From: Ramlibacter cellulosilyticus
GTDB taxonomy: Bacteria > Pseudomonadota > Gammaproteobacteria > Burkholderiales > Burkholderiaceae_C
DNA: 64,000 nucleotides
Assembly: GCF_014297465.1 (NCBI RefSeq)
Contig: NZ_JACORT010000001.1
Coordinates: 434,001-498,000, forward strand
Direction of reading: 5' to 3'
The position numbers were made by a program, and so were the translations under genes. The first letter of the stretch is position 1. The number at the start of each line of letters is the position of its first letter. Shown piece by piece: positions 1-64,000 of the stretch. The notes beneath the pieces were generated by a model that was not told the origin of the DNA, ran no database searches, and saw only the letters and a list, made by a program, of their open reading frames with translations.

Positions 1-2
1 TG

Positions 3-287
3 GCCGAAGCCGAAAGAATGCGCGAACAGGAAATCGCCGACGCGATTGCCGACATCAAGCGCAAGATCGAGCTTTATGGATTGACCGCCGCGGATCTCGG
101 ATTTGCGCGGTCCGGCCCGGTCGGCAATTCACGCCCGAAATCGGCGCGCCCGCCGGCGGCCGTGAAATACCGCGGGCCGAATGGCGAGACCTGGTCCGGC
201 GGACGCGGTCGCAAGCCGCAATGGGTGACGCAGGCGCTGCAGGAAGGCCGCAGCCTGGAGGAATTCGCCGTCAAGAACGGCCGCTAG
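3..287 (+). CDS. H-NS family nucleoid-associated protein, 3' part (5' end outside window)
   Basis: The C-terminal part of an H-NS/Bv3F-like DNA-binding protein. The frame is open to the window edge, reading AEAER before the first ATG at 18, so the true start lies upstream. The region after the ATG begins with a charged helix, then YGLTAADLGF, typical of the linker in betaproteobacterial H-NS-like proteins. The C-terminal motif KYRGPNGETWSGGRGRKPQW is the H-NS DNA-binding core, with its GRGRKP minor-groove hook. Such proteins silence AT-rich and horizontally acquired DNA. The family call is secure; the full length and N-terminal oligomerisation domain cannot be seen. Confidence 0.9.
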   Translation, partial: AEAERMREQEIADAIADIKRKIELYGLTAADLGFARSGPVGNSRPKSARPPAAVKYRGPNGETWSGGRGRKPQWVTQALQEGRSLEEFAVKNGR

Positions 288-314
288 CGGCCGCGGGGCG
301 CGCGTTGGGCGCGC

Positions 315-1460
315 TCAGGCCCGCACGTCGGCTGCGGGCTCGGCCAGCTCCGGCTCCAGCGCCACCGCGAGGCGGCGATAGAACAGGTGGTAGGCCAGGG
401 CGCAGAGCAGCAGCGCCGGCAGCAGGATCTCCTGGCGCCCGCTGAAGAACACGGCGGGCAGCACCGGCACGATCGCGCAGATCCACATCACCATCGACAC
501 GGCCGCGTTGCGCAGGTTCGCGGGCAGGGCCGTCAGGTTCGGCTGCACCAGCTGCGTGGCGACGAGGCTGTGGAGGTGGCGGCGATCCGGCTCGCCGGGG
601 GAGCGGCGCTGGCGGCTGCGGCGCCAGATGCTGTAGACCACCTCGATCGTCGGGTAGCCGCACAGCAGGACGCTGGCCCACGGCGACACGCCGGGGTTGC
701 GCGCGAGCAGTTCGACGGAGAGCCACGCCAGCGCGAAGCCGGAGAAGTACGCGCCGCCGTCCCCCAGGAACAGCTTGCCCCACGGGAAGTTCACCAGCCA
801 GAAGCCGCCGACGGCCGCTGCGAGGACCAGCGCCACGTTCGCGAGCGCCACGTCGCCGACGCTGTACGCGATCGCGGAGAGCGCCAGCGACGAGATGATC
901 ACGGTGCCGCTGGCGAGGCCGTGGAAGCCGTCGATGATGTTGATGGAGTTCGCCACGCCGCCGACCGCGAACGCGGTGAACAGCACCGCGACGGGCCACA
1001 TGGAGAGAAGCATGTCTGCCAGCGGGATGTCGACCCGCGTCAGGCCCACGCCCGTCCACAGCGCCGCGAGGCCGCCGCTGCCCATGGTGAGCAGCAGGCG
1101 TGTGCGCACGCTCACGCGCTTGGTCACGTCCTCGGTGAGGCCGCCCAGGAGCGCCGGCATGCCGGCCAGCAGGAGCGTCGTGAGCAGCGCCGATTCGCCG
1201 GGCTTCGCGATGAACATCCACGCGCCCGTCATCGCGACGTAGATCGCGATGCCGCCCACGCGCGGCGTGGGGCTCGAATGGAACTTCTGCACGGCCCCCG
1301 GCAGGTCCATCGTGAAGTGCCCATGCTTGTGGGCGCTCAGCACGAGCGACTGGGCCACGGCAAATGAGCCGACCAGGGTCGCCGCGATGACCAGGAGCAC
1401 AGGGACAGACAGCACGCGTTTCCTTTTTTGCCGCTCGAGACGGTTTGTTCTAACCTCCAT
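315..1460 (-). CDS. WecA/MraY-type glycosyltransferase family 4 (undecaprenyl-phosphate sugar-phosphate transferase)
   Basis: A polytopic membrane enzyme of 381 residues that should transfer a UDP-sugar 1-phosphate (probably a HexNAc-phosphate) to undecaprenyl phosphate, starting a surface polysaccharide. Family motifs appear in order: PTPRVGGIAIY (residues 64-74), the acidic TED at 109-111 in place of the usual DD, NSINIIDGFHGLASG (171-185), GDGGAYFSGF (233-242) and the HLH box (295-297). About ten hydrophobic segments separate them. I chose the ATG at 1460 because the open frame upstream (to 1598) is polar and unlike the family N-terminus; the ribosome-binding site there is weak. It stands alone, divergent from cysM across a tRNA. 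The exact sugar cannot be predicted. Confidence 0.85.
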   Translation of the reverse strand: MEVRTNRLERQKRKRVLSVPVLLVIAATLVGSFAVAQSLVLSAHKHGHFTMDLPGAVQKFHSSPTPRVGGIAIYVAMTGAWMFIAKPGESALLTTLLLAGMPALLGGLTEDVTKRVSVRTRLLLTMGSGGLAALWTGVGLTRVDIPLADMLLSMWPVAVLFTAFAVGGVANSINIIDGFHGLASGTVIISSLALSAIAYSVGDVALANVALVLAAAVGGFWLVNFPWGKLFLGDGGAYFSGFALAWLSVELLARNPGVSPWASVLLCGYPTIEVVYSIWRRSRQRRSPGEPDRRHLHSLVATQLVQPNLTALPANLRNAAVSMVMWICAIVPVLPAVFFSGRQEILLPALLLCALAYHLFYRRLAVALEPELAEPAADVRA

Positions 1461-1757
1461 CACAACAGAATGTGACAGAGGGACGCACTTTATTGCAGAC
1501 CTGCCTGCGAGGCAACTGGGACGTGGTGCCGATACCAAGAGCATGCGATATGACTGCTTTGGTACCAATGCACGCCATGCTCGACAGTGAACACTCACGC
1601 GGCGCAGGTCGTTGGCGGCGACGGGGCTGGAGTGTCGCCGCAGGACGCTCCGGTGGGTGTTACATGCGTGTTAAGAACGCTTCCGGCGTGCGAAAGGGGC
1701 GCCTGCGTGGCGCTGCAGTCACTGGAGCGGAAGCAGGGAAGGGAGAGGCGCGAGGCC
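1461..1757. other. Intergenic region, glycosyltransferase to tRNA-Leu
   Basis: About 300 bases without a convincing gene. They hold the upstream region of the minus-strand glycosyltransferase and the downstream flank of the minus-strand tRNA. A small hairpin (GCGCC/GGCGC, 1699-1713) followed on the minus strand by CCCTTTC could end tRNA transcription, but it is weak. Open frames crossing this region have no recognisable product. Confidence 0.4.
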
Positions 1758-1844
1758 TGGTGCCGGAGCCCGGAATCGAACCGGGACGGTGTTGCCACCG
1801 GCAGATTTTGAGTCTGCTGCGTCTACCGATTTCGCCACTCCGGC
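1758..1844 (-). tRNA. tRNA-Leu (anticodon CAA)
   Basis: On the minus strand the sequence folds as a class II tRNA. The 7-bp acceptor stem GCCGGAG/CTCCGGC pairs 1838-1844 with 1762-1768. The anticodon stem GCAGA/TCTGC encloses loop CTCAAAA, giving anticodon CAA (reads UUG). There is a long variable arm, a T arm containing GGTTCGATTCC, discriminator A and an encoded CCA end. Length is 87 nt including CCA. The long variable arm and the A discriminator fit leucine identity. Confidence 0.97.
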
Positions 1845-1886
1845 AGCGAGGGAAGGGGAATCGGAAATTATGGCACAGTGCCGTGC

Positions 1887-2789
1887 ATGCACTACCCCAC
1901 GATCGAAGACGCGATCGGCAAGACTCCGCTGGTGGCGCTGCAGCGCATCGGCGCCGCGGACAACCACAAGCGCGGCAACGTCCTCCTCGGCAAGCTCGAA
2001 GGCAACAATCCCGCCGGTTCCGTGAAGGACCGGCCCGCCGTTTCCATGATCCGGCGCGCGCAGGAGCGCGGCGAGATCCGGCCCGGCGACACCCTCATCG
2101 AGGCAACCTCCGGCAATACCGGCATCGCCCTCGCGATGGCCGCGGCCATCATGGGCTACCGCATGGTCCTGATCATGCCGGAGGACCTCTCCATCGAGCG
2201 CGCGCAGACGATGAAGGCGTTCGGCGCGGAGCTGCTGCTCACGCCCAAGAGCGGCGGCATGGAATACGCGCGCGACCTCGCCGAGAACATGCAGCGCGAA
2301 GGCAAGGGCCGCGTGCTCGACCAGTTCGCCAACCCCGACAACCCGCGTATCCACTACGAGACCACCGGTCCCGAGCTGTGGGAGCAGACGGGCGGACGCA
2401 TCACGCACTTCGTCAGCGCCATGGGCACGACGGGCACCATCACGGGCGTGTCGCGCTTCCTCAAGGAAAGGAACCCCGCGATCCGCATCATCGGCGCGCA
2501 GCCGAGCGAGGGCTCGCGCATCCCCGGCATCCGCAAGTGGCCGCAGGAATACCTGCCGAAGATCTACGACCCTTCGGCGGTGGACGAACTCGTGCTCGTG
2601 AGCCAGGAAGACGCCGAGGACATGTGCCGCCGCCTCGCCAGCGAGGAAGGCATCTTCGGCGGCATTTCCGCAGCGGGCGCGTGCTGGGTCGCGCAGCAGG
2701 TGGCGCGGCAGGTGGAGAACGCCACCATCGTCTTCGTCGTGTGCGACCGCGGCGATCGCTACCTTTCCACCGGAGTCTTCCCCGCGTGA
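1887..2789 (+). CDS. cysM: Cysteine synthase B (O-acetylserine sulfhydrylase, CysM type)
   Basis: A PLP-dependent beta-replacement enzyme of 300 residues making cysteine from O-acetylserine and sulfide or thiosulfate. Visible signatures are IGKTPLVALQR near the N-terminus, NNPAGSVKDR with the PLP lysine at K47, TSGNTG (74-79) and the GTTGT phosphate-binding loop. Overall length and the GGISAAG region match CysM rather than CysK. The ATG at 1887 aligns with the family start (HYPTIEDAIGKTPL); an ATG at 1878 adds only three residues. The stop overlaps the GTG of the following NUDIX gene, so the two are probably co-translated. A TusA-like gene follows in the same run, a second sulfur-metabolism function. 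Confidence 0.95.
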   Translation: MHYPTIEDAIGKTPLVALQRIGAADNHKRGNVLLGKLEGNNPAGSVKDRPAVSMIRRAQERGEIRPGDTLIEATSGNTGIALAMAAAIMGYRMVLIMPEDLSIERAQTMKAFGAELLLTPKSGGMEYARDLAENMQREGKGRVLDQFANPDNPRIHYETTGPELWEQTGGRITHFVSAMGTTGTITGVSRFLKERNPAIRIIGAQPSEGSRIPGIRKWPQEYLPKIYDPSAVDELVLVSQEDAEDMCRRLASEEGIFGGISAAGACWVAQQVARQVENATIVFVVCDRGDRYLSTGVFPA

Positions 2790-3316
2790 GCGGCGCCTGG
2801 CGGTTCTGTCCGCAGTGCGCCGCGCCGCTCGCGTGGATCGCGCAGCAGGAAGACGGCGGCGAGAAGCAGCGGCTGCGCTGCCCCGCCTGCGGCTGGACGC
2901 ACTGGAACAACCCGACGCCGGTGCTCGCCGCCGTCGTCCAGTACCAGGACCGCATCCTGCTCGCGCGCAACGCAGCGTGGACCCACAAGATGTATGCGCT
3001 GATCACCGGCTTCATGGAAGCCGGCGAGACGCCGCAGGACGGCATCGCGCGCGAGATCGCCGAGGAGACGAACCTGCGCGCCACGTCCCTGGACCTCATC
3101 GGGGTCTACGACTTCCAGCGCATGAACCAGGTCATCATCGCCTACCATGCGGAGTGCGAAGGCGAGGTGAAGCTGTCGCCCGAACTGGTGGACTACAAGC
3201 TGTTCGCGTACGACCAGGTGCGCTGCTGGCCCGCGGGGACCGGCCACGCTCTGGCCGACTGGCTGCGCAGCCGCGGCCACGAGCCGCAGTACATGGAGCT
3301 CCCTCGCCGCGAGTGA
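2786..3316 (+). CDS. NUDIX hydrolase with N-terminal zinc ribbon
   Basis: A 176-residue pyrophosphohydrolase. The N-terminus has a four-cysteine zinc ribbon (C8, C11, C32, C35; CPQC and CPAC), followed by a Nudix domain. The Nudix box GFMEAGETPQDGIAREIAEE keeps the catalytic REIAEE core, but the usual glycine after it is replaced (EETNL). The layout resembles NudC-type NAD(H)/NAD-capped-RNA hydrolases, but the diagnostic SQPWPFPxS motif is missing, so substrate specificity is open. The start is GTG at 2786, overlapping the cysM stop by 4 nt (GTGA), a coupling arrangement that decides the start. It belongs to the cysM-tusA-like-mutarotase run. Confidence 0.85.
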   Translation: MSGAWRFCPQCAAPLAWIAQQEDGGEKQRLRCPACGWTHWNNPTPVLAAVVQYQDRILLARNAAWTHKMYALITGFMEAGETPQDGIAREIAEETNLRATSLDLIGVYDFQRMNQVIIAYHAECEGEVKLSPELVDYKLFAYDQVRCWPAGTGHALADWLRSRGHEPQYMELPRRE

Positions 3317-3328
3317 GGAGACACGGTG

Positions 3329-3556
3329 ATGCAGATCGACAAGGAAATCGACACGCGCGGGCTGAACTGCCCGCTGCCCATCCTGAAGGCGAAGAAGGCC
3401 CTGACCGACATGCAGAGCGGGCAGCTGCTGAAGGTGGTCTCCACGGACGGCGGGTCGCTGCGCGACTTCCAGGCCTTCTCCAGGCAGACGGGCAACGAGC
3501 TGGTGGAACAGCAGACCGTGGGCGACGAGTTCATCCACGTGCTGCGCCGGCGCTGA
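3329..3556 (+). CDS. TusA/SirA-family sulfurtransferase-like protein
   Basis: A small 75-residue cytoplasmic protein with the TusA/SirA/YedF fold signature: DTRGLNCPLPILKAKKAL near the N-terminus, where C14 in the CPxP motif is the persulfide-carrying cysteine. TusA-family proteins relay sulfur from cysteine desulfurase to acceptors such as tRNA or molybdopterin machinery. Which acceptor is used here is unknown. AGGAG at 3316-3320 lies 8 nt before the ATG at 3329; a GTG at 3326 is the alternative and adds one residue. The position after cysM fits sulfur handling. Its stop shares one base with the next start (TGATG). Confidence 0.85.
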   Translation: MQIDKEIDTRGLNCPLPILKAKKALTDMQSGQLLKVVSTDGGSLRDFQAFSRQTGNELVEQQTVGDEFIHVLRRR

Positions 3557-4377
3557 TGCAGGCCGGCGCGGACGTCGTGCTGCGCAATGGCGCGGGCGAC
3601 GAGGCGCGGCTGAGCACGCAGGGGGCGCAACTGCTGTCCTGGCAACCCGCAGGCGAGGGCGAGCAGCTGTACCTGAGTCCGCTGTCCCGTCCGGCCCCCG
3701 GTGTCGCGGTGCGCGGCGGCGTGCCGGTGTGCTTCCCGCAGTTCTCCGAACGCGGTCCGCTGCCCAAGCACGGATTCGTGCGCACGCAGGAGTGGCAGCT
3801 CCTGGTGCCGCCCGTCCCGCACGCGCCCATCGCCGAAGCGCGCTTCCAGCTCGACTCCTCCATGCCGGGTCCGTGGGACCGTGCGTTCTGCGTCGTGCTG
3901 GTCGCGCGGCTCGGCGCGCGTTGGCTGGAGCTGGAGCTGCAGGCGGCCAACACCGGGCGCACGCCCTGGTCCTTCACCGCCGCACTGCACACGTACCTGC
4001 AGGTGGGCGACGTGCGCGCGGTGCGCATCGCCGGACTGCGCGGCCTCGACTACGAGGACATGGTGGGCGGCAACACCTTGCGCAGCGAGACCGAGCCGGT
4101 GCTCGCCATCGCGGACGAGACCGACCGCGTCTACCGTGAGGCCGCCCGTGCGATCGACGTGACGGAACCGGGCAGGCCGCCACGGCACGTCACGCAGCAG
4201 GGGTTCCGCGACGCGGTGGTGTGGAACCCGGGCCCGGCCAAGGCTACCCGGCTCGGCGACATGCCAGCCGACGACTGGCCGCGCATGCTGTGCATCGAAG
4301 CTGGCGCCATCGCGCAGCCCGTGGAACTCGCGCCAGGCAAGACCTGGAGCGGGATCCAGCGGATCGCGCTTGCCTAG
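3556..4377 (+). CDS. D-hexose-6-phosphate mutarotase (YeaD-like aldose 1-epimerase)
   Basis: A 273-residue beta-sandwich protein of the aldose-1-epimerase superfamily, YeaD branch, expected to interconvert anomers of hexose 6-phosphates. Supporting motifs are [10 protein letters not shown], the [11 protein letters not shown] histidine motif, [10 protein letters not shown] (second conserved histidine) and [10 protein letters not shown]. The C-terminal [19 protein letters not shown] segment is also typical. The ATG overlaps the previous stop by one base. The gene converges on galU, with both stop codons using the same CTAG (4374-4377). Placing a sugar-phosphate enzyme next to galU fits a shared glucose-phosphate theme, although the two are on opposite strands. 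Confidence 0.88.
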
Positions 4378-5270
4378 CGCTCGCCGAAACGCAGCGTCCC
4401 GAGGTATTCGCGGAAGGCCGCGCCCACCTCGGGGTGCTTCAGCGCGAACTCCACCGTCGCTTCCAGGAAGCCTTCCTTGCTGCCGCAGTCGTAGCGCTTG
4501 CCGCGGTAGCGGTAGGCATGCACGCCTTCGCTGCCGATCAGCTGCGCGATGCCGTCGGTGAGCTGGATCTCGCCGCCCGAGCCGCGCGGCTGGTTGCGGA
4601 TCTTGTCGAAGACGGCAGGCGTCAGCACGTAGCGACCGGCCACGCCCAGCCGCGAAGGCGCGTTCTCGGGCGAGGGCTTCTCCACCATCTGCCGCACTTT
4701 CACGAGCCTGTCCGCCACGGGGTCGCCCGCCACGATGCCGTAGCGCTTCACGTGTTCGGTCGGGACCTCCTGCACCGCGAGGATCGACGTCTGCAGCTCC
4801 AGGAACTGCTCGACCATCTGCGCCAGCACGCCGGGGCTGCCTTCGCCGCCCGTCATCAGGTCGTCGGCGAGCAGCACGGCGAAAGGTTCGTCGTTGACGA
4901 TCGGTGCCGCGCACAGCACGGCATGGCCGAGGCCCAGGGCGCGCGGCTGGCGGACGTAGGAGCAGTCCATGTCGTCGGGGATGACGGAGCGCGCGACGGC
5001 GAGCAGCTCCTTCTTGCCGGCGGCCTCGAGCTCGTTCTCCAGCTCGTAGGCGGTGTCGAAGTGGTCCTCGATGGCGCGCTTGTTCTTGCCGGTGACGAAG
5101 ATCATGTGGCGGATGCCCGCCTCGTACGCCTCTTCGACGGCGTACTGGATCAGCGGCTTGTCGACGACCGGCAGCATTTCCTTCGGCGAAGCCTTGGTCG
5201 CCGGCAGGAAGCGCGTCCCCAGGCCCGCAACCGGGAACACCGCTTTGTTAACATGTGTGAACTTTTTCAT
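4374..5270 (-). CDS. galU: UTP-glucose-1-phosphate uridylyltransferase
   Basis: Makes UDP-glucose from UTP and glucose 1-phosphate for exopolysaccharide, LPS and trehalose synthesis. The 298-residue protein has the classic N-terminus with nucleotide-binding [20 protein letters not shown], then [15 protein letters not shown], the LADDLM metal/nucleotide motif, and RYGIVAGDP and [10 protein letters not shown] further on. Length and motif order match bacterial GalU throughout. The ATG at 5270 is followed by [16 protein letters not shown], an ordinary start. It is divergent from the dehydrogenase-like gene at 5371, leaving a 100-bp shared promoter region. Confidence 0.97.
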
Positions 5271-5370
5271 CGACCGCCTGTAGAGTTGTAGCTAGAGTGC
5301 GCAGCCTGGCACTTGCAGCGATTGTGCTGAAGAAGCAGTCCCGCGTGGTGCACTCCCAAGGAATGCTGTC

Positions 5371-6381
5371 TTGGAAATCCTTCTTCTCGAGCGGCTCGTC
5401 CCCGAAGCCCAGGCCTGGCTGGAAGCCCGCCACCAGGTGGTGTACCGGCCCGAGCTCGCCCAGGACTCCGCGGCGCTCCGCAGCCAACTCTACAACGTGC
5501 AGAGCCTCGTCCTTCCCCGGAAGGTGACGGTCACGCGCGAATTCCTCGACTTCGCGCCGGTGCTGCGCGGCCTCGCGCGCATGCACGTCGGCACCGACAA
5601 CACCGACCTCGAAGCCTGCCGCGACCGGCGCGTGCGCGTGATCCAGCCGATCAACGCGCACGTGCGCTCGAACGCCGAGTACCTGCTCGCAAGCCTGCTG
5701 CTGCTGTTCCGGCGCGGCATCGGCACGGCGCTGAAGGGCGAGCGCAATGCGCCGGCGACGCTCGGGCGGGAGCTGCATGGCAGCACCGTGGGCCTGCTCG
5801 GTCTCGCCCCTTCGGCCCATGCGCTGGCCGCGATGCTCGATGCGCTCGGTGCGAAGCTGGTGGGCTACGACCCCGCCGTGCACCACACCTCCCCGATGTG
5901 GGGGCGCCTGAAGGTGCAGCCGGTCGGTCTCCAGGAACTCGTCGCGCAGGCCGACGCGGTGACCGTGCAGGTGCTCTACGCCTCGCGCTACGAGCATTTC
6001 ATCAACGACAAGGTGCTGGCCCATTGCCGGCCGGGGCAGGTGTGGACGGGCACCACGCGTTCGTCCATCTTCGATCCGGATGCCCTCGCGCGGGCGCTCT
6101 CCGACGGCCGCATCGAGGCGGCCATGCTGGATGGCGCCGAGGCCGGTTTCGCCGCGCGCGGCACGCCGCTCGGCGAGCAGCGCAACCTGTACCTCACGCC
6201 GCGTGTCGGTTCGTGGACGCGCGAGTCGCGCGTGCGCGCCAGCTGGTACGTGGCGCAGCGCCTGCACGAGACGCTGACGGCGCCGCGCCACTCCGGCTTC
6301 GAGCCCATCCTCAGCGCCCCGATGGGGCTGGACTCGGTGTCGCCGCCGGAGAGCATGCCGGCGGCCTTGCGGGACGACTGA
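5371..6381 (+). CDS. D-2-hydroxyacid dehydrogenase superfamily protein with degenerate active site
   Basis: A 336-residue member of the phosphoglycerate/2-hydroxyacid dehydrogenase superfamily. The start is TTG at 5371, supported by AAGGA 8 nt upstream and no in-frame ATG. The fold is recognisable: substrate-domain segment MHVGTDNTDLEACRDRRV, dinucleotide region STVGLLGLAPSAHALA, R230 in TTRSSIFD, E257 in LDGAEAGF, and TPRVGSWTRES at the end. Two normally conserved features are lost: the GxGxxG loop reads GLAPSA (144-149), and the catalytic histidine of TPHxG is arginine (R278). It may be a weak or repurposed enzyme, or a binding protein. The reading frame is intact, so it is not an obvious pseudogene. 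Confidence 0.8.
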   Translation: MEILLLERLVPEAQAWLEARHQVVYRPELAQDSAALRSQLYNVQSLVLPRKVTVTREFLDFAPVLRGLARMHVGTDNTDLEACRDRRVRVIQPINAHVRSNAEYLLASLLLLFRRGIGTALKGERNAPATLGRELHGSTVGLLGLAPSAHALAAMLDALGAKLVGYDPAVHHTSPMWGRLKVQPVGLQELVAQADAVTVQVLYASRYEHFINDKVLAHCRPGQVWTGTTRSSIFDPDALARALSDGRIEAAMLDGAEAGFAARGTPLGEQRNLYLTPRVGSWTRESRVRASWYVAQRLHETLTAPRHSGFEPILSAPMGLDSVSPPESMPAALRDD

Positions 6382-9222
6382 TCAGCCGAGGCGCTTCAGC
6401 TGCGCCTGGATCTTCTCCAGCGCCGCCGTGAAATCGGCGATGCGCTTGCGTTCCTGCTCGATCACGGCCGGCGGAGCCTTCGCCACGAAAGCTTCATTCG
6501 ACAGCTTGCCCTTCGCCTTGGCGAGCTCGCCTTCCAGGCGCTTCTCCTCCTTGGCGAGGCGCACCTTCTCGGCGGCGACGTCGATCTCCATGTAAAGGCA
6601 CAGGCGCGCATCGCCGGCCACCGCCACCGGCGCGGCCTGCGCAGCCGCGGCCCAGGCCGCCTCGTCGTCGAACACCTTCACTTCGCTCAGCTTCGCCAGG
6701 GCCTGCAGCACCGGCGCCGCTTCGCGCATGAACGCGGCATCGCCCAGCACGTACGCGGGCAGGCGGGTGCCCGGCGAGACGTTCATCTCCCCGCGCAGCG
6801 TGCGGCACGCGTCCACCACCGCCTTCAGCTTCGCCATCCAGGCTTCGGCCTCGGGGCTGACGTTGGCGGGATTGGACTGCGGGTAGGGCGCGAGGCTCAC
6901 CGACTCTCCGTCCTTGCCGGCGACGGGGGCCACCTTCTGCCACAGCTCCTCGGTGATGAACGGGATCACGGGATGGGCGAGGCGCAGGATCGCTTCGAGC
7001 ACGCGGATCAGCGTGCGGCGCGTGCCGCGCAGCTGCGCGCGACCCGCTTGCGGGTCCTTCGCATTCTCGCCGCCCTGGATCTGCACCTTCGCGATCTCCA
7101 GGTACCAGTCGCAGTACTCGTCCCAGACGAACTGGTAGATCGCGTTGGCGACGTTGTCGAGCCGGTACTCCTCGAAGCCCTTCGCCACGTCGGCTTCCGC
7201 CTTCTGCAGCAGCGAGATGATCCAGCGGTCCGCCGGGGTGAGGATCGCGTCCTGCTCGGAGAGGTCGTGGCCCTCCGTGTGCATCAGGACGAACTTCGTC
7301 GCGTTCCAGAGCTTGTTGCAGAAGTTGCGGTAGCCCTCGCAGCGCTTCGAATCGAAGTTGATCGACCGGCCCAGGGTCGCGAGCGCCGCGAAGGTGAAGC
7401 GCAGCGCGTCCGCCCCGTAGGCCGGGATGCCTTCCGGAAATTCCTTCTGCGTGTTCTTGCGGACCTGCGGCGCCGTCTCGGGCTTGCGCAGGCCGGTGGT
7501 GCGCTTGTCCAGCAGCGGCTCCAGCGCGATGCCGTCGATCAGGTCGACCGGGTCGAGCACGTTGCCTTCCGACTTGCTCATCTTCTTGCCGTGCGAGTCG
7601 CGCACCAGCCCGTGGATGTACACGTGGCGGAACGGCACCTGGCCGGTGAAGTGGGTGGTCATCATGATCATCCGGGCGACCCAGAAGAAGATGATGTCGT
7701 AGCCGGTCACCAGCACCGTCGACGGCAGGTACAGGTCCATGTCCTGCGTCTTCTCCGGCCAGCCCAGGGTGGAGAAGGGCACGAGCGCGGACGAATACCA
7801 GGTGTCGAGCACGTCGGGATCGCGCGTGAGCTTCTTGCCCGGCGCCTGGGCCTGGGCTTCCGCTTCGCTGCGCGCGACGTAGACCTCGCCCTGTTCGTCG
7901 TACCAGGCCGGGATCTGGTGGCCCCACCAGAGCTGGCGCGAGATGCACCAGTCCTGGATGTTGTTCATCCACTGGTTGTAGGTGTTGACCCAGTTCTCCG
8001 GCACGAAGCGCACGGCGCCGCTCTGCACGGCATCGATGGCCTTCTGCGCGATGGACTTGCCCGTCGGGTCCTGGTCGCTCACCTTCGTCATCGCCACGAA
8101 CCACTGGTCCGTGAGCATGGGCTCCACCACCTGGCCCGTGCGGGCGCAGCGCGGGACCATGAGCTTGTGCTTCTTCGTTTCCTCGAGCAGGCCGAGGGCT
8201 TCCAGGTCGGCGACGACCTTCCTGCGCGCCTCGAAGCGGTCCAGCCCGCGGTAGGCGGACGGCGCGTTGTCGTTGATCTTCGCGTCCAGCGTCAGGACGC
8301 CGATGATCGGCAGCTGGTGCCGCTGGCCGACCAGGTAGTCGTTGGGGTCGTGCGCCGGCGTCACCTTCACCACGCCCGTGCCGAACGCCTTGTCGACGTA
8401 CGCGTCGGCGATGACCGGGATCTCGCGATTGCACAGCGGCAGGCGCACGGTCTTGCCCACGAGGTGGCGGTAACGCTCGTCCTCGGGGTGCACCATCACG
8501 GCGACGTCGCCCAGCATGGTCTCGGGACGCGTCGTGGCCACGGTGAGGTGGCCGGAGCCGTCGGAAAGCTCGTAGCGGATGTGCCAGAGGAAGCCGTCCT
8601 CCTCCTCGCTCTCCACCTCCAGGTCGGACACGGCGGTCTTGAGCTCCGGGTCCCAGTTCACCAGGCGCTTGCCGCGGTAGATGAGGCCCTGCCTGTACAG
8701 CTGCACGAAGGTCTCGGTCACGATCTTCGAGAGCTTCTCGTCCATCGTGAAGTACTCGTGCGACCAGTCCACGCTGTCGCCCATGCGGCGCATCTGCGTG
8801 GTGATGGTGTTGCCGGACTTCTCCTTCCACTCCCAGACCTTCTTCACGAAGTCGGGGCGGCCCAGGTCGTGGCGGCTCGTGCCCTGCTCCTGCAGCTGGC
8901 GCTCCACCACGATCTGGGTGGCGATGCCGGCATGGTCCGTGCCGGGGACCCACAGCGTGTTGAAGCCGCGCATCCGGTGGTAGCGCGTCAGGCTGTCCAT
9001 GATGGTCTGGTTGAACGCGTGCCCCATGTGCAGGGTGCCGGTCACGTTCGGCGGCGGCAGCTGGATGGCGAAGGAAGATTCGTCCGCCTTCGCCTTGCCG
9101 GTTCCGCGGTAGCCCGCGCGCGCGTAGCCGCGCTGTTCCCACAGCGGCCCCCACTTCGCCTCGATGGCGGCGGGTTCGAAGGACTTGGAGAGGCTGTTCA
9201 GCCCGGGTTGTTCGTTGCTCAC
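6382..9222 (-). CDS. valS: Valyl-tRNA synthetase
   Basis: A 946-residue class I aminoacyl-tRNA synthetase charging tRNA-Val. [15 protein letters not shown] carries the HIGH-type motif (HMGH, 65-68) and KMSKS lies at about 547-551 within [10 protein letters not shown]. Between them is the CP1 editing domain that removes mischarged threonine, recognisable by [10 protein letters not shown]. The C-terminal region has the anticodon-binding domain and ends in a coiled coil rich in K/E (about residues 875-946), as in bacterial ValRS. The stop codon directly abuts that of the dehydrogenase-like gene on the other strand. Confidence 0.97.
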
Positions 9223-9243
9223 CCGGGGATTTTATCGGTCGGG

Positions 9244-9432
9244 CTATTCCGGGATGGCGCGCGCGGCCTCCACGCACTCCTTCAGGACCCGGGCGTCGCC
9301 GACCTGGTTGGCCAGCAGCAGGATGAGGCGGGCGTTGAGCAGGGCCGACTGCTGCTCGGACAGCCCCTGGTGGGCGTCCAGCAACTGCTCGTAGAAGCCG
9401 TCGGCGTCCTGCAGGTTCAGTTGGGTCTTCAT
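9244..9432 (-). CDS. DUF2783 small protein
   Basis: A 62-residue protein of unknown function, predicted mostly helical and soluble. The sequence NLQDADGFYEQLLDAHQGLS and the following ALNARL-type segment (here LLNARLILLLANQVGD) match DUF2783, a family usually found beside FAD-dependent aromatic monooxygenases. Its ATG overlaps the stop of the monooxygenase by 4 nt (ATGA), so the two are translationally coupled. That coupling suggests an accessory role, for example stabilising the monooxygenase, but no activity is known. Only 21 nt separate it from valS. Confidence 0.8.
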   Translation of the reverse strand: MKTQLNLQDADGFYEQLLDAHQGLSEQQSALLNARLILLLANQVGDARVLKECVEAARAIPE

Positions 9433-11150
9433 GCGGCTTCCTCTTCCAGCGTGGCGCCCAGGGCCTGGCCCACGGCGTGCACCAGCGTGGCGTCGACGGT
9501 CTCGCCGGTGGCGGCGACGTAGCTGTCCGGCCGCACCAGGGCCCAGGCGTGGCCGAACACGTGGCAGGCCCCTTGCAGGTGGCCCTTCGGGTCGCGCACG
9601 TGCTCCAGCGCGCCGGCCGGGTCTTCCGGGCCGAGCACCTGCACGCAGCGCACCGGCGCCGTTTCGCACAGGCCACGCAAGCGTGCCAGGGAAGCGGCTC
9701 CGACCGATCCGAACACCAGCACGAGCAGGCAGCCGTCGGCCCAGCGCAGGAGGTCGTTCACGCGGCCGGGCGTGCCGTCGGGCCATTCGAACGACACGTT
9801 CTGCACCGACTGGCCGCCGGTGCGGTCGCAGGCACTCGACCGCGTGTACGGGTTGGCGATGGCCATGCGCCCCGTATTCACGAACTGCCGCGCGAACGCG
9901 TGCTGCTTGGCCAGGCCGAGCGAGGCGTCGCGGAACAGCCTCTCCACCGGCGTGGCGGGCCGCAGGAAGCGGGCCGTGCGGTTGGTGACCATCACGTTCT
10001 GCTTCGCTGCCTCGTGCCGCTCCTCGTGGTAGCTGTCCAGGAGCGCCGGCGCGGCCCGGCCGCGGATCACCGCCGCCAGCTTCCACGCCAGGTTGTCGGC
10101 GTCGGCGATGCCGGTGTTGCCGCCGCGCGCGCCGAAGGGGCTCACGACCTTCGCCGAGTCGCCCATGAAGAACACGCGGCCGTGCCGCATCTCGTCCACG
10201 CACTCGCTGCGGTAGGCGTAGGGTCCCACCCAGACGATCTCGATGCCGGCGTCCGGCCCGAACTGCCGGGCGAGCCGCTCGCGCACGACGTCTTCGCGGC
10301 TCACCTCCGAGGGATCGGCGTCGGGCGCCATCTGGTAGTCGATGCGCCAGACGTTGTCGCCCATCAGGTGCTGCCAGACGGCGCGGTTCTCGTTGAAAGG
10401 CGCCTCGATCCAGGTGTGGCGCTCCACCGGCGGATGGTTGCGGAAGCGCACGTCGGCGATGCACCAGCGGTCGTCGCCCTTCTTCGCGGTGACGGACGCG
10501 CCCACCCACTTGCGGAACGGGCTGTGCGAGCCGGTCGCATCGATGACGTAGTCCGCGCGCATCTCGTAGTCGCCGGCCGGCGTGGTGATCGACAGCGTGG
10601 CGCACTCGCCGTCCTGGCGGAACGCCGTCACGCGGTTCTGCCAGCGCAGGTCCACGTTGCCGAGCTCCTGGATGCGGTCGACCAGGAAAGCCTCGATGTA
10701 GAACTGCTGGATGTTGATGAAGGGCGGCTGCGTCGAGAGATTGAAGGCGCTCTGCTGCCGCAGGTCGAAGGAATAGACCTCGTCCTGGCCGGCGAAGGTG
10801 CGCCCCACGCTCCACTGGATGCCCTTGGCCGCGATGCGCTCGTAGACGCCCAGGCGCTCGAAGATCTCCAGCGACTTCTGCGTGTAGCAGATGCCCCGGG
10901 AGGAGGCGCCCTTGACGCCCACCGTGTTGTCCTCGTCCAGCAGCACTGCCTCGATCCCGTACTGCGCGAGCGCGCAGGCCGCGGTGAGCCCCGTGATGCC
11001 GCCGCCCACGATGACGATCGGGTGGTGGCTGGGCTGGCCGGAGGCGATCTCCGGCGGCTCCCGGAACGCGTATTCGGGCAGCTCGTAGCCGCTGCCCTGC
11101 GCGAATTCGTAGCCGTTGGTCAGGGCCGTGCCGGCGTAGCTTTCCGCCAT
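9429..11150 (-). CDS. FAD-dependent aromatic monooxygenase (MhpA/PHBH-like)
   Basis: A 573-residue class A flavoprotein hydroxylase, expected to use NAD(P)H and O2 to hydroxylate an aromatic ring. The FAD ADP-binding motif VIVGGGITGLTAA is at 46-58, a DG-type region reads YVIDATGSHSPFRKW, and the FAD-ribityl GD motif MGDSAKVVSPFGARGGNTG starts at 329. A C-terminal thioredoxin-like extension is typical of MhpA-like enzymes. A good AGGAG lies 6 nt before the ATG. The upstream VOC gene and downstream DUF2783 gene form one short operon, suggesting hydroxylation coupled to a ring-modifying step. The substrate cannot be named from sequence. Confidence 0.88.
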   Translation of the reverse strand: MAESYAGTALTNGYEFAQGSGYELPEYAFREPPEIASGQPSHHPIVIVGGGITGLTAACALAQYGIEAVLLDEDNTVGVKGASSRGICYTQKSLEIFERLGVYERIAAKGIQWSVGRTFAGQDEVYSFDLRQQSAFNLSTQPPFINIQQFYIEAFLVDRIQELGNVDLRWQNRVTAFRQDGECATLSITTPAGDYEMRADYVIDATGSHSPFRKWVGASVTAKKGDDRWCIADVRFRNHPPVERHTWIEAPFNENRAVWQHLMGDNVWRIDYQMAPDADPSEVSREDVVRERLARQFGPDAGIEIVWVGPYAYRSECVDEMRHGRVFFMGDSAKVVSPFGARGGNTGIADADNLAWKLAAVIRGRAAPALLDSYHEERHEAAKQNVMVTNRTARFLRPATPVERLFRDASLGLAKQHAFARQFVNTGRMAIANPYTRSSACDRTGGQSVQNVSFEWPDGTPGRVNDLLRWADGCLLVLVFGSVGAASLARLRGLCETAPVRCVQVLGPEDPAGALEHVRDPKGHLQGACHVFGHAWALVRPDSYVAATGETVDATLVHAVGQALGATLEEEAA

Positions 11151-11183
11151 GGCTGTCTCCTCTTGGCGCGCTCGGGCGCTCTC

Positions 11184-11801
11184 TTACTTCTTGACGAACT
11201 CGGGGCGGTCGTTCTGCTGCGGCTTCAGCGGCGCGGTGGCCTTGCCGGCGGCGCGGTCGGCGCGCCACTGCTGCTTGCGCGCGGTCCACTCGTCCAGGCG
11301 CGCATGCGCCGTCTTGCTCTCCTGCAGCATCTGGAACTCGTCGGCGAGCTGCGCGGTGAGCTCCAGGCGGATGCCGTTCGGGTCGAAGAAGTAGATGCTG
11401 TGGAAGATGTGGTGGTCCGTGATGCCCAGCACCTCGATGCCGCTGGCCTCCAGCCGCGCCTTCATCGCCTTCAGCGCATCGATGGAATCGACGCGGAAGG
11501 AGATGTGCTGCACCCACTTCGGCGTGTTCGGCGAAGGGTCGCTCGCCGTGTCGTCGCCCAGGTCGAAGAAGGCGATGAACGAGCCGTCCTGCAGCCGGAA
11601 GAAGAAGTGCGTGTACGGGCAGTACTCGCCCGTGCTCGGGACGACGTCGCTCTGGATGATGTGGTACAGCGGCAGCCCGAGGATGTCCTCGTAGAAGCGG
11701 CGGGTCTCCTCCGCGTCCTTCGCGCGATACGCGACGTGGTGCAGCTGGTGGATGGGCGCAGGGGCGGGCAGGGCGCCCGCGTCCTTCAGGACGGCGGCCA
11801 T
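11184..11801 (-). CDS. VOC-superfamily (glyoxalase/extradiol dioxygenase-like) protein
   Basis: A 205-residue vicinal-oxygen-chelate fold protein. One pair of beta-alpha-beta units is visible: LHHVAYRAKDAEETRRFYED with a metal-ligand-type histidine, then QHISFRVDS and FFDPNGIRLELT with a likely glutamate ligand. This arrangement occurs in extradiol dioxygenases, glyoxalases and fosfomycin-type enzymes, so the reaction is uncertain. Sitting first in an operon with an aromatic monooxygenase makes ring-cleavage dioxygenase the most attractive guess. The C-terminal 50 residues are charged and lie outside the core fold. GAGGAG precedes the ATG by 5 nt. Confidence 0.75.
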   Translation of the reverse strand: MAAVLKDAGALPAPAPIHQLHHVAYRAKDAEETRRFYEDILGLPLYHIIQSDVVPSTGEYCPYTHFFFRLQDGSFIAFFDLGDDTASDPSPNTPKWVQHISFRVDSIDALKAMKARLEASGIEVLGITDHHIFHSIYFFDPNGIRLELTAQLADEFQMLQESKTAHARLDEWTARKQQWRADRAAGKATAPLKPQQNDRPEFVKK

Positions 11802-11822
11802 GGGGGCTCCTCGGATTTACCT

Positions 11823-11849
11823 ATGCGTAATGCGTTTACTATACCGTAA
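11823..11849. promoter_or_regulatory. Candidate operator upstream of the VOC-monooxygenase operon
   Basis: Just upstream of the VOC start lie two direct copies of ATGCGT with a 7-bp period (11823-11828, 11830-11835) and an imperfect palindrome TTAC-N6-GTAA (11836-11849). This AT-rich patch stands out from the GC-rich surroundings. It is plausibly the promoter/operator of the leftward operon. No regulator gene is adjacent, so the binding protein is unknown. Confidence 0.4.
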
Positions 11850-12044
11850 CGCTCGGGCGCCCTCCAGCACAGCCGGCGTTCAGTTGAGAACCTTTATCAA
11901 CTGGACCAAATGAATAGCTTTGCTGCATGAGGTGCATTGAGCCTGGCTATTAGACGGCTTCCGGCCGCCTCACTACGCTTGCAGCGTCTTCGGCCCGGCC
12001 GAAGCGCGATGCTTTCCTCTTCATCCACCCAGAAGGAGATCTCC

Positions 12045-12467
12045 ATGGCAGCACTCAAAGGCTCCAAGACGGAAGAGAACCTGAAGGCCGCCTTCGCGGG
12101 CGAGTCCCAGGCCAACCGCCGCTACCTGTACTTCGCGAACAAGGCCGACGTCGAAGGCCAGAACGACGTGGCAGCGCTGTTCCGTTCCACGGCGGAAGGC
12201 GAGACCGGCCACGCCCACGGCCACCTCGAGTGGCTGGAGCAGGTCGGCGACCCCGCCACCGGCCTGCCGATCGGCAGCACGCGCGACAACCTGAAAGCCG
12301 CCGTCGCTGGCGAGACCCACGAGTACACCGACATGTACCCGGGCATGGCCAGGACGGCCCGCGAGGAAGGCTTCGACGAGATCGCCGACTGGTTCGAGAC
12401 CCTGGCCAAGGCGGAGCGCTCGCACGCGAACCGCTACACCAAGGCCCTGAACGAGCTCGCCGACTGA
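12045..12467 (+). CDS. Rubrerythrin-family diiron protein (no rubredoxin domain)
   Basis: A 140-residue ferritin-like four-helix protein that should house a non-haem diiron site and act in peroxide or O2 detoxification. Iron-ligand-type residues are visible in [13 protein letters not shown] (E20), [10 protein letters not shown] (E53, H56), [15 protein letters not shown] (E90, E93) and AERSHANRY (E124, H127). The C-terminal rubredoxin domain of classical rubrerythrin is absent, as in sulerythrin-like forms, so electrons must come from another protein. AAGGAG 6 nt before the ATG at 12045 fixes the start; an upstream open extension lacks homology. The Fe-S protein that follows is the obvious candidate electron partner. 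Confidence 0.9.
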
Positions 12468-12473
12468 CGTTTT

Positions 12474-12508
12474 CCCCCTCCCCCCTGGGGGGAGGGTTGG
12501 GGAGGGGG
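12474..12508 (+). terminator. Two-state C/G hairpin between rubrerythrin and Fe-S gene
   Basis: A striking run of C5TC10-T-G6AG3 type. CCCTCCCCCC (12476-12485) can pair with GGGGGGAGGG (12487-12496) around one T. Alternatively CCCCCTCCCC (12474-12483) can pair with GGGGAGGGGG (12499-12508). The two stems are mutually exclusive. There is no U tract, so it may be an RNA-stabilising or attenuating element, or a dispersed repeat, rather than a true terminator. Confidence 0.5.
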
Positions 12509-12568
12509 CACGCACGGCGCGTCCCGTCCCCAGCCCTTCACCAGAACTCAAAGCTGCACGGAGACACC

Positions 12569-13921
12569 ATGGCCATCCGCGAAGGCAGTCTCGAGGCGCC
12601 CACGCGCCACCCCATTGCCTGGAAATCGCCCGAGTACTACGACGAGGCCGCGACCTTCAAGGAGCTGGAGCGCATCTTCGACATCTGCCATGGCTGCCGC
12701 CGCTGCGTGAGCCTGTGCGGGGCCTTCCCCACCTTGTTCGACCTCGTCGACGAGGGCAAGACCGGCGAGGTCGACGGGGTCGAGAAGAAGGACTACTGGA
12801 AGGTCGTCGACCAGTGCTACCTCTGCGACCTGTGCTACATGACCAAGTGTCCCTACGTGCCCCCGCACGAGTGGAACCTGGACTTCCCGCACACGATGCT
12901 GCGGGCCAAGGCGATCAAGTTCAAGCAGGGGGGCGTGGACTTCGGCTCGAAGTTCCTCTCCTCCACCGACGTGCACGGCAAGTTCGCGGGCATCCCCATC
13001 GTCGTGCAGGTCGCGAACGCCGTGAACCAGACGAAGCCGATGCGCGCCGCGATGGAGAAGACGCTGCACGTGGATCGCAACGCGTGGCTGCCCGCGCTGG
13101 CGACGCGCAAGTTCCGCAGCGCGGCGCCCAGGTCGGCGGACCTGCCGGTGAAGGACGGCGAACGCACGCCGGGCAAGGTCGCGATCTTCGCCACCTGCTA
13201 CGTCAACTACAACGAGCCGGGCATCGGGATGGACCTGCTGAAGGTCCTCGCGCACAACGACATCCCTTACGTCCTCGTGAACAAGGAGCAGTGCTGCGGC
13301 ATGCCGAAGCTGGAGCTCGGCGACCTGGAGTCCGTGGACGCGAGCAGGCGCGCGAACATCCCCGTGCTGCACAAGTACGCGCAGGAAGGCTACGCGATCC
13401 TCTCGGCGGTGCCGAGCTGCACGCTGATGTTCAAGCAGGAAATCCCGCTCATGTACCCCGACGACGCCGACGTGCAGGCGGTCAAGGAGGCGATGTGGGA
13501 TCCCTTCGAGTACCTCGCCGCGCGGCGCCGCGACGGGCTGCTGAAGACCGAGTTCCCGCAGCCGCTCGGCAAGGTGAGCTACCAGGTGCCCTGCCACAGC
13601 CGCGTGCAGAACATCGGCAGGAAGACCGAGGAGCTGCTGAAGCTGGTGCCCGGCACCTCGGTGCACACCAACGAACGCTGCTCCGGACACGCCGGCACCT
13701 TCGGCGTGAAGAAGCCGTACCACGAGGTCGCGATGAAGATCGGCAAGCCGCTCTTCAGGAAGATGGCGGACCATCCGCAGGGCGGCGCGCCGGACTACAT
13801 CAGCTCGGACTGCCCGCTGGGCGGCCACCACATCGACCAGGGGTTCGACCGCAACAGCCTCGGTGCGCCGCGGCTGGAACATCCCATTTCGCTGCTGCGG
13901 ATGGCGTACGGATTGAAGTAG
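12569..13921 (+). CDS. Heterodisulfide reductase-like/GlpC-like Fe-S oxidoreductase
   Basis: A 450-residue protein with two [4Fe-4S] ferredoxin motifs at the N-terminus (C40-C43-C46-C50 in CHGCRRCVSLC; C83-C86-C89-C94 in CYLCDLCYMTKC). Two CCG-type cysteine-rich domains follow. The first contains ATCYVNYNEPG and EQCCGMPKLELGD. The second contains PCHSRVQNIG and ends with RCSGHAGTFG, where the usual second cysteine is serine. The architecture matches GlpC/HdrD-like electron-transfer subunits, yet no catalytic flavoprotein subunit is adjacent. Its neighbours are rubrerythrin and DUF3501, so it probably shuttles electrons to the diiron protein. The ATG at 12569 follows CGGAG. Confidence 0.85.
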   Translation: MAIREGSLEAPTRHPIAWKSPEYYDEAATFKELERIFDICHGCRRCVSLCGAFPTLFDLVDEGKTGEVDGVEKKDYWKVVDQCYLCDLCYMTKCPYVPPHEWNLDFPHTMLRAKAIKFKQGGVDFGSKFLSSTDVHGKFAGIPIVVQVANAVNQTKPMRAAMEKTLHVDRNAWLPALATRKFRSAAPRSADLPVKDGERTPGKVAIFATCYVNYNEPGIGMDLLKVLAHNDIPYVLVNKEQCCGMPKLELGDLESVDASRRANIPVLHKYAQEGYAILSAVPSCTLMFKQEIPLMYPDDADVQAVKEAMWDPFEYLAARRRDGLLKTEFPQPLGKVSYQVPCHSRVQNIGRKTEELLKLVPGTSVHTNERCSGHAGTFGVKKPYHEVAMKIGKPLFRKMADHPQGGAPDYISSDCPLGGHHIDQGFDRNSLGAPRLEHPISLLRMAYGLK

Positions 13922-13963
13922 ATTCATGGGAACAGACCTTCAGCTCCGTCCCCTCTGACCAAC

Positions 13964-14554
13964 ATGCAGACAACCGGCAAGATCACGGCCGACAGCCTGA
14001 TGACGCTCGAGGCGTATTCCAGGTGGCGCAAGCTGCACAAGGGCGAGGTCATCGCCCACCGCAAGCTGCGCAGCGTGCAGCTCGGCGAGCACATCACCGT
14101 GCAGTTCGAGAGCGAGCTGACCATGCGCTACCAGATCCAGGAGATGCTGCGCATCGAGAAGATCTTCGAGGAAGAAGGCATCCAGCAGGAGATCGACGCC
14201 TATGCGCCGCTGGTGCCGGACGGCACGAACTGGAAGGCGACGATGCTCATCGAGTACCCCGACGTGAACGAGCGCAAGCGCGAGCTGGCACGCCTCATCG
14301 GGGTCGAGGACCGCATGTTCGTCGAGGTCGAGGGCCATGCCCGCGTCTACGCCCTCGCGGACGAAGACCTGGACCGCGAGAACGACGAGAAGACCTCCGC
14401 GGTGCACTTCCTGCGGTTCGAACTCACCGCGGCCATGCGGGCGGCCGTGAAGGCAGGCGCCTCGGTCAAGCTGGGTTGCGACCACACGAACTACCCGGCG
14501 CACGTCGCGATGGCACCGGAAACGCTCGCGTCGCTGGCGAGCGACCTGCACTGA
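13964..14554 (+). CDS. DUF3501 family protein
   Basis: A 196-residue soluble protein of unknown function matching DUF3501. It is charged and lacks membrane segments and cysteine clusters; the one cysteine is in KLGCDHTNYPAH near the C-terminus. Recognisable family segments are TLEAYSRWRKLHK, VQFESELTMRYQIQEMLRIE, and a C-terminal HFLRFEL stretch. It starts 42 nt after the Fe-S gene. DUF3501 genes recur beside rubrerythrin and heterodisulfide-reductase-like genes in other Proteobacteria, as I recall, so it is likely the third component of that redox module. No activity can be assigned. Confidence 0.8.
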   Translation: MQTTGKITADSLMTLEAYSRWRKLHKGEVIAHRKLRSVQLGEHITVQFESELTMRYQIQEMLRIEKIFEEEGIQQEIDAYAPLVPDGTNWKATMLIEYPDVNERKRELARLIGVEDRMFVEVEGHARVYALADEDLDRENDEKTSAVHFLRFELTAAMRAAVKAGASVKLGCDHTNYPAHVAMAPETLASLASDLH

Positions 14555-14566
14555 ACCAGGCGTGCT

Positions 14567-16126
14567 TCAGCCGCCCCGCGCGGCTTGCCGGGGCGCCGCG
14601 GCGGCCCGTTGCAGCACATACACGTCGCAGTCCGCCACCCGCACGGGCTTCGCTCCCGTCTCCTGCTCGATCAGCTTGGGGTAGTTGCGGGCCCACGAGC
14701 GGCGCGTGAGGCAGCTCACCACCGCCGAAGGTGCCGTCGACAGGTAGCGGCGGCCGTGCAGCATGTCGGCCTCCAGGTCGTACCACTTGGGCACGGTGAG
14801 CGACCGCCGCCGGGAGTAGAACGCGTACTCGCTGCTCCAGTCGTCCCCGATCCACACCACGGGCAGCTCCGGCGGCGTCTCGCGCCGCACGAATTCCGCC
14901 AGCTGCAGCGTGCGATGTTCGTCGCCGATGCGCCTGAACTTGTAGATGTCGTACTGCTCGTTGAACCCGTCCACGTTCGCGAGGAGCAGGGCGCCGGCCA
15001 GCAGCGGCCGCCAGGGGTAGCGCACCGGCCGCGCCCTTTCCATCACCGCCGCGACCGAGAGGCCCACGAGCACCGACCAGAACACCGCGTTGGCGCTCTG
15101 GTAGTAGTCGTGGACGAAGTGGACGTTGGCGAACACCAGCAGCGGGAGCAGGAAGAGCGCGAGCAGCGCCAGGTGCAGGCGCAGCAGCCGGCGGTCCGCG
15201 CGGAACCAGGCGATCCCCACGGCGACGAACGCCAGCAGCATGGCCAGCGACGGCCACAGCATGCGCTTGCCCAGGGTCTGCCAGAAGTGGCCGGACCAGC
15301 GCTGGTGGAGCGGGCCGTAGTTCCAGTCGGCCAGCGCCTGCGAGGTGAGCGTCACCGCCAGCGGGTGCTTCGCCTTGATCGCGTCGGTCCACGCGATCCA
15401 GCCCCAGCCGATCGCGAGCGGCACCGCCACCGAGGCGATCGCGGCCGCCCAGAATGCGGGCGACCGGCCCGCACGCCAGTTGCGCGCGAGCACCAGCACG
15501 CCCGCGACCGCCAGCATCGGCAGCACGGTCGTCACCTTCTGCAGCAGCGCCAGCGCCAGGAACACGGCGCACCCGGCGAAGTCGCGCCAGGCCGGGCTGC
15601 CCTCCGAGATGCGCACGGCGAAGTAGAGGAAGCACAGCGCGAAGAACAGCGCCGTGCTCTCGATCATGAAGGTCCCCGCCCAGAACAGGTACACCGGAGA
15701 CGTGAGGAACATCGCCAGCGCGAGGTACTTCGCGTGGCGCGGGACTCCCAGGCGGCGCAGCGTGGCGTGGATCGGCAGGCAGCAGGCGAGGGTGAAGGCG
15801 AGCGACACCAGGCGCCCGACCACCGTGATACTTGCCCCCGTGACGTACGTGACCAGCGCGACGAGGGCCTGGTACAGCGGGAACTCGAGCGGCATGCTCC
15901 AGGGCTCGCCCAGCACCGGCGTCTCGTAGGAGAGCCGGAACCCGTGCTCCAGGAACATCTGCGCCGTGAGGGCCGTCTGCGTCTGGCGGAACGCATGGCG
16001 CTCCAGGATCGGATTGCCGACGTTGATGCAGTTGACGAAGACGATGACGGCAACCGCGACCAGGAACAGGAAGCGCGCGTGGTCGCCCAGGCGCTCGACC
16101 GACTTGTCCTGTGGCGGCGCCGTCAT
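14567..16126 (-). CDS. GT39/ArnT-like membrane glycosyltransferase
   Basis: A 519-residue polytopic inner-membrane protein with about ten to twelve hydrophobic helices. The N-terminal loop ERHAFRQTQTALTA carries the acidic/aromatic residues expected of GT-C (dolichyl/undecaprenyl-phosphate-sugar using) enzymes such as ArnT and PMT. A soluble C-terminal part follows from about residue 400 (VVWIGDDWSSEYAFYSRR). The substrate is unknown. The ATG at 16126 overlaps the ugpQ stop by 4 nt, so translation is coupled to the glycerol-phosphate operon. This is unusual and may hint at cell-envelope use of phospholipid-derived material. Confidence 0.7.
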   Translation of the reverse strand: MTAPPQDKSVERLGDHARFLFLVAVAVIVFVNCINVGNPILERHAFRQTQTALTAQMFLEHGFRLSYETPVLGEPWSMPLEFPLYQALVALVTYVTGASITVVGRLVSLAFTLACCLPIHATLRRLGVPRHAKYLALAMFLTSPVYLFWAGTFMIESTALFFALCFLYFAVRISEGSPAWRDFAGCAVFLALALLQKVTTVLPMLAVAGVLVLARNWRAGRSPAFWAAAIASVAVPLAIGWGWIAWTDAIKAKHPLAVTLTSQALADWNYGPLHQRWSGHFWQTLGKRMLWPSLAMLLAFVAVGIAWFRADRRLLRLHLALLALFLLPLLVFANVHFVHDYYQSANAVFWSVLVGLSVAAVMERARPVRYPWRPLLAGALLLANVDGFNEQYDIYKFRRIGDEHRTLQLAEFVRRETPPELPVVWIGDDWSSEYAFYSRRRSLTVPKWYDLEADMLHGRRYLSTAPSAVVSCLTRRSWARNYPKLIEQETGAKPVRVADCDVYVLQRAAAAPRQAARGG

Positions 16127-16862
16127 GCAGGCGCGAAGAGGTCCACCCGGTCGGTGATGATCCCGTCGGTGCCCAGGTCGACCAGCCGCTGCGCAGCCCA
16201 TTCGTCGTTGACGGTGTAGCTCAGGCAGCGCATCCCCGCGCCTTGCACCTTCTTCACCGTCGCCGCATCCCACAGCGCGTGGTTGCAGACGATCGCCACG
16301 CACTGCAGCCGCTGCGCGATGTCCCACCAGCCGTCCCACAGCGTGTCCAGCAGCAGCCCGCGGGGCAGTTGCGGCTGTGCCTGCATGGCGGCCTGCAGCG
16401 ATTCGGGCCGGAAGGACGTGAGCAGCGGCGGCACCGCCTGGCCGCGCCAGAGGCGCTCCGCGTGGTTCGCCACCACTTCGCCGGTCTTCGCTTCCTGGCC
16501 CGGCGTCGGCTTGATCTCGATGTTCAGGAGGTGGTTGTTCGCGAGGCAGAAGCGCGCGATGTTCTCGAAGGTGGGCAGGGGCTCGCCGGCGTACCGCCGC
16601 GAATGCCAGCTGCCCGCGTCGAGGCGCGCGAGCTGGTCCCAGGGCTGGTCACCGCCGGTGCCGACGCCGTTCGTGGTGCGCTCCAGCGTCGCGTCGTGCA
16701 TCAGGAAAGGCACGCCGTCCGCGGAGAGCTTCACGTCGCATTCGAACATGCGGTAGCCGTGCTCGGCACCGAACCGGAACGCGGCGAGCGTGTTCTCGGG
16801 CGCCAGCTTGCCGGCCCCGCGATGCGCGATCCAGCGCGGGTACGGCCAGGCCTTCATCATCG

Positions 16863-16866
<4 letters not shown>
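16123..16866 (-). CDS. ugpQ: Glycerophosphodiester phosphodiesterase
   Basis: A 247-residue cytoplasmic GDPD hydrolysing glycerophosphodiesters to glycerol 3-phosphate and an alcohol. The TIM-barrel signatures are [16 protein letters not shown] (from H15), the metal-binding [11 protein letters not shown], the second histidine in [14 protein letters not shown], and NIEIKP further on. The C-terminal [12 protein letters not shown] is typical of UgpQ. It overlaps ugpC by 4 nt upstream and the GT39-like gene by 4 nt downstream. It processes diesters imported by the Ugp transporter encoded just before it. Confidence 0.93.
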
Positions 16867-17873
<1,007 letters not shown>

Positions 17874-17941
17874 GGTTTTCTGGGAGGAGTTCCGGTGTTA
17901 ATCGCGTGCCACCGCGGAACCGGCTTTGCCGGGCCGCTGGT

Positions 17942-17974
17942 GGCGCCCCCTTGAGGGGGAGGCGCCGAAGGCGC
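17942..17974 (-). repeat. GC-rich intra-operon hairpin between ugpE and ugpC
   Basis: GGCGCCCCC-TTGA-GGGGG-A-GGCGCC (17942-17966) forms a long stem. It overlaps a second hairpin GCGCC-GAA-GGCGC (17962-17974) that could compete with it. The flanks CCGGGCC and CGGGGGTGGG are also GC-rich. Sequences of this form are scattered through Comamonadaceae intergenic regions as far as I recall. Inside the ugp operon it may stabilise or punctuate the mRNA. Confidence 0.5.
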
Positions 17975-17986
17975 TTCGGGGGTGGG

Positions 17987-18841
17987 TCATTTCTCCGTGT
18001 CCACGAGGCCCTTGACGAACCACTTCTGCATCAGGATCACCACCAGCGCCGGCGGCAGCATCGCGAGGATCGAGGTGGCCATCACCACGTTCCACTCCAC
18101 GTACACCTCGCCGAAGATCGCGCGCTTGATGCCCAGCACCACCGGGTACATGTCCTCGCTGGTGGTCACCAGCAGCGGCCAGAGGTACTGGTTCCAGCCG
18201 TAGATGAACTGGATGACGAACAGCGCCGCGATGGACGTGCGCGACAGGGGCAGCAGCACGTCGAAGAAGAAGCGCATCGGGCCGGCGCCGTCCATGCGCG
18301 CGGCCTCCACCAGTTCGTCCGGCACGGTCAGGAAGAACTGCCGGAACAGGAAGGTGGCCGTGGCCGAAGCGATCAGGGGGACCGTGAGGCCCGCGTACGT
18401 GTTCAGCATCCCCAGGTCCGAGACGACCTGGTAGGTCGGCCCGATGCGCACCTCCACCGGCAGCATCAGGGTGACGAAGATCATCCAGAACACGAGGTTG
18501 CGGGCCGGGAAGCGGAAGTAGACGATCGCGAACGCCGACAGCAGCGAGATCGCGATCTTGCCGATCGTGATCACCAGCGCCACGACCAGGCTCACCCACA
18601 GCATCGGCAGGGCAGGGGCGATCGTCGAGCCGGAGGCCGTCTTGCCGCCCAGGAGCGCCAGCTTGTACGTGTTGAAGAGGTTGTTGCCCGGCACCAGCGA
18701 CAGCGGGTGGCTGGACGTGATCTGTTCCGCGGTCTGCGTGGAGCCGATCAGGGCCACGACCACCGGGAACATGACGATCACCGCGCCGATGACCAGGATC
18801 AGGTGCGAGAAGAAGGTGAGGACCGGACGCCGTTCGACCAT
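17987..18841 (-). CDS. ugpE: sn-Glycerol-3-phosphate ABC transporter permease UgpE
   Basis: A 284-residue inner-membrane permease of the MalG type with six predicted helices. The cytoplasmic EAA loop that docks with the ATPase reads ELVEAARMDGAGPMRFFFDV. The start MVERRPVLTFFSHLILVIGA gives a short cytoplasmic N-terminus before helix 1. The gene begins one base after the ugpA stop, consistent with co-translation and with UgpA/UgpE forming the heterodimeric channel. Confidence 0.93.
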   Translation of the reverse strand: MVERRPVLTFFSHLILVIGAVIVMFPVVVALIGSTQTAEQITSSHPLSLVPGNNLFNTYKLALLGGKTASGSTIAPALPMLWVSLVVALVITIGKIAISLLSAFAIVYFRFPARNLVFWMIFVTLMLPVEVRIGPTYQVVSDLGMLNTYAGLTVPLIASATATFLFRQFFLTVPDELVEAARMDGAGPMRFFFDVLLPLSRTSIAALFVIQFIYGWNQYLWPLLVTTSEDMYPVVLGIKRAIFGEVYVEWNVVMATSILAMLPPALVVILMQKWFVKGLVDTEK

Positions 18842-18842
18842 T

Positions 18843-19724
18843 TCAGTACTGCACCTTTTTTTCCACGAAACGGAACTGGATCACGGTCAGGGCGATGACG
18901 ATGCCCATGAGCACCACGGACTGGGCGGCGGATCCGTTGATGTCCAGCGCCTTGAAGCCGTCGTAGTAGACCTTGTAGACCAGGATCGCGGTCTCCTTGC
19001 CCGGTCCGCCGTGCGTGGCCGCGTCGACGATCGCGAAGGTGTCGAAGAAGGCGTAGATCACGTTGATCACCAGCAGGAAGAACGTGGTCGGGGAGAGCAG
19101 CGGGAACACGATGGTCCAGAAGCGCCTCCAGGGGGACGCGCCATCGATGGTGGCCGCCTCGATCAGCGAGTGCGGGATGGACTGCAGGCCGGCCAGGAAG
19201 AACAGGAAGTTGTAGGAGATCTGCTTCCACACGGCCGCCATCACGATCAGCGCCATGGCGTGGTTCGCGTTGAGCAGGTGGTCCCAGGGGATGCCGAGCG
19301 ACTGCAGGAAGTACGAGATCACGCCGTAGGGCGAGGCGAACATCATCAGCCACAGCACGCCCGCGACCACCGGAGCCACCGCGTACGGCCAGACCAGGAG
19401 CGTCTTGTAGATCCCCGCGCCGCGGATCACGCGGTTGGCCATCACGGCCAGCAGCAGCGCGATGGCCAGCCCGGAGAAGGCGACCAGCGCCGAGAACAGG
19501 GCCGTCGTCTTGAAGGAGTCGAGGTAGCTCGGATCCTTGAACAGGTTGTCGAAGTTCTCCCAGCCCACGTAGACGCTGCTGCCGCCGAAGGCGTCCTGCT
19601 GCATCACGCTCTGGTACAGCGCCTGCGCCGCCGGCCAGAAGAAGAACACGAGCACGACGGCCATCTGCGGGGCGACGAGCACCCACGGCAGCCAGGATGA
19701 TTTGAACCGGACCCTCTTCTCCAT
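18843..19724 (-). CDS. ugpA: sn-Glycerol-3-phosphate ABC transporter permease UgpA
   Basis: A 293-residue MalF-type permease with six transmembrane helices, the usual UgpA length. The EAA loop reads [21 protein letters not shown] place the start at the ATG at 19724 ([16 protein letters not shown]), which matches family N-termini. The frame stays open further upstream to 19787 but runs through the hairpin after ugpB. It pairs with UgpE and receives substrate from UgpB. Confidence 0.93.
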
Positions 19725-19761
19725 GGCGGCGTATTGTCTATGAATTGATAGGTTCAACGAA

Positions 19762-19781
19762 AAGGGGGCCGCAGCCCCCTT
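19762..19781 (-). terminator. Hairpin with U-run between ugpB and ugpA (attenuator)
   Basis: AAGGGGGC-CGCA-GCCCCCTT forms a perfect 8-bp stem. On the minus strand it is followed by a further TT and then CG, giving a TTTT run at the stem base. It lies directly after the ugpB stop and before ugpA. A partially efficient terminator here would give more binding protein than permease mRNA, a common arrangement in binding-protein transport operons. Confidence 0.7.
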
Positions 19782-19802
19782 CGTCATGCATGCAACGGTC
19801 GC

Positions 19803-21113
19803 TCAGCCCTTGTTGGCCTTCTGGAACCGCTCCAGCTGCTCGTTGCCACGCCTCACGGCCTCGTCCAGCGCTTCCTTCGGCGTCTTCGCGCCGCGCCACA
19901 CGCCTTCCATTTCCTCGTCCACGATGGTGCGGATCTGCAGGAAGTTGCCCAGGCGCACGCCGCGCGACTTGTCGGTCGTCTTGCGGACCATCTGGTTCAC
20001 CGACACGTCGAAGCCGGGGTTCTGCTTGTAGAAGCCGGACTTCTCGGTGATCTCGAAGGAGGCCTTGGTCACCGGCAGGTAGCCGGTGCGCTGGTGGCTC
20101 TTCGCCGCGACTTCCGGCTGCGACAGGTAGTTCAGGAAGTGCGCGACGCCCTTGTACTCGTCGGGCTTCTTGCCGGCCATCACCCAGAGGCTCGCGCCGC
20201 CGATGACGGTGTTCTGGGGCGCGCCGGGGACGTCAGGGTAGTAGGGCAGGGTGCCGATGCCGTACCCGAACTTGCCGTTGCGCTTGACGTTGCCGGACAG
20301 GCCCGACGATCCCGTGATCATGGCGCACTCGCCGGAGACGAAGGTCGCGTCGGCGGCGTTGTCGCGGCCCTTGTAGACGAACAGGCCGCTCTTGGCCATG
20401 TTGGCGAGGTTCTCGATGTGGCGCACGTGCAGCGGGCTGTTGAAGGCCAGGCGCGTGTCGAGGCCGCCGAAACCGTTGTTCTTGGTCGCGTACAGCACGT
20501 TGTGCCAGGCCGAGAAGCTCTCCAGCTGCGTCCAGCTGATCCAGCTGGTGGTGAACGGGCACTTGTGGCCCGAAGCCTTCAGCTTGGCCGCGGCGAGCGC
20601 CACCTCGGGCCAGGTCTTGGGCGGGGCGTCCGGGTCCAGGCCGGCCGCCTTGAAGGCGTCCTTGTTGTAGTGGAAGACGGGCGTCGAGCTGTTGAACGGG
20701 TAGCTGAGCATCTGCCCGTTCGGGGCCGTGTAATAGCCGGCGACGGCAGGGATGTAGACGCCCGGATCGAACTTCAGGCCGGCGTCGGTCATCACCTTGG
20801 CCACGGGGACGATCGCGCCCTTGGCGTTCATCATCGTGGCGGTGCCCACCTCGAAGATCTGGATGATGTGCGGCGCATTGCCCGCGCGGTAGGCGGCGAT
20901 GCCGGCCGTCATGGACTCGGGGTAGCTGCCCTTGAACGTGGGCACGATCTTGTAATCCTTCTGGCTGGCATTGAACTCCTTGGCCAGGTCGTTGACCCAT
21001 TCGCCCAGGGCGCCTCCCATGGAATGCCACCACTGGATCTCGGTCTGCGCGTGCGCGGGCGCCGCGGCGAAGAAGGCCGCGGCCAGCGCCAGGGCAGAGA
21101 GCTTCGATTTCAT
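19803..21113 (-). CDS. ugpB: sn-Glycerol-3-phosphate ABC transporter periplasmic binding protein
   Basis: A 436-residue family-1 solute-binding protein capturing glycerol 3-phosphate and glycerophosphodiesters in the periplasm. A Sec signal peptide covers about residues 1-22 (cleavage after AHA). Mature-protein motifs such as IQWWHSMGG and FEVGTATMMNAKGAI are characteristic of UgpB and include substrate-contacting regions. AGGAG precedes the ATG at 21113 by 8 nt; an upstream open extension is low-complexity and rejected. The operon order is B-A-E-C-Q. Classical regulation is by PhoB; I found no clear Pho box, but an inverted repeat lies 30 bp upstream. Confidence 0.95.
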   Translation of the reverse strand: MKSKLSALALAAAFFAAAPAHAQTEIQWWHSMGGALGEWVNDLAKEFNASQKDYKIVPTFKGSYPESMTAGIAAYRAGNAPHIIQIFEVGTATMMNAKGAIVPVAKVMTDAGLKFDPGVYIPAVAGYYTAPNGQMLSYPFNSSTPVFHYNKDAFKAAGLDPDAPPKTWPEVALAAAKLKASGHKCPFTTSWISWTQLESFSAWHNVLYATKNNGFGGLDTRLAFNSPLHVRHIENLANMAKSGLFVYKGRDNAADATFVSGECAMITGSSGLSGNVKRNGKFGYGIGTLPYYPDVPGAPQNTVIGGASLWVMAGKKPDEYKGVAHFLNYLSQPEVAAKSHQRTGYLPVTKASFEITEKSGFYKQNPGFDVSVNQMVRKTTDKSRGVRLGNFLQIRTIVDEEMEGVWRGAKTPKEALDEAVRRGNEQLERFQKANKG

Positions 21114-21142
21114 GCGTTCAACTCCTATCGGATGCCGGAAAG

Positions 21143-21158
21143 GCCGTAACTCTACGGC
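21143..21158. promoter_or_regulatory. Inverted repeat GCCGTA-ACTC-TACGGC upstream of ugpB
   Basis: A perfect 6-bp inverted repeat with a 4-bp spacer lies in the 185-bp divergent region between ugpB and the DUF3683 gene. Its core CGTAACTCTACG is identical, spacer included, to a site at 50605-50616 in another divergent promoter in this window. It is a candidate operator; the binding protein is not known. Confidence 0.45.
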
Positions 21159-21298
21159 GTTCGTGTGACGCGGATTAGACAAACGTGCAGTCCCAGCAGC
21201 AAGCGGGTTTCCCATGACCGGTGCCGGCCGTGCTTGCTGCACTGCGGTAACATCCCCATTCAGCCGCTCCTCGCGTTGGCTGACATCCCCCTGACACG

Positions 21299-24200
21299 AT
21301 GAACGCGCCAACGACACTCCAACAACTGATGGCCGCCGTCGACGACGACGCGCCGCGCCTGCGCGAGATCCCCTACAACTACACCTCGTTCTCCGACCGC
21401 GAGATCGTGATCCGCGTGCTCGGCTCCCGTGCGTGGGAGGTCCTGAACCGGCTTCGCGAGGAGCGCCGCACCGGCCGCTCCGCGCGCATGCTGTACGAGG
21501 TGCTCGGGGACATCTGGGTCGTCCAGCGCAATCCCTACCTGCAGGACGACCTCCTCGACAACCCCAAGCGCCGCCGCATGCTGGTGGAGGCGCTGCACCA
21601 CCGGCTCTCCGAGATCGAGAAGCGCCGCGATGCGCAGGGCGACCCGCAGCGCGACGCGCTCGTGGGCGAGCTGCTCGCGGCCGCCGGCACCGCCGTGCGC
21701 AACTTCGACGCGGCGTTCGCCCAGACCGCCGACCTGCGCACGCGCACGCAGCGCCTGCTGCGAAAGTACACACGCAAGGACAACATCAAGTTCGACGGCA
21801 TGTCGCGCGTGTCCCACGTGACCGACGCCACCGACTGGCGGGTGGAGTACCCCTTCGTGGTGCTCACGCCGGACACGGAGGCCGAGATCGCCGGGCTCGT
21901 GAAGGGCTGCATCGAGCTGGGCCTGACGATCATCCCGCGCGGCGGCGGCACCGGCTACACCGGCGGCGCGATCCCGCTCACGTGGAAGAGCGCGGTGATC
22001 AACACCGAGAAGCTCGAGGCGATGACCGAGGTCGAGCACGTCGCGATCCCCGGCCATGCCGAACCGGTCGCGACCATCTGGACCGAGGCGGGCGTGGTCA
22101 CGCAGCGCGTGTCCGATGCGGCCGAGCGCGGCGGCTTCGTGTTCGCGGTGGACCCGACGTCGGCCGAGGCGTCGTGCATCGGCGGCAACGTCGCCATGAA
22201 CGCCGGCGGCAAGAAGGCCGTGCTCTGGGGCACCGCGCTCGACAACCTGGTGTCCTGGCGCATGGTGACGCCGGACGCGGAGTGGCTGGAAGTCGTCCGC
22301 ATGGACCACAACCTGTCCAAGATCCACGACGCGCCCGTCGCCACCTTCGAGCTGCGCTACTTCGGCGCGTCGAGCAGGATCGACTGGAACAGGCCGCAGC
22401 GCGTGGAGCGCCTGGAGATCCCGGGCGCGCGCTTCCGCAAGGAAGGCCTGGGCAAGGACGTCACCGACAAGTTCCTGTCGGGCCTGCCCGGCATCCAGAA
22501 GGAAGGCTGCGACGGCCTGATCACCAGCGCGCGCTGGGTCGTGCACCGCATGCCGCAGCACACCCGCACGGTGTGCCTGGAGTTCTTCGGCAACGCCCGC
22601 GACGCGGTGCCGAGCATCGTCGAGATCAAGGACTTCATGTTCGCCGAGCAGGGCCGCAGCGGCACCGTGCTGGCGGGCCTGGAGCACCTGGACGACCGCT
22701 ACCTGCGCGCCGTCGGCTACGCGACCAAGTCCAAGCGCGCCGTGCTGCCGAAGATGGTGCTGATCGGCGACATCGCCGGCGACGACCCGGACGCGGTCGC
22801 CCGCGCCACGTCGGAAGTGGTGCGCATGGCCAACTCGCGCAGCGGCGAAGGCTTCGTCGCCATCAGCCCGGAGGCACGCAAGCGCTTCTGGCTGGACCGC
22901 AAGCGCACCGCCGCGATCAGCAAGCACACCAACGCCTTCAAGATCAACGAGGACGTGGTGATCCCGCTGCCGCGCATGGCGGAGTACACCGACGGCATCG
23001 AGCGCATCAACATCGAGCTGTCCCTGCGCAACAAGATCCAGCTCGCGAACGAGCTGGAGCTGTTCTTCGCGCGCGGCAACCTGCCGCTGGGCCGCCAGGA
23101 CGACGCGGGCGAGATCCCGTCGGCGGAGCTGCTGGAAGACCGCGTGGGCCAGGCCGTGGACCTCGTGCGCAGCGTGCGCGCGCAGTGGCAGGACTGGCTG
23201 GACCACGCCGACGAGCTGTTCCCGCAGCTGCAGGACCACACCCTGCGCGCGAGCTGGAAGACCCAGATCCGCGCGCCGCTGCAGGCCGTTTTCTCGGGCA
23301 ACGCGTTCGCGCCCATCCTGGCGGAGCTCAACGCGATCCACCAGCGCGTGCTCAAGGGCCGCGTCTGGGTGGCCCTGCACATGCACGCGGGCGACGGCAA
23401 CGTGCACACGAACATCCCCGTCAACAGCGACGACTACCAGATGCTGCAGACGGCCCACGAAGCGGTCAAGCGCATCATGGTGCTCGCGCGCTCGCTCGAC
23501 GGCGTGATCTCCGGCGAGCACGGCATCGGCATCACGAAGCTGGAGTTCCTGACCGACGAGGAGATCGCGCCCTTCGCCGACTACAAGCAGCGCGTCGACC
23601 CGGAAGGCCGCTTCAACAAGGGCAAGCTGCTGCGCCCGTCCGCGGCCGGCATGGTGGATGCGGACACCTCGGTGTACGCGGACCTGACCAACGCCTACAC
23701 GCCGTCGTTCGGCCTGATGGGGCACGAGTCCATCATCATGCAGCAGTCGGACATCGGCGCCATCGCCGATTCCATCAAGGACTGCCTGCGCTGCGGCAAG
23801 TGCAAGCCGGTTTGCGCCACCCACGTGCCGCGGGCCAACCTTCTGTACAGCCCGCGCAACAAGATCCTGGCCACTTCGCTGCTCGTCGAGGCCTTCCTGT
23901 ACGAGGAGCAGACGCGCCGCGGCGTGTCGATCAAGCACTGGGAGGAGTTCGAGGACGTCTCCGAGCACTGCACGGTCTGCCACAAGTGCGTGAACCCGTG
24001 CCCGGTGAACATCGACTTCGGCGACGTGTCGATGAACATGCGCAACCTGCTGCGCAAGATGGGGCAGAAGAGCTTCCGCCCGGGCAACGCCGCGGCCATG
24101 CTGATGCTCAATGCCACCAACCCGGAAAGCATCAAGGCCATCCGGGCGGCGGTGGTGGGCGTCGGCTACAAGGCGCAGCGGCTGGGCAACACGGTGCTGC

Positions 24201-25195
24201 GCGGCTTCGCGCACCTGCAGGTGAACAACCCGCCGGAGACGCACTTCCCCGCTCCCATCAAGGAGCAGGTGATCCACTTCGTGAACAAGAAGCTGCCCGC
24301 GGGGCTGCCCACGAAGACCGCGCGCGCGCTGCTGGACATCGAGGACAAGGACTACGTCCCGATCATCCGCGACCCGAAGGCGACGACTTCCGAGTCGGAG
24401 GCGGTGTTCTACTTCCCGGGCTGCGGTTCCGAGCGCCTGTTCTCGCAGGTGGGACTGGCGACGCAGGCGATGCTGTGGCACGCCGGCGTGCAGACCGTGC
24501 TGCCTCCGGGCTACCTGTGCTGCGGCTACCCGCAGCGGGGCTCCGGCCAGTTCGACAAGGCCGAGAAGATGATCACCGACAACCGGGTGCTGTTCCACCG
24601 CGTGGCCAACACGCTGAACTACCTGGACATCAAGACGGTGGTGGTCTCCTGCGGCACCTGCTACGACCAGCTGCAAGGCTACGAGTTCGACAAGATCTTC
24701 CCGGGCTGCCGGATCATCGACATCCACGAGTACCTGCTGGAGAAGGGCATCAAGCTGGAGGGCGCGGGCGGCTACCTGTACCACGACCCCTGCCACACGC
24801 CCATGAAGCTGCAGGACCCGATGAAGACGGTGAAGGCCCTGGTGGGCGAGAACGTGCGCAAGTCGGAGCGCTGCTGCGGGGAGTCCGGCACGCTGGCGGT
24901 CACGCGGCCCGACATCTCCACGCAGGTGCGCTTCCGCAAGGAGGAGGAGCTGCGCAAGGACGAGGCCGCGCTGCGCGCCACCGGCGCCGTGCCGGAGAAG
25001 GGCAACATCAAGATCCTCACCAGCTGCCCCAGCTGCCTGCAGGGCATGCACCGCTACAGCCACGACCTGCAGAACGGCCTGCTGGAGGCCGACTACATCG
25101 TGATCGAGATGGCGCGCAAGATCCTGGGCGAGGACTGGATGAAGCAGTACGTGGCCGCGGCGAACAACGGCGGCATCGAGCGGGTGCTGGTGTGA
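21299..25195 (+). CDS. Giant FAD-linked oxidase/Fe-S oxidoreductase (DUF3683 type)
   Basis: A single 1298-residue polypeptide. An N-terminal DUF3683-like domain contains [23 protein letters not shown]-type FAD-binding domain includes [18 protein letters not shown], followed by the FAD-oxidase C-terminal domain with the [14 protein letters not shown] and SGEHGIG motifs. Next come two [4Fe-4S] motifs ([11 protein letters not shown] from C829; [12 protein letters not shown] from C891) and two CCG domains (FPGCGSERL with [21 protein letters not shown] with RCCGESGTL). The domain plan is that of D-lactate/2-hydroxyacid dehydrogenases fused to a GlpC/LldE-like electron-transfer part. The substrate is unknown; D-lactate or another 2-hydroxyacid is the family expectation. 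Its stop overlaps the HIT gene start. Confidence 0.88.
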
Positions 25196-25629
25196 CGAAG
25201 GTCGCGGGCTGCCCCCTCTGCGACGCGGCCGGCGGCCGCGTCGTGGTGCAGGCGCCGAAATGGCGCCTGGTCCACGCGGAGGAGGCGGGCTTTCCCGCCT
25301 TCTATCGCGTGGTCTGGCAGGAGCACGTGCGCGAGTTCTCGCAGCTGTCGGCGGCCGACCGCAGCGACTGCATGGACGTGGTCGTTGCGGTCGAGCAGGC
25401 GCTGATCGCGCAGCTGCAGCCCGCGAAGGTGAACGTCGCATCGCTCGGCAATGCGGTGCCGCACCTGCACTGGCACGTGGTCGCGCGCTTTGCGTGGGAC
25501 AGCCACTTCCCGGGCGCGGTGTGGGCCCCCGCGCAGCGGGACGCCGACCCCGCGCGGCTCGCCGAGGTCGTCGCGCAGCTGCCCACGCTCGAGGACAGGC
25601 TGCGCCGCGGGCTGACGCGCACGCCCTGA
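25192..25629 (+). CDS. HIT family nucleotide hydrolase/transferase
   Basis: A 145-residue histidine-triad protein. The triad HLHWHVV (H91, H93, H95) with [15 protein letters not shown] is typical of Hint/Fhit-like enzymes that cleave nucleoside phosphoramidates or dinucleoside polyphosphates. An N-terminal CPLC pair (C7, C10) may bind zinc. The start is GTG at 25192, overlapping the preceding TGA by 4 nt, so it is translated with the giant oxidoreductase. No functional link between the two is known. Confidence 0.88.
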
Positions 25630-25712
25630 AAATCGGTCGCCCTCGTGAAATCCCGCACGGGGCCAACCGCGGCCTCTCCCGTGCGGCGGGCTCTGTCTCT
25701 GCGGCAAGCGTG

Positions 25713-25751
25713 TATAACCTCCACCGTCGAGGATTCCGGTTGCAACACCGG
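25713..25751 (+). promoter_or_regulatory. Putative promoter and inverted repeat upstream of the FecR-domain gene
   Basis: TATAAC at 25713-25718 resembles a sigma-70 -10 box. Just downstream is the inverted repeat CCGGT-TGCAAC-ACCGG (25736-25751), then GGAGG and the FecR-gene ATG. No strong -35 is visible. The repeat sits in the presumed 5' leader and could be an operator or an RNA hairpin. Confidence 0.4.
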
Positions 25752-25768
25752 TTACCGGAGGTTCGTCC

Positions 25769-27148
25769 ATGTCTGCCGCCCCCCGCCGATTCCAGTGGTT
25801 CGTGCCGCTGGCCGCCGCCAGCCTGCTGCTGGCGCTGGCGCCCGCGTGGGCGCAGACCGCCGGTGAAGTGGAGTTCTCGCGTGGCGTCGGCTTCGCGCAG
25901 ACCCCGGGCGAGGGGCCCCGCACGCTGGGCCGCGGCCTGCCGCTGCGCGAAGGCGACCGGCTGACCACCTCCGAAGGCGCGTCCGCGATCATCAAGCTGC
26001 AGGACGGCACGCGCATGACGGTCCGCCCGAACTCCGAGCTCGTGCTGCAGCAGTACCAGTTCCGCGAGAACGCCCCCGACAACAGCATGCTGATGCAGCT
26101 GGTGCGCGGCGGCTTCCGCGCGGTCACGGGCCTGATCTCCAAGGGCTCGCCGAACGCGGCGCGCATCCAGACCAGCACCGCGACCATCGGCATCCGCGGC
26201 ACCGACTTCGACGCCCGCCTGTGCACCACGCGCGAGTGCGCGCAGGAAGCCAGCCAGATCCAGGAAACCCGCCGGCCCAACGCCGTGCAGGCCAGCGCCA
26301 AGCTCACGGGCGTGCAGGGCGAGATCTTCGCCACCGACGGCGCCGGCGCGCGCCGCCGGCTGGTCAACGGCGGCAGCGTGTACCCGGGCGACGTGGTGGA
26401 GACCGCCCGCGGCGCGCAGGGCGTGCTGGTGTTCCGCGACGAGTCGCGCCTGACCCTCGGGTCGCAGACGCGCTTCCGCCTCGACAACTTCGTGTACGAC
26501 GAACAGAACGCGGGCGAGGGCCGCTTCCTCGCGTCCGTCCTGCGCGGCTCCGTGCGCGCGCTCACCGGCCTGATCGCGCGCGCGAACAACCGCAACGTCG
26601 GCTTCAGCACCAGCACGGCCACCATCGGCATCCGGGGCACCGGCTTCGACCTCACCTGCACCGGCGCCTGCGCCGGCGAGGCGGGCGAGCCGAACACCGG
26701 CCTGACGCTGTGGACCTGGCTGGGTTCGATCGAGGTGGGGCAGACCGGCCAGACCGCGCTGCAGGTCCTGCAGGCCGGCCAGGGCCTGTTCATCCCCGCC
26801 AGCGGGCCCTTCATCCCGATCATGACGGACCCGTCCAACCTGCTGCCGCGCCCGGACCAGGTGAACGTGCCGCCCAAGCTGTTCGCCGAAAGCGACGTGT
26901 CGGAAGAAGCGCAGGGCCTGTTCGTGTTCGTGCGCGAAGGCCACATCGAGATCGATACGCTCAACGAGCAGCTGCACCTCGGGCGCGGCGAGTCCGGCTT
27001 CGCCGGCATGACGGGCGAGTTGCTGCGGCCGACGTCCCACCCCGGCTTCATGGACTTCGACCGCATCCCGCTGCCCACCTCGCGCAACCCGATGCTCACG
27101 AGCGTGCTCAACGAGTCCGGCGTGCGCAGCAGCCAGGTGTGCAGGTAG
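25769..27148 (+). CDS. Secreted protein with two FecR domains
   Basis: A 459-residue exported protein. A signal peptide covers about residues 1-28 (LLLALAPAWAQ). Two FecR-type domains follow in tandem: the first has REGDRLTTSEGASAIIKLQD and ends at TSTATIGIRGTDFD, the second has YPGDVVETARGAQGVLVFRD and ends at TSTATIGIRGTGFD. The near-identical TSTATIGIRGT blocks show an internal duplication. There is no transmembrane anchor or anti-sigma domain, so this is not classical FecR signalling. The domain is probably a periplasmic or surface binding module. It lies 79 nt upstream of the FhaC-like transporter and is likely co-expressed with it. Confidence 0.8.
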   Translation: MSAAPRRFQWFVPLAAASLLLALAPAWAQTAGEVEFSRGVGFAQTPGEGPRTLGRGLPLREGDRLTTSEGASAIIKLQDGTRMTVRPNSELVLQQYQFRENAPDNSMLMQLVRGGFRAVTGLISKGSPNAARIQTSTATIGIRGTDFDARLCTTRECAQEASQIQETRRPNAVQASAKLTGVQGEIFATDGAGARRRLVNGGSVYPGDVVETARGAQGVLVFRDESRLTLGSQTRFRLDNFVYDEQNAGEGRFLASVLRGSVRALTGLIARANNRNVGFSTSTATIGIRGTGFDLTCTGACAGEAGEPNTGLTLWTWLGSIEVGQTGQTALQVLQAGQGLFIPASGPFIPIMTDPSNLLPRPDQVNVPPKLFAESDVSEEAQGLFVFVREGHIEIDTLNEQLHLGRGESGFAGMTGELLRPTSHPGFMDFDRIPLPTSRNPMLTSVLNESGVRSSQVCR

Positions 27149-27227
27149 ATGTTTGCGCGGGTGACAATTTGTTCACTCGCGCCCAGAATGGCCGGACTCC
27201 CCAACAAGAACGAAGCGGCATAGAAAC

Positions 27228-28856
27228 ATGAACGGCACCGTCCCGCCGCGCGCGCCGCGGCACGCCCTGCTTGCACTCGTCGCCCTGGCGGCGGGCAGCG
27301 CCTCCGCGCAGGCGCCCGCTCCCGCCACGCCGCGGCCGACGCCTCCGATGGCCGCGCCGGCCGCGCCGGTGGTGTTCGCCATCCCCGGCTTCCGCATCGA
27401 AGGCGAGAACCCGATCGGCGAAGCCGAAGCGCAGCGCGTGCTCGCGCCCTACGTGCGCCCGGACGCCACCATGGAGACGCTGCAGCAAGCCACGAAGGCG
27501 CTGGAGACGGAGCTGAGTGCCCGCGGCTACGGCCTGCACCGCGTCGCGCTGCCGCCGCAGGAAGTCGGCGCGACGGTGCGGCTCGACATCGTGAAGTTCG
27601 TGATCGGCAAGGTCGCCATCGAAGGCGCCAGGATCTACGACGAAGGCAACATCCGCCGCACGCTGCCGGAGCTGCGCGAAGGCGAGAGCCCGAACTTCCG
27701 CAAGCTGGCGATCCAGACGGCGATCGCCAACGAGAACCCGAACAAGCAGGTGCAGGTGGGGCTGCGCGAGTCCGAGGAGCCGGACCGCATCGACGCCACC
27801 ATCACGGTCAAGGAAGAGCGGCCGTGGACGGCCGGCGTGGCCGTGTCCAACACCGGCCCCGAATCCACCGGCCGCGACCGCCTGATCCTCACCGCCGGCC
27901 ACACGAACCTGTGGAACCTGGACCACCAGTTCGTGGCCGCCTACACGACCTCCGTCGAGCGCACCGAGGACGTCAAGCAGTTCGGCCTGACCTACAAGAT
28001 CCCGATGTACGCGTGGGGCGGCGTCATCGGCGCCACGTACACGCGCTCCGACGTCGTCGGCGACTTCGGCGGCTTCCGCAGCACCGGCGCCGGCCACACG
28101 ACCTCGGTCGCCTACACGCAGTACCTGCCGCCCAAGGGCGGCCGGCGCAGCTACGTGTCGATCGGCCTCGACGACAAGCTGTTCGAGAAGGCCCTCATCG
28201 ACGGCATCCCCATCCAGGAAGACCGCCGCAGCCGGCCGGTGGTCTTCGGCTACACCGCTCGCACCGAGACCGACACCGAGATCTGGGGCTACAGCGTCGA
28301 GTTCGCCGCGAACACGGTCACCGGCAGCCACAACAACCTGTCGTCGTACCGCACGGAGGATCCGCGGATCGACACGGCCGCCTGGAACGCCTTCCGCGCG
28401 GTGGGCAGCGCCACGACCGGCATCTTCACCGACTGGCTGCTGAACACGCGCGCGGCCTTCCAGTACAGCCCCGACGTGCTGATCGCCGGCGAGCAGTTCG
28501 GCATCGGCGGCCTGGGTTCCGTGCGCGGCACCGATGCCGACCGTCCGGTGACGGGCGATTCGGGCTTCTCCACCAGCGTGGAGCTGATGACGCCCGAGCC
28601 CACGCCGGGCCTGCGCTTCCTCGTCTTCGCCGACGCCGGCTACGTGCGCAACAACAAGCCCGACGACGTGCAGAACCCGGCCTGGGACCGCCTCGCGAGC
28701 TGGGGCCTGGGGCTGCGCTTCGTCCGCGGCAAGCTGGTGGCCACCGCCGACTACGGCAAGCTGTTTCGCGGCAGCCGCGTGCCGCTCGCGCTGAACTCCG
28801 GGTCGCCGCAGAAGGGCGACGACCGCCTGTACGTCACGCTCGGTATCCGCTTCTAG
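27228..28856 (+). CDS. FhaC/ShlB-family outer-membrane transporter (two-partner secretion TpsB)
   Basis: A 542-residue Omp85-superfamily protein. A signal peptide ends near SASAQ (about residue 27), followed by a proline/alanine-rich linker. Two POTRA domains follow (FAIPGFRIEGENPIGEAEA and KFVIGKVAIEGARIYDEGNI), then a 16-stranded-barrel-like C-terminal half. The conserved barrel motif appears as GLGSVRGTDADR, the VRG tripeptide of TpsB lid loops. The final residues LYVTLGIRF form a typical outer-membrane C-terminal strand ending in phenylalanine. No TpsA exoprotein is encoded next to it; the FecR-domain protein upstream is the only candidate partner here. Confidence 0.88.
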   Translation: MNGTVPPRAPRHALLALVALAAGSASAQAPAPATPRPTPPMAAPAAPVVFAIPGFRIEGENPIGEAEAQRVLAPYVRPDATMETLQQATKALETELSARGYGLHRVALPPQEVGATVRLDIVKFVIGKVAIEGARIYDEGNIRRTLPELREGESPNFRKLAIQTAIANENPNKQVQVGLRESEEPDRIDATITVKEERPWTAGVAVSNTGPESTGRDRLILTAGHTNLWNLDHQFVAAYTTSVERTEDVKQFGLTYKIPMYAWGGVIGATYTRSDVVGDFGGFRSTGAGHTTSVAYTQYLPPKGGRRSYVSIGLDDKLFEKALIDGIPIQEDRRSRPVVFGYTARTETDTEIWGYSVEFAANTVTGSHNNLSSYRTEDPRIDTAAWNAFRAVGSATTGIFTDWLLNTRAAFQYSPDVLIAGEQFGIGGLGSVRGTDADRPVTGDSGFSTSVELMTPEPTPGLRFLVFADAGYVRNNKPDDVQNPAWDRLASWGLGLRFVRGKLVATADYGKLFRGSRVPLALNSGSPQKGDDRLYVTLGIRF

Positions 28857-28881
28857 CGAACGCTCCGCGTAAACTGCGCCC

Positions 28882-29292
28882 ATGGCCGGTTTACGCAGCG
28901 AGACTCCTTCCCCCACAGCCCTGACCCTGCACGGCGCCTCGCGCGTGCTGGAGATCGGCTTTTCCGACGGTTCCACCTACCGCATCCCCTTCGAGCTGAT
29001 GCGCGTGTGCTCGCCCTCCGCGGAGGTGCAGGGGCACGGCCCCGGGCAGGAGGTGCTGCAGACCGGCAAGCGCGACGTGGACGTCGTGTCGCTCGAGCCC
29101 GTGGGCAACTACGGCGTGAAGCCCACCTTCTCCGACGGCCACGACAGCGGCATCTTCTCGTGGGACTACCTGCATTTCCTGGGCACGCAGCAGGCGCAGC
29201 TGTGGGACGACTACGAGCGCCGCCTGCGCGAAGCCGGCGTCGACCGCGACGCCCCCATGGCGGCCAAGGCCGGCCACGCCTGCGGGCACTGA
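28882..29292 (+). CDS. DUF971 protein (gamma-butyrobetaine hydroxylase N-terminal-like domain)
   Basis: A 136-residue soluble protein consisting of a DUF971 domain. Motifs such as [22 protein letters not shown] and a later [22 protein letters not shown] match the family. In eukaryotes the same domain forms the N-terminus of gamma-butyrobetaine dioxygenase; stand-alone bacterial versions are tied to Fe-S cluster (ApbC/Mrp) functions by fusion. The C-terminus HACGH may bind metal. It directly precedes ubiE with 10 nt between, a recurring betaproteobacterial order. Confidence 0.83.
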
Positions 29293-29302
29293 GGAGGCCG
29301 CC

Positions 29303-30034
29303 ATGAGCCAGACCCACTTCGGTTTCCAGTCCGTCGAGGAGCGCGACAAGGCCCGGCGCGTCCGCGGCGTGTTCGACTCCGTGGCGCCGCGCTACGACAT
29401 GATGAACGACCTCATGTCGATGGGGCTGCATCGCGCCTGGAAGGCCTACACGGTGCTGGTCGCGGACGTCCGGCCCGGCCAGCACGTGCTGGACATCGCG
29501 GGCGGCACCGGCGACCTGGCCCAGGCGTTCGCGCGCAAGGTGGGCAGCGAGGGCCTGGTGGTGCACACCGACATCAACGCTTCCATGCTGCGCGTCGGAC
29601 GCGACCGGCTGCTCGATGCCGGCGTCGTCCTGCCGACCGTGGTGTGCGACGCGGAGAAACTGCCTTTCGCGCCGGAGAGCTTCGACCGGGTCAGCGTCGG
29701 CTTCGGCCTGCGGAACATGACGCACAAGGAGTCCGCGCTCGCGGAAATGCACCGGGTGTTGCGTCCGGGCGGCAAGCTGCTCGTGCTGGAGTTTTCCAAG
29801 GTGGCGAAGCCGCTGGAAAAGGCGTATGACTGGTATTCGTTCAACATCCTGCCGCGGCTCGGGCGGCTGGTGGCCCGCGACGAGGCGAGCTACCGCTACC
29901 TCGCGGAATCCATCCGCATGCACCCGGGGCAGGAGGAGCTGAAGGCGATGATGAAGCGCAGCGGCTTCGGGCACGTGGACTACCACAACCTCACGGCCGG
30001 CGTCGCGGCGCTGCATGTTGCAATCAAGTGCTGA
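29303..30034 (+). CDS. ubiE: Ubiquinone/menaquinone C-methyltransferase
   Basis: A 243-residue SAM-dependent class I methyltransferase that C-methylates the benzoquinol ring in ubiquinone synthesis. Signatures are [22 protein letters not shown], motif [20 protein letters not shown] and the late [11 protein letters not shown] typical of UbiE. GGAGG lies 5 nt before the ATG. It opens a ubiquinone cluster (ubiE, Tim44-like gene, ubiJ, ubiB) transcribed in one direction. Confidence 0.96.
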
Positions 30035-30065
30035 GGCCGCATCTGGGCAGGCAAAGGAGAAAGGC

Positions 30066-31082
30066 ATGAAACTCTGGACCGTTCTGCTCGCAGGCGTGCT
30101 CGCCTTCGGTGCCCTCGACGCCGACGCGGCACGCCGCCTCGGTGGCGGCGGCTCGATCGGGCGGCAGTCGGGCAACGTGACGCAGCGGCAGGCCACGCCG
30201 GCGCCGACCACGCCCACCGCGCCCACCAACGCGCAACGCAGCACCACGCCCGACACGCCGGCGGCCGCCACCGCGGCGCAGCCGCAGCGCAGCCGCTGGG
30301 GCGGCATGCTGGGCGGCCTTGCCGCGGGCCTCGGCCTCGCCGCGCTCGCGCATGCGCTGGGCTTCGGCGCGGGCTTCGCCAACTTCATGCTCCTGCTGCT
30401 GGTCGGCCTGCTGGTGCTGATGGCCATCGGCATGATGCGCCGCCGCTCCGCGCAGCCGGTTCCCGCCGGCATGCCGCGCGGCAGCTACCAGAACAGCGGC
30501 CTGAGCGCCGACCAGCCGCTGTCGCCGCGCCAGTACAACCCGCAGAAGGTGGGCAACGACGCGTCCGCGCGCCCCTGGGAGAGCGGCTACGACGCCCAGC
30601 ATGCGCAGGACGCGGCACGAGGCGGCATCCGCATCGGCTCCGCGCTCGGCGCGCAAGGGCAGCCGGACGTGCTGCAGGGCAAGCAGACCTGGGGCATCCC
30701 GGCGGGCTTCGACACGGAGGGCTTCCTGCAGTCCGCCAAGCGCAATTTCACGACGCTGCAGGACGCCTGGGACCGCGGCGACGTGGGCACGCTGCGCGGC
30801 ATGATGACCGACGAGATGCTGAGCGAGATCCGCAGCCAGCTTGCCGAGCGCGACCGCGCCCCGATGGCGTCCGTGCAGAAGACCGAGGTGGCGATGCTGG
30901 AGGCGCAGCTGCTCGGCATCGAGGAGCTCGCCACCGAGTACATGGCCAGCGTGGAGTTCTCGGGGATGATCCGCGAGGAGCCTTCGGCGGGCCCGGCCCC
31001 GTTCCGCGAGGTGTGGAACATGGTCAAGCCCAAGGACGGCTCCGCGGGCTGGCTCGTCGCCGGCGTGCAGGCGCTCCAATAA
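30066..31082 (+). CDS. Tim44-like domain membrane protein
   Basis: A 338-residue exported or membrane protein. The N-terminus is a signal-like helix (MKLWTVLLAGVLAFGALDADA). A Thr/Pro/Ala-rich low-complexity stretch follows (about 35-75), then a double hydrophobic hairpin (about 80-125, GGLAAGLGLAALAHALGFG and FANFMLLLLVGLLVLMAIGM). The C-terminal domain beginning near FLQSAKRNFTTLQDAWDRGD matches the Tim44/MRPL45 fold. AGGAG precedes the ATG at 30066. The bacterial role is unclear; insertion between ubiE and ubiJ suggests a link to ubiquinone assembly or membrane protein handling. Confidence 0.83.
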   Translation: MKLWTVLLAGVLAFGALDADAARRLGGGGSIGRQSGNVTQRQATPAPTTPTAPTNAQRSTTPDTPAAATAAQPQRSRWGGMLGGLAAGLGLAALAHALGFGAGFANFMLLLLVGLLVLMAIGMMRRRSAQPVPAGMPRGSYQNSGLSADQPLSPRQYNPQKVGNDASARPWESGYDAQHAQDAARGGIRIGSALGAQGQPDVLQGKQTWGIPAGFDTEGFLQSAKRNFTTLQDAWDRGDVGTLRGMMTDEMLSEIRSQLAERDRAPMASVQKTEVAMLEAQLLGIEELATEYMASVEFSGMIREEPSAGPAPFREVWNMVKPKDGSAGWLVAGVQALQ

Positions 31083-31089
31083 GCGGCAC

Positions 31090-31104
31090 GGGGCGCAACG
31101 CCCC
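31090..31104 (+). terminator. Short GC hairpin after the Tim44-like gene
   Basis: GGGGCG-CAA-CGCCCC forms a perfect 6-bp stem 8 nt after the stop codon, with no U tract behind it. It is followed by CATAAT (31117-31122), which could be the -10 of a nearly leaderless ubiJ transcript. Either it is a weak terminator or an mRNA-end stabiliser. Confidence 0.3.
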
Positions 31105-31128
31105 ACGCCGAACGCCCATAATCGGGGG

Positions 31129-31713
31129 ATGGCCAGCCCATCCCCCGTTTCCTTTTTCGACCAGCTGTTCGACCGCGTCGGCCGCGCGCTGCAGCCCCCG
31201 CCGTGGATGGTCCACGAGATGCAGCACCGGCTGGTGTTGCTGCTCAATCACGTGCTGCAGCAGGAACCGGAAGCGCAGGCGCGGCTCAAGCGCCAGGCCG
31301 GGCGGCTGGTGGAAGCGCACTGGCGCCACTTCAACGTGCGGCTGCTCGCCACGCCGGCGGGCCTGCTGGACCTGGGCCCCACCGCGCAGGCCCCCGACCT
31401 CACCCTGACCCTCACGGAAGAATCGCCCTGGGCGCTGGCGCAGTCGGCGCTGCGGGGCGAGAAGCCGGCGGTGCGCATCGCGGGCGACGTGCAGCTCGCC
31501 GCCGAGGTGCAATGGCTGGTCGACCACGTGCGCTGGGACCTCGAGGAAGACCTCGCCCGCGTCTTCGGTGATGCGCCGGCGCATGCCATGGGCGGCGCGA
31601 TGCGGCGCATGGCCGAGGCGATCCGCCAGTTCGTGGCGCGCGGCCCCGCCGCGGCGCCCGCCGGCACGGCGGCTCCCACTCCTCCCTCCACACCGGGGCA
31701 GGCAGGCGGATGA
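31129..31713 (+). CDS. ubiJ: Ubiquinone biosynthesis accessory factor UbiJ (SCP2 domain)
   Basis: A 194-residue soluble protein with an SCP2-like lipid-binding domain, thought to hold hydrophobic ubiquinone intermediates within the Ubi metabolon together with UbiK. Family traits are [20 protein letters not shown] at the start, [15 protein letters not shown] in the middle and [15 protein letters not shown] near the end. The tail after about 165 is alanine/proline-rich. Its stop overlaps the ubiB start by 4 nt (ATGA). The position between ubiE and ubiB is diagnostic. Confidence 0.9.
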
Positions 31714-33275
31714 CGCGCTACGTGCGCGCCATCGTCATCCTCTGGGTCATCCTCCGCTACGGGCTGGACGAGCTGGCGCTCTCCGGCTTCCGTCTGCGCG
31801 GGCTGGCCCGGATCGTCACGTTCGGCCGTCGCCGCCACATCGACGCGCCGCGGGGGCAGCGGCTGCGCATGGCGCTGGAGGCGCTGGGCCCCATCTTCGT
31901 GAAGTTCGGGCAGGTGCTGTCCACGCGGCGCGACCTGCTGCCGCCCGACATCGCCGACGAACTCGCGCTGCTGCAGGACCGGGTACCGCCGTTCCCGTCC
32001 GAGGTGGCGGTGGCGAGCATCGAGCGCGCCTTCCGCCGGCCGCTGAACGCGATCTTCGAAACCTTCGACCACCAGCCGGTCGCCAGCGCGTCGATCGCGC
32101 AGGTGCACTTCGCGACGCTGCGCATGCGCACCGGCGAGGTGCGCGAAGTCGCGGTCAAGGTGCTGCGCCCCGGCATGAAAGCCGTCATCGAGAAGGACCT
32201 CGACCTGATGCGCATGATGGCCGGCTGGGTCGAGAAGGCTTCGCACGACGCGCGCCGGCTGAAGCCGCGCGAGGTGGTCGCCGAGTTCGACAAGTACCTG
32301 CACGACGAGCTGGACCTCGTGCGCGAGGCGGCCAACGCGGCGCAGCTGCGCCGGAACATGGCCAGCCTGCACCTGGTGCTGATCCCGGAGATGTACTGGG
32401 ATTTCGTGCACCCGGAAGTGATGGTGATGGAGCGCATGTCCGGCATCCCCATCAGCCAGACCGAGCGGCTGCGCGAGCACGGCGTCAACCTGCCGCAGCT
32501 GGCGCGCGACGGCGTGACCATCTTCTTCACCCAGGTGTTCCGCGACGGCTTCTTCCACGCCGACATGCACCCGGGGAACATCCAGGTGAGCGTGGAGCCG
32601 GGCACCTTCGGCCGCTACATCTCGCTGGACTTCGGCATCATCGGCACGCTGACGGAGTTCGACAAGGACTACCTGGCCCAGAACTTCACGGCCTTCTTCC
32701 GGCGCGACTACAAGCGCGTCGCGGAGCTGCACATCGAGTCCGGCTGGGTGCCGCCCGGCACGCGCGTCGACGAACTCGAGGCGGCCGTGCGCACCGTGTG
32801 CGAGCCTTACTTCGACCGGCCGCTGCGCGAGATCTCGCTGGGCATGGTGCTGATGCGCCTGTTCCAGACCTCGCGGCGCTTCAACGTGGAGATCCAGCCG
32901 CAGCTGGTGCTGCTGCAGAAGACGCTGCTGAACATCGAGGGCCTGGGCCGCCAGCTCGACCCCGACCTGGACCTGTGGAGCACGGCCAAGCCCTTCCTGG
33001 AGCGGTGGATGATGGACCAGATCGGTCCGCAGAAGCTCTGGCAGGAACTGCGCGACCAGGCGCCCCGCTACGCCAAGATCCTCCCGGAGCTGCCGCACCT
33101 GCTGCACAAGCGCCTGCGCGAGGACAGGGGCTTGCTCCGCCACGAGGCGGACGCGCTGACGGAGGAGCTGCGCAAGACCAACCGCCTGCTCCAGACCCTG
33201 ATCCTGGCAGGGATCGGGTTTGCGCTGGGCATGGCCGGCGCGCTCATCATGCTGGTGCGCATGCGCATCTTCTAG
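31710..33275 (+). CDS. ubiB: Ubiquinone biosynthesis atypical kinase/ATPase UbiB
   Basis: A 521-residue ABC1/ADCK-family protein needed for aerobic ubiquinone synthesis. It shows the family [14 protein letters not shown] motif (KxGQ), the alanine-rich loop ASASIAQVH replacing the kinase glycine loop, VAVKVLRPG with the ATP-binding lysine, [10 protein letters not shown] and the metal-binding LDFGIIGTL. Two C-terminal membrane helices (from [19 protein letters not shown]) anchor it to the inner membrane. Coupled by overlap to ubiJ. Confidence 0.96.
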
Positions 33276-33335
33276 CAGCCGCCCCCCTTCGGCATAATGC
33301 CGCGCAGCCCGACAGGGCGAGGAGAGGTTGGGACC

Positions 33336-34808
33336 ATGAATTACACGCTCGTCACCTTTGTCGTCCTGTACCTGCTGGGGACCCTGGCCATCGGGGTCTG
33401 GGCCGGGACGCGCATCCACAACACCACCGATTTCGCGATCGCGGGCCGCCGCCTGCCGCTGATCATGGTGGTCACGACCACGTTCGCCACCTGGTTCGGC
33501 GCGGAGACGGTCATGGGCATCCCGGCGCGCTTCGTGCAGGGCGGCCTGAACGCCATCGTCGAAGACCCGTTCGGCGCCGGCACCTGCCTGATCATCGTGG
33601 GCCTGTTCTTCGCGGCGAAGCTGTACAAGCAGAACCTGCTGACCATCGGCGACTTCTACCGCCAGCGCTACGGGCGCGGCATCGAGGTGTTCTGCTCGGT
33701 GGCGATCATCATGAGCTACCTCGGCTGGGTGGCGGCGCAGATCACCGCGCTGGGGCTGGTGTTCTCGGTGCTCACCGACGGCGCCATGTCCGAGACCACC
33801 GGCATGATCGTGGGCACCCTCGCGGTGCTGGTCTACGTGGTGATCGGCGGCTTCCTGGCGGTGGCGTGGACCGACTTCATCCAGATGATCGTGCTGGTGG
33901 TGGGCCTGGCGATCATCGCGGTGTTCTCCGCCGACCTGGCCGGCGGCAGCGACAAGGTGCTGGCCATGGCTTCCTCCAAGGAGCTCTGGAAGTTCCTGCC
34001 CGAGCCGACGCTCACCGACATGGCCTTCTTCGTCGCCGCCGGCCTGACCATGATGCTGGGGAGCATCCCGCAGCAGGACGTGTTCCAGCGCGTGATGTCG
34101 GCCAAGGACGCGGACACCGCCCGCAAGGGCGCCGTGATCGGCGGGGCCTCGTACATCCTGTTCGCCTTCGTGCCCATGTTCATCGTGGCGAGCGCGGTCG
34201 TCGTGATGGGCGACAGCGCGCTGGAACTGGCCAAGAACGACTACCAGCGCGTGCTGCCCACCTTCGTGCTGACGAAGATGCCGCTGATCATGCAGATCCT
34301 GTTCTTCGGCGCGCTGCTGTCCGCGATCAAGAGCACGTCGTCGGCCACGCTGCTGGCGCCGTCGACCAGCTTCGTGGAGAACATCCTCAAGAACCTGCGC
34401 CCGCGCATGAGCGACAAGGAGCAGCTGTTCGCCATGCGCGTGACCATCGTCACCTTCACCGCCCTGGTGCTGGCCTACGCGATCGCCATGAAGGGCACGT
34501 CGATCTACGAGCTGGTGTCCGCGGCCTACCAGGTGACGCTGGTCGGCGCGTTCGTGCCGCTGGTGATGGGCCTGTACTGGAAGCGGGCCACCACCCAGGG
34601 GGCGATCTTCTCGGTGGCTGCCGGCGTGGCGGTGTGGGTGCTGTTCTTCCCGCAGGTCGGCGGCGAGGAGCTGAGCAAGGCCTTCCCTGGGCAGCTCGCG
34701 GGCCTGCTGGCGGCCTTCGTGGGCATGATCGCGGGCTCGCTGGCGCCGCAGGTCCTGCGCAACCGGCACGAGGGCGTCCACCACGTGGCAGGCATGCCGG
34801 CGAGGTGA
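33336..34808 (+). CDS. Sodium:solute symporter (SSS) family transporter
   Basis: A 490-residue inner-membrane protein with about thirteen predicted helices and the LeuT-like SSS fold. Visible segments include RRLPLIMVVTTTFATWFGAE, YVVIGGFLAVAWTDFIQM (the classic SSS signature region) and SAIKSTSSATLLAPSTSF, whose serine/threonine residues line the sodium site. The substrate is not predictable; relatives move organic acids, proline or choline. I chose the ATG at 33336 after GGAGAG; an upstream open stretch of 13 codons lacks homology. It stands alone between ubiB and fmdB. Confidence 0.87.
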   Translation: MNYTLVTFVVLYLLGTLAIGVWAGTRIHNTTDFAIAGRRLPLIMVVTTTFATWFGAETVMGIPARFVQGGLNAIVEDPFGAGTCLIIVGLFFAAKLYKQNLLTIGDFYRQRYGRGIEVFCSVAIIMSYLGWVAAQITALGLVFSVLTDGAMSETTGMIVGTLAVLVYVVIGGFLAVAWTDFIQMIVLVVGLAIIAVFSADLAGGSDKVLAMASSKELWKFLPEPTLTDMAFFVAAGLTMMLGSIPQQDVFQRVMSAKDADTARKGAVIGGASYILFAFVPMFIVASAVVVMGDSALELAKNDYQRVLPTFVLTKMPLIMQILFFGALLSAIKSTSSATLLAPSTSFVENILKNLRPRMSDKEQLFAMRVTIVTFTALVLAYAIAMKGTSIYELVSAAYQVTLVGAFVPLVMGLYWKRATTQGAIFSVAAGVAVWVLFFPQVGGEELSKAFPGQLAGLLAAFVGMIAGSLAPQVLRNRHEGVHHVAGMPAR

Positions 34809-34857
34809 GCGCCCGCCCCGGCAGCCCCTGGCCGGGGTCGAGATCCGGCCGGTCAAC

Positions 34858-34863
34858 TATAAT
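34858..34863 (+). promoter_or_regulatory. Consensus -10 box (TATAAT) before the fmdB-like gene
   Basis: A perfect TATAAT stands 33 bp upstream of the FmdB-family start in an otherwise GC-rich region. A matching -35 is not evident. A GC-rich stem (CCCCGG...CCGGGG, about 34816-34837) upstream may end the symporter transcript. This probably drives the fmdB-DUF502-aspS run. Confidence 0.55.
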
Positions 34864-34896
34864 TTCGGGCTTTGCATCCCACGACCTGACACAGCC

Positions 34897-35229
34897 ATGC
34901 CCATCTACGCCTACAAGTGCGGCTCCTGTGGCCATGCCAAGGATGTCCTGCAGAAGGTCTCCGACGCCCCGTTGACCACCTGCCCGGCCTGCGGCGCCGG
35001 GCAGTTCTCCAAGCAGATCACCGCCGCCGGCTTCCAGCTCAAGGGCTCCGGCTGGTACGTGACGGATTTCCGCGGCGGCAGCAACGCCGCGTCCTCTCCC
35101 GCCGCGCCCGCTTCCGGCGAAAGCAAACCCGCCGAGCCGGCCAAGACCGAGAGCGCCGCCACGCCGCCCAAGTCGGACGGCCCGAGCGCGTCCGCCGGCG
35201 GCTGCGGCGCCTCCTGCGCCTGCCACTGA
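34897..35229 (+). CDS. FmdB-family zinc-ribbon protein
   Basis: A 110-residue protein starting MPIYAYKCGSCGH, the hallmark of FmdB-type putative regulatory proteins. The zinc ribbon uses C8, C11, C29 and C32. After GFQLKGSGWYVTDF the rest (from about 62) is a low-complexity Ala/Ser/Pro/Lys tail. It ends in a cysteine-rich GGCGASCACH that may bind metal. Function is unknown; FmdB was named for formamidase regulation. It lies 6 nt before the DUF502 gene, in the conserved fmdB-DUF502-aspS order. Confidence 0.88.
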   Translation: MPIYAYKCGSCGHAKDVLQKVSDAPLTTCPACGAGQFSKQITAAGFQLKGSGWYVTDFRGGSNAASSPAAPASGESKPAEPAKTESAATPPKSDGPSASAGGCGASCACH

Positions 35230-35235
35230 CGCCCG

Positions 35236-35853
35236 ATGCACGCCCTGCGCAAATGGCTGCTGGCGGGGCTGCTCGTCATCGTTCCGGTCGCCATCACGGC
35301 GGCCGTGCTGCGCTGGATCATCGAGACCCTCGACCAGACGCTGCTGATCCTGCCCGAGGCCTGGCAGCCTGACCGGCTGATCGGCGTCCACATTCCCGGC
35401 TTCGGGATCCTGCTGACCCTGGCCATCCTGCTGGTCGTCGGCGCCATCACCAGCAACTTCGTCGGCAAGAAGCTGGTGAACCTGGGCAACCGCGTGGTCG
35501 CCCGCATCCCGGTGGTGCGCGGCATCTATTCCAGCGTCAAGCAGGTCTCCGACACGCTGTTCTCCGAGAGCGGCAACGCCTTCCGCACCGCGGTGCTGGT
35601 GCAGTGGCCGCGGCCGGACGTGTGGACCATCGGCTTCGTCACGGGCGCTCCGGGCGGCGACGTGACCACCTACCTGCGCGGCGACGAGTACGTCAGCGTC
35701 TACGTGCCCACCACGCCCAACCCCACGGGCGGCTATTTCGTGATGCTGCGCAAGAGCGACTGCATCGAACTGAAGATGAGCGTCGACGAGGCGCTGAAGT
35801 ACGTGGTGTCCATGGGCGTCGTCGTCCCGGCCGCCGCCCTCCCGAACCGCTGA
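35236..35853 (+). CDS. DUF502 inner-membrane protein
   Basis: A 205-residue protein with two N-terminal membrane helices (about residues 6-27 and 56-78) and a soluble C-terminal domain. Family hallmarks are [20 protein letters not shown], then FVTGAPGG and [17 protein letters not shown]. Function is unknown; relatives occur in bacteria and plant membranes. The conserved place just upstream of aspS, 46 nt away, suggests co-transcription rather than shared chemistry. Confidence 0.88.
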
Positions 35854-35899
35854 ACCCGGCCCCTTCCGGCCGGCTGCCTTTCCCCTGAGAGCCTTTCCC

Positions 35900-37699
35900 A
35901 TGTCCCAATCGATGCGTACCACCTACTGCGGCCTGGTGACCGAAGCCCTGATGGGCCAGACCGTGACCCTGTGCGGCTGGGTGAACCGCCGCCGCGACCA
36001 CGGCGGGGTGATCTTCGTGGACCTGCGGGACCGCGAAGGCTACGTGCAGGTCGTCTGCGACCCGGACCGCCCCGAGATGTTCAAGGCCGCCGAAGGCCTG
36101 CGCAACGAGTTCTGCATCCAGGTGAAGGGCGTGGTGCGCGCCCGCCCGGCCGGCACGACCAACGACAACCTGAAGAGCGGCAAGATCGAAGTCCTGTGCC
36201 ACGAGCTCGTGGTGCTGAATCCTTCCGTCACGCCCCCGTTCCAGCTCGACGACGAGAACCTGTCCGAGACCACGCGCCTGATGCACCGCGTGCTGGACCT
36301 GCGCCGCCCGTACATGCAGAAGAACCTGATGCTGCGGTACAAGGTGACGATGGAAGTCCGCAAGTTCATGGACGCCAACGGCTTCATCGACATCGAGACG
36401 CCGATGCTGACGAAGTCGACGCCGGAAGGCGCTCGCGACTACCTGGTGCCTTCGCGCGTGCACGACGGCATGTTCTTCGCGCTGCCGCAGTCGCCCCAGC
36501 TGTTCAAGCAGCTGCTGATGGTGTCCGGCTTCGACCGCTACTACCAGATCACCAAGTGCTTCCGCGACGAGGACCTGCGCGCGGACCGCCAGCCCGAGTT
36601 CACGCAGATCGACGTGGAGACCTCCTTCATGAAGGAGGAGGAGATCCGCACGATGTTCGAGGGCATGATCCGCAGCACCTTCCAGAACGTGCTGGGCATC
36701 GACATCGGCGCCTTCCCGGTCATGCAGCACGCCGACGCCATGCGCCTGTACGGCTCCGACAAGCCGGACCTGCGCGTGAAGCTCGAATTCACCGAGCTCA
36801 CCGACGTGATGAAGGACGTGGACTTCAAGGTCTTCTCCGGCCCGGCGAACGCCGAGGACGGTCGCGTCGTGGGCCTGCGCGTGCCCTCCGGCGGCGAGAT
36901 GAGCCGCGGCGAGATCGACGGCTACACCGAGTTCGTCAAGATCTACGGCGCCAAGGGCCTGGCCTGGATCAAGGTCAACGAGGTGGCGAAGGGCCGCGAG
37001 GGCCTGCAGTCGCCGATCGTGAAGAACCTGCACGACCGCGCGATCGCCGAGATCCTCAAGCGCACCGGCGCGCAGGACGGCGACCTCGTGTTCTTCGGCG
37101 CCGACAAGGCGAAGGTGGTCAACGACGCCATCGGCGCGCTGCGCGTGAAGGTCGGCCACAGCGAGTTCGGCAAGTCCAAGGGCCTCATCGAAGGCCAGTG
37201 GAAGCCGCTGTGGGTGGTGGACTTCCCGATGTTCGAGTTCGACGAGGATGCGCAGCGCTGGAACGCGGTGCACCACCCGTTCACCTCGCCCAAGGACGGC
37301 CACGAGGACTGGCTGGAAACCGACCCGGGCCGCTGCCTGGCCAAGGCCTACGACGCCGTCCTCAACGGCATCGAGCTCGGTGGCGGCTCCGTCCGTATCC
37401 ACCGCGAGGACGTCCAGAGCAAGGTGTTCCGCGCCCTGAAGATCGGCCCGGAAGAAGCGCAGGCGAAGTTCGGCTTCCTGCTCGACGCCCTGCAGTACGG
37501 CGCCCCGCCGCACGGCGGCATCGCCATCGGCCTCGACCGCTTCGTCATGCTGATGACCGGGGCCGAGTCCCTGCGCGACGTGATCGCCTTCCCGAAGACC
37601 CAGCGCGCCCAGGACCTGCTGACCCAGGCCCCCGGCCCGGTCGACGAGAAGCAGCTGCGCGAGCTGCACATCCGGCTGCGGAACCCGCAGGGGGCGTGA
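35900..37699 (+). CDS. aspS: Aspartyl-tRNA synthetase
   Basis: A 599-residue class IIb synthetase. The N-terminal OB-fold anticodon domain ([20 protein letters not shown]) leads to the catalytic core, with motif 2 [18 protein letters not shown] and motif 3 in [13 protein letters not shown]. The bacterial GAD insertion lies between motifs 2 and 3. A strong terminator follows. Whether it also charges tRNA-Asn cannot be decided without testing for AsnRS or GatCAB elsewhere in the genome. Confidence 0.97.
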
Positions 37700-37703
37700 T
37701 CGG

Positions 37704-37729
37704 AAAGGCGGCGCGTTGCGCCGCTTTTT
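37704..37729 (+). terminator. Rho-independent terminator after aspS
   Basis: GCGGCGC-GTT-GCGCCGC forms a 7-bp GC stem (37708-37724), extended by A/T pairs and followed by TTTTT. It begins a few bases after the aspS stop, a textbook intrinsic terminator. Confidence 0.9.
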
Positions 37730-37743
37730 CACTTTCGGGGGCA

Positions 37744-37822
37744 TGCTGGGGTGCGCTTCGCGCAACCCAGCCTACGATCGCGGCGGGTTCGTAGGCTGGG
37801 TTGCGCGAAGCGCACCCCAGCA
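37744..37822. repeat. Perfect 34-bp inverted repeat (MITE/REP-like element)
   Basis: The arms 37744-37777 and 37789-37822 are exact reverse complements over 34 bp, separated by an 11-bp loop. Arms begin TGCTGGGGTGCGCTTCGCGC and end with the CCTACGA side. Each arm also contains a shorter self-complementary GCGCTTCGCGC. Similar TAGGCTGGGTTGCGCGAAGC-type palindromes are dispersed in many proteobacterial genomes, as I recall. It sits between the aspS terminator and nudB, so it may affect nudB expression. No coding function. Confidence 0.9.
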
Positions 37823-37858
37823 TCCCGCCCGCCCGCGAAATGGCGCTATCCTGCGGCC

Positions 37859-38314
37859 GTGACGTCCCCGCGGCCGTTCAAGATCCCCCTCTCCGTCCTG
37901 GTCGTGATCCACACGCCCGCCCTGGACGTGCTCCTGATCAACCGGGCCGACACCCCAGGCACCTGGCAATCCGTGACCGGTTCGAAGGACAGCGAGGACG
38001 AGTCTTTCGAGGAGACCGCCATCCGCGAGGTGCGCGAGGAGACCGGCATCGACGCGACCATCGGCACGCTCACCGACTGGAACCTCGAGAACGTCTACGC
38101 CATCTATCCGCACTACCTGCACCGGTACGCGCCCGGGGTGTGGCGCAACCGCGAGCATGTGTTCGGCCTCTGCGTTCCGCCCGGCACGCCGGTGGCGCTC
38201 AACCCGCGCGAACACACCGCTTACCAGTGGTTGCCGTACCGGCAGGCGGCGGACACCTGCTTCTCCGCCTCCAACGCCGAAGCGATCCTGATGCTGCCAG
38301 AATTCATCGCATGA
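37859..38314 (+). CDS. nudB: Dihydroneopterin triphosphate diphosphatase (NudB)
   Basis: A 151-residue NUDIX hydrolase that removes pyrophosphate from dihydroneopterin triphosphate in folate synthesis. The Nudix box reads GSKDSEDESFEETAIREVRE followed by ETGI, and WQSVTGSKD and NVYAIYPHYLHRYAPGVWRN-type segments match NudB. The start is GTG at 37859; no in-frame ATG gives a sensible N-terminus, and an upstream extension would translate the 34-bp repeat. Length matches E. coli NudB (about 150). It overlaps the next gene by 4 nt. folE, an earlier step of the same pathway, lies at 44.3 kb. Confidence 0.88.
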   Translation: MTSPRPFKIPLSVLVVIHTPALDVLLINRADTPGTWQSVTGSKDSEDESFEETAIREVREETGIDATIGTLTDWNLENVYAIYPHYLHRYAPGVWRNREHVFGLCVPPGTPVALNPREHTAYQWLPYRQAADTCFSASNAEAILMLPEFIA

Positions 38315-39039
38315 CGGTGCTGCGGATCGCGACCTACAACATCCACAAGGGCGTGCAGGGGCTCGGGCCGGTGCGCCGGCTGGAGATCCACAACCTCGGC
38401 CACGCCGTGGAGCAGCTCGATGCGGACATCGTCTGCCTGCAGGAAGTGCGCAAGCTGCACCGGCGCGAGGAGCTGTACTTCAAGCGCTGGCCGGAACTGC
38501 CGCAGGCGGAGTTCCTCTGCCCGGAGGGCTACTACGCCGTCTACCAGACGAACGCGAAGACCAAGCATGGCGAGCACGGCAACGCGCTGCTTTCGCGCTG
38601 GCCGGTGGTGTCGCAAGGCCACGAGGACATGTCCGACCACCGCTGGGAGCAGCGCGGGCTGCTGCACGTGCAGGTCGAGGTGGGCCGGCGCCAGGTCCAC
38701 GTCATCGTGCTGCACCTCGGGCTCATCGCCTCCAGCCGCTTGCGGCAGGTCGAGCAGCTGGGGCGCTACATCGAACGCGAGATCCCGCGCAAGGCGCCGC
38801 TCGTGGTCGCGGGCGACCTGAACGACTGGGGCGGGAAGCTGCGGCCGCTGATGAACAAGCTCGGCATGCAGGACTTCATCGGCGAGCGCGTGATGACCTA
38901 TCCGTCGCGCCTGCCGCTCGCGCAGCTGGATTTCGTCTACGCGCGCGGCATGAAGCCGAGCGGCCTCGAGATCCCGCGCGGCCGCATCTGGTGGCGCATG
39001 TCGGACCACCTGCCGCTGATCGCGGAGTTCAAACTCTAG
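38311..39039 (+). CDS. Endonuclease/exonuclease/phosphatase (EEP) family protein
   Basis: A 242-residue EEP-fold metal-dependent phosphodiesterase or phosphatase. Active-site motifs are TYNIHKGVQG (metal-binding asparagine), CLQEVRKLH (catalytic glutamate), GDLNDWG and the terminal SDHLPLIAEF histidine. No signal peptide is visible. The gene lies between nudB and clsB, coupled by ATGA overlap to nudB and 8 nt before clsB. Association with cardiolipin synthase suggests a membrane-lipid or DNA substrate, but this is inference. Confidence 0.85.
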   Translation: MTVLRIATYNIHKGVQGLGPVRRLEIHNLGHAVEQLDADIVCLQEVRKLHRREELYFKRWPELPQAEFLCPEGYYAVYQTNAKTKHGEHGNALLSRWPVVSQGHEDMSDHRWEQRGLLHVQVEVGRRQVHVIVLHLGLIASSRLRQVEQLGRYIEREIPRKAPLVVAGDLNDWGGKLRPLMNKLGMQDFIGERVMTYPSRLPLAQLDFVYARGMKPSGLEIPRGRIWWRMSDHLPLIAEFKL

Positions 39040-39047
39040 GCGCGCCC

Positions 39048-40262
39048 ATGGCCCACGCGGTCCCCCCCTTGCGCGCCGGCCACCACCTGCAGCTGCTGGA
39101 GGGAAGCCGGGCCTTCTTCCCCGCGCTGGTCGCCGCCATCGACGGCGCCGCGCGCGAGGTGCTGCTGGAGACCTACATCTTCGACGCCACCGGCAGCGGC
39201 GCGGAGATCGCGTACGCGCTGGAGCGCGCGGGCCGGCGCGGCGTGACGGTGCGGCTCGTGATGGACGGCTTCGGCACGCCGGAGGTGCCGCCGTTCTGGC
39301 AGATGCGCTTCGATGCGGCGCGCGTGCAGTGGGCGCTGTACCAGCGCACCGGCGCCTTCGGTCTCCTGTGGCCCGGGCAATGGCGGCGCCTGCACCGCAA
39401 GCTGTGCGTGGTCGACGGCACCGTGGGCTTCTGCGGCGGCATCAACGTGCTCGACGACTTCCACGATCCCAACCACGGCCCGCTCACCTCTCCCCGCTTC
39501 GACTTCTCGCTGCGCGTCGAAGGGCCGCTCGTGCAGCAGATGCTCGACACCATGCAGCGGCAGTGGGCGCGCATCGAGGCGATGGGCCAGCTGAAGCGCG
39601 CACAGCTGACGGGCGCGCTGGGGCTCTGGCGCGCCGGCTACCACGCGCCCGCCCGGCCGGCGCCCGCGCGCCAGGACGCGCGCAACGCGCGCGCGGCGCT
39701 ATTGCTGCGCGACAACCTGCGCAACCGCGCGGCGATCGAGCGCGCGTACCTGCGCGCCATCGGCCGCGCGCGCAGCGAGATCATCATCGCCAACGCCTAC
39801 TTCGTGCCGGGTGGCCGCATGCGGCGCGCGCTGGTGAGCGCGGCGCGGCGCGGCGTGCACGTCAGCCTGCTGCTGCAGGGGCGCTACGAGTACTTCATGC
39901 AGTACTACGCGGCACGGCCCGTGTTCGGCGCCTTGCTGCGCGCCGGCATCCACATCCACGAGTACGCGCCCAGCTTCCTGCATGCCAAGGTGGCGGTGAT
40001 CGACGGACGCTGGGCCACCGTCGGTTCGTCGAACCTGGACCCGCTCAGCCTGCTGCTCGCGCGGGAAGCGAACGTGGTGGTGGAGGACGAAGGCTTCGCG
40101 CGGCGCCTGCGCGACCGCCTGGTGCACGCGATGGTCCACGAAGGCCACCGCATGGACCCGGGCGTGTACGAGCAGCGTTCCGTGGGGCAGCGCGTGAAGG
40201 AGCGGCTCGCGCTCGTGGTGATGCGCGTGCTGCTCATGATCCAGGGAAAGAAGTACCTGTGA
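39048..40262 (+). CDS. clsB: Cardiolipin synthase B-type phospholipase D protein
   Basis: A 404-residue member of the phospholipase D superfamily making cardiolipin from phosphatidylglycerol. Two HKD motifs are present: HRKLCVVDGTVGFCGG with INVLDD after it, and HAKVAVIDGRWATVGSSNLD. There are no N-terminal membrane helices, as in ClsB/YbhO rather than ClsA. The ATG at 39048 follows the EEP stop by 8 nt. Its stop overlaps the GTG of the exonuclease gene. The EEP-clsB pairing resembles the E. coli ybhP-ybhO pair. Confidence 0.92.
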   Translation: MAHAVPPLRAGHHLQLLEGSRAFFPALVAAIDGAAREVLLETYIFDATGSGAEIAYALERAGRRGVTVRLVMDGFGTPEVPPFWQMRFDAARVQWALYQRTGAFGLLWPGQWRRLHRKLCVVDGTVGFCGGINVLDDFHDPNHGPLTSPRFDFSLRVEGPLVQQMLDTMQRQWARIEAMGQLKRAQLTGALGLWRAGYHAPARPAPARQDARNARAALLLRDNLRNRAAIERAYLRAIGRARSEIIIANAYFVPGGRMRRALVSAARRGVHVSLLLQGRYEYFMQYYAARPVFGALLRAGIHIHEYAPSFLHAKVAVIDGRWATVGSSNLDPLSLLLAREANVVVEDEGFARRLRDRLVHAMVHEGHRMDPGVYEQRSVGQRVKERLALVVMRVLLMIQGKKYL

Positions 40263-41284
40263 GCGACCTGGTGGTGCAACGTCCCGAGGGTCTCTACTGC
40301 CCGCCCGGCGACTTCTACATCGATCCGTGGCGCCCGGTGCCGCGCGCGGTGATCACGCACGCGCACTCGGACCACGCGCGCTACGGCAACGGCCACTACC
40401 TGGCCGCCGCGCCGGCCGAGGGCGTGCTGCGCGCGCGCCTCGGCGAGATCGCGCTGCAGACGCTGCCCTACGGCGAGCGCATCGCGCACCACGGCGTCAC
40501 GGTGTCGCTGCATCCGGCGGGCCACGTGCTCGGTTCCGCCCAGGTGCGGCTGGAGCACGGCGGCCGGGTGTGGGTGGCGAGCGGCGACTACAAGGTCGCG
40601 CCCGATCCCACCTGCACGCCCTTCGAGGCGGTGCGCTGCGACGTGTTCATCACCGAATCCACCTTCGGCCTGCCGATCTACCGCTGGTGCCCGGACGACG
40701 AAGTCTTCGCGGAGGTCAATGCATGGTGGGCGCGCAATGCCGCACACGCGCGGGCGAGCGTCCTTTGCTGCTACAGCTTCGGCAAGGCGCAGCGCGTGCT
40801 GGCGGGAGTCGATCCTTCGATCGGCCCCATCATCGTCCACGGGGCAGTGCGTCCCTTGAACGAGGCTTACCGGGCGGAAGGCGTGCCGCTGCCCGACACG
40901 CGCATGGTGACGGAGGTGACGGACAAGGCGGACCTGCGCCGCTGCCTGGTGGTCTGCCCGCCCGGCGCCGCGGCCAGCCCCTGGCTGCGGCGCTTCGGCG
41001 ACGCGCAGACCGCCTTCGCCAGCGGCTGGATGCAGGTGCGCGGCAATCGCCGGCGCGGCGGCTACGACCGCGGCTTCGTGCTCTCCGACCACGCGGACTG
41101 GCCCGGGCTGCTGCAGGCCATCGATGCGACGGGCGCGGAGCGCATCATCGTCACGCACGGCAGTTCCGGCGCCATGGTGCGCTACCTCGGCGAGCGCGGC
41201 CTGCGCGCCGAGTCGTTCCAGACCGAGTACGGCGACGACGTCGTCGAGGCCGACCTGCAGCCCGCGTCGGAGGCCGGCGCATGA
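40259..41284 (+). CDS. Ligase-associated DNA-repair exonuclease (metallo-beta-lactamase fold)
   Basis: A 341-residue MBL/beta-CASP-like nuclease. The metal-binding THAHSDHARYG motif (HxHxDH), HPAGHVLGSAQV and the final VLSDHADWPGLL belong to the exonuclease family found with ATP-dependent DNA ligases and Lhr helicases in bacteria. The usual role is 3' end processing in a DNA-damage pathway. The start GTG at 40259 overlaps the clsB stop (GTGA). A DUF2269 gene and then the ligase follow with 4-nt and 1-nt junctions. Confidence 0.9.
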   Translation: MSDLVVQRPEGLYCPPGDFYIDPWRPVPRAVITHAHSDHARYGNGHYLAAAPAEGVLRARLGEIALQTLPYGERIAHHGVTVSLHPAGHVLGSAQVRLEHGGRVWVASGDYKVAPDPTCTPFEAVRCDVFITESTFGLPIYRWCPDDEVFAEVNAWWARNAAHARASVLCCYSFGKAQRVLAGVDPSIGPIIVHGAVRPLNEAYRAEGVPLPDTRMVTEVTDKADLRRCLVVCPPGAAASPWLRRFGDAQTAFASGWMQVRGNRRRGGYDRGFVLSDHADWPGLLQAIDATGAERIIVTHGSSGAMVRYLGERGLRAESFQTEYGDDVVEADLQPASEAGA

Positions 41285-41760
41285 CCTATCTCTGGATCAA
41301 GTGGCTGCACGTCCTGGGTTCGGCCATCCTGTTCGGCACCGGCCTGGGCATCGCCTTCTTCGCCTGGTTCGGCTACCGCCGCGGCATGCAGGAGGGCGAC
41401 ATCGGCCTGATCCGCGGCGTGCTGCGCCTGACGGTCACCGCCGACACCTTGTTCACGGCGACGGCGGCGGTGCTGCAACCGGTCACGGGCTGGTTCCTGT
41501 GGCGCATGACGGGCGGTCAGTGGCCGGACCCCTGGCTGGCCTGGGTCCTGGGCCTGTACGTTTTCGTCGGCGCGTGCTGGCTCCCCGTCGTGTGGCTGCA
41601 GGTCCGCCTGCGCGATGCCGCGGTGCAGGCCGAAACCGTCGGCCGGCTCGACGCGCGCTTCCACCGCACCTTCCAGCTCTGGTTCGTCCTCGGCTGGCCC
41701 GCCTTCCTCGGGGTGATGGGCCTGTTCGGGCTCATGCTCACCCGCGGCTACTTCCGCTGA
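41281..41760 (+). CDS. DUF2269 integral membrane protein
   Basis: A 159-residue protein with four predicted transmembrane helices, matching DUF2269. The first helix starts LWIKWLHVLGSAILFGTGLG, containing the conserved KWLHV histidine. Further helices cover about 48-70, 78-101 and 133-155. No function is known. It is oddly placed, wedged between the exonuclease (ATGA overlap) and the DNA ligase (1 nt later), so it is certainly co-expressed with a DNA-repair pair although it is a membrane protein. Confidence 0.8.
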   Translation: MTYLWIKWLHVLGSAILFGTGLGIAFFAWFGYRRGMQEGDIGLIRGVLRLTVTADTLFTATAAVLQPVTGWFLWRMTGGQWPDPWLAWVLGLYVFVGACWLPVVWLQVRLRDAAVQAETVGRLDARFHRTFQLWFVLGWPAFLGVMGLFGLMLTRGYFR

Positions 41761-41761
41761 C

Positions 41762-43486
41762 ATGCGACGCTTCGCCAGGCTGTTCAGCGAACTCGATGCC
41801 ACGACGTCCACCAACGAGAAGGTGGAGGCGCTCACGCGCTATTTCGACGAGGCGCCCGCCCGGGATGCCGCCTGGGCCGTGTACTTCCTCGCGGGCGGCA
41901 AGCCACGGCAGGTGGTGAAGACCGGCTCGCTCGTGGGCCTCGCGTGCCACATGGCGGGCATCGCGTACTGGCTGTTCGACGAGTGCTACCAGTCCGTCGG
42001 CGACCTCGCGGAGACGATCTCGCTGGTGCTGCCGCGCGGCGACGAACCGTCGGACGTGGGGCTCGCCGAGTGGGTGGAGGACCGCCTGCTGCCCTTGCGC
42101 GGCATGCCGGACGAGGAGGTCGCGACGCGCGTCGCGGGCTACCTGCAGGAGCTGGATGCGCTCGGTCGCTTCCTGCTCGTGAAGCTCGTGGGCGGCGGCT
42201 TTCGCGTGGGCGTGAGCAAGCTGCTGGTGCAGCGCGCGCTCGCCACGCATGCGGGCATCGACGCGAAGCGTGTCGCCCAGCGCATGATGGGCTACACCGA
42301 CGGCAAGGTCCTGCCTTCGCCGGAGCGCTACGAGCAGCTGGTCGCCAAGGCGGAGGAGGGCGTGCCGGAACAGCCGGACGCGGGGCAGCCTTACCCCTTC
42401 TTCCTCGCCCACCAGCTGGACCTGCCGCCCGAACTCTTCGCCGCGCGCCTCGGGTCGGTGGACGAGTGGATGGTGGAGTGGAAGTACGACGGCATCCGCG
42501 GCCAGGTGGTCAAGCGCGGTGGACGCGTGTGGATCTGGTCGCGCGGCGAGGAGCTCGTGACGGAGCGCTTTCCCGAGATCGAAGCGCTGGCGCAAGCATT
42601 GCCGGACGGCACGGTCGTCGACGGCGAGATCCTCGTGTGGAAGGAAGGCGCCGACCCGGAGACGGGGGAGATCGTCGACCGCCCCGCGCCCTTCGCGCTG
42701 CTGCAGCAACGCATAGGCCGCAAGAACCTCACGAAGAAGATCCTCGCCGACGCGCCCGTGAGCTTCATGGCGTACGACCTGCTGGAGCAGGACGGTGCCG
42801 ACGTGCGCGGGCTCACGCAGAAGGAAAGGCGGGCACGGCTCGAAGCCTTGCTCGCCGGCACCCGCTTCAGGCTCTCGCCCGTGGAGGACGCCGCCTCGTG
42901 GCTGGAGTACGCACGCCGCCGCGAACGCTCGCGGGAGCTGGGAGTCGAGGGCTTCATGCTCAAGCGCCTCGACGCCGCCTACGGCACCGGCCGCACCAAG
43001 GCCGAGGGCCTGTGGTGGAAGTGGAAGATCGAACCCATGACGATCGACTGCGTGCTCGTGTACGCGCAGCCGGGGCATGGCCGCCGGTCCTCGGTCTACA
43101 CCGACTACACCTTCGCGGTGTGGAACCGGGCGCCCGCGAGCAAGGAGGAAGCGGATGCGGTCGTCGACGCGATCGCCCGCAAGGAGCCGGCGCAGCCCGA
43201 CGCGCTGCAGCTCGTGCCCTTCGCGAAGGCCTATTCCGGCCTCACCGACGAGGAGTTCCGCATGGTGGATGCGGTCATTCGCCGCAACACGGTGGAGAAG
43301 TTCGGGCCGGTGCGCAGCGTGAAGCCGAGCCTCGTGTTCGAACTGGGCTTCGAGGGCATCAACCGTTCCGGCCGTCACCGCAGCGGCATCGCCGTGCGTT
43401 TTCCACGCATGCTTCGCATCCGCTCCGACAAGCCGCTGCACGAGGCCAATACACTGCAGGACCTGGAGGCGCTCCTTGGTCCCTGA
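41762..43486 (+). CDS. ATP-dependent DNA ligase (Lhr/exonuclease-associated type)
   Basis: A 574-residue ATP-dependent ligase. The N-terminal helical DNA-binding domain (1 to about 210) precedes the nucleotidyltransferase domain with motif I EWKYDGIRG, in which K241 is adenylated. FMLKRLDAAYGTGR (motif IIIa/IV region) and WWKWKIEP (motif V) follow, then a C-terminal OB domain. Such ligases supplement the NAD-dependent LigA in repair. It sits directly after the exonuclease/DUF2269 pair; the partner Lhr-type helicase is at 58.2 kb. The gene downstream starts within its last codons. Confidence 0.93.
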   Translation: MRRFARLFSELDATTSTNEKVEALTRYFDEAPARDAAWAVYFLAGGKPRQVVKTGSLVGLACHMAGIAYWLFDECYQSVGDLAETISLVLPRGDEPSDVGLAEWVEDRLLPLRGMPDEEVATRVAGYLQELDALGRFLLVKLVGGGFRVGVSKLLVQRALATHAGIDAKRVAQRMMGYTDGKVLPSPERYEQLVAKAEEGVPEQPDAGQPYPFFLAHQLDLPPELFAARLGSVDEWMVEWKYDGIRGQVVKRGGRVWIWSRGEELVTERFPEIEALAQALPDGTVVDGEILVWKEGADPETGEIVDRPAPFALLQQRIGRKNLTKKILADAPVSFMAYDLLEQDGADVRGLTQKERRARLEALLAGTRFRLSPVEDAASWLEYARRRERSRELGVEGFMLKRLDAAYGTGRTKAEGLWWKWKIEPMTIDCVLVYAQPGHGRRSSVYTDYTFAVWNRAPASKEEADAVVDAIARKEPAQPDALQLVPFAKAYSGLTDEEFRMVDAVIRRNTVEKFGPVRSVKPSLVFELGFEGINRSGRHRSGIAVRFPRMLRIRSDKPLHEANTLQDLEALLGP

Positions 43487-44267
43487 CGCGTTGCGCATCG
43501 CGCTGCTGCTCCTGGTCGCCATGCCGGCCGCGGCGCAAGGCGTGTTCCGGTGCCAGGACGCTGCCGGCAAGGTGGCGTACCAGAGCCAGCCCTGTGCCGT
43601 GGGCAGCCGGGAATCGCAGCTGCGCCTGCGCAATGACGCACCCGAGGCTCCAACGCAGCCGCGCGTGAGCCAGTGGAAGGGCTTCACGCCGCCCAGGGTC
43701 GCGGCCATCACCTTCTACTACGACCCGGCGGAGGAGCCGGTCGGCTTCTCCAGCGAGCGCATGGAAGCCGACATCCGCGCGGCGATGGCCGCGTGGTCCG
43801 CGGGATGCGACGTGCGCCTCGCCTATGGCGGCCGCAGGCCGGCACGCCTGCCGGCGACGCCGGACCACGTGCCGATCCGCTGGGCGCCGGAATACATGCA
43901 GCTCGCGCACCCCGCCGACGGCCGCAGCGGCATCGCGGGCACGGGCAGCCTCACTTCCGGCATCGCGCTGAAGCCGCGCTTCCACGAGTCGAACATGCTC
44001 TCGGTCCTGGTCCACGAGATGGGCCACGTGCTCGGCCTGCCGCACAACCACGACGACCGCCAGTCGGTCATGAGCTACCTGCGCGACGACGCCCTGCGGC
44101 GCAACCCGCAGCCCTCGGCGGGCGACCTGCGGGACTGCAACGAGTCCATGAAGACCCTGTTCGGCATCGAGTACCGCGCGCCGGTCGACGCGCCGCCGCC
44201 GCGCGTCGGGCCGCGGATGACGGACGGGGAGGCCCTGGAACGGCTGAGGGGTTCGCGGCGTCCATGA
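43476..44267 (+). CDS. Secreted matrixin-like metalloprotease with DUF4124 domain
   Basis: A 263-residue exported protein. It has a signal peptide (about residues 1-21, LLLLVAMPAAAQG) and a short DUF4124 segment with a cysteine pair (VFRCQDAAGKVAYQSQPC). A metzincin-type catalytic domain follows: HEMGHVLGLPH at 180-190 gives HExxHxxGxxH, and SVMSYL provides the Met-turn. Start TTG at 43476 is supported by GGAGG 6 nt upstream and overlaps the ligase end by 11 nt; TTG at 43491 is an alternative. The substrate is unknown. A protease this small, lacking a prodomain, is not a typical virulence matrixin. Confidence 0.8.
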   Translation: MVPDALRIALLLLVAMPAAAQGVFRCQDAAGKVAYQSQPCAVGSRESQLRLRNDAPEAPTQPRVSQWKGFTPPRVAAITFYYDPAEEPVGFSSERMEADIRAAMAAWSAGCDVRLAYGGRRPARLPATPDHVPIRWAPEYMQLAHPADGRSGIAGTGSLTSGIALKPRFHESNMLSVLVHEMGHVLGLPHNHDDRQSVMSYLRDDALRRNPQPSAGDLRDCNESMKTLFGIEYRAPVDAPPPRVGPRMTDGEALERLRGSRRP

Positions 44268-44298
44268 TGGCGTCTCCACCCCGGTGTTACAGTTGCCC

Positions 44299-45033
44299 AT
44301 GCTGATGAAAGCCGATCCGTCCAGCCAGCTGACCCCGGCCACCCCCGAAGACGAGGGCGTCCCGGTGTCCGTCAAGATCCGAGAGCGCGTGCTCGCGGCG
44401 CGCAAGCGTTTCCACTCCAACGACAACATCGCCGAGTTCATCGAGCCCGGCGAGCTGGAGAAGCTGCTCGACGAGGTCGAGGAGAAGATGCAGGCGGTGC
44501 TGGACAGCATGGTCATCGACACGACCAACGACCACAACACCGCCGACACGGCGCGCCGCGTCGCCAAGATGTACCTGAACGAGGTCTTCCGCGGCCGCTA
44601 CGTCAAGGCGCCGCCGATCACCGAGTTCCCGAACGCGGAGCACCTGAACGAGCTGATGATCGTCGGCCCGATCACCGTGCGCTCCGCGTGCAGCCACCAC
44701 CTGTGCCCCGTGATCGGCAAGCTCTGGATCGGCGTGATGCCGAACGAGCACACCAACGTGATCGGCCTGTCGAAGTACGCGCGCCTGGCGGAATGGATCA
44801 TGGGCCGCCCGCAGATCCAGGAAGAGGCGGTGGTGCAGCTCGCCGACCTGATCATGGAACGCACCCAGCCCGACGGCCTCGCCCTCGTGATGGAGGCGCG
44901 CCACTACTGCATGGCCTGGCGCGGCGTGAAGGACCTGGACAGCAAGATGATCAACTCGGTCATGCGCGGCGCGTTCCTGAAGGACGCCGCGCTGCGCCGC
45001 GAATTCCTCGCGCTGATCCCGCAGAAGGGATAA
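44299..45033 (+). CDS. folE: GTP cyclohydrolase I
   Basis: Converts GTP to 7,8-dihydroneopterin triphosphate, the first step of folate synthesis; NudB encoded at 37.9 kb acts next. The zinc and active-site motifs SACSHHLCPVIGKLWIGV and RHYCMAWRGVKD are intact, together with NTADTARRVAKMYLNEV. The N-terminal 30 residues extend beyond the compact E. coli form, as in many Burkholderiales. Start at 44299 (ATG) is likely, with 44305 also possible; ribosome-binding signals are weak and the promoter-like GTTACAGT sits very close. Five nt separate it from the BLUF gene. Confidence 0.94.
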   Translation: MLMKADPSSQLTPATPEDEGVPVSVKIRERVLAARKRFHSNDNIAEFIEPGELEKLLDEVEEKMQAVLDSMVIDTTNDHNTADTARRVAKMYLNEVFRGRYVKAPPITEFPNAEHLNELMIVGPITVRSACSHHLCPVIGKLWIGVMPNEHTNVIGLSKYARLAEWIMGRPQIQEEAVVQLADLIMERTQPDGLALVMEARHYCMAWRGVKDLDSKMINSVMRGAFLKDAALRREFLALIPQKG

Positions 45034-45038
45034 GGCAC

Positions 45039-45461
45039 ATGCTCGTCCGCCTCCTGTACTGCAGCCGTGCCGTGGACACCAGCCCGGAGGCGATCGAGTC
45101 CATCCTGACGACGTCCCGCCAGCACAATGCGCTGACGGGCATCACCGGCATCCTGTGCTACGGCGACGGCATCTTCCTGCAGTGCATCGAGGGCGGCCGC
45201 ATGCAGGTGAGCGAGCTGTACGGCACGATCCAGGAGGACGCCCGCCACAAGGACGTCGCGCTGCTGCATTACGAAGAAATTTCCGAGCGGCGCTTCAGCG
45301 GCTGGAGCATGGGCCAGGTCAACGTGTCCAAGCTGAACCAGTCCATCCTCCTGAAGTACTCCGAGAAGCCGGAACTGGACCCGTACGCGGTCTCCGGCAA
45401 GGTCTCGCTGTCGCTGCTGGAAGACCTCGCGGCCACCGCCGCCATCTGCGGCCGCAGCTGA
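45039..45461 (+). CDS. BLUF-domain blue-light sensor
   Basis: A 140-residue short BLUF protein binding FAD and sensing blue light. The photocycle residues are all present: Y7 (RLLYCSRA), N30 (QHNALTGITGIL), Q48 (GIFLQCIEG) and W89 (FSGWSMG). No output domain is attached, so signalling must pass to a partner protein, as in PixD/Slr1694-type proteins. It is 5 nt after folE and very likely co-transcribed. No obvious partner such as an EAL, GGDEF or response regulator lies nearby. Confidence 0.92.
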   Translation: MLVRLLYCSRAVDTSPEAIESILTTSRQHNALTGITGILCYGDGIFLQCIEGGRMQVSELYGTIQEDARHKDVALLHYEEISERRFSGWSMGQVNVSKLNQSILLKYSEKPELDPYAVSGKVSLSLLEDLAATAAICGRS

Positions 45462-45480
45462 CGTCTTCCCCTCCCGCGGC

Positions 45481-46296
45481 ATGACGCTCCTGGTCGGCTG
45501 CGATTTCTCCAGCACGCCCACGCGGCGCAAGCCGATCGTGCTGGCGCTCGGCCAGGCCGCTGCGGGGCGCGTGCAGCTGCTGCGCCTGGAGAAGCTCCCC
45601 ACCCTCGAGGCCTTCGGCGCCTGGCTGCGCGAGCCGCAGCCCTGGATCGGCGGCTTCGACGTGCCGTTCGGACTGCCGCGCGAACTGGTCGAGCACCTCG
45701 GCTGGCCCACCGAATGGCGCGAATGCATGCGGCACTACGCCAGCCTCACGCGGCCGCAGATCCGTGAGACTTTCGCGGCGTACACCGCTGCCCGCCCCGC
45801 CGGCTCAAAGTTCGCGCACCGCCGCTTCGACAAGCTGGCCGGCTCCAGCCCGTCGATGAAGTGGGTGAACCCGCCCGTCGCGTACATGCTGCACGCCGCC
45901 GTCCCCTTGCTGCTGGAAGCCGGCGTGCACCTGCCGGGTCTGCACGAAGGCGACCCGCGGCGGGTCGCGCTGGAGGCCTACCCGGGGCTGCTCGCGCGCG
46001 AACTGGTCGGCCGCCGCAGCTACAAGAGCGACGAGAAGGCGAAGCAGACCGCCGACCGCCTCATCGCGCGCAAGGACCTGATCACGGCGCTGGAGCAGGG
46101 CCGCACGCGGCTCGGGCTGCGCGTGAAGCTCACGCACGCGCAACGCGATGCGCTCGTGGAGGACGCCAGCGGCGACAGCCTCGACGCGGTGCTGTGCATG
46201 GTGCAGGCGGCGTGGGCCGCGCAGCACGGCGCGCCGCGCTACGGGCTGCCCGACGACCTCGATCCGCTGGAAGGCTGGATCGTCAGCGCGGAATGA
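45481..46296 (+). CDS. DUF429 family protein (predicted RNase H-like nuclease fold)
   Basis: A 271-residue soluble protein matching DUF429. The N-terminus LLVGCDFSSTPTRRKP has the first acidic residue of an RNase H-like fold, and GGFDVPFGLPRELV and LEAYPGLLAREL carry other conserved family acids. A late SGDSLDAVLCMVQAAW provides the fourth acidic position. The catalytic-looking arrangement suggests a nuclease, but no activity is established. It overlaps the DUF2784 gene by 4 nt. Confidence 0.82.
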   Translation: MTLLVGCDFSSTPTRRKPIVLALGQAAAGRVQLLRLEKLPTLEAFGAWLREPQPWIGGFDVPFGLPRELVEHLGWPTEWRECMRHYASLTRPQIRETFAAYTAARPAGSKFAHRRFDKLAGSSPSMKWVNPPVAYMLHAAVPLLLEAGVHLPGLHEGDPRRVALEAYPGLLARELVGRRSYKSDEKAKQTADRLIARKDLITALEQGRTRLGLRVKLTHAQRDALVEDASGDSLDAVLCMVQAAWAAQHGAPRYGLPDDLDPLEGWIVSAE

Positions 46297-46658
46297 CCTG
46301 GCGCCTGCTCGCCGACGCGGTGCTCGTCCTGCACCTGCTCTTCGTGGCGTTCGCGATGCTCGGCGGGTTGCTCGCCTTGCACTGGCGCTGGATGCCTTGG
46401 CTGCACCTTCCGGCGCTGGCGTGGGGCGTGACGGTCGAATGGACCGGCGGGATCTGTCCGCTGACGCCGCTGGAAAACGCCTTGCGCATGGCCGGCGGGG
46501 CGGCGGGCTACCAGGGCGGGTTCGTCGAACACTACCTGCTGCCGCTGCTGTACCCGACGGGACTGACGCGTGGCGTGCAGTGGCTGCTCGGGGGCGGCTT
46601 GCTGCTCTTCAACGCGGTCGCCTACCTGCTCGTCTGGCGGCACATGCGCCGCCGCTGA
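46293..46658 (+). CDS. DUF2784 membrane protein
   Basis: A 121-residue inner-membrane protein with three hydrophobic helices (about 8-28, 36-55 and 96-114). Conserved family pieces are VLVLHLLFVAFAMLGGLLAL and TGGICPLTPLENALR, the latter with a cysteine. Function is unknown. It starts inside the DUF429 stop codon, so the two are co-translated. The following 82 bases before the SnoaL-like gene show no feature. Confidence 0.83.
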   Translation: MTWRLLADAVLVLHLLFVAFAMLGGLLALHWRWMPWLHLPALAWGVTVEWTGGICPLTPLENALRMAGGAAGYQGGFVEHYLLPLLYPTGLTRGVQWLLGGGLLLFNAVAYLLVWRHMRRR

Positions 46659-46740
46659 GCTGCGTCGCGGCCGTTACGGCGGCCCCCGCCGCTGCCGCGT
46701 TTCGCTTAGCCTTGGCGTGCTCATCCCACGGAGACAAGCC

Positions 46741-47133
46741 ATGGCCGGGAACGAAGACGCCATCCGCGACATGCTGCAGCGTTTCGCGCATGCGTTCACC
46801 ACGGGCGACGGCGCGGGTGCCGCCGCTTGCTGGCAGGTGCCCGCGCTCGTCGTGAGCGCCGAAGGCAACCGCGCCGTCGCGTCGCTGGAGGAAGTGGGCG
46901 CGTTCTTCGGCGGCGCGCGCGCCCAGTACAACGCGCAAGGTGTCACCGGCACTCGCGTCGACGTGCAGCGGATCGCCTGGCACACGCCGGCGCTCGCGTC
47001 GGTCACGGTGCGCTGGCCCTACCTCGACGGCGAAGGGCGCGAGGTCGGCCGCTCGGAAGCCAGCTGCTACGTGGTGCACGTGGCAGGTGACGACGCGAAG
47101 ATCAGCGTGGCCATCCTGCTGGGGGAAGCATGA
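46741..47133 (+). CDS. SnoaL/NTF2-like fold protein
   Basis: A 130-residue cone-barrel protein. DAIRDMLQRFAHAFTTGDGA and a later WPYLDGEGREVGRSEASCY-type segment are typical of SnoaL-like/DUF4440 polyketide-cyclase-fold proteins. No clear catalytic residues stand out. It starts after GGAGA and overlaps the following flavoprotein by 4 nt. A small lipocalin-like or cyclase partner for the flavoprotein is plausible but unproven. Confidence 0.75.
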   Translation: MAGNEDAIRDMLQRFAHAFTTGDGAGAAACWQVPALVVSAEGNRAVASLEEVGAFFGGARAQYNAQGVTGTRVDVQRIAWHTPALASVTVRWPYLDGEGREVGRSEASCYVVHVAGDDAKISVAILLGEA

Positions 47134-48203
47134 AACCCGAAGTGCGCAAGGGACAGTGGGGCGGCCTGCACACGCGCGAGGAATTCCGCGCGCGCTTCCG
47201 GGCCCGCTTCTTCGATCCGGCCTTCCGTGCGGAGGACGAGGCGATCGCGCGGCTGGAGCAGATCGCGTGGGAGGGCTACACCCAGGGACGCAAGGCGCCG
47301 GTGACGCGCAAGGCCGGTGCCGAGTTCGCCGACCCCGGCTACGACCTGTCGATCGAATGGTACGAGGCGCGCAACCGCCTGCTGGCCGCGCAGCAGCGCT
47401 GGGAGGACCCCGCCACGCGCTCGCGCGTGCTGGTCATCTGCGCCTCCCCGCGCAACGACGGCACCTGTCCCGGCGAGATGTCGAAGACCTTCCGCCTGTC
47501 GCGCATCGCGGAGGAGACGCTGCGTGCGGCCGGCATGGAGGTGGACCTCCTCGACCTGAGCCAGCTCACCTCCGACTTCGACCGCCACATCCACCCGTGC
47601 AAGGCCTGCGTGTCGACGGCCATGCCGCTGTGCCACTGGCCGTGCAGCTGCTATCCCAACCACGCGACGAACCAGGTGAACGACTGGATGAACGAGATCT
47701 ACGAACGCTGGGTCTCCGCGCACGGCGTGCTGCTCGTCACGCCCACGCACTGGTACTCCATGGCGAGCCCGCTCAAGCTGATGATGGACCGCATGGTGTG
47801 CGCCGACGGCGGCAACCCCGACCCGACCCGCACCGGCGGCAAGGATCCGGAGAAGGCCAAGGCGGTGGAGCTCGCGGGCTGGGACTATCCGCAGCACCTG
47901 GCCGGCCGCGCCTACGGCGTGATCGTGCACGGCGACGTGGCGGGCATCGAAGGCTCGCGCCGCAGCCTGTGCGACTGGCTCGACTGGATGGGGCTCATCG
48001 ACGCGGGGCCCACCAGCCGCCTCGACCGCTTCATCGGCTACTACGAGCCTTATGCCACCAGCCACCAGGCGCTGGACCGCGACGAGGCCGTGCAGGACGA
48101 GGTGCGCAACGCGGCGCGCGCGCTGACGCAGGCCGTGGGCGAACTGCGCGAAGGGCGCCTCAGCGCGCCCGGCAAGGGCCTGCCGCGCCCGCGGGCGAAA
48201 TAG
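47130..48203 (+). CDS. NADPH-dependent FMN reductase-like flavoprotein with cysteine cluster
   Basis: A 357-residue flavodoxin-fold protein. The first 95 residues are a charged extension without a recognised domain. The FMN phosphate loop CASPRNDGTCPGEMSKT is at 104-120. Five cysteines follow between 157 and 174 (C157, C160, C168, C172, C174), which could hold an Fe-S cluster as in iron-sulfur flavoproteins. LVTPTHWYSMASPLKLMMD matches the flavin-binding family core. Its stop abuts the SDR stop on the other strand. The substrate is unknown; quinone or aromatic nitro reduction are family possibilities. Confidence 0.8.
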   Translation: MKPEVRKGQWGGLHTREEFRARFRARFFDPAFRAEDEAIARLEQIAWEGYTQGRKAPVTRKAGAEFADPGYDLSIEWYEARNRLLAAQQRWEDPATRSRVLVICASPRNDGTCPGEMSKTFRLSRIAEETLRAAGMEVDLLDLSQLTSDFDRHIHPCKACVSTAMPLCHWPCSCYPNHATNQVNDWMNEIYERWVSAHGVLLVTPTHWYSMASPLKLMMDRMVCADGGNPDPTRTGGKDPEKAKAVELAGWDYPQHLAGRAYGVIVHGDVAGIEGSRRSLCDWLDWMGLIDAGPTSRLDRFIGYYEPYATSHQALDRDEAVQDEVRNAARALTQAVGELREGRLSAPGKGLPRPRAK

Positions 48204-49012
48204 CTACTGCGCCGTCCAGCCTCCGTCCACCGGAATGGCGGTGCCGGTCAGGTTGTGCGCCGCCGGCTCGCAGAGCCACACCACGACGCGCGCGATCTCC
48301 CGCGGCGCGAGGTGCGCAGGCTGGGCTGCTTTTCCCGCAGCAGGTCGCGCACCGCATCCTCGCGCGGCACCTGCAGCGCCTGCGCGCGCGCGTCGATCTG
48401 CGGCTGGATGATGGCCGTTTCCGTCCACCCCGGGCAGACGCAGTTGACGGTCACGCCGCCGCCCGCCCGCGAGCCGGCGCTCGCGTACTCCAGCGCGGCC
48501 ACGCGGCTCATGCCGACCAGCCCGAACTTGGCCGCGACGTAGGGCGCCTTCTGCACGGAGGCCACGAGGCCGTGCGCGGAGGCGATGTTCACGACGCGGC
48601 CGAACCCGCGCTCGGCCATCCGGGGCAGCGCGAGCCGCATCGTGTCGAAGGCGGCGGAGAGGTTCACGGCGAGGATGGCGTCCCACTTCGCGCGCGGCAT
48701 GCTGGCGAGCGGCGCCGTGTGCTGGATGCCCGCGTTGTTCACGAGGATGTCGACCGGGCCGTCCTGCAGCACGGACTGCATGAGCCTTTCCACCTCCGCG
48801 GCGTCGGCAAGGTCGTGCCCGAAGAACTGCACGTCCGGCGCCCCCGCTGCCCGCACCGCCGCCTGCGCCGCCTCGGCCTCCCCCGGGCGGGCCAGCCCGT
48901 GCAGCACGAGCGAGCAGCCCTGCGCCGCGAGCGCCTCCGCCACCGCCAGGCCGATGCCCTGCGTGGACCCGGTCACCAGGGCCCGGCGGCCCTCCAGCAT
49001 CTTCCCGTTCAT
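48204..49012 (-). pseudogene. 3-Hydroxybutyrate dehydrogenase-like SDR with a frameshift
   Basis: Short-chain dehydrogenase, about 270 codons if repaired. The first frame gives LVTGSTQGIGLAVAEALAA (cofactor loop), LVNNAGIQHTAP, the catalytic serine in NIASAHGLVAS and tyrosine/lysine in APYVAAKFG. It runs well to LLREKQPS, where homology stops. The expected C-terminus HLAPREIARVVVWL and GTAIPVDGGWTAQ continues in another frame, requiring one extra base near 48320-48328. The total span of 809 bases is not a multiple of three, consistent with a 1-nt deletion or a sequencing error. The active-site part is intact; the lost tail would harm tetramer formation. The ATG overlaps the acyl-CoA ligase stop. 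Confidence 0.82.
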
Positions 49013-50520
49013 CGCGCTTGCTCCTTCAGCCGCTGCCGCAGCTCCGTCTTCAGCACCTTGCCGTAGTTGTTCTTCGGCAGGGATTCCACGAACTCGTAGC
49101 GCTTGGGCCGCTTGAAGCGCGCGATGTGCTGCAGGCACACGGCGTCCAGGTCGGCCGCCGTGACGTTGCGCCCCGGCTCGGCGACCACGAAGGCGACGAT
49201 CACCTCGCCCCACTCGGGATCGGGCGCGCCGACCACCGAGACCTCCGCGACGCCGGGCGCGAGCAGGAGGGCCTCCTCGACCTCGCGCGGATAGATGTTC
49301 GAGCCGCCGCTGATCACGAGGTCCTTGCTGCGGTCCTTCAGCGTGAGGAAGCCGTCCGCATCCAGGCTGCCCATGTCGCCGGTGAAGAGCCAGCCGTCGC
49401 GGACGGCCGCCGCGGTCGCCGCCTCGTCGCGCCAGTAGCCTGCCATCACGGTGTCGCCGCGCACCAGCACCTCGCCCACTTCGCCGGCAGGCAGGTCGCG
49501 GCCCTCGGCGTCCGCAACGCGCACCTCCACCGGCGTCTGCGCCACGCCCACGGACGCGAGCCGCTGCGCATGCCGCGGATGCGACGTGTCCGCCAGGTGC
49601 GCGCGGGAGAGGGCCGTGGCCACCATCGGCGTCTCCCCCTGGCCGTAGATCTGCACGAAGCGCGGGCCCAGCACGCGCAGCGCGCGCCGGATGTCCTCCG
49701 CGTACATGGGCGCGCCGCCGTACACGATCGTCTTGAAGCCCTCGCCGTCCAGGCCGTGCGCCTGCGCGTGGTCGACCAGGCGCTTCACGATGGTCGGCGC
49801 GGCGAACATGCTCACGCGCCCGAGCGAGCGGGCCAGCGCGAAGATCTCCGCCGGGTCGAAGCCGCCCGACGCGGGCACGACGTGGCGCGCGCCCGCGATC
49901 ACGTGGGGGATGGCGTACAGGCCCGCCCCGTGCGACATCGGCGGGCCGTAGACGATCGCGTCGCGCGCATCGACCGGGTCCACGTCGGCGAAGTAGGTGA
50001 GGCCCATGGTGAGCAGGTTGCGGTGCGTGAGCATCACCCCCTTGGGCTTGCCCGTCGTGCCGCTCGTGTAGAACAGCCAGGCCAGGTCCGCGGGAGCGCG
50101 ATGCTGCAGGGGGAGCGCCTCGCCGCCGAAGAGCGCTTCGCACGCGGGCGTGTCCACGTCGATGCACCGTCCGGGCACCTGCAGGCCCGTGCCGATGTCG
50201 CCGGTGACGAAGGCCCAGCGGGCCTGGGCGTGGTCCGCGATCCATTGCGCCTCGCGCAGGTGCAGCTTGGCGTTCACCGGCACGACCGCGAGGCCCGCCC
50301 ACCAGCAGCCGTAGATCGCTTCCAGGTACGCGGGATGGTTGCGCATGAACAGCAGCACGCGGTCGCCCGGGGCGAGGCCCTGCGCACGCAGCGTGGCGGC
50401 CAGGCGCGCCGCGCGTTGCGCAAGTTCGCCGTAGGTACGGCACAGGCGCGTGCCTTCGTAGAGCGCCGGGCGCTGCGGGTCGCACAGCGCGATGCGGCGC
50501 AGCGTGTTCGCCAGGTTCAT
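49009..50520 (-). CDS. AMP-dependent acyl-CoA synthetase/ligase
   Basis: A 503-residue ANL-superfamily enzyme activating a carboxylic acid to its CoA thioester. The P-loop is LFYTSGTTGKPKGVMLTH, the A5 motif is YGQGETPM, the hinge region is WLFTGDMG with LKDRSKDLVISGGSNIYP, and the catalytic lysine lies in LPKNNYGKVLKTEL. It resembles medium/aromatic acyl-CoA ligases, but the substrate is unassigned. It is coupled by 4-nt overlap to the SDR, and divergent from a Leu/Ile/Val-type binding protein. This points to uptake and activation of an organic acid. Confidence 0.88.
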   Translation of the reverse strand: MNLANTLRRIALCDPQRPALYEGTRLCRTYGELAQRAARLAATLRAQGLAPGDRVLLFMRNHPAYLEAIYGCWWAGLAVVPVNAKLHLREAQWIADHAQARWAFVTGDIGTGLQVPGRCIDVDTPACEALFGGEALPLQHRAPADLAWLFYTSGTTGKPKGVMLTHRNLLTMGLTYFADVDPVDARDAIVYGPPMSHGAGLYAIPHVIAGARHVVPASGGFDPAEIFALARSLGRVSMFAAPTIVKRLVDHAQAHGLDGEGFKTIVYGGAPMYAEDIRRALRVLGPRFVQIYGQGETPMVATALSRAHLADTSHPRHAQRLASVGVAQTPVEVRVADAEGRDLPAGEVGEVLVRGDTVMAGYWRDEAATAAAVRDGWLFTGDMGSLDADGFLTLKDRSKDLVISGGSNIYPREVEEALLLAPGVAEVSVVGAPDPEWGEVIVAFVVAEPGRNVTAADLDAVCLQHIARFKRPKRYEFVESLPKNNYGKVLKTELRQRLKEQAR

Positions 50521-50573
50521 CCTCGTCTCCGGAAAGGCGCCACGATAGCGAGGGCGGCCGGGCCCTCCAAGAG

Positions 50574-50617
50574 CGTAGAAACACGCGGGCCGGGCCAGCC
50601 CGCACGTAACTCTACGT
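50574..50617. promoter_or_regulatory. Paired CGTAGA-N3-ACG sites in the divergent promoter region
   Basis: CGTAGAAACACG (50574-50585, plus strand) and CGTAGAGTTACG (50605-50616, minus strand) fit one consensus. Their centres are 31 bp apart, close to three helical turns. The second is a perfect inverted repeat ACGTA-ACTC-TACGT (50604-50617). They lie between the acyl-CoA ligase and the binding-protein gene and probably bind a dimeric activator, perhaps the PAS-LuxR protein encoded just downstream. Confidence 0.5.
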
Positions 50618-50686
50618 AATGGCTTCTCCGCGGTGCCGCCCTAGGGTCTTCGCCTTAACCTGCCGCCCCATCGTTGGAGGGAACCC

Positions 50687-51820
50687 ATGAGGAGACGTGA
50701 ATTCGCCCTGGCCGCGGGCGCGATGGTGGCGCTGCCGTCCGTGCGCGCCGCCGCGCCGGCGGAACTGGTGGTCGGCCAGGTGGCGCCGCTGTCCGGCGTG
50801 CTGGCGAGCACGGGGGCGCAGATGGTGCTCGGGGGCCGCATCTGGTTCGACCACGTCAACGCCGCCGGCGGCGTCCACGGCCGCCCCATCCGCCTGCTGG
50901 TGAAGGACGACGGGTACCGGGTCGACGACACCGTGCGCCTCACGCGCGAACTGCTCGCGCAGCCCGAGGTGCTCGCGCTGTACGGTTTCGCGGGTACCGC
51001 CAACATCGGCAAGCTGCTGTCCGACGGCGTGCTGGAGCAGGGCGGGGCGGCGCTCGTGGCGCCCTACACGGGCGGCGAAAGCCTGCGCACGCCCTTCAAT
51101 CCGTGGATCTTCCACCTGCGCGCCGGCTATGCCGACGAGGCGGAACACATGGTGCAGCAGGCGACGACGCTGGGGCTGAAGCGCATCGCCGTGATGTACC
51201 AGGACGACGGCTTCGGCCAGGCGGGACTCGAAGGCGTGCGGCAGGCGCTCGCCCGGCGCAGCCTGCCGCTGTCCGTCGCCGCCGGCTACGAGCGCAACAC
51301 CGACAAGGTCGAGGACGCGGCGCGGCGCATCAAGGACTCGGACGCGCAGGCCGTCATCATGATCTCGGTGAACAGGCCGACGGCCGCCTTCGTGAAGCGC
51401 TACCGGGAGCTCGGGGGCGGCGCGCAGCTGTACAACATCTCCGTCGTGGATCCCGCGGAGATCGTGAAGCTCGCGGGCCTGCGCAACGCGCACGGGCTGG
51501 GCATCTGCCAGGTCGTGCCGTACCCCTATACGCCGACGCTGCCCGTGGTCCGCGAGTACCACGAGCTGTTGAAGCGCCATGCGCCCGGCGAGGCGCCGAA
51601 CTACACCTCCTTCGAGGAGTTCCTCGGGGCCAAGGTGCTGGTGGAGGGCCTGCGCCGCGCGGGACCCAACCCGACGCGCGGCCGCATCGTCGGCGCGCTG
51701 GAATCCCTGGCCAGGCTGGATCTCGGCGGCATCACGGTGGGCTATTCGCCGGGCAACCGCGTCGCCTCCCGCTTCGTCGAGGTCACGGTGATCGGCAGCA
51801 CGGGCAAGCTGCTCAAGTAG
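50687..51820 (+). CDS. Leu/Ile/Val-type ABC transporter substrate-binding protein
   Basis: A 377-residue periplasmic binding protein of the family-5 receptor type. The twin-arginine-like signal peptide begins MRRREFALAAGAMVALPS and ends near VRAAA. The mature start ELVVGQVAPLSGVLASTG, LYGFAGTANIG and MYQDDGFGQAGLEG are typical. GGAGG precedes the ATG. No permease or ATPase genes are adjacent, so it works with a transporter encoded elsewhere or acts as a sensor. The ligand may be an aromatic or branched acid, given the divergent acyl-CoA ligase. It converges on the LuxR gene, 6 nt away. Confidence 0.9.
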   Translation: MRRREFALAAGAMVALPSVRAAAPAELVVGQVAPLSGVLASTGAQMVLGGRIWFDHVNAAGGVHGRPIRLLVKDDGYRVDDTVRLTRELLAQPEVLALYGFAGTANIGKLLSDGVLEQGGAALVAPYTGGESLRTPFNPWIFHLRAGYADEAEHMVQQATTLGLKRIAVMYQDDGFGQAGLEGVRQALARRSLPLSVAAGYERNTDKVEDAARRIKDSDAQAVIMISVNRPTAAFVKRYRELGGGAQLYNISVVDPAEIVKLAGLRNAHGLGICQVVPYPYTPTLPVVREYHELLKRHAPGEAPNYTSFEEFLGAKVLVEGLRRAGPNPTRGRIVGALESLARLDLGGITVGYSPGNRVASRFVEVTVIGSTGKLLK

Positions 51821-51826
51821 CGCGGT

Positions 51827-52393
51827 TCAGCCGCCGCCCACCAGCCGCGCGACGAGCTCGCCGTGGTTGGCCGCGCCGAGCTTCTTCATGATGCGCGCGC
51901 GGTGCGCCTCCACCGTGCGCGGGCTCAGCCCGAGGAGGCGCGCGATCTGCTTGCTGGTGCAGCCGGTGACCAGGTGCTGTGCCACCGCGCGTTCGCGGCT
52001 CGTGAGGTTGCCCGCCACGCGGCGGCGTGGCGAGATGTCCTCGAACATCCACACGGCGCGCGCGAAGGGCCGCGTGCGGTCCAGCGCGCGGCCCACCACG
52101 TGGCACCAGAAGAGCGTGCCGTCGCGCCGCTTCATGATGCGCTCGTCGCCGTAGGTGCCCTGCTCGCGCATGACCGGCAGGCCGACCTGCCCGATCTGTT
52201 CGTATTCGACCTTCGAGGGGTAGAGCGGCGCCAGGGGCTGGCCGGCCAGTTCCCCCGGCGCAAACCCGAACATCTGCGCGAAGGCCGGGTTGCACAGCAG
52301 GATGCGGCGTTCCTCCGTCACGCACATGCCCACCGGCGCCAGCTCGAAGGCGACGCGCAAGGCCTGCAGGTCGTCGGCGAGGGGCGCGTCCAT
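51827..52393 (-). CDS. PAS domain LuxR-type transcriptional regulator
   Basis: A 188-residue regulator. A PAS domain occupies about residues 1-115 (FELAPVGMCVTEERRILLCN, with WCHVVGRALD and VWMFEDISPRRR). A GerE/LuxR helix-turn-helix follows from LTSRERAVAQHLVTGCTSKQ, with the recognition helix in SPRTVEAHRARIMKKL. There is no receiver domain, so the PAS domain presumably senses the signal directly. It starts 2 nt after the SulP stop and is probably co-transcribed with it. It is the nearest candidate for binding the 50.6-kb repeats. Confidence 0.88.
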   Translation of the reverse strand: MDAPLADDLQALRVAFELAPVGMCVTEERRILLCNPAFAQMFGFAPGELAGQPLAPLYPSKVEYEQIGQVGLPVMREQGTYGDERIMKRRDGTLFWCHVVGRALDRTRPFARAVWMFEDISPRRRVAGNLTSRERAVAQHLVTGCTSKQIARLLGLSPRTVEAHRARIMKKLGAANHGELVARLVGGG

Positions 52394-52395
52394 GG

Positions 52396-54048
52396 TCACG
52401 GGCTGAGCCGCCCGAACGCGAGCAGCGCCTCGGTATCGGTGCGGTACATCTTGAGCAGCGGGCTTTCCTGGAGCGCGCCGGCCTTTTCGAGCACGCGTTC
52501 CACCGGCAGCTTGATGCCGCTGATGTGGAGCGTGACGCCGCGCTCGGCCAGGAGCTTGCGCAGCTGCACGAACATCTCCACGCCGGTCGCGTCGATGCGG
52601 TTGATCGGCTGCGCGAACAGGCAGACGTGACGCACCTCGGGATGCGCGGCCAGGTGCTCCACGATCTCGTGCTCGATGGCGGTGGCCGAGGCGAAGTCCA
52701 GCTCCGCGTCCATGCGCAGCGCGAAGAGCTGCGACGCCAGCGGCGGCAGCTTCCACAGGTGGCGGTCGCGCAGGCTGCCGTCCGGGTGCAGGCCCACTTC
52801 GATGATGCGGGGGTGCAGCCGCAGGTAGAGGAAGTGCGCGAGGCCGAGCAGCACGCCCGTGAGCACGCCCCAGTAGATGCGCGGCGCGGAGAGGATGGTG
52901 ACCGCGAAGGTCACGGCTGCCGTCACCGCTTCGACCCGGTCGATGCGCCACAGGTCCACGAAGGTGCGCGGCTTGAACAGGCTGGACACCGCGGCCACCA
53001 CCACGGCGGCCAGCACCGCGGTGGGCACGTGCGAGAGCGCGGGCGTGAGGAACAGGAGGACCAGCAGCACGAAGCCGGTGGCGATCACGGTCGCCCACCC
53101 CGTCTTCGCTCCCGCGTACAGCGTGAGGGCCGAACGCGAGAACGAGGTGCTGGTGGCGAAGGCGCCCGAGAACGCGGAAGCGAGCTTGCCCATGCCCTGG
53201 CCCACGAGGTCCTGGCTCGCGTCCCAGCGCTTGCCGTCCCGCTGGCTCTCGATCTTGGCGCTGGCAGCCATCTCCAGCGAGCTCACGAGCGCGAGCACCA
53301 GGGCGGGCGGGATGAGGCTGGAGAACTGGTCCCAGCCCGGCCAGCCGGGCCAGTAGGGCGCGGGCAGGCCTTGCGGCAGCGGGCCCACCACGGCGCCGCC
53401 TTGCGAATAGCCGGTGAAGTACGCGATGGCGCCCGCCGCCGCGAGCACGATCAGCATGATCGGCAGGCGCGGCGCGACGCGCTTCGCGATGATGAAGAGG
53501 GCGAGGCTCACCACGCCGTACGCGAGCGCCTGCAGGTCCAGGTCGGGTGCATGCAGCAGCTGTGCGAGCGAACCCTTCAGGCCGATCAGCGCCGGCAGCT
53601 GCGCGGCGATGATCAGCAGCGCCGCCGCCTGGCTGAAGCCGGCCAGCACGGGCGAGCTCACGAGGTTCAGCACCCACGCCGAACGCGTCATGCCCACCAC
53701 CAGCTGCAGCCCGCCCGCGAGCAGCGCGAGCCACACGGCCAGCGCCACCCAGCTGGCGCTCGCGGGTTGCGCCATGCCGACGAGGGACGCGCCCACGAGC
53801 ACGCTGCTCAGGGCGGACGGTCCCACCGAGAGCCGCGTGGATGCGCTGAAGAGGACGGCCAGCAGCGCCGGCAGGAAGGTGGCGTACAGGCCGGTCACCA
53901 GCGGCATGCCCGCGAGGCCGGCATACGCGACCGATTGCGGGATCATGACCACCGCCACCGTCAGGGCAGCGACGGCCTCGCCGTGCAGAAGCTGCCCGGT
54001 GGGACGCGGCCAGTTCAGGAAGGGGAACCAGCGGGAAAGACGGGACAT
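52396..54048 (-). CDS. SulP-family anion transporter with STAS domain
   Basis: A 550-residue inner-membrane protein. About fourteen hydrophobic helices carry the SulP signature (AVVMIPQSVAYAGLAGMPLV at the start of the transport domain). From about residue 430 a cytoplasmic STAS domain follows, with VRHVCLFAQPINRIDATGVE. Substrates in the family include sulfate and bicarbonate/dicarboxylates. The neighbouring sulfatase makes sulfate transport attractive, though a hairpin-rich gap separates them. I start at the ATG at 54048; the frame continues upstream through repeat DNA and is rejected. Confidence 0.9.
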   Translation of the reverse strand: MSRLSRWFPFLNWPRPTGQLLHGEAVAALTVAVVMIPQSVAYAGLAGMPLVTGLYATFLPALLAVLFSASTRLSVGPSALSSVLVGASLVGMAQPASASWVALAVWLALLAGGLQLVVGMTRSAWVLNLVSSPVLAGFSQAAALLIIAAQLPALIGLKGSLAQLLHAPDLDLQALAYGVVSLALFIIAKRVAPRLPIMLIVLAAAGAIAYFTGYSQGGAVVGPLPQGLPAPYWPGWPGWDQFSSLIPPALVLALVSSLEMAASAKIESQRDGKRWDASQDLVGQGMGKLASAFSGAFATSTSFSRSALTLYAGAKTGWATVIATGFVLLVLLFLTPALSHVPTAVLAAVVVAAVSSLFKPRTFVDLWRIDRVEAVTAAVTFAVTILSAPRIYWGVLTGVLLGLAHFLYLRLHPRIIEVGLHPDGSLRDRHLWKLPPLASQLFALRMDAELDFASATAIEHEIVEHLAAHPEVRHVCLFAQPINRIDATGVEMFVQLRKLLAERGVTLHISGIKLPVERVLEKAGALQESPLLKMYRTDTEALLAFGRLSP

Positions 54049-54102
54049 TGGCTCAAGTATGCCCTGAGCGACACGCGCTTCGCCCTTGCATGATCCCTCT
54101 GG

Positions 54103-54224
54103 ATCCCCGCCTTCGCGGGGATGACGACAGGTGGTTTCCTCCTCCGCGCAGCGGCACGTGGACCGCTCGGAATAACATGCAGAGCGGTCCCACTTGCGGA
54201 GAGGATCCGGCTTTGCCGGTCCTC
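54103..54224. repeat. Cluster of three hairpins upstream of sulP
   Basis: Three consecutive stem-loops lie in this 228-bp gap. ATCCCCGC-CTTC-GCGGGGAT (54103-54122) is a palindrome of the widely dispersed 'GGATCCCCGCCTTCGCGGGGATGACG' kind. GGACCGCTC...GAGCGGTCC (54160-54190) has 9-bp arms. GAGGATCCGGC-TTT-GCCGGTCCTC (54201-54224) has one bulge. No open frame of interest crosses them. They could be REP-like repeats or a structured leader of the sulP transcript. Confidence 0.7.
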
Positions 54225-54240
54225 GCCGCACTGATCAGGC

Positions 54241-54274
54241 CACTCGAAAAAGTCGCTTGCGACTTTTTCGAGTG
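54241..54274. terminator. Bidirectional terminator-like 16-bp hairpin after the sulfatase gene
   Basis: CACTCGAAAAAGTCGC-TT-GCGACTTTTTCGAGTG is a perfect 16-bp inverted repeat immediately after the sulfatase stop. The core GTCGC/GCGAC is flanked by A5 and T5, so it reads as a terminator from either strand. It probably isolates the sulfatase operon from sulP. Confidence 0.85.
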
Positions 54275-54276
54275 AA

Positions 54277-55608
54277 TCAGCGCTGCGGCATGTCCTTCAC
54301 GGAGTAGCCGAGGCTCACCGTCGCATCTTCGGGGATGGGCGGCATGGTGTTGTTCCAGGCTTCCCACGCGTCGCGCATGTCGGCCAGGCGGGCCGGATCG
54401 CGGCCCCCGAGGTTCGCCCGCTCGCGTTCGTCCGCGGGAATGTTGAACAGGTAGTCGTGGCCGTCGACGCGCAGGTACTTCCAGTCGCCGTCGCGCAGCG
54501 CGCGCTGGCCGCGGTGGTTCATGCGCCAGTGCAGCGGGCGCGCGAAGGCGTGCGCGGGATCGCGCAGCACGGGCAGCAGCGAAACGCCATCGAGCGGATA
54601 CGCCGCATCCTGCTGCGCGCCACCGGCAGCGACCACCGTCGTCGTCCAGTCCATCGTCATGCACGGCTGCGCGCTGGTGCTGCCGGCGGGGATGAACGCC
54701 GGCCAGTGCGCGATCCACGGCACGCGGATGCCGCCTTCGGTGAGGTCCATCTTGCCGCCCACGAGCGGCCAATTGTCCGAGAAGCGCTCGCCGCCGTTGT
54801 CGCTGGTGAAGATCACCAGCGTGTCGCGCTCCAGGCCGTGCCTGCGCAGCGCCTGCATCACCCAGCCGATGCCTTCGTCCATGTGGTGGATCATGCGGCG
54901 GTAGGTGTGGATGTTGCCGCCATGCAGGTGGAAGAGGTTGCCCTTCACCTCCTGCGCGAGGGCCTCGTCGTCCCGCGTCTCCCACGGCCAGTGCGGCGCC
55001 GTGTAGTGCAGGCTGAGGAGGAAGGGCGCCTCGCCTTCCTCGCGGTTGCGCGCGGCCATGCGCTCGATGTAGTCGACGGCGCGGTGCGACAGCAGGTCCG
55101 TGAGGTAGCCTTCCTCCGCGCGTTCCTCCTCGCCGAACCACAGGTCGTGCTGGCCGTTGGAACTGCAGTGGGTGAAGTAGTCGACGCCGCCGGACATCGG
55201 GCCGAAGAATTCGTCGTAGCCCGAACGCAGCGGGCCGAAGTAAGGCGGGTAGCCCAGGTGCCACTTGCCGATCAGCGCCGTGCGGTAGCCCGCCTGCTTC
55301 AGCAGCGAGGGCATCGTGGGGTGCTCCGTCGGCAGGCCCAGCGTGCTGCTGCCGCGGCTGCGCGAGTTGATCGGCTCCTCCGCGGCGCCGCGCAACCGGT
55401 ACTGGTAGCGGCCCGTCATCAGCGCGAAGCGGGTCGGCGAACAGACCGGCGAGTTGGAATAGCCTTGCGTGAAGCGGATGCCGCTGGCGGCGAGCGCATC
55501 GAGCTGCGGCGAAACGCCGCCGAAGGCCGCGTCCCGGCCGCCGTAGCAGCCGAGGTCCGCGAAGCCGAGGTCGTCGGCGACGATGAAGATGACGTTGGGG
55601 CGCTTCAT
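54277..55608 (-). CDS. Type I sulfatase (arylsulfatase-like)
   Basis: A 443-residue alkaline-phosphatase-superfamily sulfatase without a signal peptide. The formylglycine motif is VCSPTRFALMTGRY (C56, CxPxR), metal ligands lie in FIVADDLG (D12, D13) and a later FTSDNGGE, and GKWHLG is the usual catalytic lysine motif. It needs a formylglycine-generating enzyme, not seen in the window. GGAG precedes the ATG at 55608; a GTG at 55614 is an alternative overlapping the previous stop. It is last in a run with two Bug binding proteins. The substrate is an organosulfate ester, otherwise unknown. Confidence 0.9.
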   Translation of the reverse strand: MKRPNVIFIVADDLGFADLGCYGGRDAAFGGVSPQLDALAASGIRFTQGYSNSPVCSPTRFALMTGRYQYRLRGAAEEPINSRSRGSSTLGLPTEHPTMPSLLKQAGYRTALIGKWHLGYPPYFGPLRSGYDEFFGPMSGGVDYFTHCSSNGQHDLWFGEEERAEEGYLTDLLSHRAVDYIERMAARNREEGEAPFLLSLHYTAPHWPWETRDDEALAQEVKGNLFHLHGGNIHTYRRMIHHMDEGIGWVMQALRRHGLERDTLVIFTSDNGGERFSDNWPLVGGKMDLTEGGIRVPWIAHWPAFIPAGSTSAQPCMTMDWTTTVVAAGGAQQDAAYPLDGVSLLPVLRDPAHAFARPLHWRMNHRGQRALRDGDWKYLRVDGHDYLFNIPADERERANLGGRDPARLADMRDAWEAWNNTMPPIPEDATVSLGYSVKDMPQR

Positions 55609-55610
55609 GC

Positions 55611-56591
55611 TCACTCCACTTTCATGCCGGTCGCGCGGATCACCTTGCCGTAGCGCTCGGAGAGTTCGCCCAGGCGCTTGCCCGCCGCCGCGCCGGTGAG
55701 GCCTTCGTAGTGCAGGTCCAGGTTCTCCAGCCGCGTGCGCACGTCCGCGCGCGCCAGCGCATCGATCATGCCTTTCTGCAGCGCCTGCACGACGGGTTCG
55801 GGCGTCGCCGCCGGCACCATCGCCAGGTACAGCACTTCCTGTTCGAGCTGCGGCAGGCCGGCCTCGGCCACCGTGGGGATCTCCGGCGCGAGCGAGGACC
55901 GCTTGCGGCTGGTCACGGCCAGCGGCGTGATCTTGCCGGCCTTCACGTGCGGCAGCATGCCCGGCGTGGCGAGCGCGCCGCCGTTCACTTCACCCGAGAG
56001 GATGGCGGTGACCGCCGGCGTGTTGCCCTTGTAGGGCACGTGCGTGATCTTCGCGCCGGTGGCTTCGGTCATCACTTCGGCCGCGAGGTGGCCGGGGCTG
56101 CCGCTGCCGGCGGAGCTGAAGGTCACGGGCCTGGCCTTCGCCGCGTTCACGAGGTCCGCCAGCGACTTGAAGCCGGTGGAAGGATGCACGCCCACCAGCA
56201 GGCCGGAAGACGCCATGATGACCACCGGCCGCAGGTCCGCCGGCTTGAAAGGCATGCCCTTGTAGATGTGCGGATTGACGGTGAAGGTGCTGTCGATGCC
56301 GAAAAGCACCGTGTAGCCGTCGGGTGCCGCCTTCGCCACCGCGTCGGCGCCGATGTTGCCGCTGGCGCCGGCCTTGTTCTCCACGACGAAAGGCTGCTTG
56401 AACTGGTTCTGCAGCACGTCCGCGACGGAGCGCGCCATGAGGTCGGACGGGCCGCCGGCGGGGAAGTTGTTGACGAACTTCACGGCGCGCGTGGGCCATG
56501 CGGGCGCCTGCGCGGCGACGGGCAGGGCGGCGAGGGCGAGCAGGGCGGCGATGCAGCCGCGACGGGAGGAGGAAGAAAGCGGAGGGCGCAT
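55611..56591 (-). CDS. Bug-type tripartite tricarboxylate transporter binding protein (first)
   Basis: A 326-residue periplasmic protein with a signal peptide ending near PVAAQA. The Bug signature is complete: VKFVNNFPAGGPSDLMARSV, VVENKAGASGNIGADAVAKA, GSGSPGHLAAEVM and HVPYKGNTPAV. Bug proteins bind small carboxylates and feed TctAB or act as sensors. No TctA/TctB membrane genes are adjacent. It begins 2 nt after the second Bug gene's stop and is translated with it and the sulfatase. Confidence 0.92.
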   Translation of the reverse strand: MRPPLSSSSRRGCIAALLALAALPVAAQAPAWPTRAVKFVNNFPAGGPSDLMARSVADVLQNQFKQPFVVENKAGASGNIGADAVAKAAPDGYTVLFGIDSTFTVNPHIYKGMPFKPADLRPVVIMASSGLLVGVHPSTGFKSLADLVNAAKARPVTFSSAGSGSPGHLAAEVMTEATGAKITHVPYKGNTPAVTAILSGEVNGGALATPGMLPHVKAGKITPLAVTSRKRSSLAPEIPTVAEAGLPQLEQEVLYLAMVPAATPEPVVQALQKGMIDALARADVRTRLENLDLHYEGLTGAAAGKRLGELSERYGKVIRATGMKVE

Positions 56592-56593
56592 GG

Positions 56594-57550
56594 TCAGTCC
56601 AGGGTGATGCCGGTGGCCTTGATCGGCTTCTCCCAGCGGGCGAGGTCCGCCTTTTGGGCGGCGGCGAGTTCGCCCGAGGTCGAGCCCACCGGTTCGTAGC
56701 CCAGTTTCACCAGGCGGTCCTGCAGGGCGGGCTTGTGCACGGCGGCGGCCACGGCTTTTTCCAGCCGCACGAGCGTCGCCGGCGGCAGACCCGCCGGCGC
56801 GTACATCGCGAAGAACGCAGTCGCCTCCATCGCGATGCCCTGTTCCTTCAGCGTGGGCACCTCGGGCACCTGCGGGTCGCGCCGGGTGCCGGTCACGCCG
56901 ATGATGCGCACCTTGCCGGCATGGTGCAGTTCGGCCGTCTCGGAGACGACGTCGAACTTGTAGCCCACGTGCCCGCCGAGCAGCGCGGTGTTCGCCGGCG
57001 AACTCCCCTGGAACGGCACGTGCGTGAGCGGCACGCCCGTGGCCTGCTCCATCATCACGCCCATGAAGTGCGGCAGCGTGCCGCTGCCCGCGGAGCCGTA
57101 GGTGGCGGCCTTCGGATCGGCCTTGGCTTTCGCCAGCATCTCGGCGACGCTCTTCACGTTGCTGGCCGGGCCCGACACCACGCCGAACTGGAAGCGCGCG
57201 AGCAGCGACACGGGGGTGAAGTCCCGGACGGCGTCGTACTCCAGCTTCTTGTACACGTGGGGGAACAGCACCATCGGCCCGCTGGGCAGGATGATCACGG
57301 TCTGCCCGTCCGGCTTCGCGTTCTTCACGGCGGCCAGCGCGATGCGACCGCCGGCGCCGGGCCGGTTCTCCACGATCACGGGCGAGAAGTCGTCGCGCAG
57401 CGCGTCGCCCACGAGGCGCGCGATCACGTCCGCGGAGCCGCCGGGCGGGAAGCCGACGAGGATCCTGAGCGGGGGCTTGTCCTGCGCGTGGACGCCGCCG
57501 GAAAGAAGCGCCGCGGCGAGGGCGCCGAGGGCGAGGGTTCTACGGTGCAA
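56594..57550 (-). CDS. Bug-type tripartite tricarboxylate transporter binding protein (second)
   Basis: A 318-residue paralogue of the neighbouring Bug protein. The signal peptide (RRTLALGALAAALLSGGVHA) is followed by LRILVGFPPGGSADVIARLV, VIVENRPGAGGRIALAAVKN and HVPFQGSSPANTALLGG. The start is TTG at 57550, chosen because AGGAG lies 6 nt upstream; the open frame to 57601 gives an untypical N-terminus. It heads the sulfatase operon and is divergent from a MarR gene, 91 bp away. Two distinct Bug proteins in tandem may bind different acids, for example a substrate and a desulfation product. Confidence 0.9.
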   Translation of the reverse strand: MHRRTLALGALAAALLSGGVHAQDKPPLRILVGFPPGGSADVIARLVGDALRDDFSPVIVENRPGAGGRIALAAVKNAKPDGQTVIILPSGPMVLFPHVYKKLEYDAVRDFTPVSLLARFQFGVVSGPASNVKSVAEMLAKAKADPKAATYGSAGSGTLPHFMGVMMEQATGVPLTHVPFQGSSPANTALLGGHVGYKFDVVSETAELHHAGKVRIIGVTGTRRDPQVPEVPTLKEQGIAMEATAFFAMYAPAGLPPATLVRLEKAVAAAVHKPALQDRLVKLGYEPVGSTSGELAAAQKADLARWEKPIKATGITLD

Positions 57551-57600
57551 GGCTGTCTCCTGCGGGCCGCGGCCCGCCTGCGCGCATTCTGGTTGCCGCA

Positions 57601-57621
57601 CAATCGATTGTTCAAATCAAT
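57601..57621. promoter_or_regulatory. Palindromic operator candidate between bug and marR genes
   Basis: CAATCGATTG (57601-57610) is a perfect 10-bp palindrome. It overlaps ATTGTTCAAATCAAT (57607-57621), an imperfect 15-bp palindrome with ATTG/CAAT ends. This AT-rich patch is in the divergent region 20 nt before the MarR ATG. It has the size and position of a MarR autoregulatory operator also controlling the sulfatase operon. Confidence 0.55.
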
Positions 57622-57641
57622 CATCTTCCTCGCAAACCCGC

Positions 57642-58157
57642 ATGCCCGCACCGCGCGTCCCCGCCGGCCTCGACGACCTGCTGCTCTACAAGCTCAGCCG
57701 CCTGCTCGCCGTGGGCGGCAGCATGGTCATCCGCCTGTGCGAGGGGCGCTTCGGCATCACGCGGCGCGAGTGGCGGGTGATCGCGCGGCTGGCGCAGGAG
57801 CAGGACATCCTGTCGTCCGAACTCGCGGACGCCATCCAGCTCGATCGCGCGCGCACCTCGCGCGCGGTGAGTTCGCTGGTGGCGAAGAAGCTGGTGCGGC
57901 GCCAGGCCGGCACGGCGGACCGGCGGCAGGCGAAGCTTGCGCTCACCGAGAAGGGCCGTTCGCTGCACGAGGCGCTGTTCCCGCTGGTGAGCGGCATCAA
58001 CCGCGAGCTGCTGTCGGCCTTGTCGCCCGCCGAGGCGCGCCAGCTCGACACGATGCTGGTCCGCCTGCAGGCGCAGGCCGAAGGGATGGTCGAAGGCGCG
58101 GACCTGCCCAAGGCGGACCGCCGCCGCGGTGGCCGCGCCCGGCTGGCCATGGGCTGA
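57642..58157 (+). CDS. MarR-family transcriptional regulator
   Basis: A 171-residue winged-helix regulator. The recognition region SSELADAIQLDRARTSRAVS precedes the wing GTADRRQAKLALTEKG, with the typical DRR motif. MarR proteins usually repress a divergent operon until a phenolic or carboxylate ligand binds. The divergent Bug-Bug-sulfatase operon is the likely target. Its stop lies 3 nt before the Lhr helicase ATG, so the helicase may share its transcript. Confidence 0.92.
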   Translation: MPAPRVPAGLDDLLLYKLSRLLAVGGSMVIRLCEGRFGITRREWRVIARLAQEQDILSSELADAIQLDRARTSRAVSSLVAKKLVRRQAGTADRRQAKLALTEKGRSLHEALFPLVSGINRELLSALSPAEARQLDTMLVRLQAQAEGMVEGADLPKADRRRGGRARLAMG

Positions 58158-58160
58158 ACG

Positions 58161-60629
58161 ATGGACGCAGCGCAGCCGCCCACCACGCCCGGGGAACAGG
58201 TGCTCGCCTGGATGCAGGGGCGAGGCTGGCAGCCCTTCGCCTTCCAGGAGGACGTGTGGCAGGCGGTCGCGGAAGGCCGCAGCGGCATGCTGCACGCGAC
58301 CACCGGCTCGGGCAAGACCTACGCCGTGTGGCTGGGCATGCTGGACGCGCTGCTGCGCAGGCACCGCCACGGCCGGCAGGCGGAGCCGCTGCGCGTGGTC
58401 TGGCTCACGCCCATGCGCGCGCTCGCCTCGGACACGACGAAGGCGCTCACGGCGCCCTTGCGGGACCTCGCTCCGAACTGGACGATCGGCCTGCGCACGG
58501 GCGACACGGCCTCCGCCGAGCGCGCACGGCAGGACCGGCGCATGCCGACCGTCCTGGTCACGACGCCGGAATCGCTCACGCTCATGCTCACGCGCGAGAA
58601 CGCGCGCGAGGAGCTCGCGAGCGTCGAGTACGTGGTGGTCGACGAGTGGCACGAGCTGATCGGGAGCAAGCGCGGCGTGCAGGCGCAGCTCGCGCTCGCC
58701 CGGTTGCGCGGCTTCCATCCGGGCCTCGTGGCCTGGGGGCTGAGCGCGACGCTCGGCAACCTCGAAGACGCCATGCACGTCCTGTGCGGGCCCGACCCCC
58801 AGCCGGGGCCGCGCCTCGTGCGCGGGCGCATCGACAAGACGCTGGTCATCGACACGCTGATCCCGCCCGATCCCGGCAAGTACTCGTGGGCCGGCCACCT
58901 CGGTGCGCGCATGCAGATGCCGGTGGTGGAGGAGATCGAGCGCTCCGGGACCACGCTGGTCTTCACCAACGTGCGTTCGCAGGCGGAGATCTGGTACCAG
59001 TTGCTGCTGGAGGCAAGGCCCGGCTGGGCCGGGCACATCGCCTTGCACCACGGCTCCCTCGACAAGGCCACGCGCGAGTGGGTCGAGCAGGGCTTGAAGG
59101 AAGGGACCTTGCGCGCCGTCGTCGCGACCTCCTCGCTGGACCTCGGCGTGGACTTCCTGCCGGTGGAGCGCGTGCTGCAGGTGGGATCGGCCAAGGGCGT
59201 CGCGCGCATGATGCAGCGCGCCGGCCGCAGCGGCCACGCGCCGGGGCGTCCCAGCCGCGTGACGCTGGTGCCGACCAACACGATGGAAATCGTCGAGGCG
59301 GCGGCGGCGCGCTGGGCGGCGCGCACGGGCCGGGTCGAGAAGCGCATCCCGCCGTCCAAGCCCTTCGACGTGCTGGTGCAGCACATGGTGACCGTGGCCC
59401 TGGGCGGCGGCTTCCGGGCCGACGATCTCTACGCGGAGGTGACCACGGCCTGGTCCTACCGCCACCTCACGCGCGCCGAGTTCGACTGGACGCTGGTCTT
59501 CTGCGAGCGCGGCGGCGAGAGCCTCGCGGCCTACCCCGAATACCACCGCATCGTGCGCGACGAGGACGGCGTCTACCGCGTGAAGGACAAGGGCGTCGCC
59601 AAGCGGCACCGCCTCGGCGTGGGCACCATCGTCAGCGACGCGGCGATCCAGGTGAAGTTCCTGACCGGCGCGAACATCGGCACCATGGAGGAGGGCTTCA
59701 TCGCGCGCCTGAAGCCCGGCGACCACTTCTTCTTCGCGGGCCGCCTGCTGGAGTTCGTGCGTGTGCGAGACATGGCGGCGTACGTCCGCAAGGCGACGCG
59801 CAACAAGGGCACGGTGCCCACCTGGCAGGGCAGCAAGATGGCGCTGTCCACGGAGCTGTCGGACGCCGTGCTGGAGATGATGCAGAACGCGGCGCGCGGC
59901 GAGTTCACCGAGCCGGAGCTGGAGGCCGCGCGGCCCATGCTGCTCACGCAGCAGCGGCTGTCGGAGATCCCGACGCCGGGCACGCTGCTGGTGGAAGGCT
60001 ACCGCTCGCGCGAAGGCGAGCACCTGTACATCTACCCCTTCGCCGGACGCAACGTGCACCTGGGGCTCGCGAGCCTGCTGGCGTGGCGCCTTGCGCGCGA
60101 GCGGCCCAACACCTTCAGCATCTCCATCAACGACTACGGCTTCGAGCTGGTGAGCGCCGAGCCGTTCGACGTGGAGCCCGTCACGAGCCAGCGCGTGTTC
60201 TCCGGCGACGACCTGCTGCACGACGTGCTCGCCTCGCTGAACTCCGGCGAGCTGGCGCAGCGCCGCTTTCGCGAGATCGCGCGCGTGGCCGGCCTCATCT
60301 CGCAAGGCTACCCGGGCCAGCCCAAGACCAACCGGCAGCTGCAGGCGTCGAGCGCGCTGTTCTACGAGGTGTTCCGCAAGTACGACGCGGCCAACCTGCT
60401 GCTCACGCAGGCGGAGAACGAAGTGCTGAGCCAGGAGCTGGAGCTCTCGCGGCTGGGCGAGACCTTGCGCCGCATGCGCGAGAAGCAACTCGTGTTCGTC
60501 CCGCTGAGGCACCCGAGCCCGATGAGCCTGCCCCTGATGGTGGAGCGGTTCCGGGAGAAGCTCTCGACCGAGACGCTCGCCGCGCGCCTCGAACGCATCC
60601 TGAAAGACGCGGAAGCGGACAACGCCTGA
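58161..60629 (+). CDS. lhr: Ligase-associated Lhr-type DEXH-box DNA helicase
   Basis: An 822-residue superfamily 2 helicase of the short Lhr-core type. Walker A GSGKT is at 49-53 within ATTGSGKTYAV, Walker B/DEXH is DEWH at 161-164, motif III reads LSATLGN, and motif VI is MMQRAGRSGHAPGRPS. A winged helix and the Lhr-specific domain (from about 430) follow, without the large C-terminal extension of E. coli Lhr. In related bacteria it sits with the ATP-dependent ligase and MBL exonuclease; here those are at 40.3-43.5 kb. The expected phosphoesterase PdeM is not next to it. Confidence 0.93.
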   Translation: MDAAQPPTTPGEQVLAWMQGRGWQPFAFQEDVWQAVAEGRSGMLHATTGSGKTYAVWLGMLDALLRRHRHGRQAEPLRVVWLTPMRALASDTTKALTAPLRDLAPNWTIGLRTGDTASAERARQDRRMPTVLVTTPESLTLMLTRENAREELASVEYVVVDEWHELIGSKRGVQAQLALARLRGFHPGLVAWGLSATLGNLEDAMHVLCGPDPQPGPRLVRGRIDKTLVIDTLIPPDPGKYSWAGHLGARMQMPVVEEIERSGTTLVFTNVRSQAEIWYQLLLEARPGWAGHIALHHGSLDKATREWVEQGLKEGTLRAVVATSSLDLGVDFLPVERVLQVGSAKGVARMMQRAGRSGHAPGRPSRVTLVPTNTMEIVEAAAARWAARTGRVEKRIPPSKPFDVLVQHMVTVALGGGFRADDLYAEVTTAWSYRHLTRAEFDWTLVFCERGGESLAAYPEYHRIVRDEDGVYRVKDKGVAKRHRLGVGTIVSDAAIQVKFLTGANIGTMEEGFIARLKPGDHFFFAGRLLEFVRVRDMAAYVRKATRNKGTVPTWQGSKMALSTELSDAVLEMMQNAARGEFTEPELEAARPMLLTQQRLSEIPTPGTLLVEGYRSREGEHLYIYPFAGRNVHLGLASLLAWRLARERPNTFSISINDYGFELVSAEPFDVEPVTSQRVFSGDDLLHDVLASLNSGELAQRRFREIARVAGLISQGYPGQPKTNRQLQASSALFYEVFRKYDAANLLLTQAENEVLSQELELSRLGETLRRMREKQLVFVPLRHPSPMSLPLMVERFREKLSTETLAARLERILKDAEADNA

Positions 60630-60698
60630 ACGATTCCTACAGCGGCTTCCTCCGCGACCCGACGAGCCCGCCGCGAGGCGCTTCGTACAGTGGCCGCC

Positions 60699-61145
60699 AT
60701 GAACCGCAGTACTTCCCTCCTTGCATCCGTGGCCCTGCTGGCCACTCTCGCGGCGTGCGGCGACCGCGTCGAGAACACCGAGATGCCGCAGCCCGCGCAG
60801 GCCAACGTGGAGATCAACCGCCAGGGCATGGAAGGCGCGAAGGACAGCGACACCGCCGTCGGCGTCGAGAACAAGGGCGACAAGGTCGGCTTCGTGAACA
60901 GCCTGGGCGCCAAGGGCGACACCAGCGTCATGGACCCCGACGTGCTGATCGCGGAGCAGGTGAAGGCGGCGCTCGCCTCCAACCCGGAGTTCGGCGCTTC
61001 CTCCAAGGTGGACGTGCACAGCGAGGACGGCGAGGTGACGCTGCGCGGCCGCGCGCCGGACCCGGCCGCGCGCGAGCGCGCGACGGAGATCGCCCGCACC
61101 ATCCCGAACGTGCGCAACGTGGACAACCAGCTCACGCTCGGCTGA
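60699..61145 (+). CDS. BON-domain lipoprotein
   Basis: A 148-residue exported protein with a lipobox LATLAAC (lipidated C20). A linker rich in acidic and polar residues leads to a C-terminal BON domain: DVLIAEQVKAALASNPEFGA, then VHSEDGEVTLRGRAPDPAAR and IPNVRNVDNQL. BON domains occur in OsmY-like stress proteins that bind the cell envelope. The ATG at 60699 is used; a GTG at 60690 is possible. A strong bidirectional hairpin follows. Confidence 0.87.
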   Translation: MNRSTSLLASVALLATLAACGDRVENTEMPQPAQANVEINRQGMEGAKDSDTAVGVENKGDKVGFVNSLGAKGDTSVMDPDVLIAEQVKAALASNPEFGASSKVDVHSEDGEVTLRGRAPDPAARERATEIARTIPNVRNVDNQLTLG

Positions 61146-61166
61146 CCGTCGCATCCCGGATGAAAA

Positions 61167-61188
61167 AAGGGCCGCATCTGCGGCCCTT
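61167..61188. terminator. Bidirectional terminator between converging BON and metallopeptidase genes
   Basis: AAGGGCCGCA-TC-TGCGGCCCTT is a perfect 10-bp stem. On the minus strand it is followed by TTTT from the A-tract at 61163-61166, a strong terminator for the leftward gene. On the plus strand it is followed by CGTTCTT, a weaker one for the BON gene. Confidence 0.88.
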
Positions 61189-61212
61189 CGTTCTTGCCCG
61201 CGGCAAGCGCGC

Positions 61213-62385
61213 TCAGGTCGCCGCGCTCGCGGTCGTCGCGGCTTCCGCCGCGCGGTCGCTCGCCGCCTTCGGAGAGCCCTTCGCATCGGGTCCCTTCTTC
61301 GCCGATTGCGAGCGCGTCTCGCAGATCACGTCGTGCACGTAGCGCAGCTTCTCGAGCGCCGCCTGCGACAGCGCGAAGGGATACGCATCCTCCTGCCCCA
61401 GGCTGCGGTTCAGGCTGTTCACGAGCAGCGTCACGGGCACCCACTGCTCCACCAGCGCGTCGAAATCGGGGCTCCCGGTCTCCAGCGGATTGACCACCTC
61501 CTCGATCTCGAGGTCCTCCTGGCCGGGGATGGTGATGCGCGTGTTGTACGAGGCCGCCGTCTCCAGCAGGTCCACCATGTGCAGGTAGTGCGCCCAGGTC
61601 TCGGCGAAGTCCTCCCAGGGGTGCGAGCTGGCGTACTCGCTCACGAAGCTGTCCTGCCAGTCCGGCAGCGTGCCGCCGCGCGCGTAGTGCGCCTGCAGGG
61701 CCTCCTGGTAGTTCTGTCGTTCGTCGCCGAACACCTTGCGGAAGCTCTCCGTGCGGCCGCCTTCGTCGATCAGGCGGTCCCAGTAGTAGTGGCCGGACTC
61801 GTGGCGGAAGTGCCCGAGCAGCGTGCGGTAGGGCTCGTGCATCTCCACGCGCCGGCGCACCCGCTCGGCGTCGTCCGCTTCGGCGACGTTGATCGTGATC
61901 ACGCCCTGGGCGTGGCCCGTCATCACCGGCTGGCCCGGGACGTCGGCGAGGAATTCGAAGATGGGGCCGTCGGCGCCGCCGCCCTGCGGCGCGGTGGCGA
62001 GCAGGCCGAGCTTGCCGAGCGTGTAGAACAGCCGCCGCTTCGCCGCCTCGAGGCGGTACCAGCGCGCGGGGTTTCCGGGCACCGAGAGGTCGGGCAGCAT
62101 GCGCGTGAGCCGGCAGGCGGCGCACAGCGGATTGGGATCGTCGGCCGGGACCGCGAAGTTGCACGCGTTCTGCGTGGTGTGGTTGTGGCACAGGCGATAG
62201 CGCCCGGTGGAGGGCTTCCTGCCTCGCGCGCGGGGGCGCCACAAACCCTCCTCCCCATCGACCTGTTCGATGGCGGCCACGTTCAGCCGGTCCGGCAGGA
62301 AGGCCACGTCGCTCTCGCACTGCAGGCACTGCACGTTCTCGAAGAACAGCGGGTGCCCGCAGTACTGGCAATGGAAGGTTTTCAT
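61213..62385 (-). CDS. Putative zinc-binding metallopeptidase (DUF2248 type)
   Basis: A 390-residue cytoplasmic protein. It starts with a zinc ribbon using C6, C9, C20 and C23 (HCQYCGHPLFF, CLQCES) and a further cysteine/histidine region (LCHNHTTQNAC, CAACRLTRM). A later HFRHESGHYYWDRL contains an HExxH-type HESGH at 195-199. WEDFAETWAHYLHMVDLLET supplies another acidic ligand. The layout matches the DUF2248 putative metallopeptidases. The tail from about 355 is lysine/alanine-rich and disordered. Activity is unproven. Confidence 0.83.
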   Translation of the reverse strand: MKTFHCQYCGHPLFFENVQCLQCESDVAFLPDRLNVAAIEQVDGEEGLWRPRARGRKPSTGRYRLCHNHTTQNACNFAVPADDPNPLCAACRLTRMLPDLSVPGNPARWYRLEAAKRRLFYTLGKLGLLATAPQGGGADGPIFEFLADVPGQPVMTGHAQGVITINVAEADDAERVRRRVEMHEPYRTLLGHFRHESGHYYWDRLIDEGGRTESFRKVFGDERQNYQEALQAHYARGGTLPDWQDSFVSEYASSHPWEDFAETWAHYLHMVDLLETAASYNTRITIPGQEDLEIEEVVNPLETGSPDFDALVEQWVPVTLLVNSLNRSLGQEDAYPFALSQAALEKLRYVHDVICETRSQSAKKGPDAKGSPKAASDRAAEAATTASAAT

Positions 62386-62479
62386 CGGGATCCCCTCTCA
62401 AGAAACGAAACGGGCAGGCGCAGCGCGAGGCGGCCTGCCCGACCGGGCGGCGTTTCGCCGCCCGCAACCGGCGTGCTGC

Positions 62480-62794
62480 TTACGGACGCACGACCAGGTT
62501 GTTGCGCACTTCGCGGACACCCTTGGTGTTCGCGGCGATGCGGCCAGCCATGTCCTTCTCGGCCTGCGACTTCGCGAAACCGGACAGGGCGACGGTGCCG
62601 TTCAGCGTGTCGACGTTGATCGACAGGCCGCCGGTAGTCTTGTCCTCGAGCAGCTTCGCCTTGACCGAGGTGCTGATCGCGCGGTCGTCGACGTAGGTGC
62701 CGACGTCCGTCTGGCCGCGCCAGACGGCGCAGCCGCTGGTGGCGAGGGTGATGCCGGTGAGGATCGCCAGGGCGATGGCGCGGTATTGCTTCAT
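62480..62794 (-). CDS. Small BON-domain lipoprotein
   Basis: A 104-residue exported protein with a lipobox LATSGC (C22) after a short hydrophobic segment. Nearly all of the mature protein is one BON domain: DRAISTSVKAKLLEDKTTGG, LNGTVALSGFAKSQAEKDMA and VREVRNNLVVRP at the end. GGGAG 5 nt before the ATG at 62794 decides the start over an upstream extension. It is the second BON lipoprotein within 2 kb, on the other strand; the two are not close copies. Confidence 0.9.
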   Translation of the reverse strand: MKQYRAIALAILTGITLATSGCAVWRGQTDVGTYVDDRAISTSVKAKLLEDKTTGGLSINVDTLNGTVALSGFAKSQAEKDMAGRIAANTKGVREVRNNLVVRP

Positions 62795-62885
62795 GTGAAC
62801 TCCCTTCCTTTCAGGTTGCTTCTCCGATGGTGCGAACGAGCTTGAACACACCTGGGAGCGCATCATGGCGTCGCGGCAGAGGCAC

Positions 62886-63350
62886 TCACTCCGGACGATT
62901 GTGATCTTTGCGGTAGTCCGCCGCTGACATCGCCGCCATGAACACCTGCGACAGCTGAGAGGACTTCAGCAGCGCGACGATGAGCGTGGTCAGCGAGATC
63001 AGCCGCCAGGGCCGGGCGAACGTCAGCGCCGCACCCGCCGCCAGCGAGATGCCGAGCAACTGCAGGGGCTTGCGCCGCGCATAGCTGCGCATCAGGGGCG
63101 ACGCGAGTTCGACGGCCATGTGCGCCGGGTGGTAGCGCCACCAGGTGCGCACGCCGTGCATCACGTGCCCGAGCCAGCCGCCGCCGGCCGGCGGATCCGC
63201 CAGGTCCTCGAAATCGAAGTCGGGCGCGTACCCGGCCTCGTAGCCGCGCGGCGCGGCTTCCTCGCGCGGGTCGTGCTTGCGCTGGCGGCGCGCAATGTGT
63301 TCCAGGATCGCCTGCCGGCTGCGATCCAGCTTGTCGCTCGCGTCGCTCAT
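62886..63350 (-). CDS. Hypothetical membrane protein in YqjDE-like operon
   Basis: A 154-residue protein I do not recognise as a named family. The N-terminal half is charged (KLDRSRQAILEHIARRQRKH), then acidic (FDFEDLADPP). Two hydrophobic stretches lie in the C-terminal half (about 97-118 and 119-140). It overlaps the YqjE-like gene by 4 nt, so they are co-translated. By position it takes the place of E. coli YqjK, but I see no clear sequence similarity. Confidence 0.7.
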   Translation of the reverse strand: MSDASDKLDRSRQAILEHIARRQRKHDPREEAAPRGYEAGYAPDFDFEDLADPPAGGGWLGHVMHGVRTWWRYHPAHMAVELASPLMRSYARRKPLQLLGISLAAGAALTFARPWRLISLTTLIVALLKSSQLSQVFMAAMSAADYRKDHNRPE

Positions 63351-63721
63351 GAACGTGCACCGATCGCGCGCAGCGCCTTTGCATCGGCATCGAGCTGCGC
63401 CTTCAGTTCGGTAAAGGCCTTTTCGGGGAGGGGCTTGCGCGCCACCGAGAAGCCGATGGCGGCGAGGGCCAGCGCGATCGCGGGAACGATCACGAAGGCC
63501 CAGTGGAACTGGTCCTGCACGGCGGCCATCATCACGGCCACGCCGGCGAGGATCAGGAACACGAGGAGCGCGAACAGCGTCACGCCCCAGGCGACCGCGC
63601 GCTTGGCGACCTCGCGGCCGACCGTGGAGGCTTCCTCGCGCATCAGCGAGGCGTAGCCCGCCACGTGTTCCATCACCAGTTCCGGCTTGGTGACCAGCAC
63701 CGAGAAGATCGGATGCAGCAT
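63347..63721 (-). CDS. YqjE-like phage-holin-superfamily membrane protein
   Basis: A 124-residue protein with two strong central membrane helices (about 43-67 and 72-92) and a charged C-terminal tail. It resembles the YqjE/holin-X family. It belongs to the small membrane operon with the upstream DUF883 gene (13 nt away) and the downstream hypothetical. Despite the family label, no prophage genes are nearby, so it is not a lysis gene. Confidence 0.8.
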   Translation of the reverse strand: MLHPIFSVLVTKPELVMEHVAGYASLMREEASTVGREVAKRAVAWGVTLFALLVFLILAGVAVMMAAVQDQFHWAFVIVPAIALALAAIGFSVARKPLPEKAFTELKAQLDADAKALRAIGARS

Positions 63722-63734
63722 GGAGCGCCGCGCG

Positions 63735-64000
63735 TCAGAAGTAGCGGTCCTGCAGCTCGCGGCGGTGGCGCATGGCCAGGTAGAGGCCCGCGACGGCGGC
63801 GCCGACGGCCGCGGCGATCAGCGCGGACTTCATCGGGTGCTCCGAGACGTAGCGGGTGGAGGCGCTGGCGTACTCGCCCATGTAGCCGCGGGCGGCGCTG
63901 GCGCGGTCCGACATGCCGGCACGCAGGTCCTTCATGGTGCTGGAGGCGCGCTCCATCGCATCGGATGCCATGCGGCGGGTACTGTCGATCGTGTCGTTCA
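63735..64000 (-). CDS. DUF883/YqjD-like membrane protein, partial at window edge
   Basis: A small inner-membrane protein with an amphipathic N-terminus and one C-terminal transmembrane helix (SALIAAAVGAAVAGLYLAM), ending in RHRRELQDRYF. This matches DUF883 (ElaB/YqjD/YgaM), which in E. coli tethers inactive ribosomes to the membrane in stationary phase. An ATG is at 63971, but the frame stays open to the window edge (NDTIDSTRR before it), so the true start probably lies outside. It is first in a YqjD-YqjE-like operon. Confidence 0.85.
   Translation of the reverse strand, partial: NDTIDSTRRMASDAMERASSTMKDLRAGMSDRASAARGYMGEYASASTRYVSEHPMKSALIAAAVGAAVAGLYLAMRHRRELQDRYF

Follow-up and report, generated by a model that had tools for sequence, protein, structure and literature searches.

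The closest described counterpart of the locus considered here is the 'aerobic-type rubrerythrin' system, RBR-RFO-DUF3501, named by Cardenas, Quatrini and Holmes in 2016, which is reported to be complete in 185 of 4461 genomes, with 25 carrying rubrerythrin and DUF3501 only, and in which RFO, a linked Fe-S oxidoreductase with a CCG domain, was proposed to compensate for a lost rubredoxin domain (PMC5114695). The same study describes an RFO-DUF3501 fusion in Nitrosomonas, Thermoproteales that are without RFO and, in Hydrogenobacter thermophilus, an RFO gene lying apart from the other two; the rubrerythrin of the last organism is ferriperoxin, a homologous protein reported to act as a peroxidase with FNR and NADPH, to be needed for aerobic growth and, when mutated, to give an H2O2 and paraquat phenotype (PMC3317640). 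The trio has also been reported from jakobid mitochondria, with the proposal that the ancestral mitochondrion already had it (PMC7050145), and it is described as adjoining OxyR in Sideroxydans (PMC7852563).

In B. pseudomallei, genes for a hypothetical protein (bpss1837), a ferredoxin (bpss1838) and a rubrerythrin (bpss1839) were reported in 2014 to be up by log2 values of 3.37, 3.31 and 3.36, respectively, ten minutes after exposure to 100 uM H2O2, and to be lower in a sigma-E mutant (PMC4175613). They are probably the B. pseudomallei homologues of the module, bpss1837 being matched to DUF3501 and bpss1838 to RFO because of their gene order and names. The first-pass annotation had treated the present locus as an unassigned redox module of no established function, a description that has to be given up, since the module was described, named and given a likely role in 2016 (PMC5114695), and H2O2 induction of its probable B. 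pseudomallei homologues was reported in 2014 (PMC4175613). Its suggestion of a peroxide-reducing system is probably right, given the activity of homologues, the H2O2 induction and the OxyR-type sites described below. Overall, we consider it probable that the operon encodes an OxyR-controlled peroxide (hydroperoxide) reductase, in which RFO delivers electrons to rubrerythrin and DUF3501 would connect or mature the two proteins.

Gene order and recurrence of the module

The window, by which we mean the whole 64,000-nucleotide stretch of DNA analysed, holds the three genes as co-directional open reading frames (Table 1), just as first described, separated by 101 bp (rubrerythrin-RFO) and 42 bp (RFO-DUF3501). 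Among the near neighbours scanned, all on the opposite strand, FAD-binding monooxygenase-like and glyoxalase-like proteins are encoded upstream and a PMT_2-like protein, GDPD and an ABC ATPase downstream; no flavoprotein subunit was found within the operon, in keeping with the earlier view of an Fe-S carrier without a catalytic flavoprotein. The source genome has a single copy of DUF3501. The spacer between the first two genes (12465-12568) is GC-rich and folds strongly (z -2.9, with 1 of 200 shuffles equally low), and perhaps sets unequal doses of rubrerythrin and RFO.

Table 1. Features of the operon and the DNA before it, by position in the window
Feature	Positions	Strand	Basis
OxyR-type operator-like site, four tetramers, 11-bp repeat	11914..11950	+	13/16 bases
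Rubrerythrin, aerobic-type, 140 aa, no rubredoxin domain	12045..12467	+	PF02915, solved relatives, invariant ligand positions
GC-rich hairpin, rubrerythrin-RFO spacer	12476..12496	+	Spacer folding versus shuffles
RFO, two ferredoxin-type Cys sets and two CCG domains, 450 aa	12569..13921	+	PF02754, fold, ligand table
DUF3501, 196 aa	13964..14554	+	PF12007, solved relative 3fjv

The trio had been described as recurrent in Proteobacteria, and the neighbourhood survey of DUF3501 that was proposed as a check agrees, DUF3501 not being found mostly apart from the other two. Among 299 Pseudomonadota genomes, DUF3501 is present in 17, and the same 17 carry RFO-like matches (E up to 3e-104) and rubrerythrins of at least 82% identity. 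Weaker RFO-like matches occur in nine further genomes (best 5e-39), any rubrerythrin at 1e-5 occurs in 74 of the 299, and the next-best rubrerythrin, 60% identical, belongs to a genome (G247) that is without RFO and DUF3501. By coordinates, the genes are adjacent, on one strand and in the order RBR-RFO-DUF3501 in all 17 genomes, which is more than chance.

Among 250 Burkholderiales genomes, DUF3501 was found in 122, so that the module occurs in about half of those sampled, with RFO (E up to 1e-50) in 121 and rubrerythrin (E up to 1e-35) in 120; all three are held by 119 of the 123 genomes with any of them, presence and not adjacency being counted. The other four are a genome, 78% complete, with DUF3501 only, near a contig edge (G413), one with DUF3501 and RFO on separate contigs (G391), one with RFO split in two pieces and a partial DUF3501 (G521) and one with only a 71% rubrerythrin (G451). 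In G349, rubrerythrin adjoins DUF3501 and RFO lies on a different contig, an arrangement that G493 resembles, but at contig edges. RFO without DUF3501 was seen in neither survey, and DUF3501 is rarely without rubrerythrin, the exceptions being orphan paralogues, two loci (L071 and L072) and fragmentary genomes. The co-occurrence in both surveys upholds the original grouping of the three genes as one module.

A set of loci, mostly from Burkholderiales, was drawn from the best 80 of at least 588 confirmed DUF3501 matches; among these best 80, all three genes are present in 67, RFO in 77 and rubrerythrin in 69 (two on the opposite strand), and in 9 of the 11 rubrerythrin-less loci the DNA ahead of the first gene is shorter than 260 bp. 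In L071 and L072, which have kilobases of upstream DNA, RFO and DUF3501 are present and rubrerythrin is absent from the DNA fetched, L064 and L070 hold rubrerythrin and DUF3501 without RFO, and L055 is cut at DUF3501. Upstream of the two rubrerythrin-less RFO-DUF3501 loci lies a divergent gene (L071 4928-5503; L072 2303-2878) resembling what we take to be the UPF0016/TMEM165 transporter family, and the protein from L071 has no NCBIfam match. Orphan second paralogues of DUF3501, with no rubrerythrin or RFO adjoining, occur in six Burkholderiales genomes, five under one genus label (L123, L125, L126, L127, L128, L129).

Such paralogues, together with phages that have rubrerythrin alone (60 loci among the best 80 of 331, and Mosig, both described below), are what might be expected if the three genes were mere syntenic neighbours with no joint function. 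That reading is already contradicted by the surveys, in which the genes co-occur across the 154 genera sampled, G349 keeps a separated RFO and one genome fuses RFO to DUF3501, and we find it scarcely credible.

Rubrerythrin, RFO and DUF3501 as a predicted electron path

The rubrerythrin matches PF02915 (Pfam, E 2.2e-30) and aligns along its full length (140 of 140 residues) with a solved rubrerythrin of 140 aa, its solved matches being 9onm, 4di0 and sulerythrin. It has no rubredoxin part, and CxxC is present in 0 of 85 distinct bacterial relatives, so that the initial label of a rubredoxin-less protein stands. All seven di-metal ligand positions, the seventh of which we take to be a His, are intact and are invariant across 85 bacterial and 55 viral rubrerythrins. 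The mapping started from sulerythrin residues Glu20, Glu53, His56, Glu92, Glu95 and Glu126 (PMC12851003). For B. pseudomallei, the source of 4di0 (PMC5114695), the rubrerythrin is reported to bind Mn, Co and Fe promiscuously at partly filled metal sites (PMC12585693), and the metal at the di-metal site is for that reason left open here.

Having no rubredoxin domain, the rubrerythrin would receive its electrons from outside. In the reading that we prefer, RFO would take electrons from a flavoprotein, ferredoxin or quinol encoded elsewhere, none being identified as its donor, and would hand them on, by way of its ferredoxin-type clusters and its CCG domains, two of each, to the rubrerythrin, whose di-metal site would reduce H2O2 or organic peroxides; the same direction of flow is envisaged in PMC5114695. 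DUF3501 would bind rubrerythrin and link it to RFO, as an adaptor, or would help to load the metal site, as a maturation factor. RFO probably makes up for the missing rubredoxin domain, much as the first-pass annotation supposed in calling the rubrerythrin and the Fe-S protein complementary; peroxide reductase activity itself is known from a homologue (PMC3317640) and would hold here by analogy. We count in favour of this reading the co-occurrence, which persists in G349, the fusion, the OxyR-type site, the intact ligands and the published homologues, and against it the viral rubrerythrin loci without partners (60 of 80) and the lack of rubrerythrin in L071 and L072.

RFO is recognized as a CCG-domain Fe-S oxidoreductase by PF02754 (Pfam, 3e-14) and by fold, with matches to LutA, EtfD and HdrB; it has eight ferredoxin-type cysteines, and its Fer4_8 match is under the Pfam cut-off. 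An identity as plain GlpC was rejected on missing CCG cysteines and on scores under both NCBIfam GlpC cut-offs (209 versus 278 bits and 147 versus 280 bits). Two positions of the C-terminal CCG domain, 372 and 418, carry Cys in 7 of 7 GlpC comparators and in 0 of 96 RFO sequences, which have two near-invariant histidines instead. The serine of the motif RCSGHAGT (residues 370-377) had been read as a hint of an altered cluster; across the 96 sequences this position is Ser in 89, Ala in 7 and Cys in 0. The part of that claim concerning a changed CCG site holds, as a family-wide trait, whereas the serine as a required cluster ligand was rejected, the Ala-bearing sequences arguing that it is not itself a ligand.

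DUF3501 (PF12007; Pfam, 3.7e-75) matches a solved structure, 3fjv, which is B. pseudomallei YP_111841.1 from K96243, the same strain as the bpss genes, and was released without an assigned function; the fold search gave no second clear match. No Cys is conserved in 39 aligned rows, on which ground an Fe-S protein was rejected, and a score of 18 bits against an RNA-binding protein model (cut-off 140) was taken as noise. A sensor role, one of two first suggested for DUF3501, found no support here. In one genome (G432, locus L119), RFO and DUF3501 are fused in a single 659-aa ORF, suggesting that the two act together; the long fused frame is missing in three genomes sharing its genus label (G102, G467 and G496). 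Dependence looks nested, RFO needing DUF3501, DUF3501 mostly needing rubrerythrin and rubrerythrin standing alone in phages, and this nesting, with the fusion, would put DUF3501 in the middle position, either linking rubrerythrin and RFO as an adaptor or serving in maturation.

A narrower role has to be weighed, in which DUF3501 would be a metal-loading or repair factor, RFO would supply electrons for repair only and turnover would run through a general ferredoxin or FNR. FNR and NADPH suffice for the turnover of ferriperoxin in vitro (PMC3317640), so RFO is not strictly needed, and the solved relative rubrerythrin has partly filled, promiscuous metal sites (PMC12585693); DUF3501, which conserves no Cys that could hold a cluster, also accompanies rubrerythrin without RFO in L064, in L070 and on 21 phage contigs. 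The joint action suggested by the fusion speaks against this narrower role, as does, more weakly, the fact that DUF3501 matches no known metallochaperone fold, and on balance we judge this role unlikely.

An OxyR-type site and peroxide-linked neighbours

An OxyR-type site lies before the operon, matching 13 of 16 bases of what we take to be the four-tetramer OxyR consensus, and 94 bp separate its end from the start of rubrerythrin. No other match with at most three mismatches occurs in the window (0.00 expected) or elsewhere in the 5.5-Mb genome, where a reversed control pattern also matched once per strand; the control having matched equally often, the genome-wide count alone means little and it is position that counts. 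The site is flanked by divergent genes, either of which it could serve.

Upstream regions of relatives were scored in the same way, leaving out loci with less than 200 bp before rubrerythrin or with a match starting after residue 5. Of 86 distinct regions, 30 score at least 13/16 and 46 at least 12/16, with 40 below 12, the corresponding controls for at least 13 and at least 12 being 0.05 and 0.375 in shuffles and none and 0.46 in random 300-mers of the same loci. Across 45 aligned sites the tetramers carry 1.40 bits per column and the spacers 0.19, the sites themselves having been picked by their tetramers; leave-one-out is on that account the fairer figure, and here 2.4-2.7 of the 4 bases in the omitted tetramer agree, versus about 1 by chance (chance estimated). 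Since relatives share ancestry, their sites are not independent events.

The source genome has an OxyR-like gene (62% identity). OxyR-like genes adjoin the module in L091, L095 and L118, their proteins having OxyR as best NCBIfam model at 273, 270 and 246 bits, all under the cut-off of 329, and AhpC and AhpF genes lie beside the module in L095. In 74 flank sets, OxyR-like genes were counted in 1, AhpC-like in 2, YaaA-like in 17 and Irr-like in 5. We take the site and the neighbours to suggest OxyR control of the operon; the scarcity of OxyR-like flank genes (1 of 74), the 40 of 86 weak upstream regions and the reversed-control matches count against it. An OxyR site before this operon is not described in the passages of the Burkholderia literature examined, and the sigma-E dependence of the B. 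pseudomallei genes means that other regulators may act besides OxyR.

A YaaA-like (peroxide stress) gene directly follows DUF3501 on the same strand in L019, L021, L023, L024, L031, L035, L037, L041, L045, L046, L064 and L070, and the proteins of L019, L037 and L070 pass an NCBIfam YaaA cut-off; the association occurs in only some of the Burkholderiales loci and may therefore reflect common descent. In L106, L109, L110, L114 and L115, rubrerythrin is preceded on its own strand by a gene for an Irr-type regulator, and 5 of 5 of these regulators pass an NCBIfam cut-off; L106 is without RFO and DUF3501.

Neighbour genes thus differ between lineages, which would also fit a module that reduces O2 or NO or serves another redox pathway, its peroxide link being shared regulation only; diferrous sulerythrin is indeed reported to react with O2, if slowly (k about 3 per M per s; PMC12851003). 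The peroxidase activity of ferriperoxin and its H2O2 and paraquat mutant phenotype (PMC3317640), the published H2O2 induction, the OxyR-type sites and the YaaA, AhpC and AhpF neighbours all stand against such a use, which we regard as highly improbable.

Phage-borne pairs and described relatives

Relatives of DUF3501 were found on 22 IMG/VR contigs (L130-L151), 21 of which have rubrerythrin directly upstream. No RFO was detected at 1e-5 in these loci or contigs, which are fragments, making the absence not firm. Of the 22, 4 carry a terminase gene and 3 a T4-type capsid gene, viral origin being shown for these contigs only; for contigs of at least 190 kb (up to 400 kb) the figures are 4 of 4 and 3 of 4, and the pair lies inside them. 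Large phage contigs with rubrerythrin followed by DUF3501 are, in particular, L131, L136, L144 and L145. The occurrence of the phage pair without RFO indicates that DUF3501 goes with rubrerythrin first. Among the best 80 of 331 viral rubrerythrin loci, with flanks of at most 3 kb and overlapping the contigs that bear DUF3501, DUF3501 is present in 20, RFO in 0 and neither partner in 60.

An aerobic-type rubrerythrin without DUF3501 is encoded by Pelagibacter phage Mosig EXVC030M (L152, 5995-6420), a phage isolate from an oxygen minimum zone; the neighbouring genes carry ssDNA-binding and baseplate annotations. In a DUF3501 tree of 15 viral rows and 40 of 93 other bacterial rows, the viral rows need two label changes, and a single viral origin appears in 2% of bootstrap trees. 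A single viral rubrerythrin has been reported from silage (PMC10146946), and phage rubrerythrin-DUF3501 pairs were the subject of none of the titles listed in a search largely outside the subscription literature.

A bolder extension, which we put forward tentatively and as one joint proposal, is that the CCG cluster of RFO would be held by three Cys and one or two His (H374, H421), a hitherto undescribed arrangement suited to electron delivery in air, that DUF3501 would dock rubrerythrin to RFO, and that the pairs of large T4-like phages would plug into host RFO, keeping infected cells peroxide-proof. The altered CCG ligands, the OxyR-type site before the operon and the phage-borne pairs all open the module to direct tests.

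Sharing the same three families, their linkage and the lack of a rubredoxin domain, the locus is the same system as that of Cardenas and colleagues, to which the OxyR-type site, the CCG ligand changes, the RFO-less phage pairs and the YaaA and Irr neighbours are added here. Ferriperoxin of H. thermophilus and sulerythrin of Sulfolobus tokodaii are likewise rubredoxin-less, peroxidase activity having been shown for ferriperoxin, and the RFO gene of H. thermophilus stands apart, whereas the three genes are clustered in the window. GlpC, LutA, HdrB and EtfD are CCG-domain electron carriers, and the C-terminal CCG domain of RFO is without two of the five cysteines found in GlpC.
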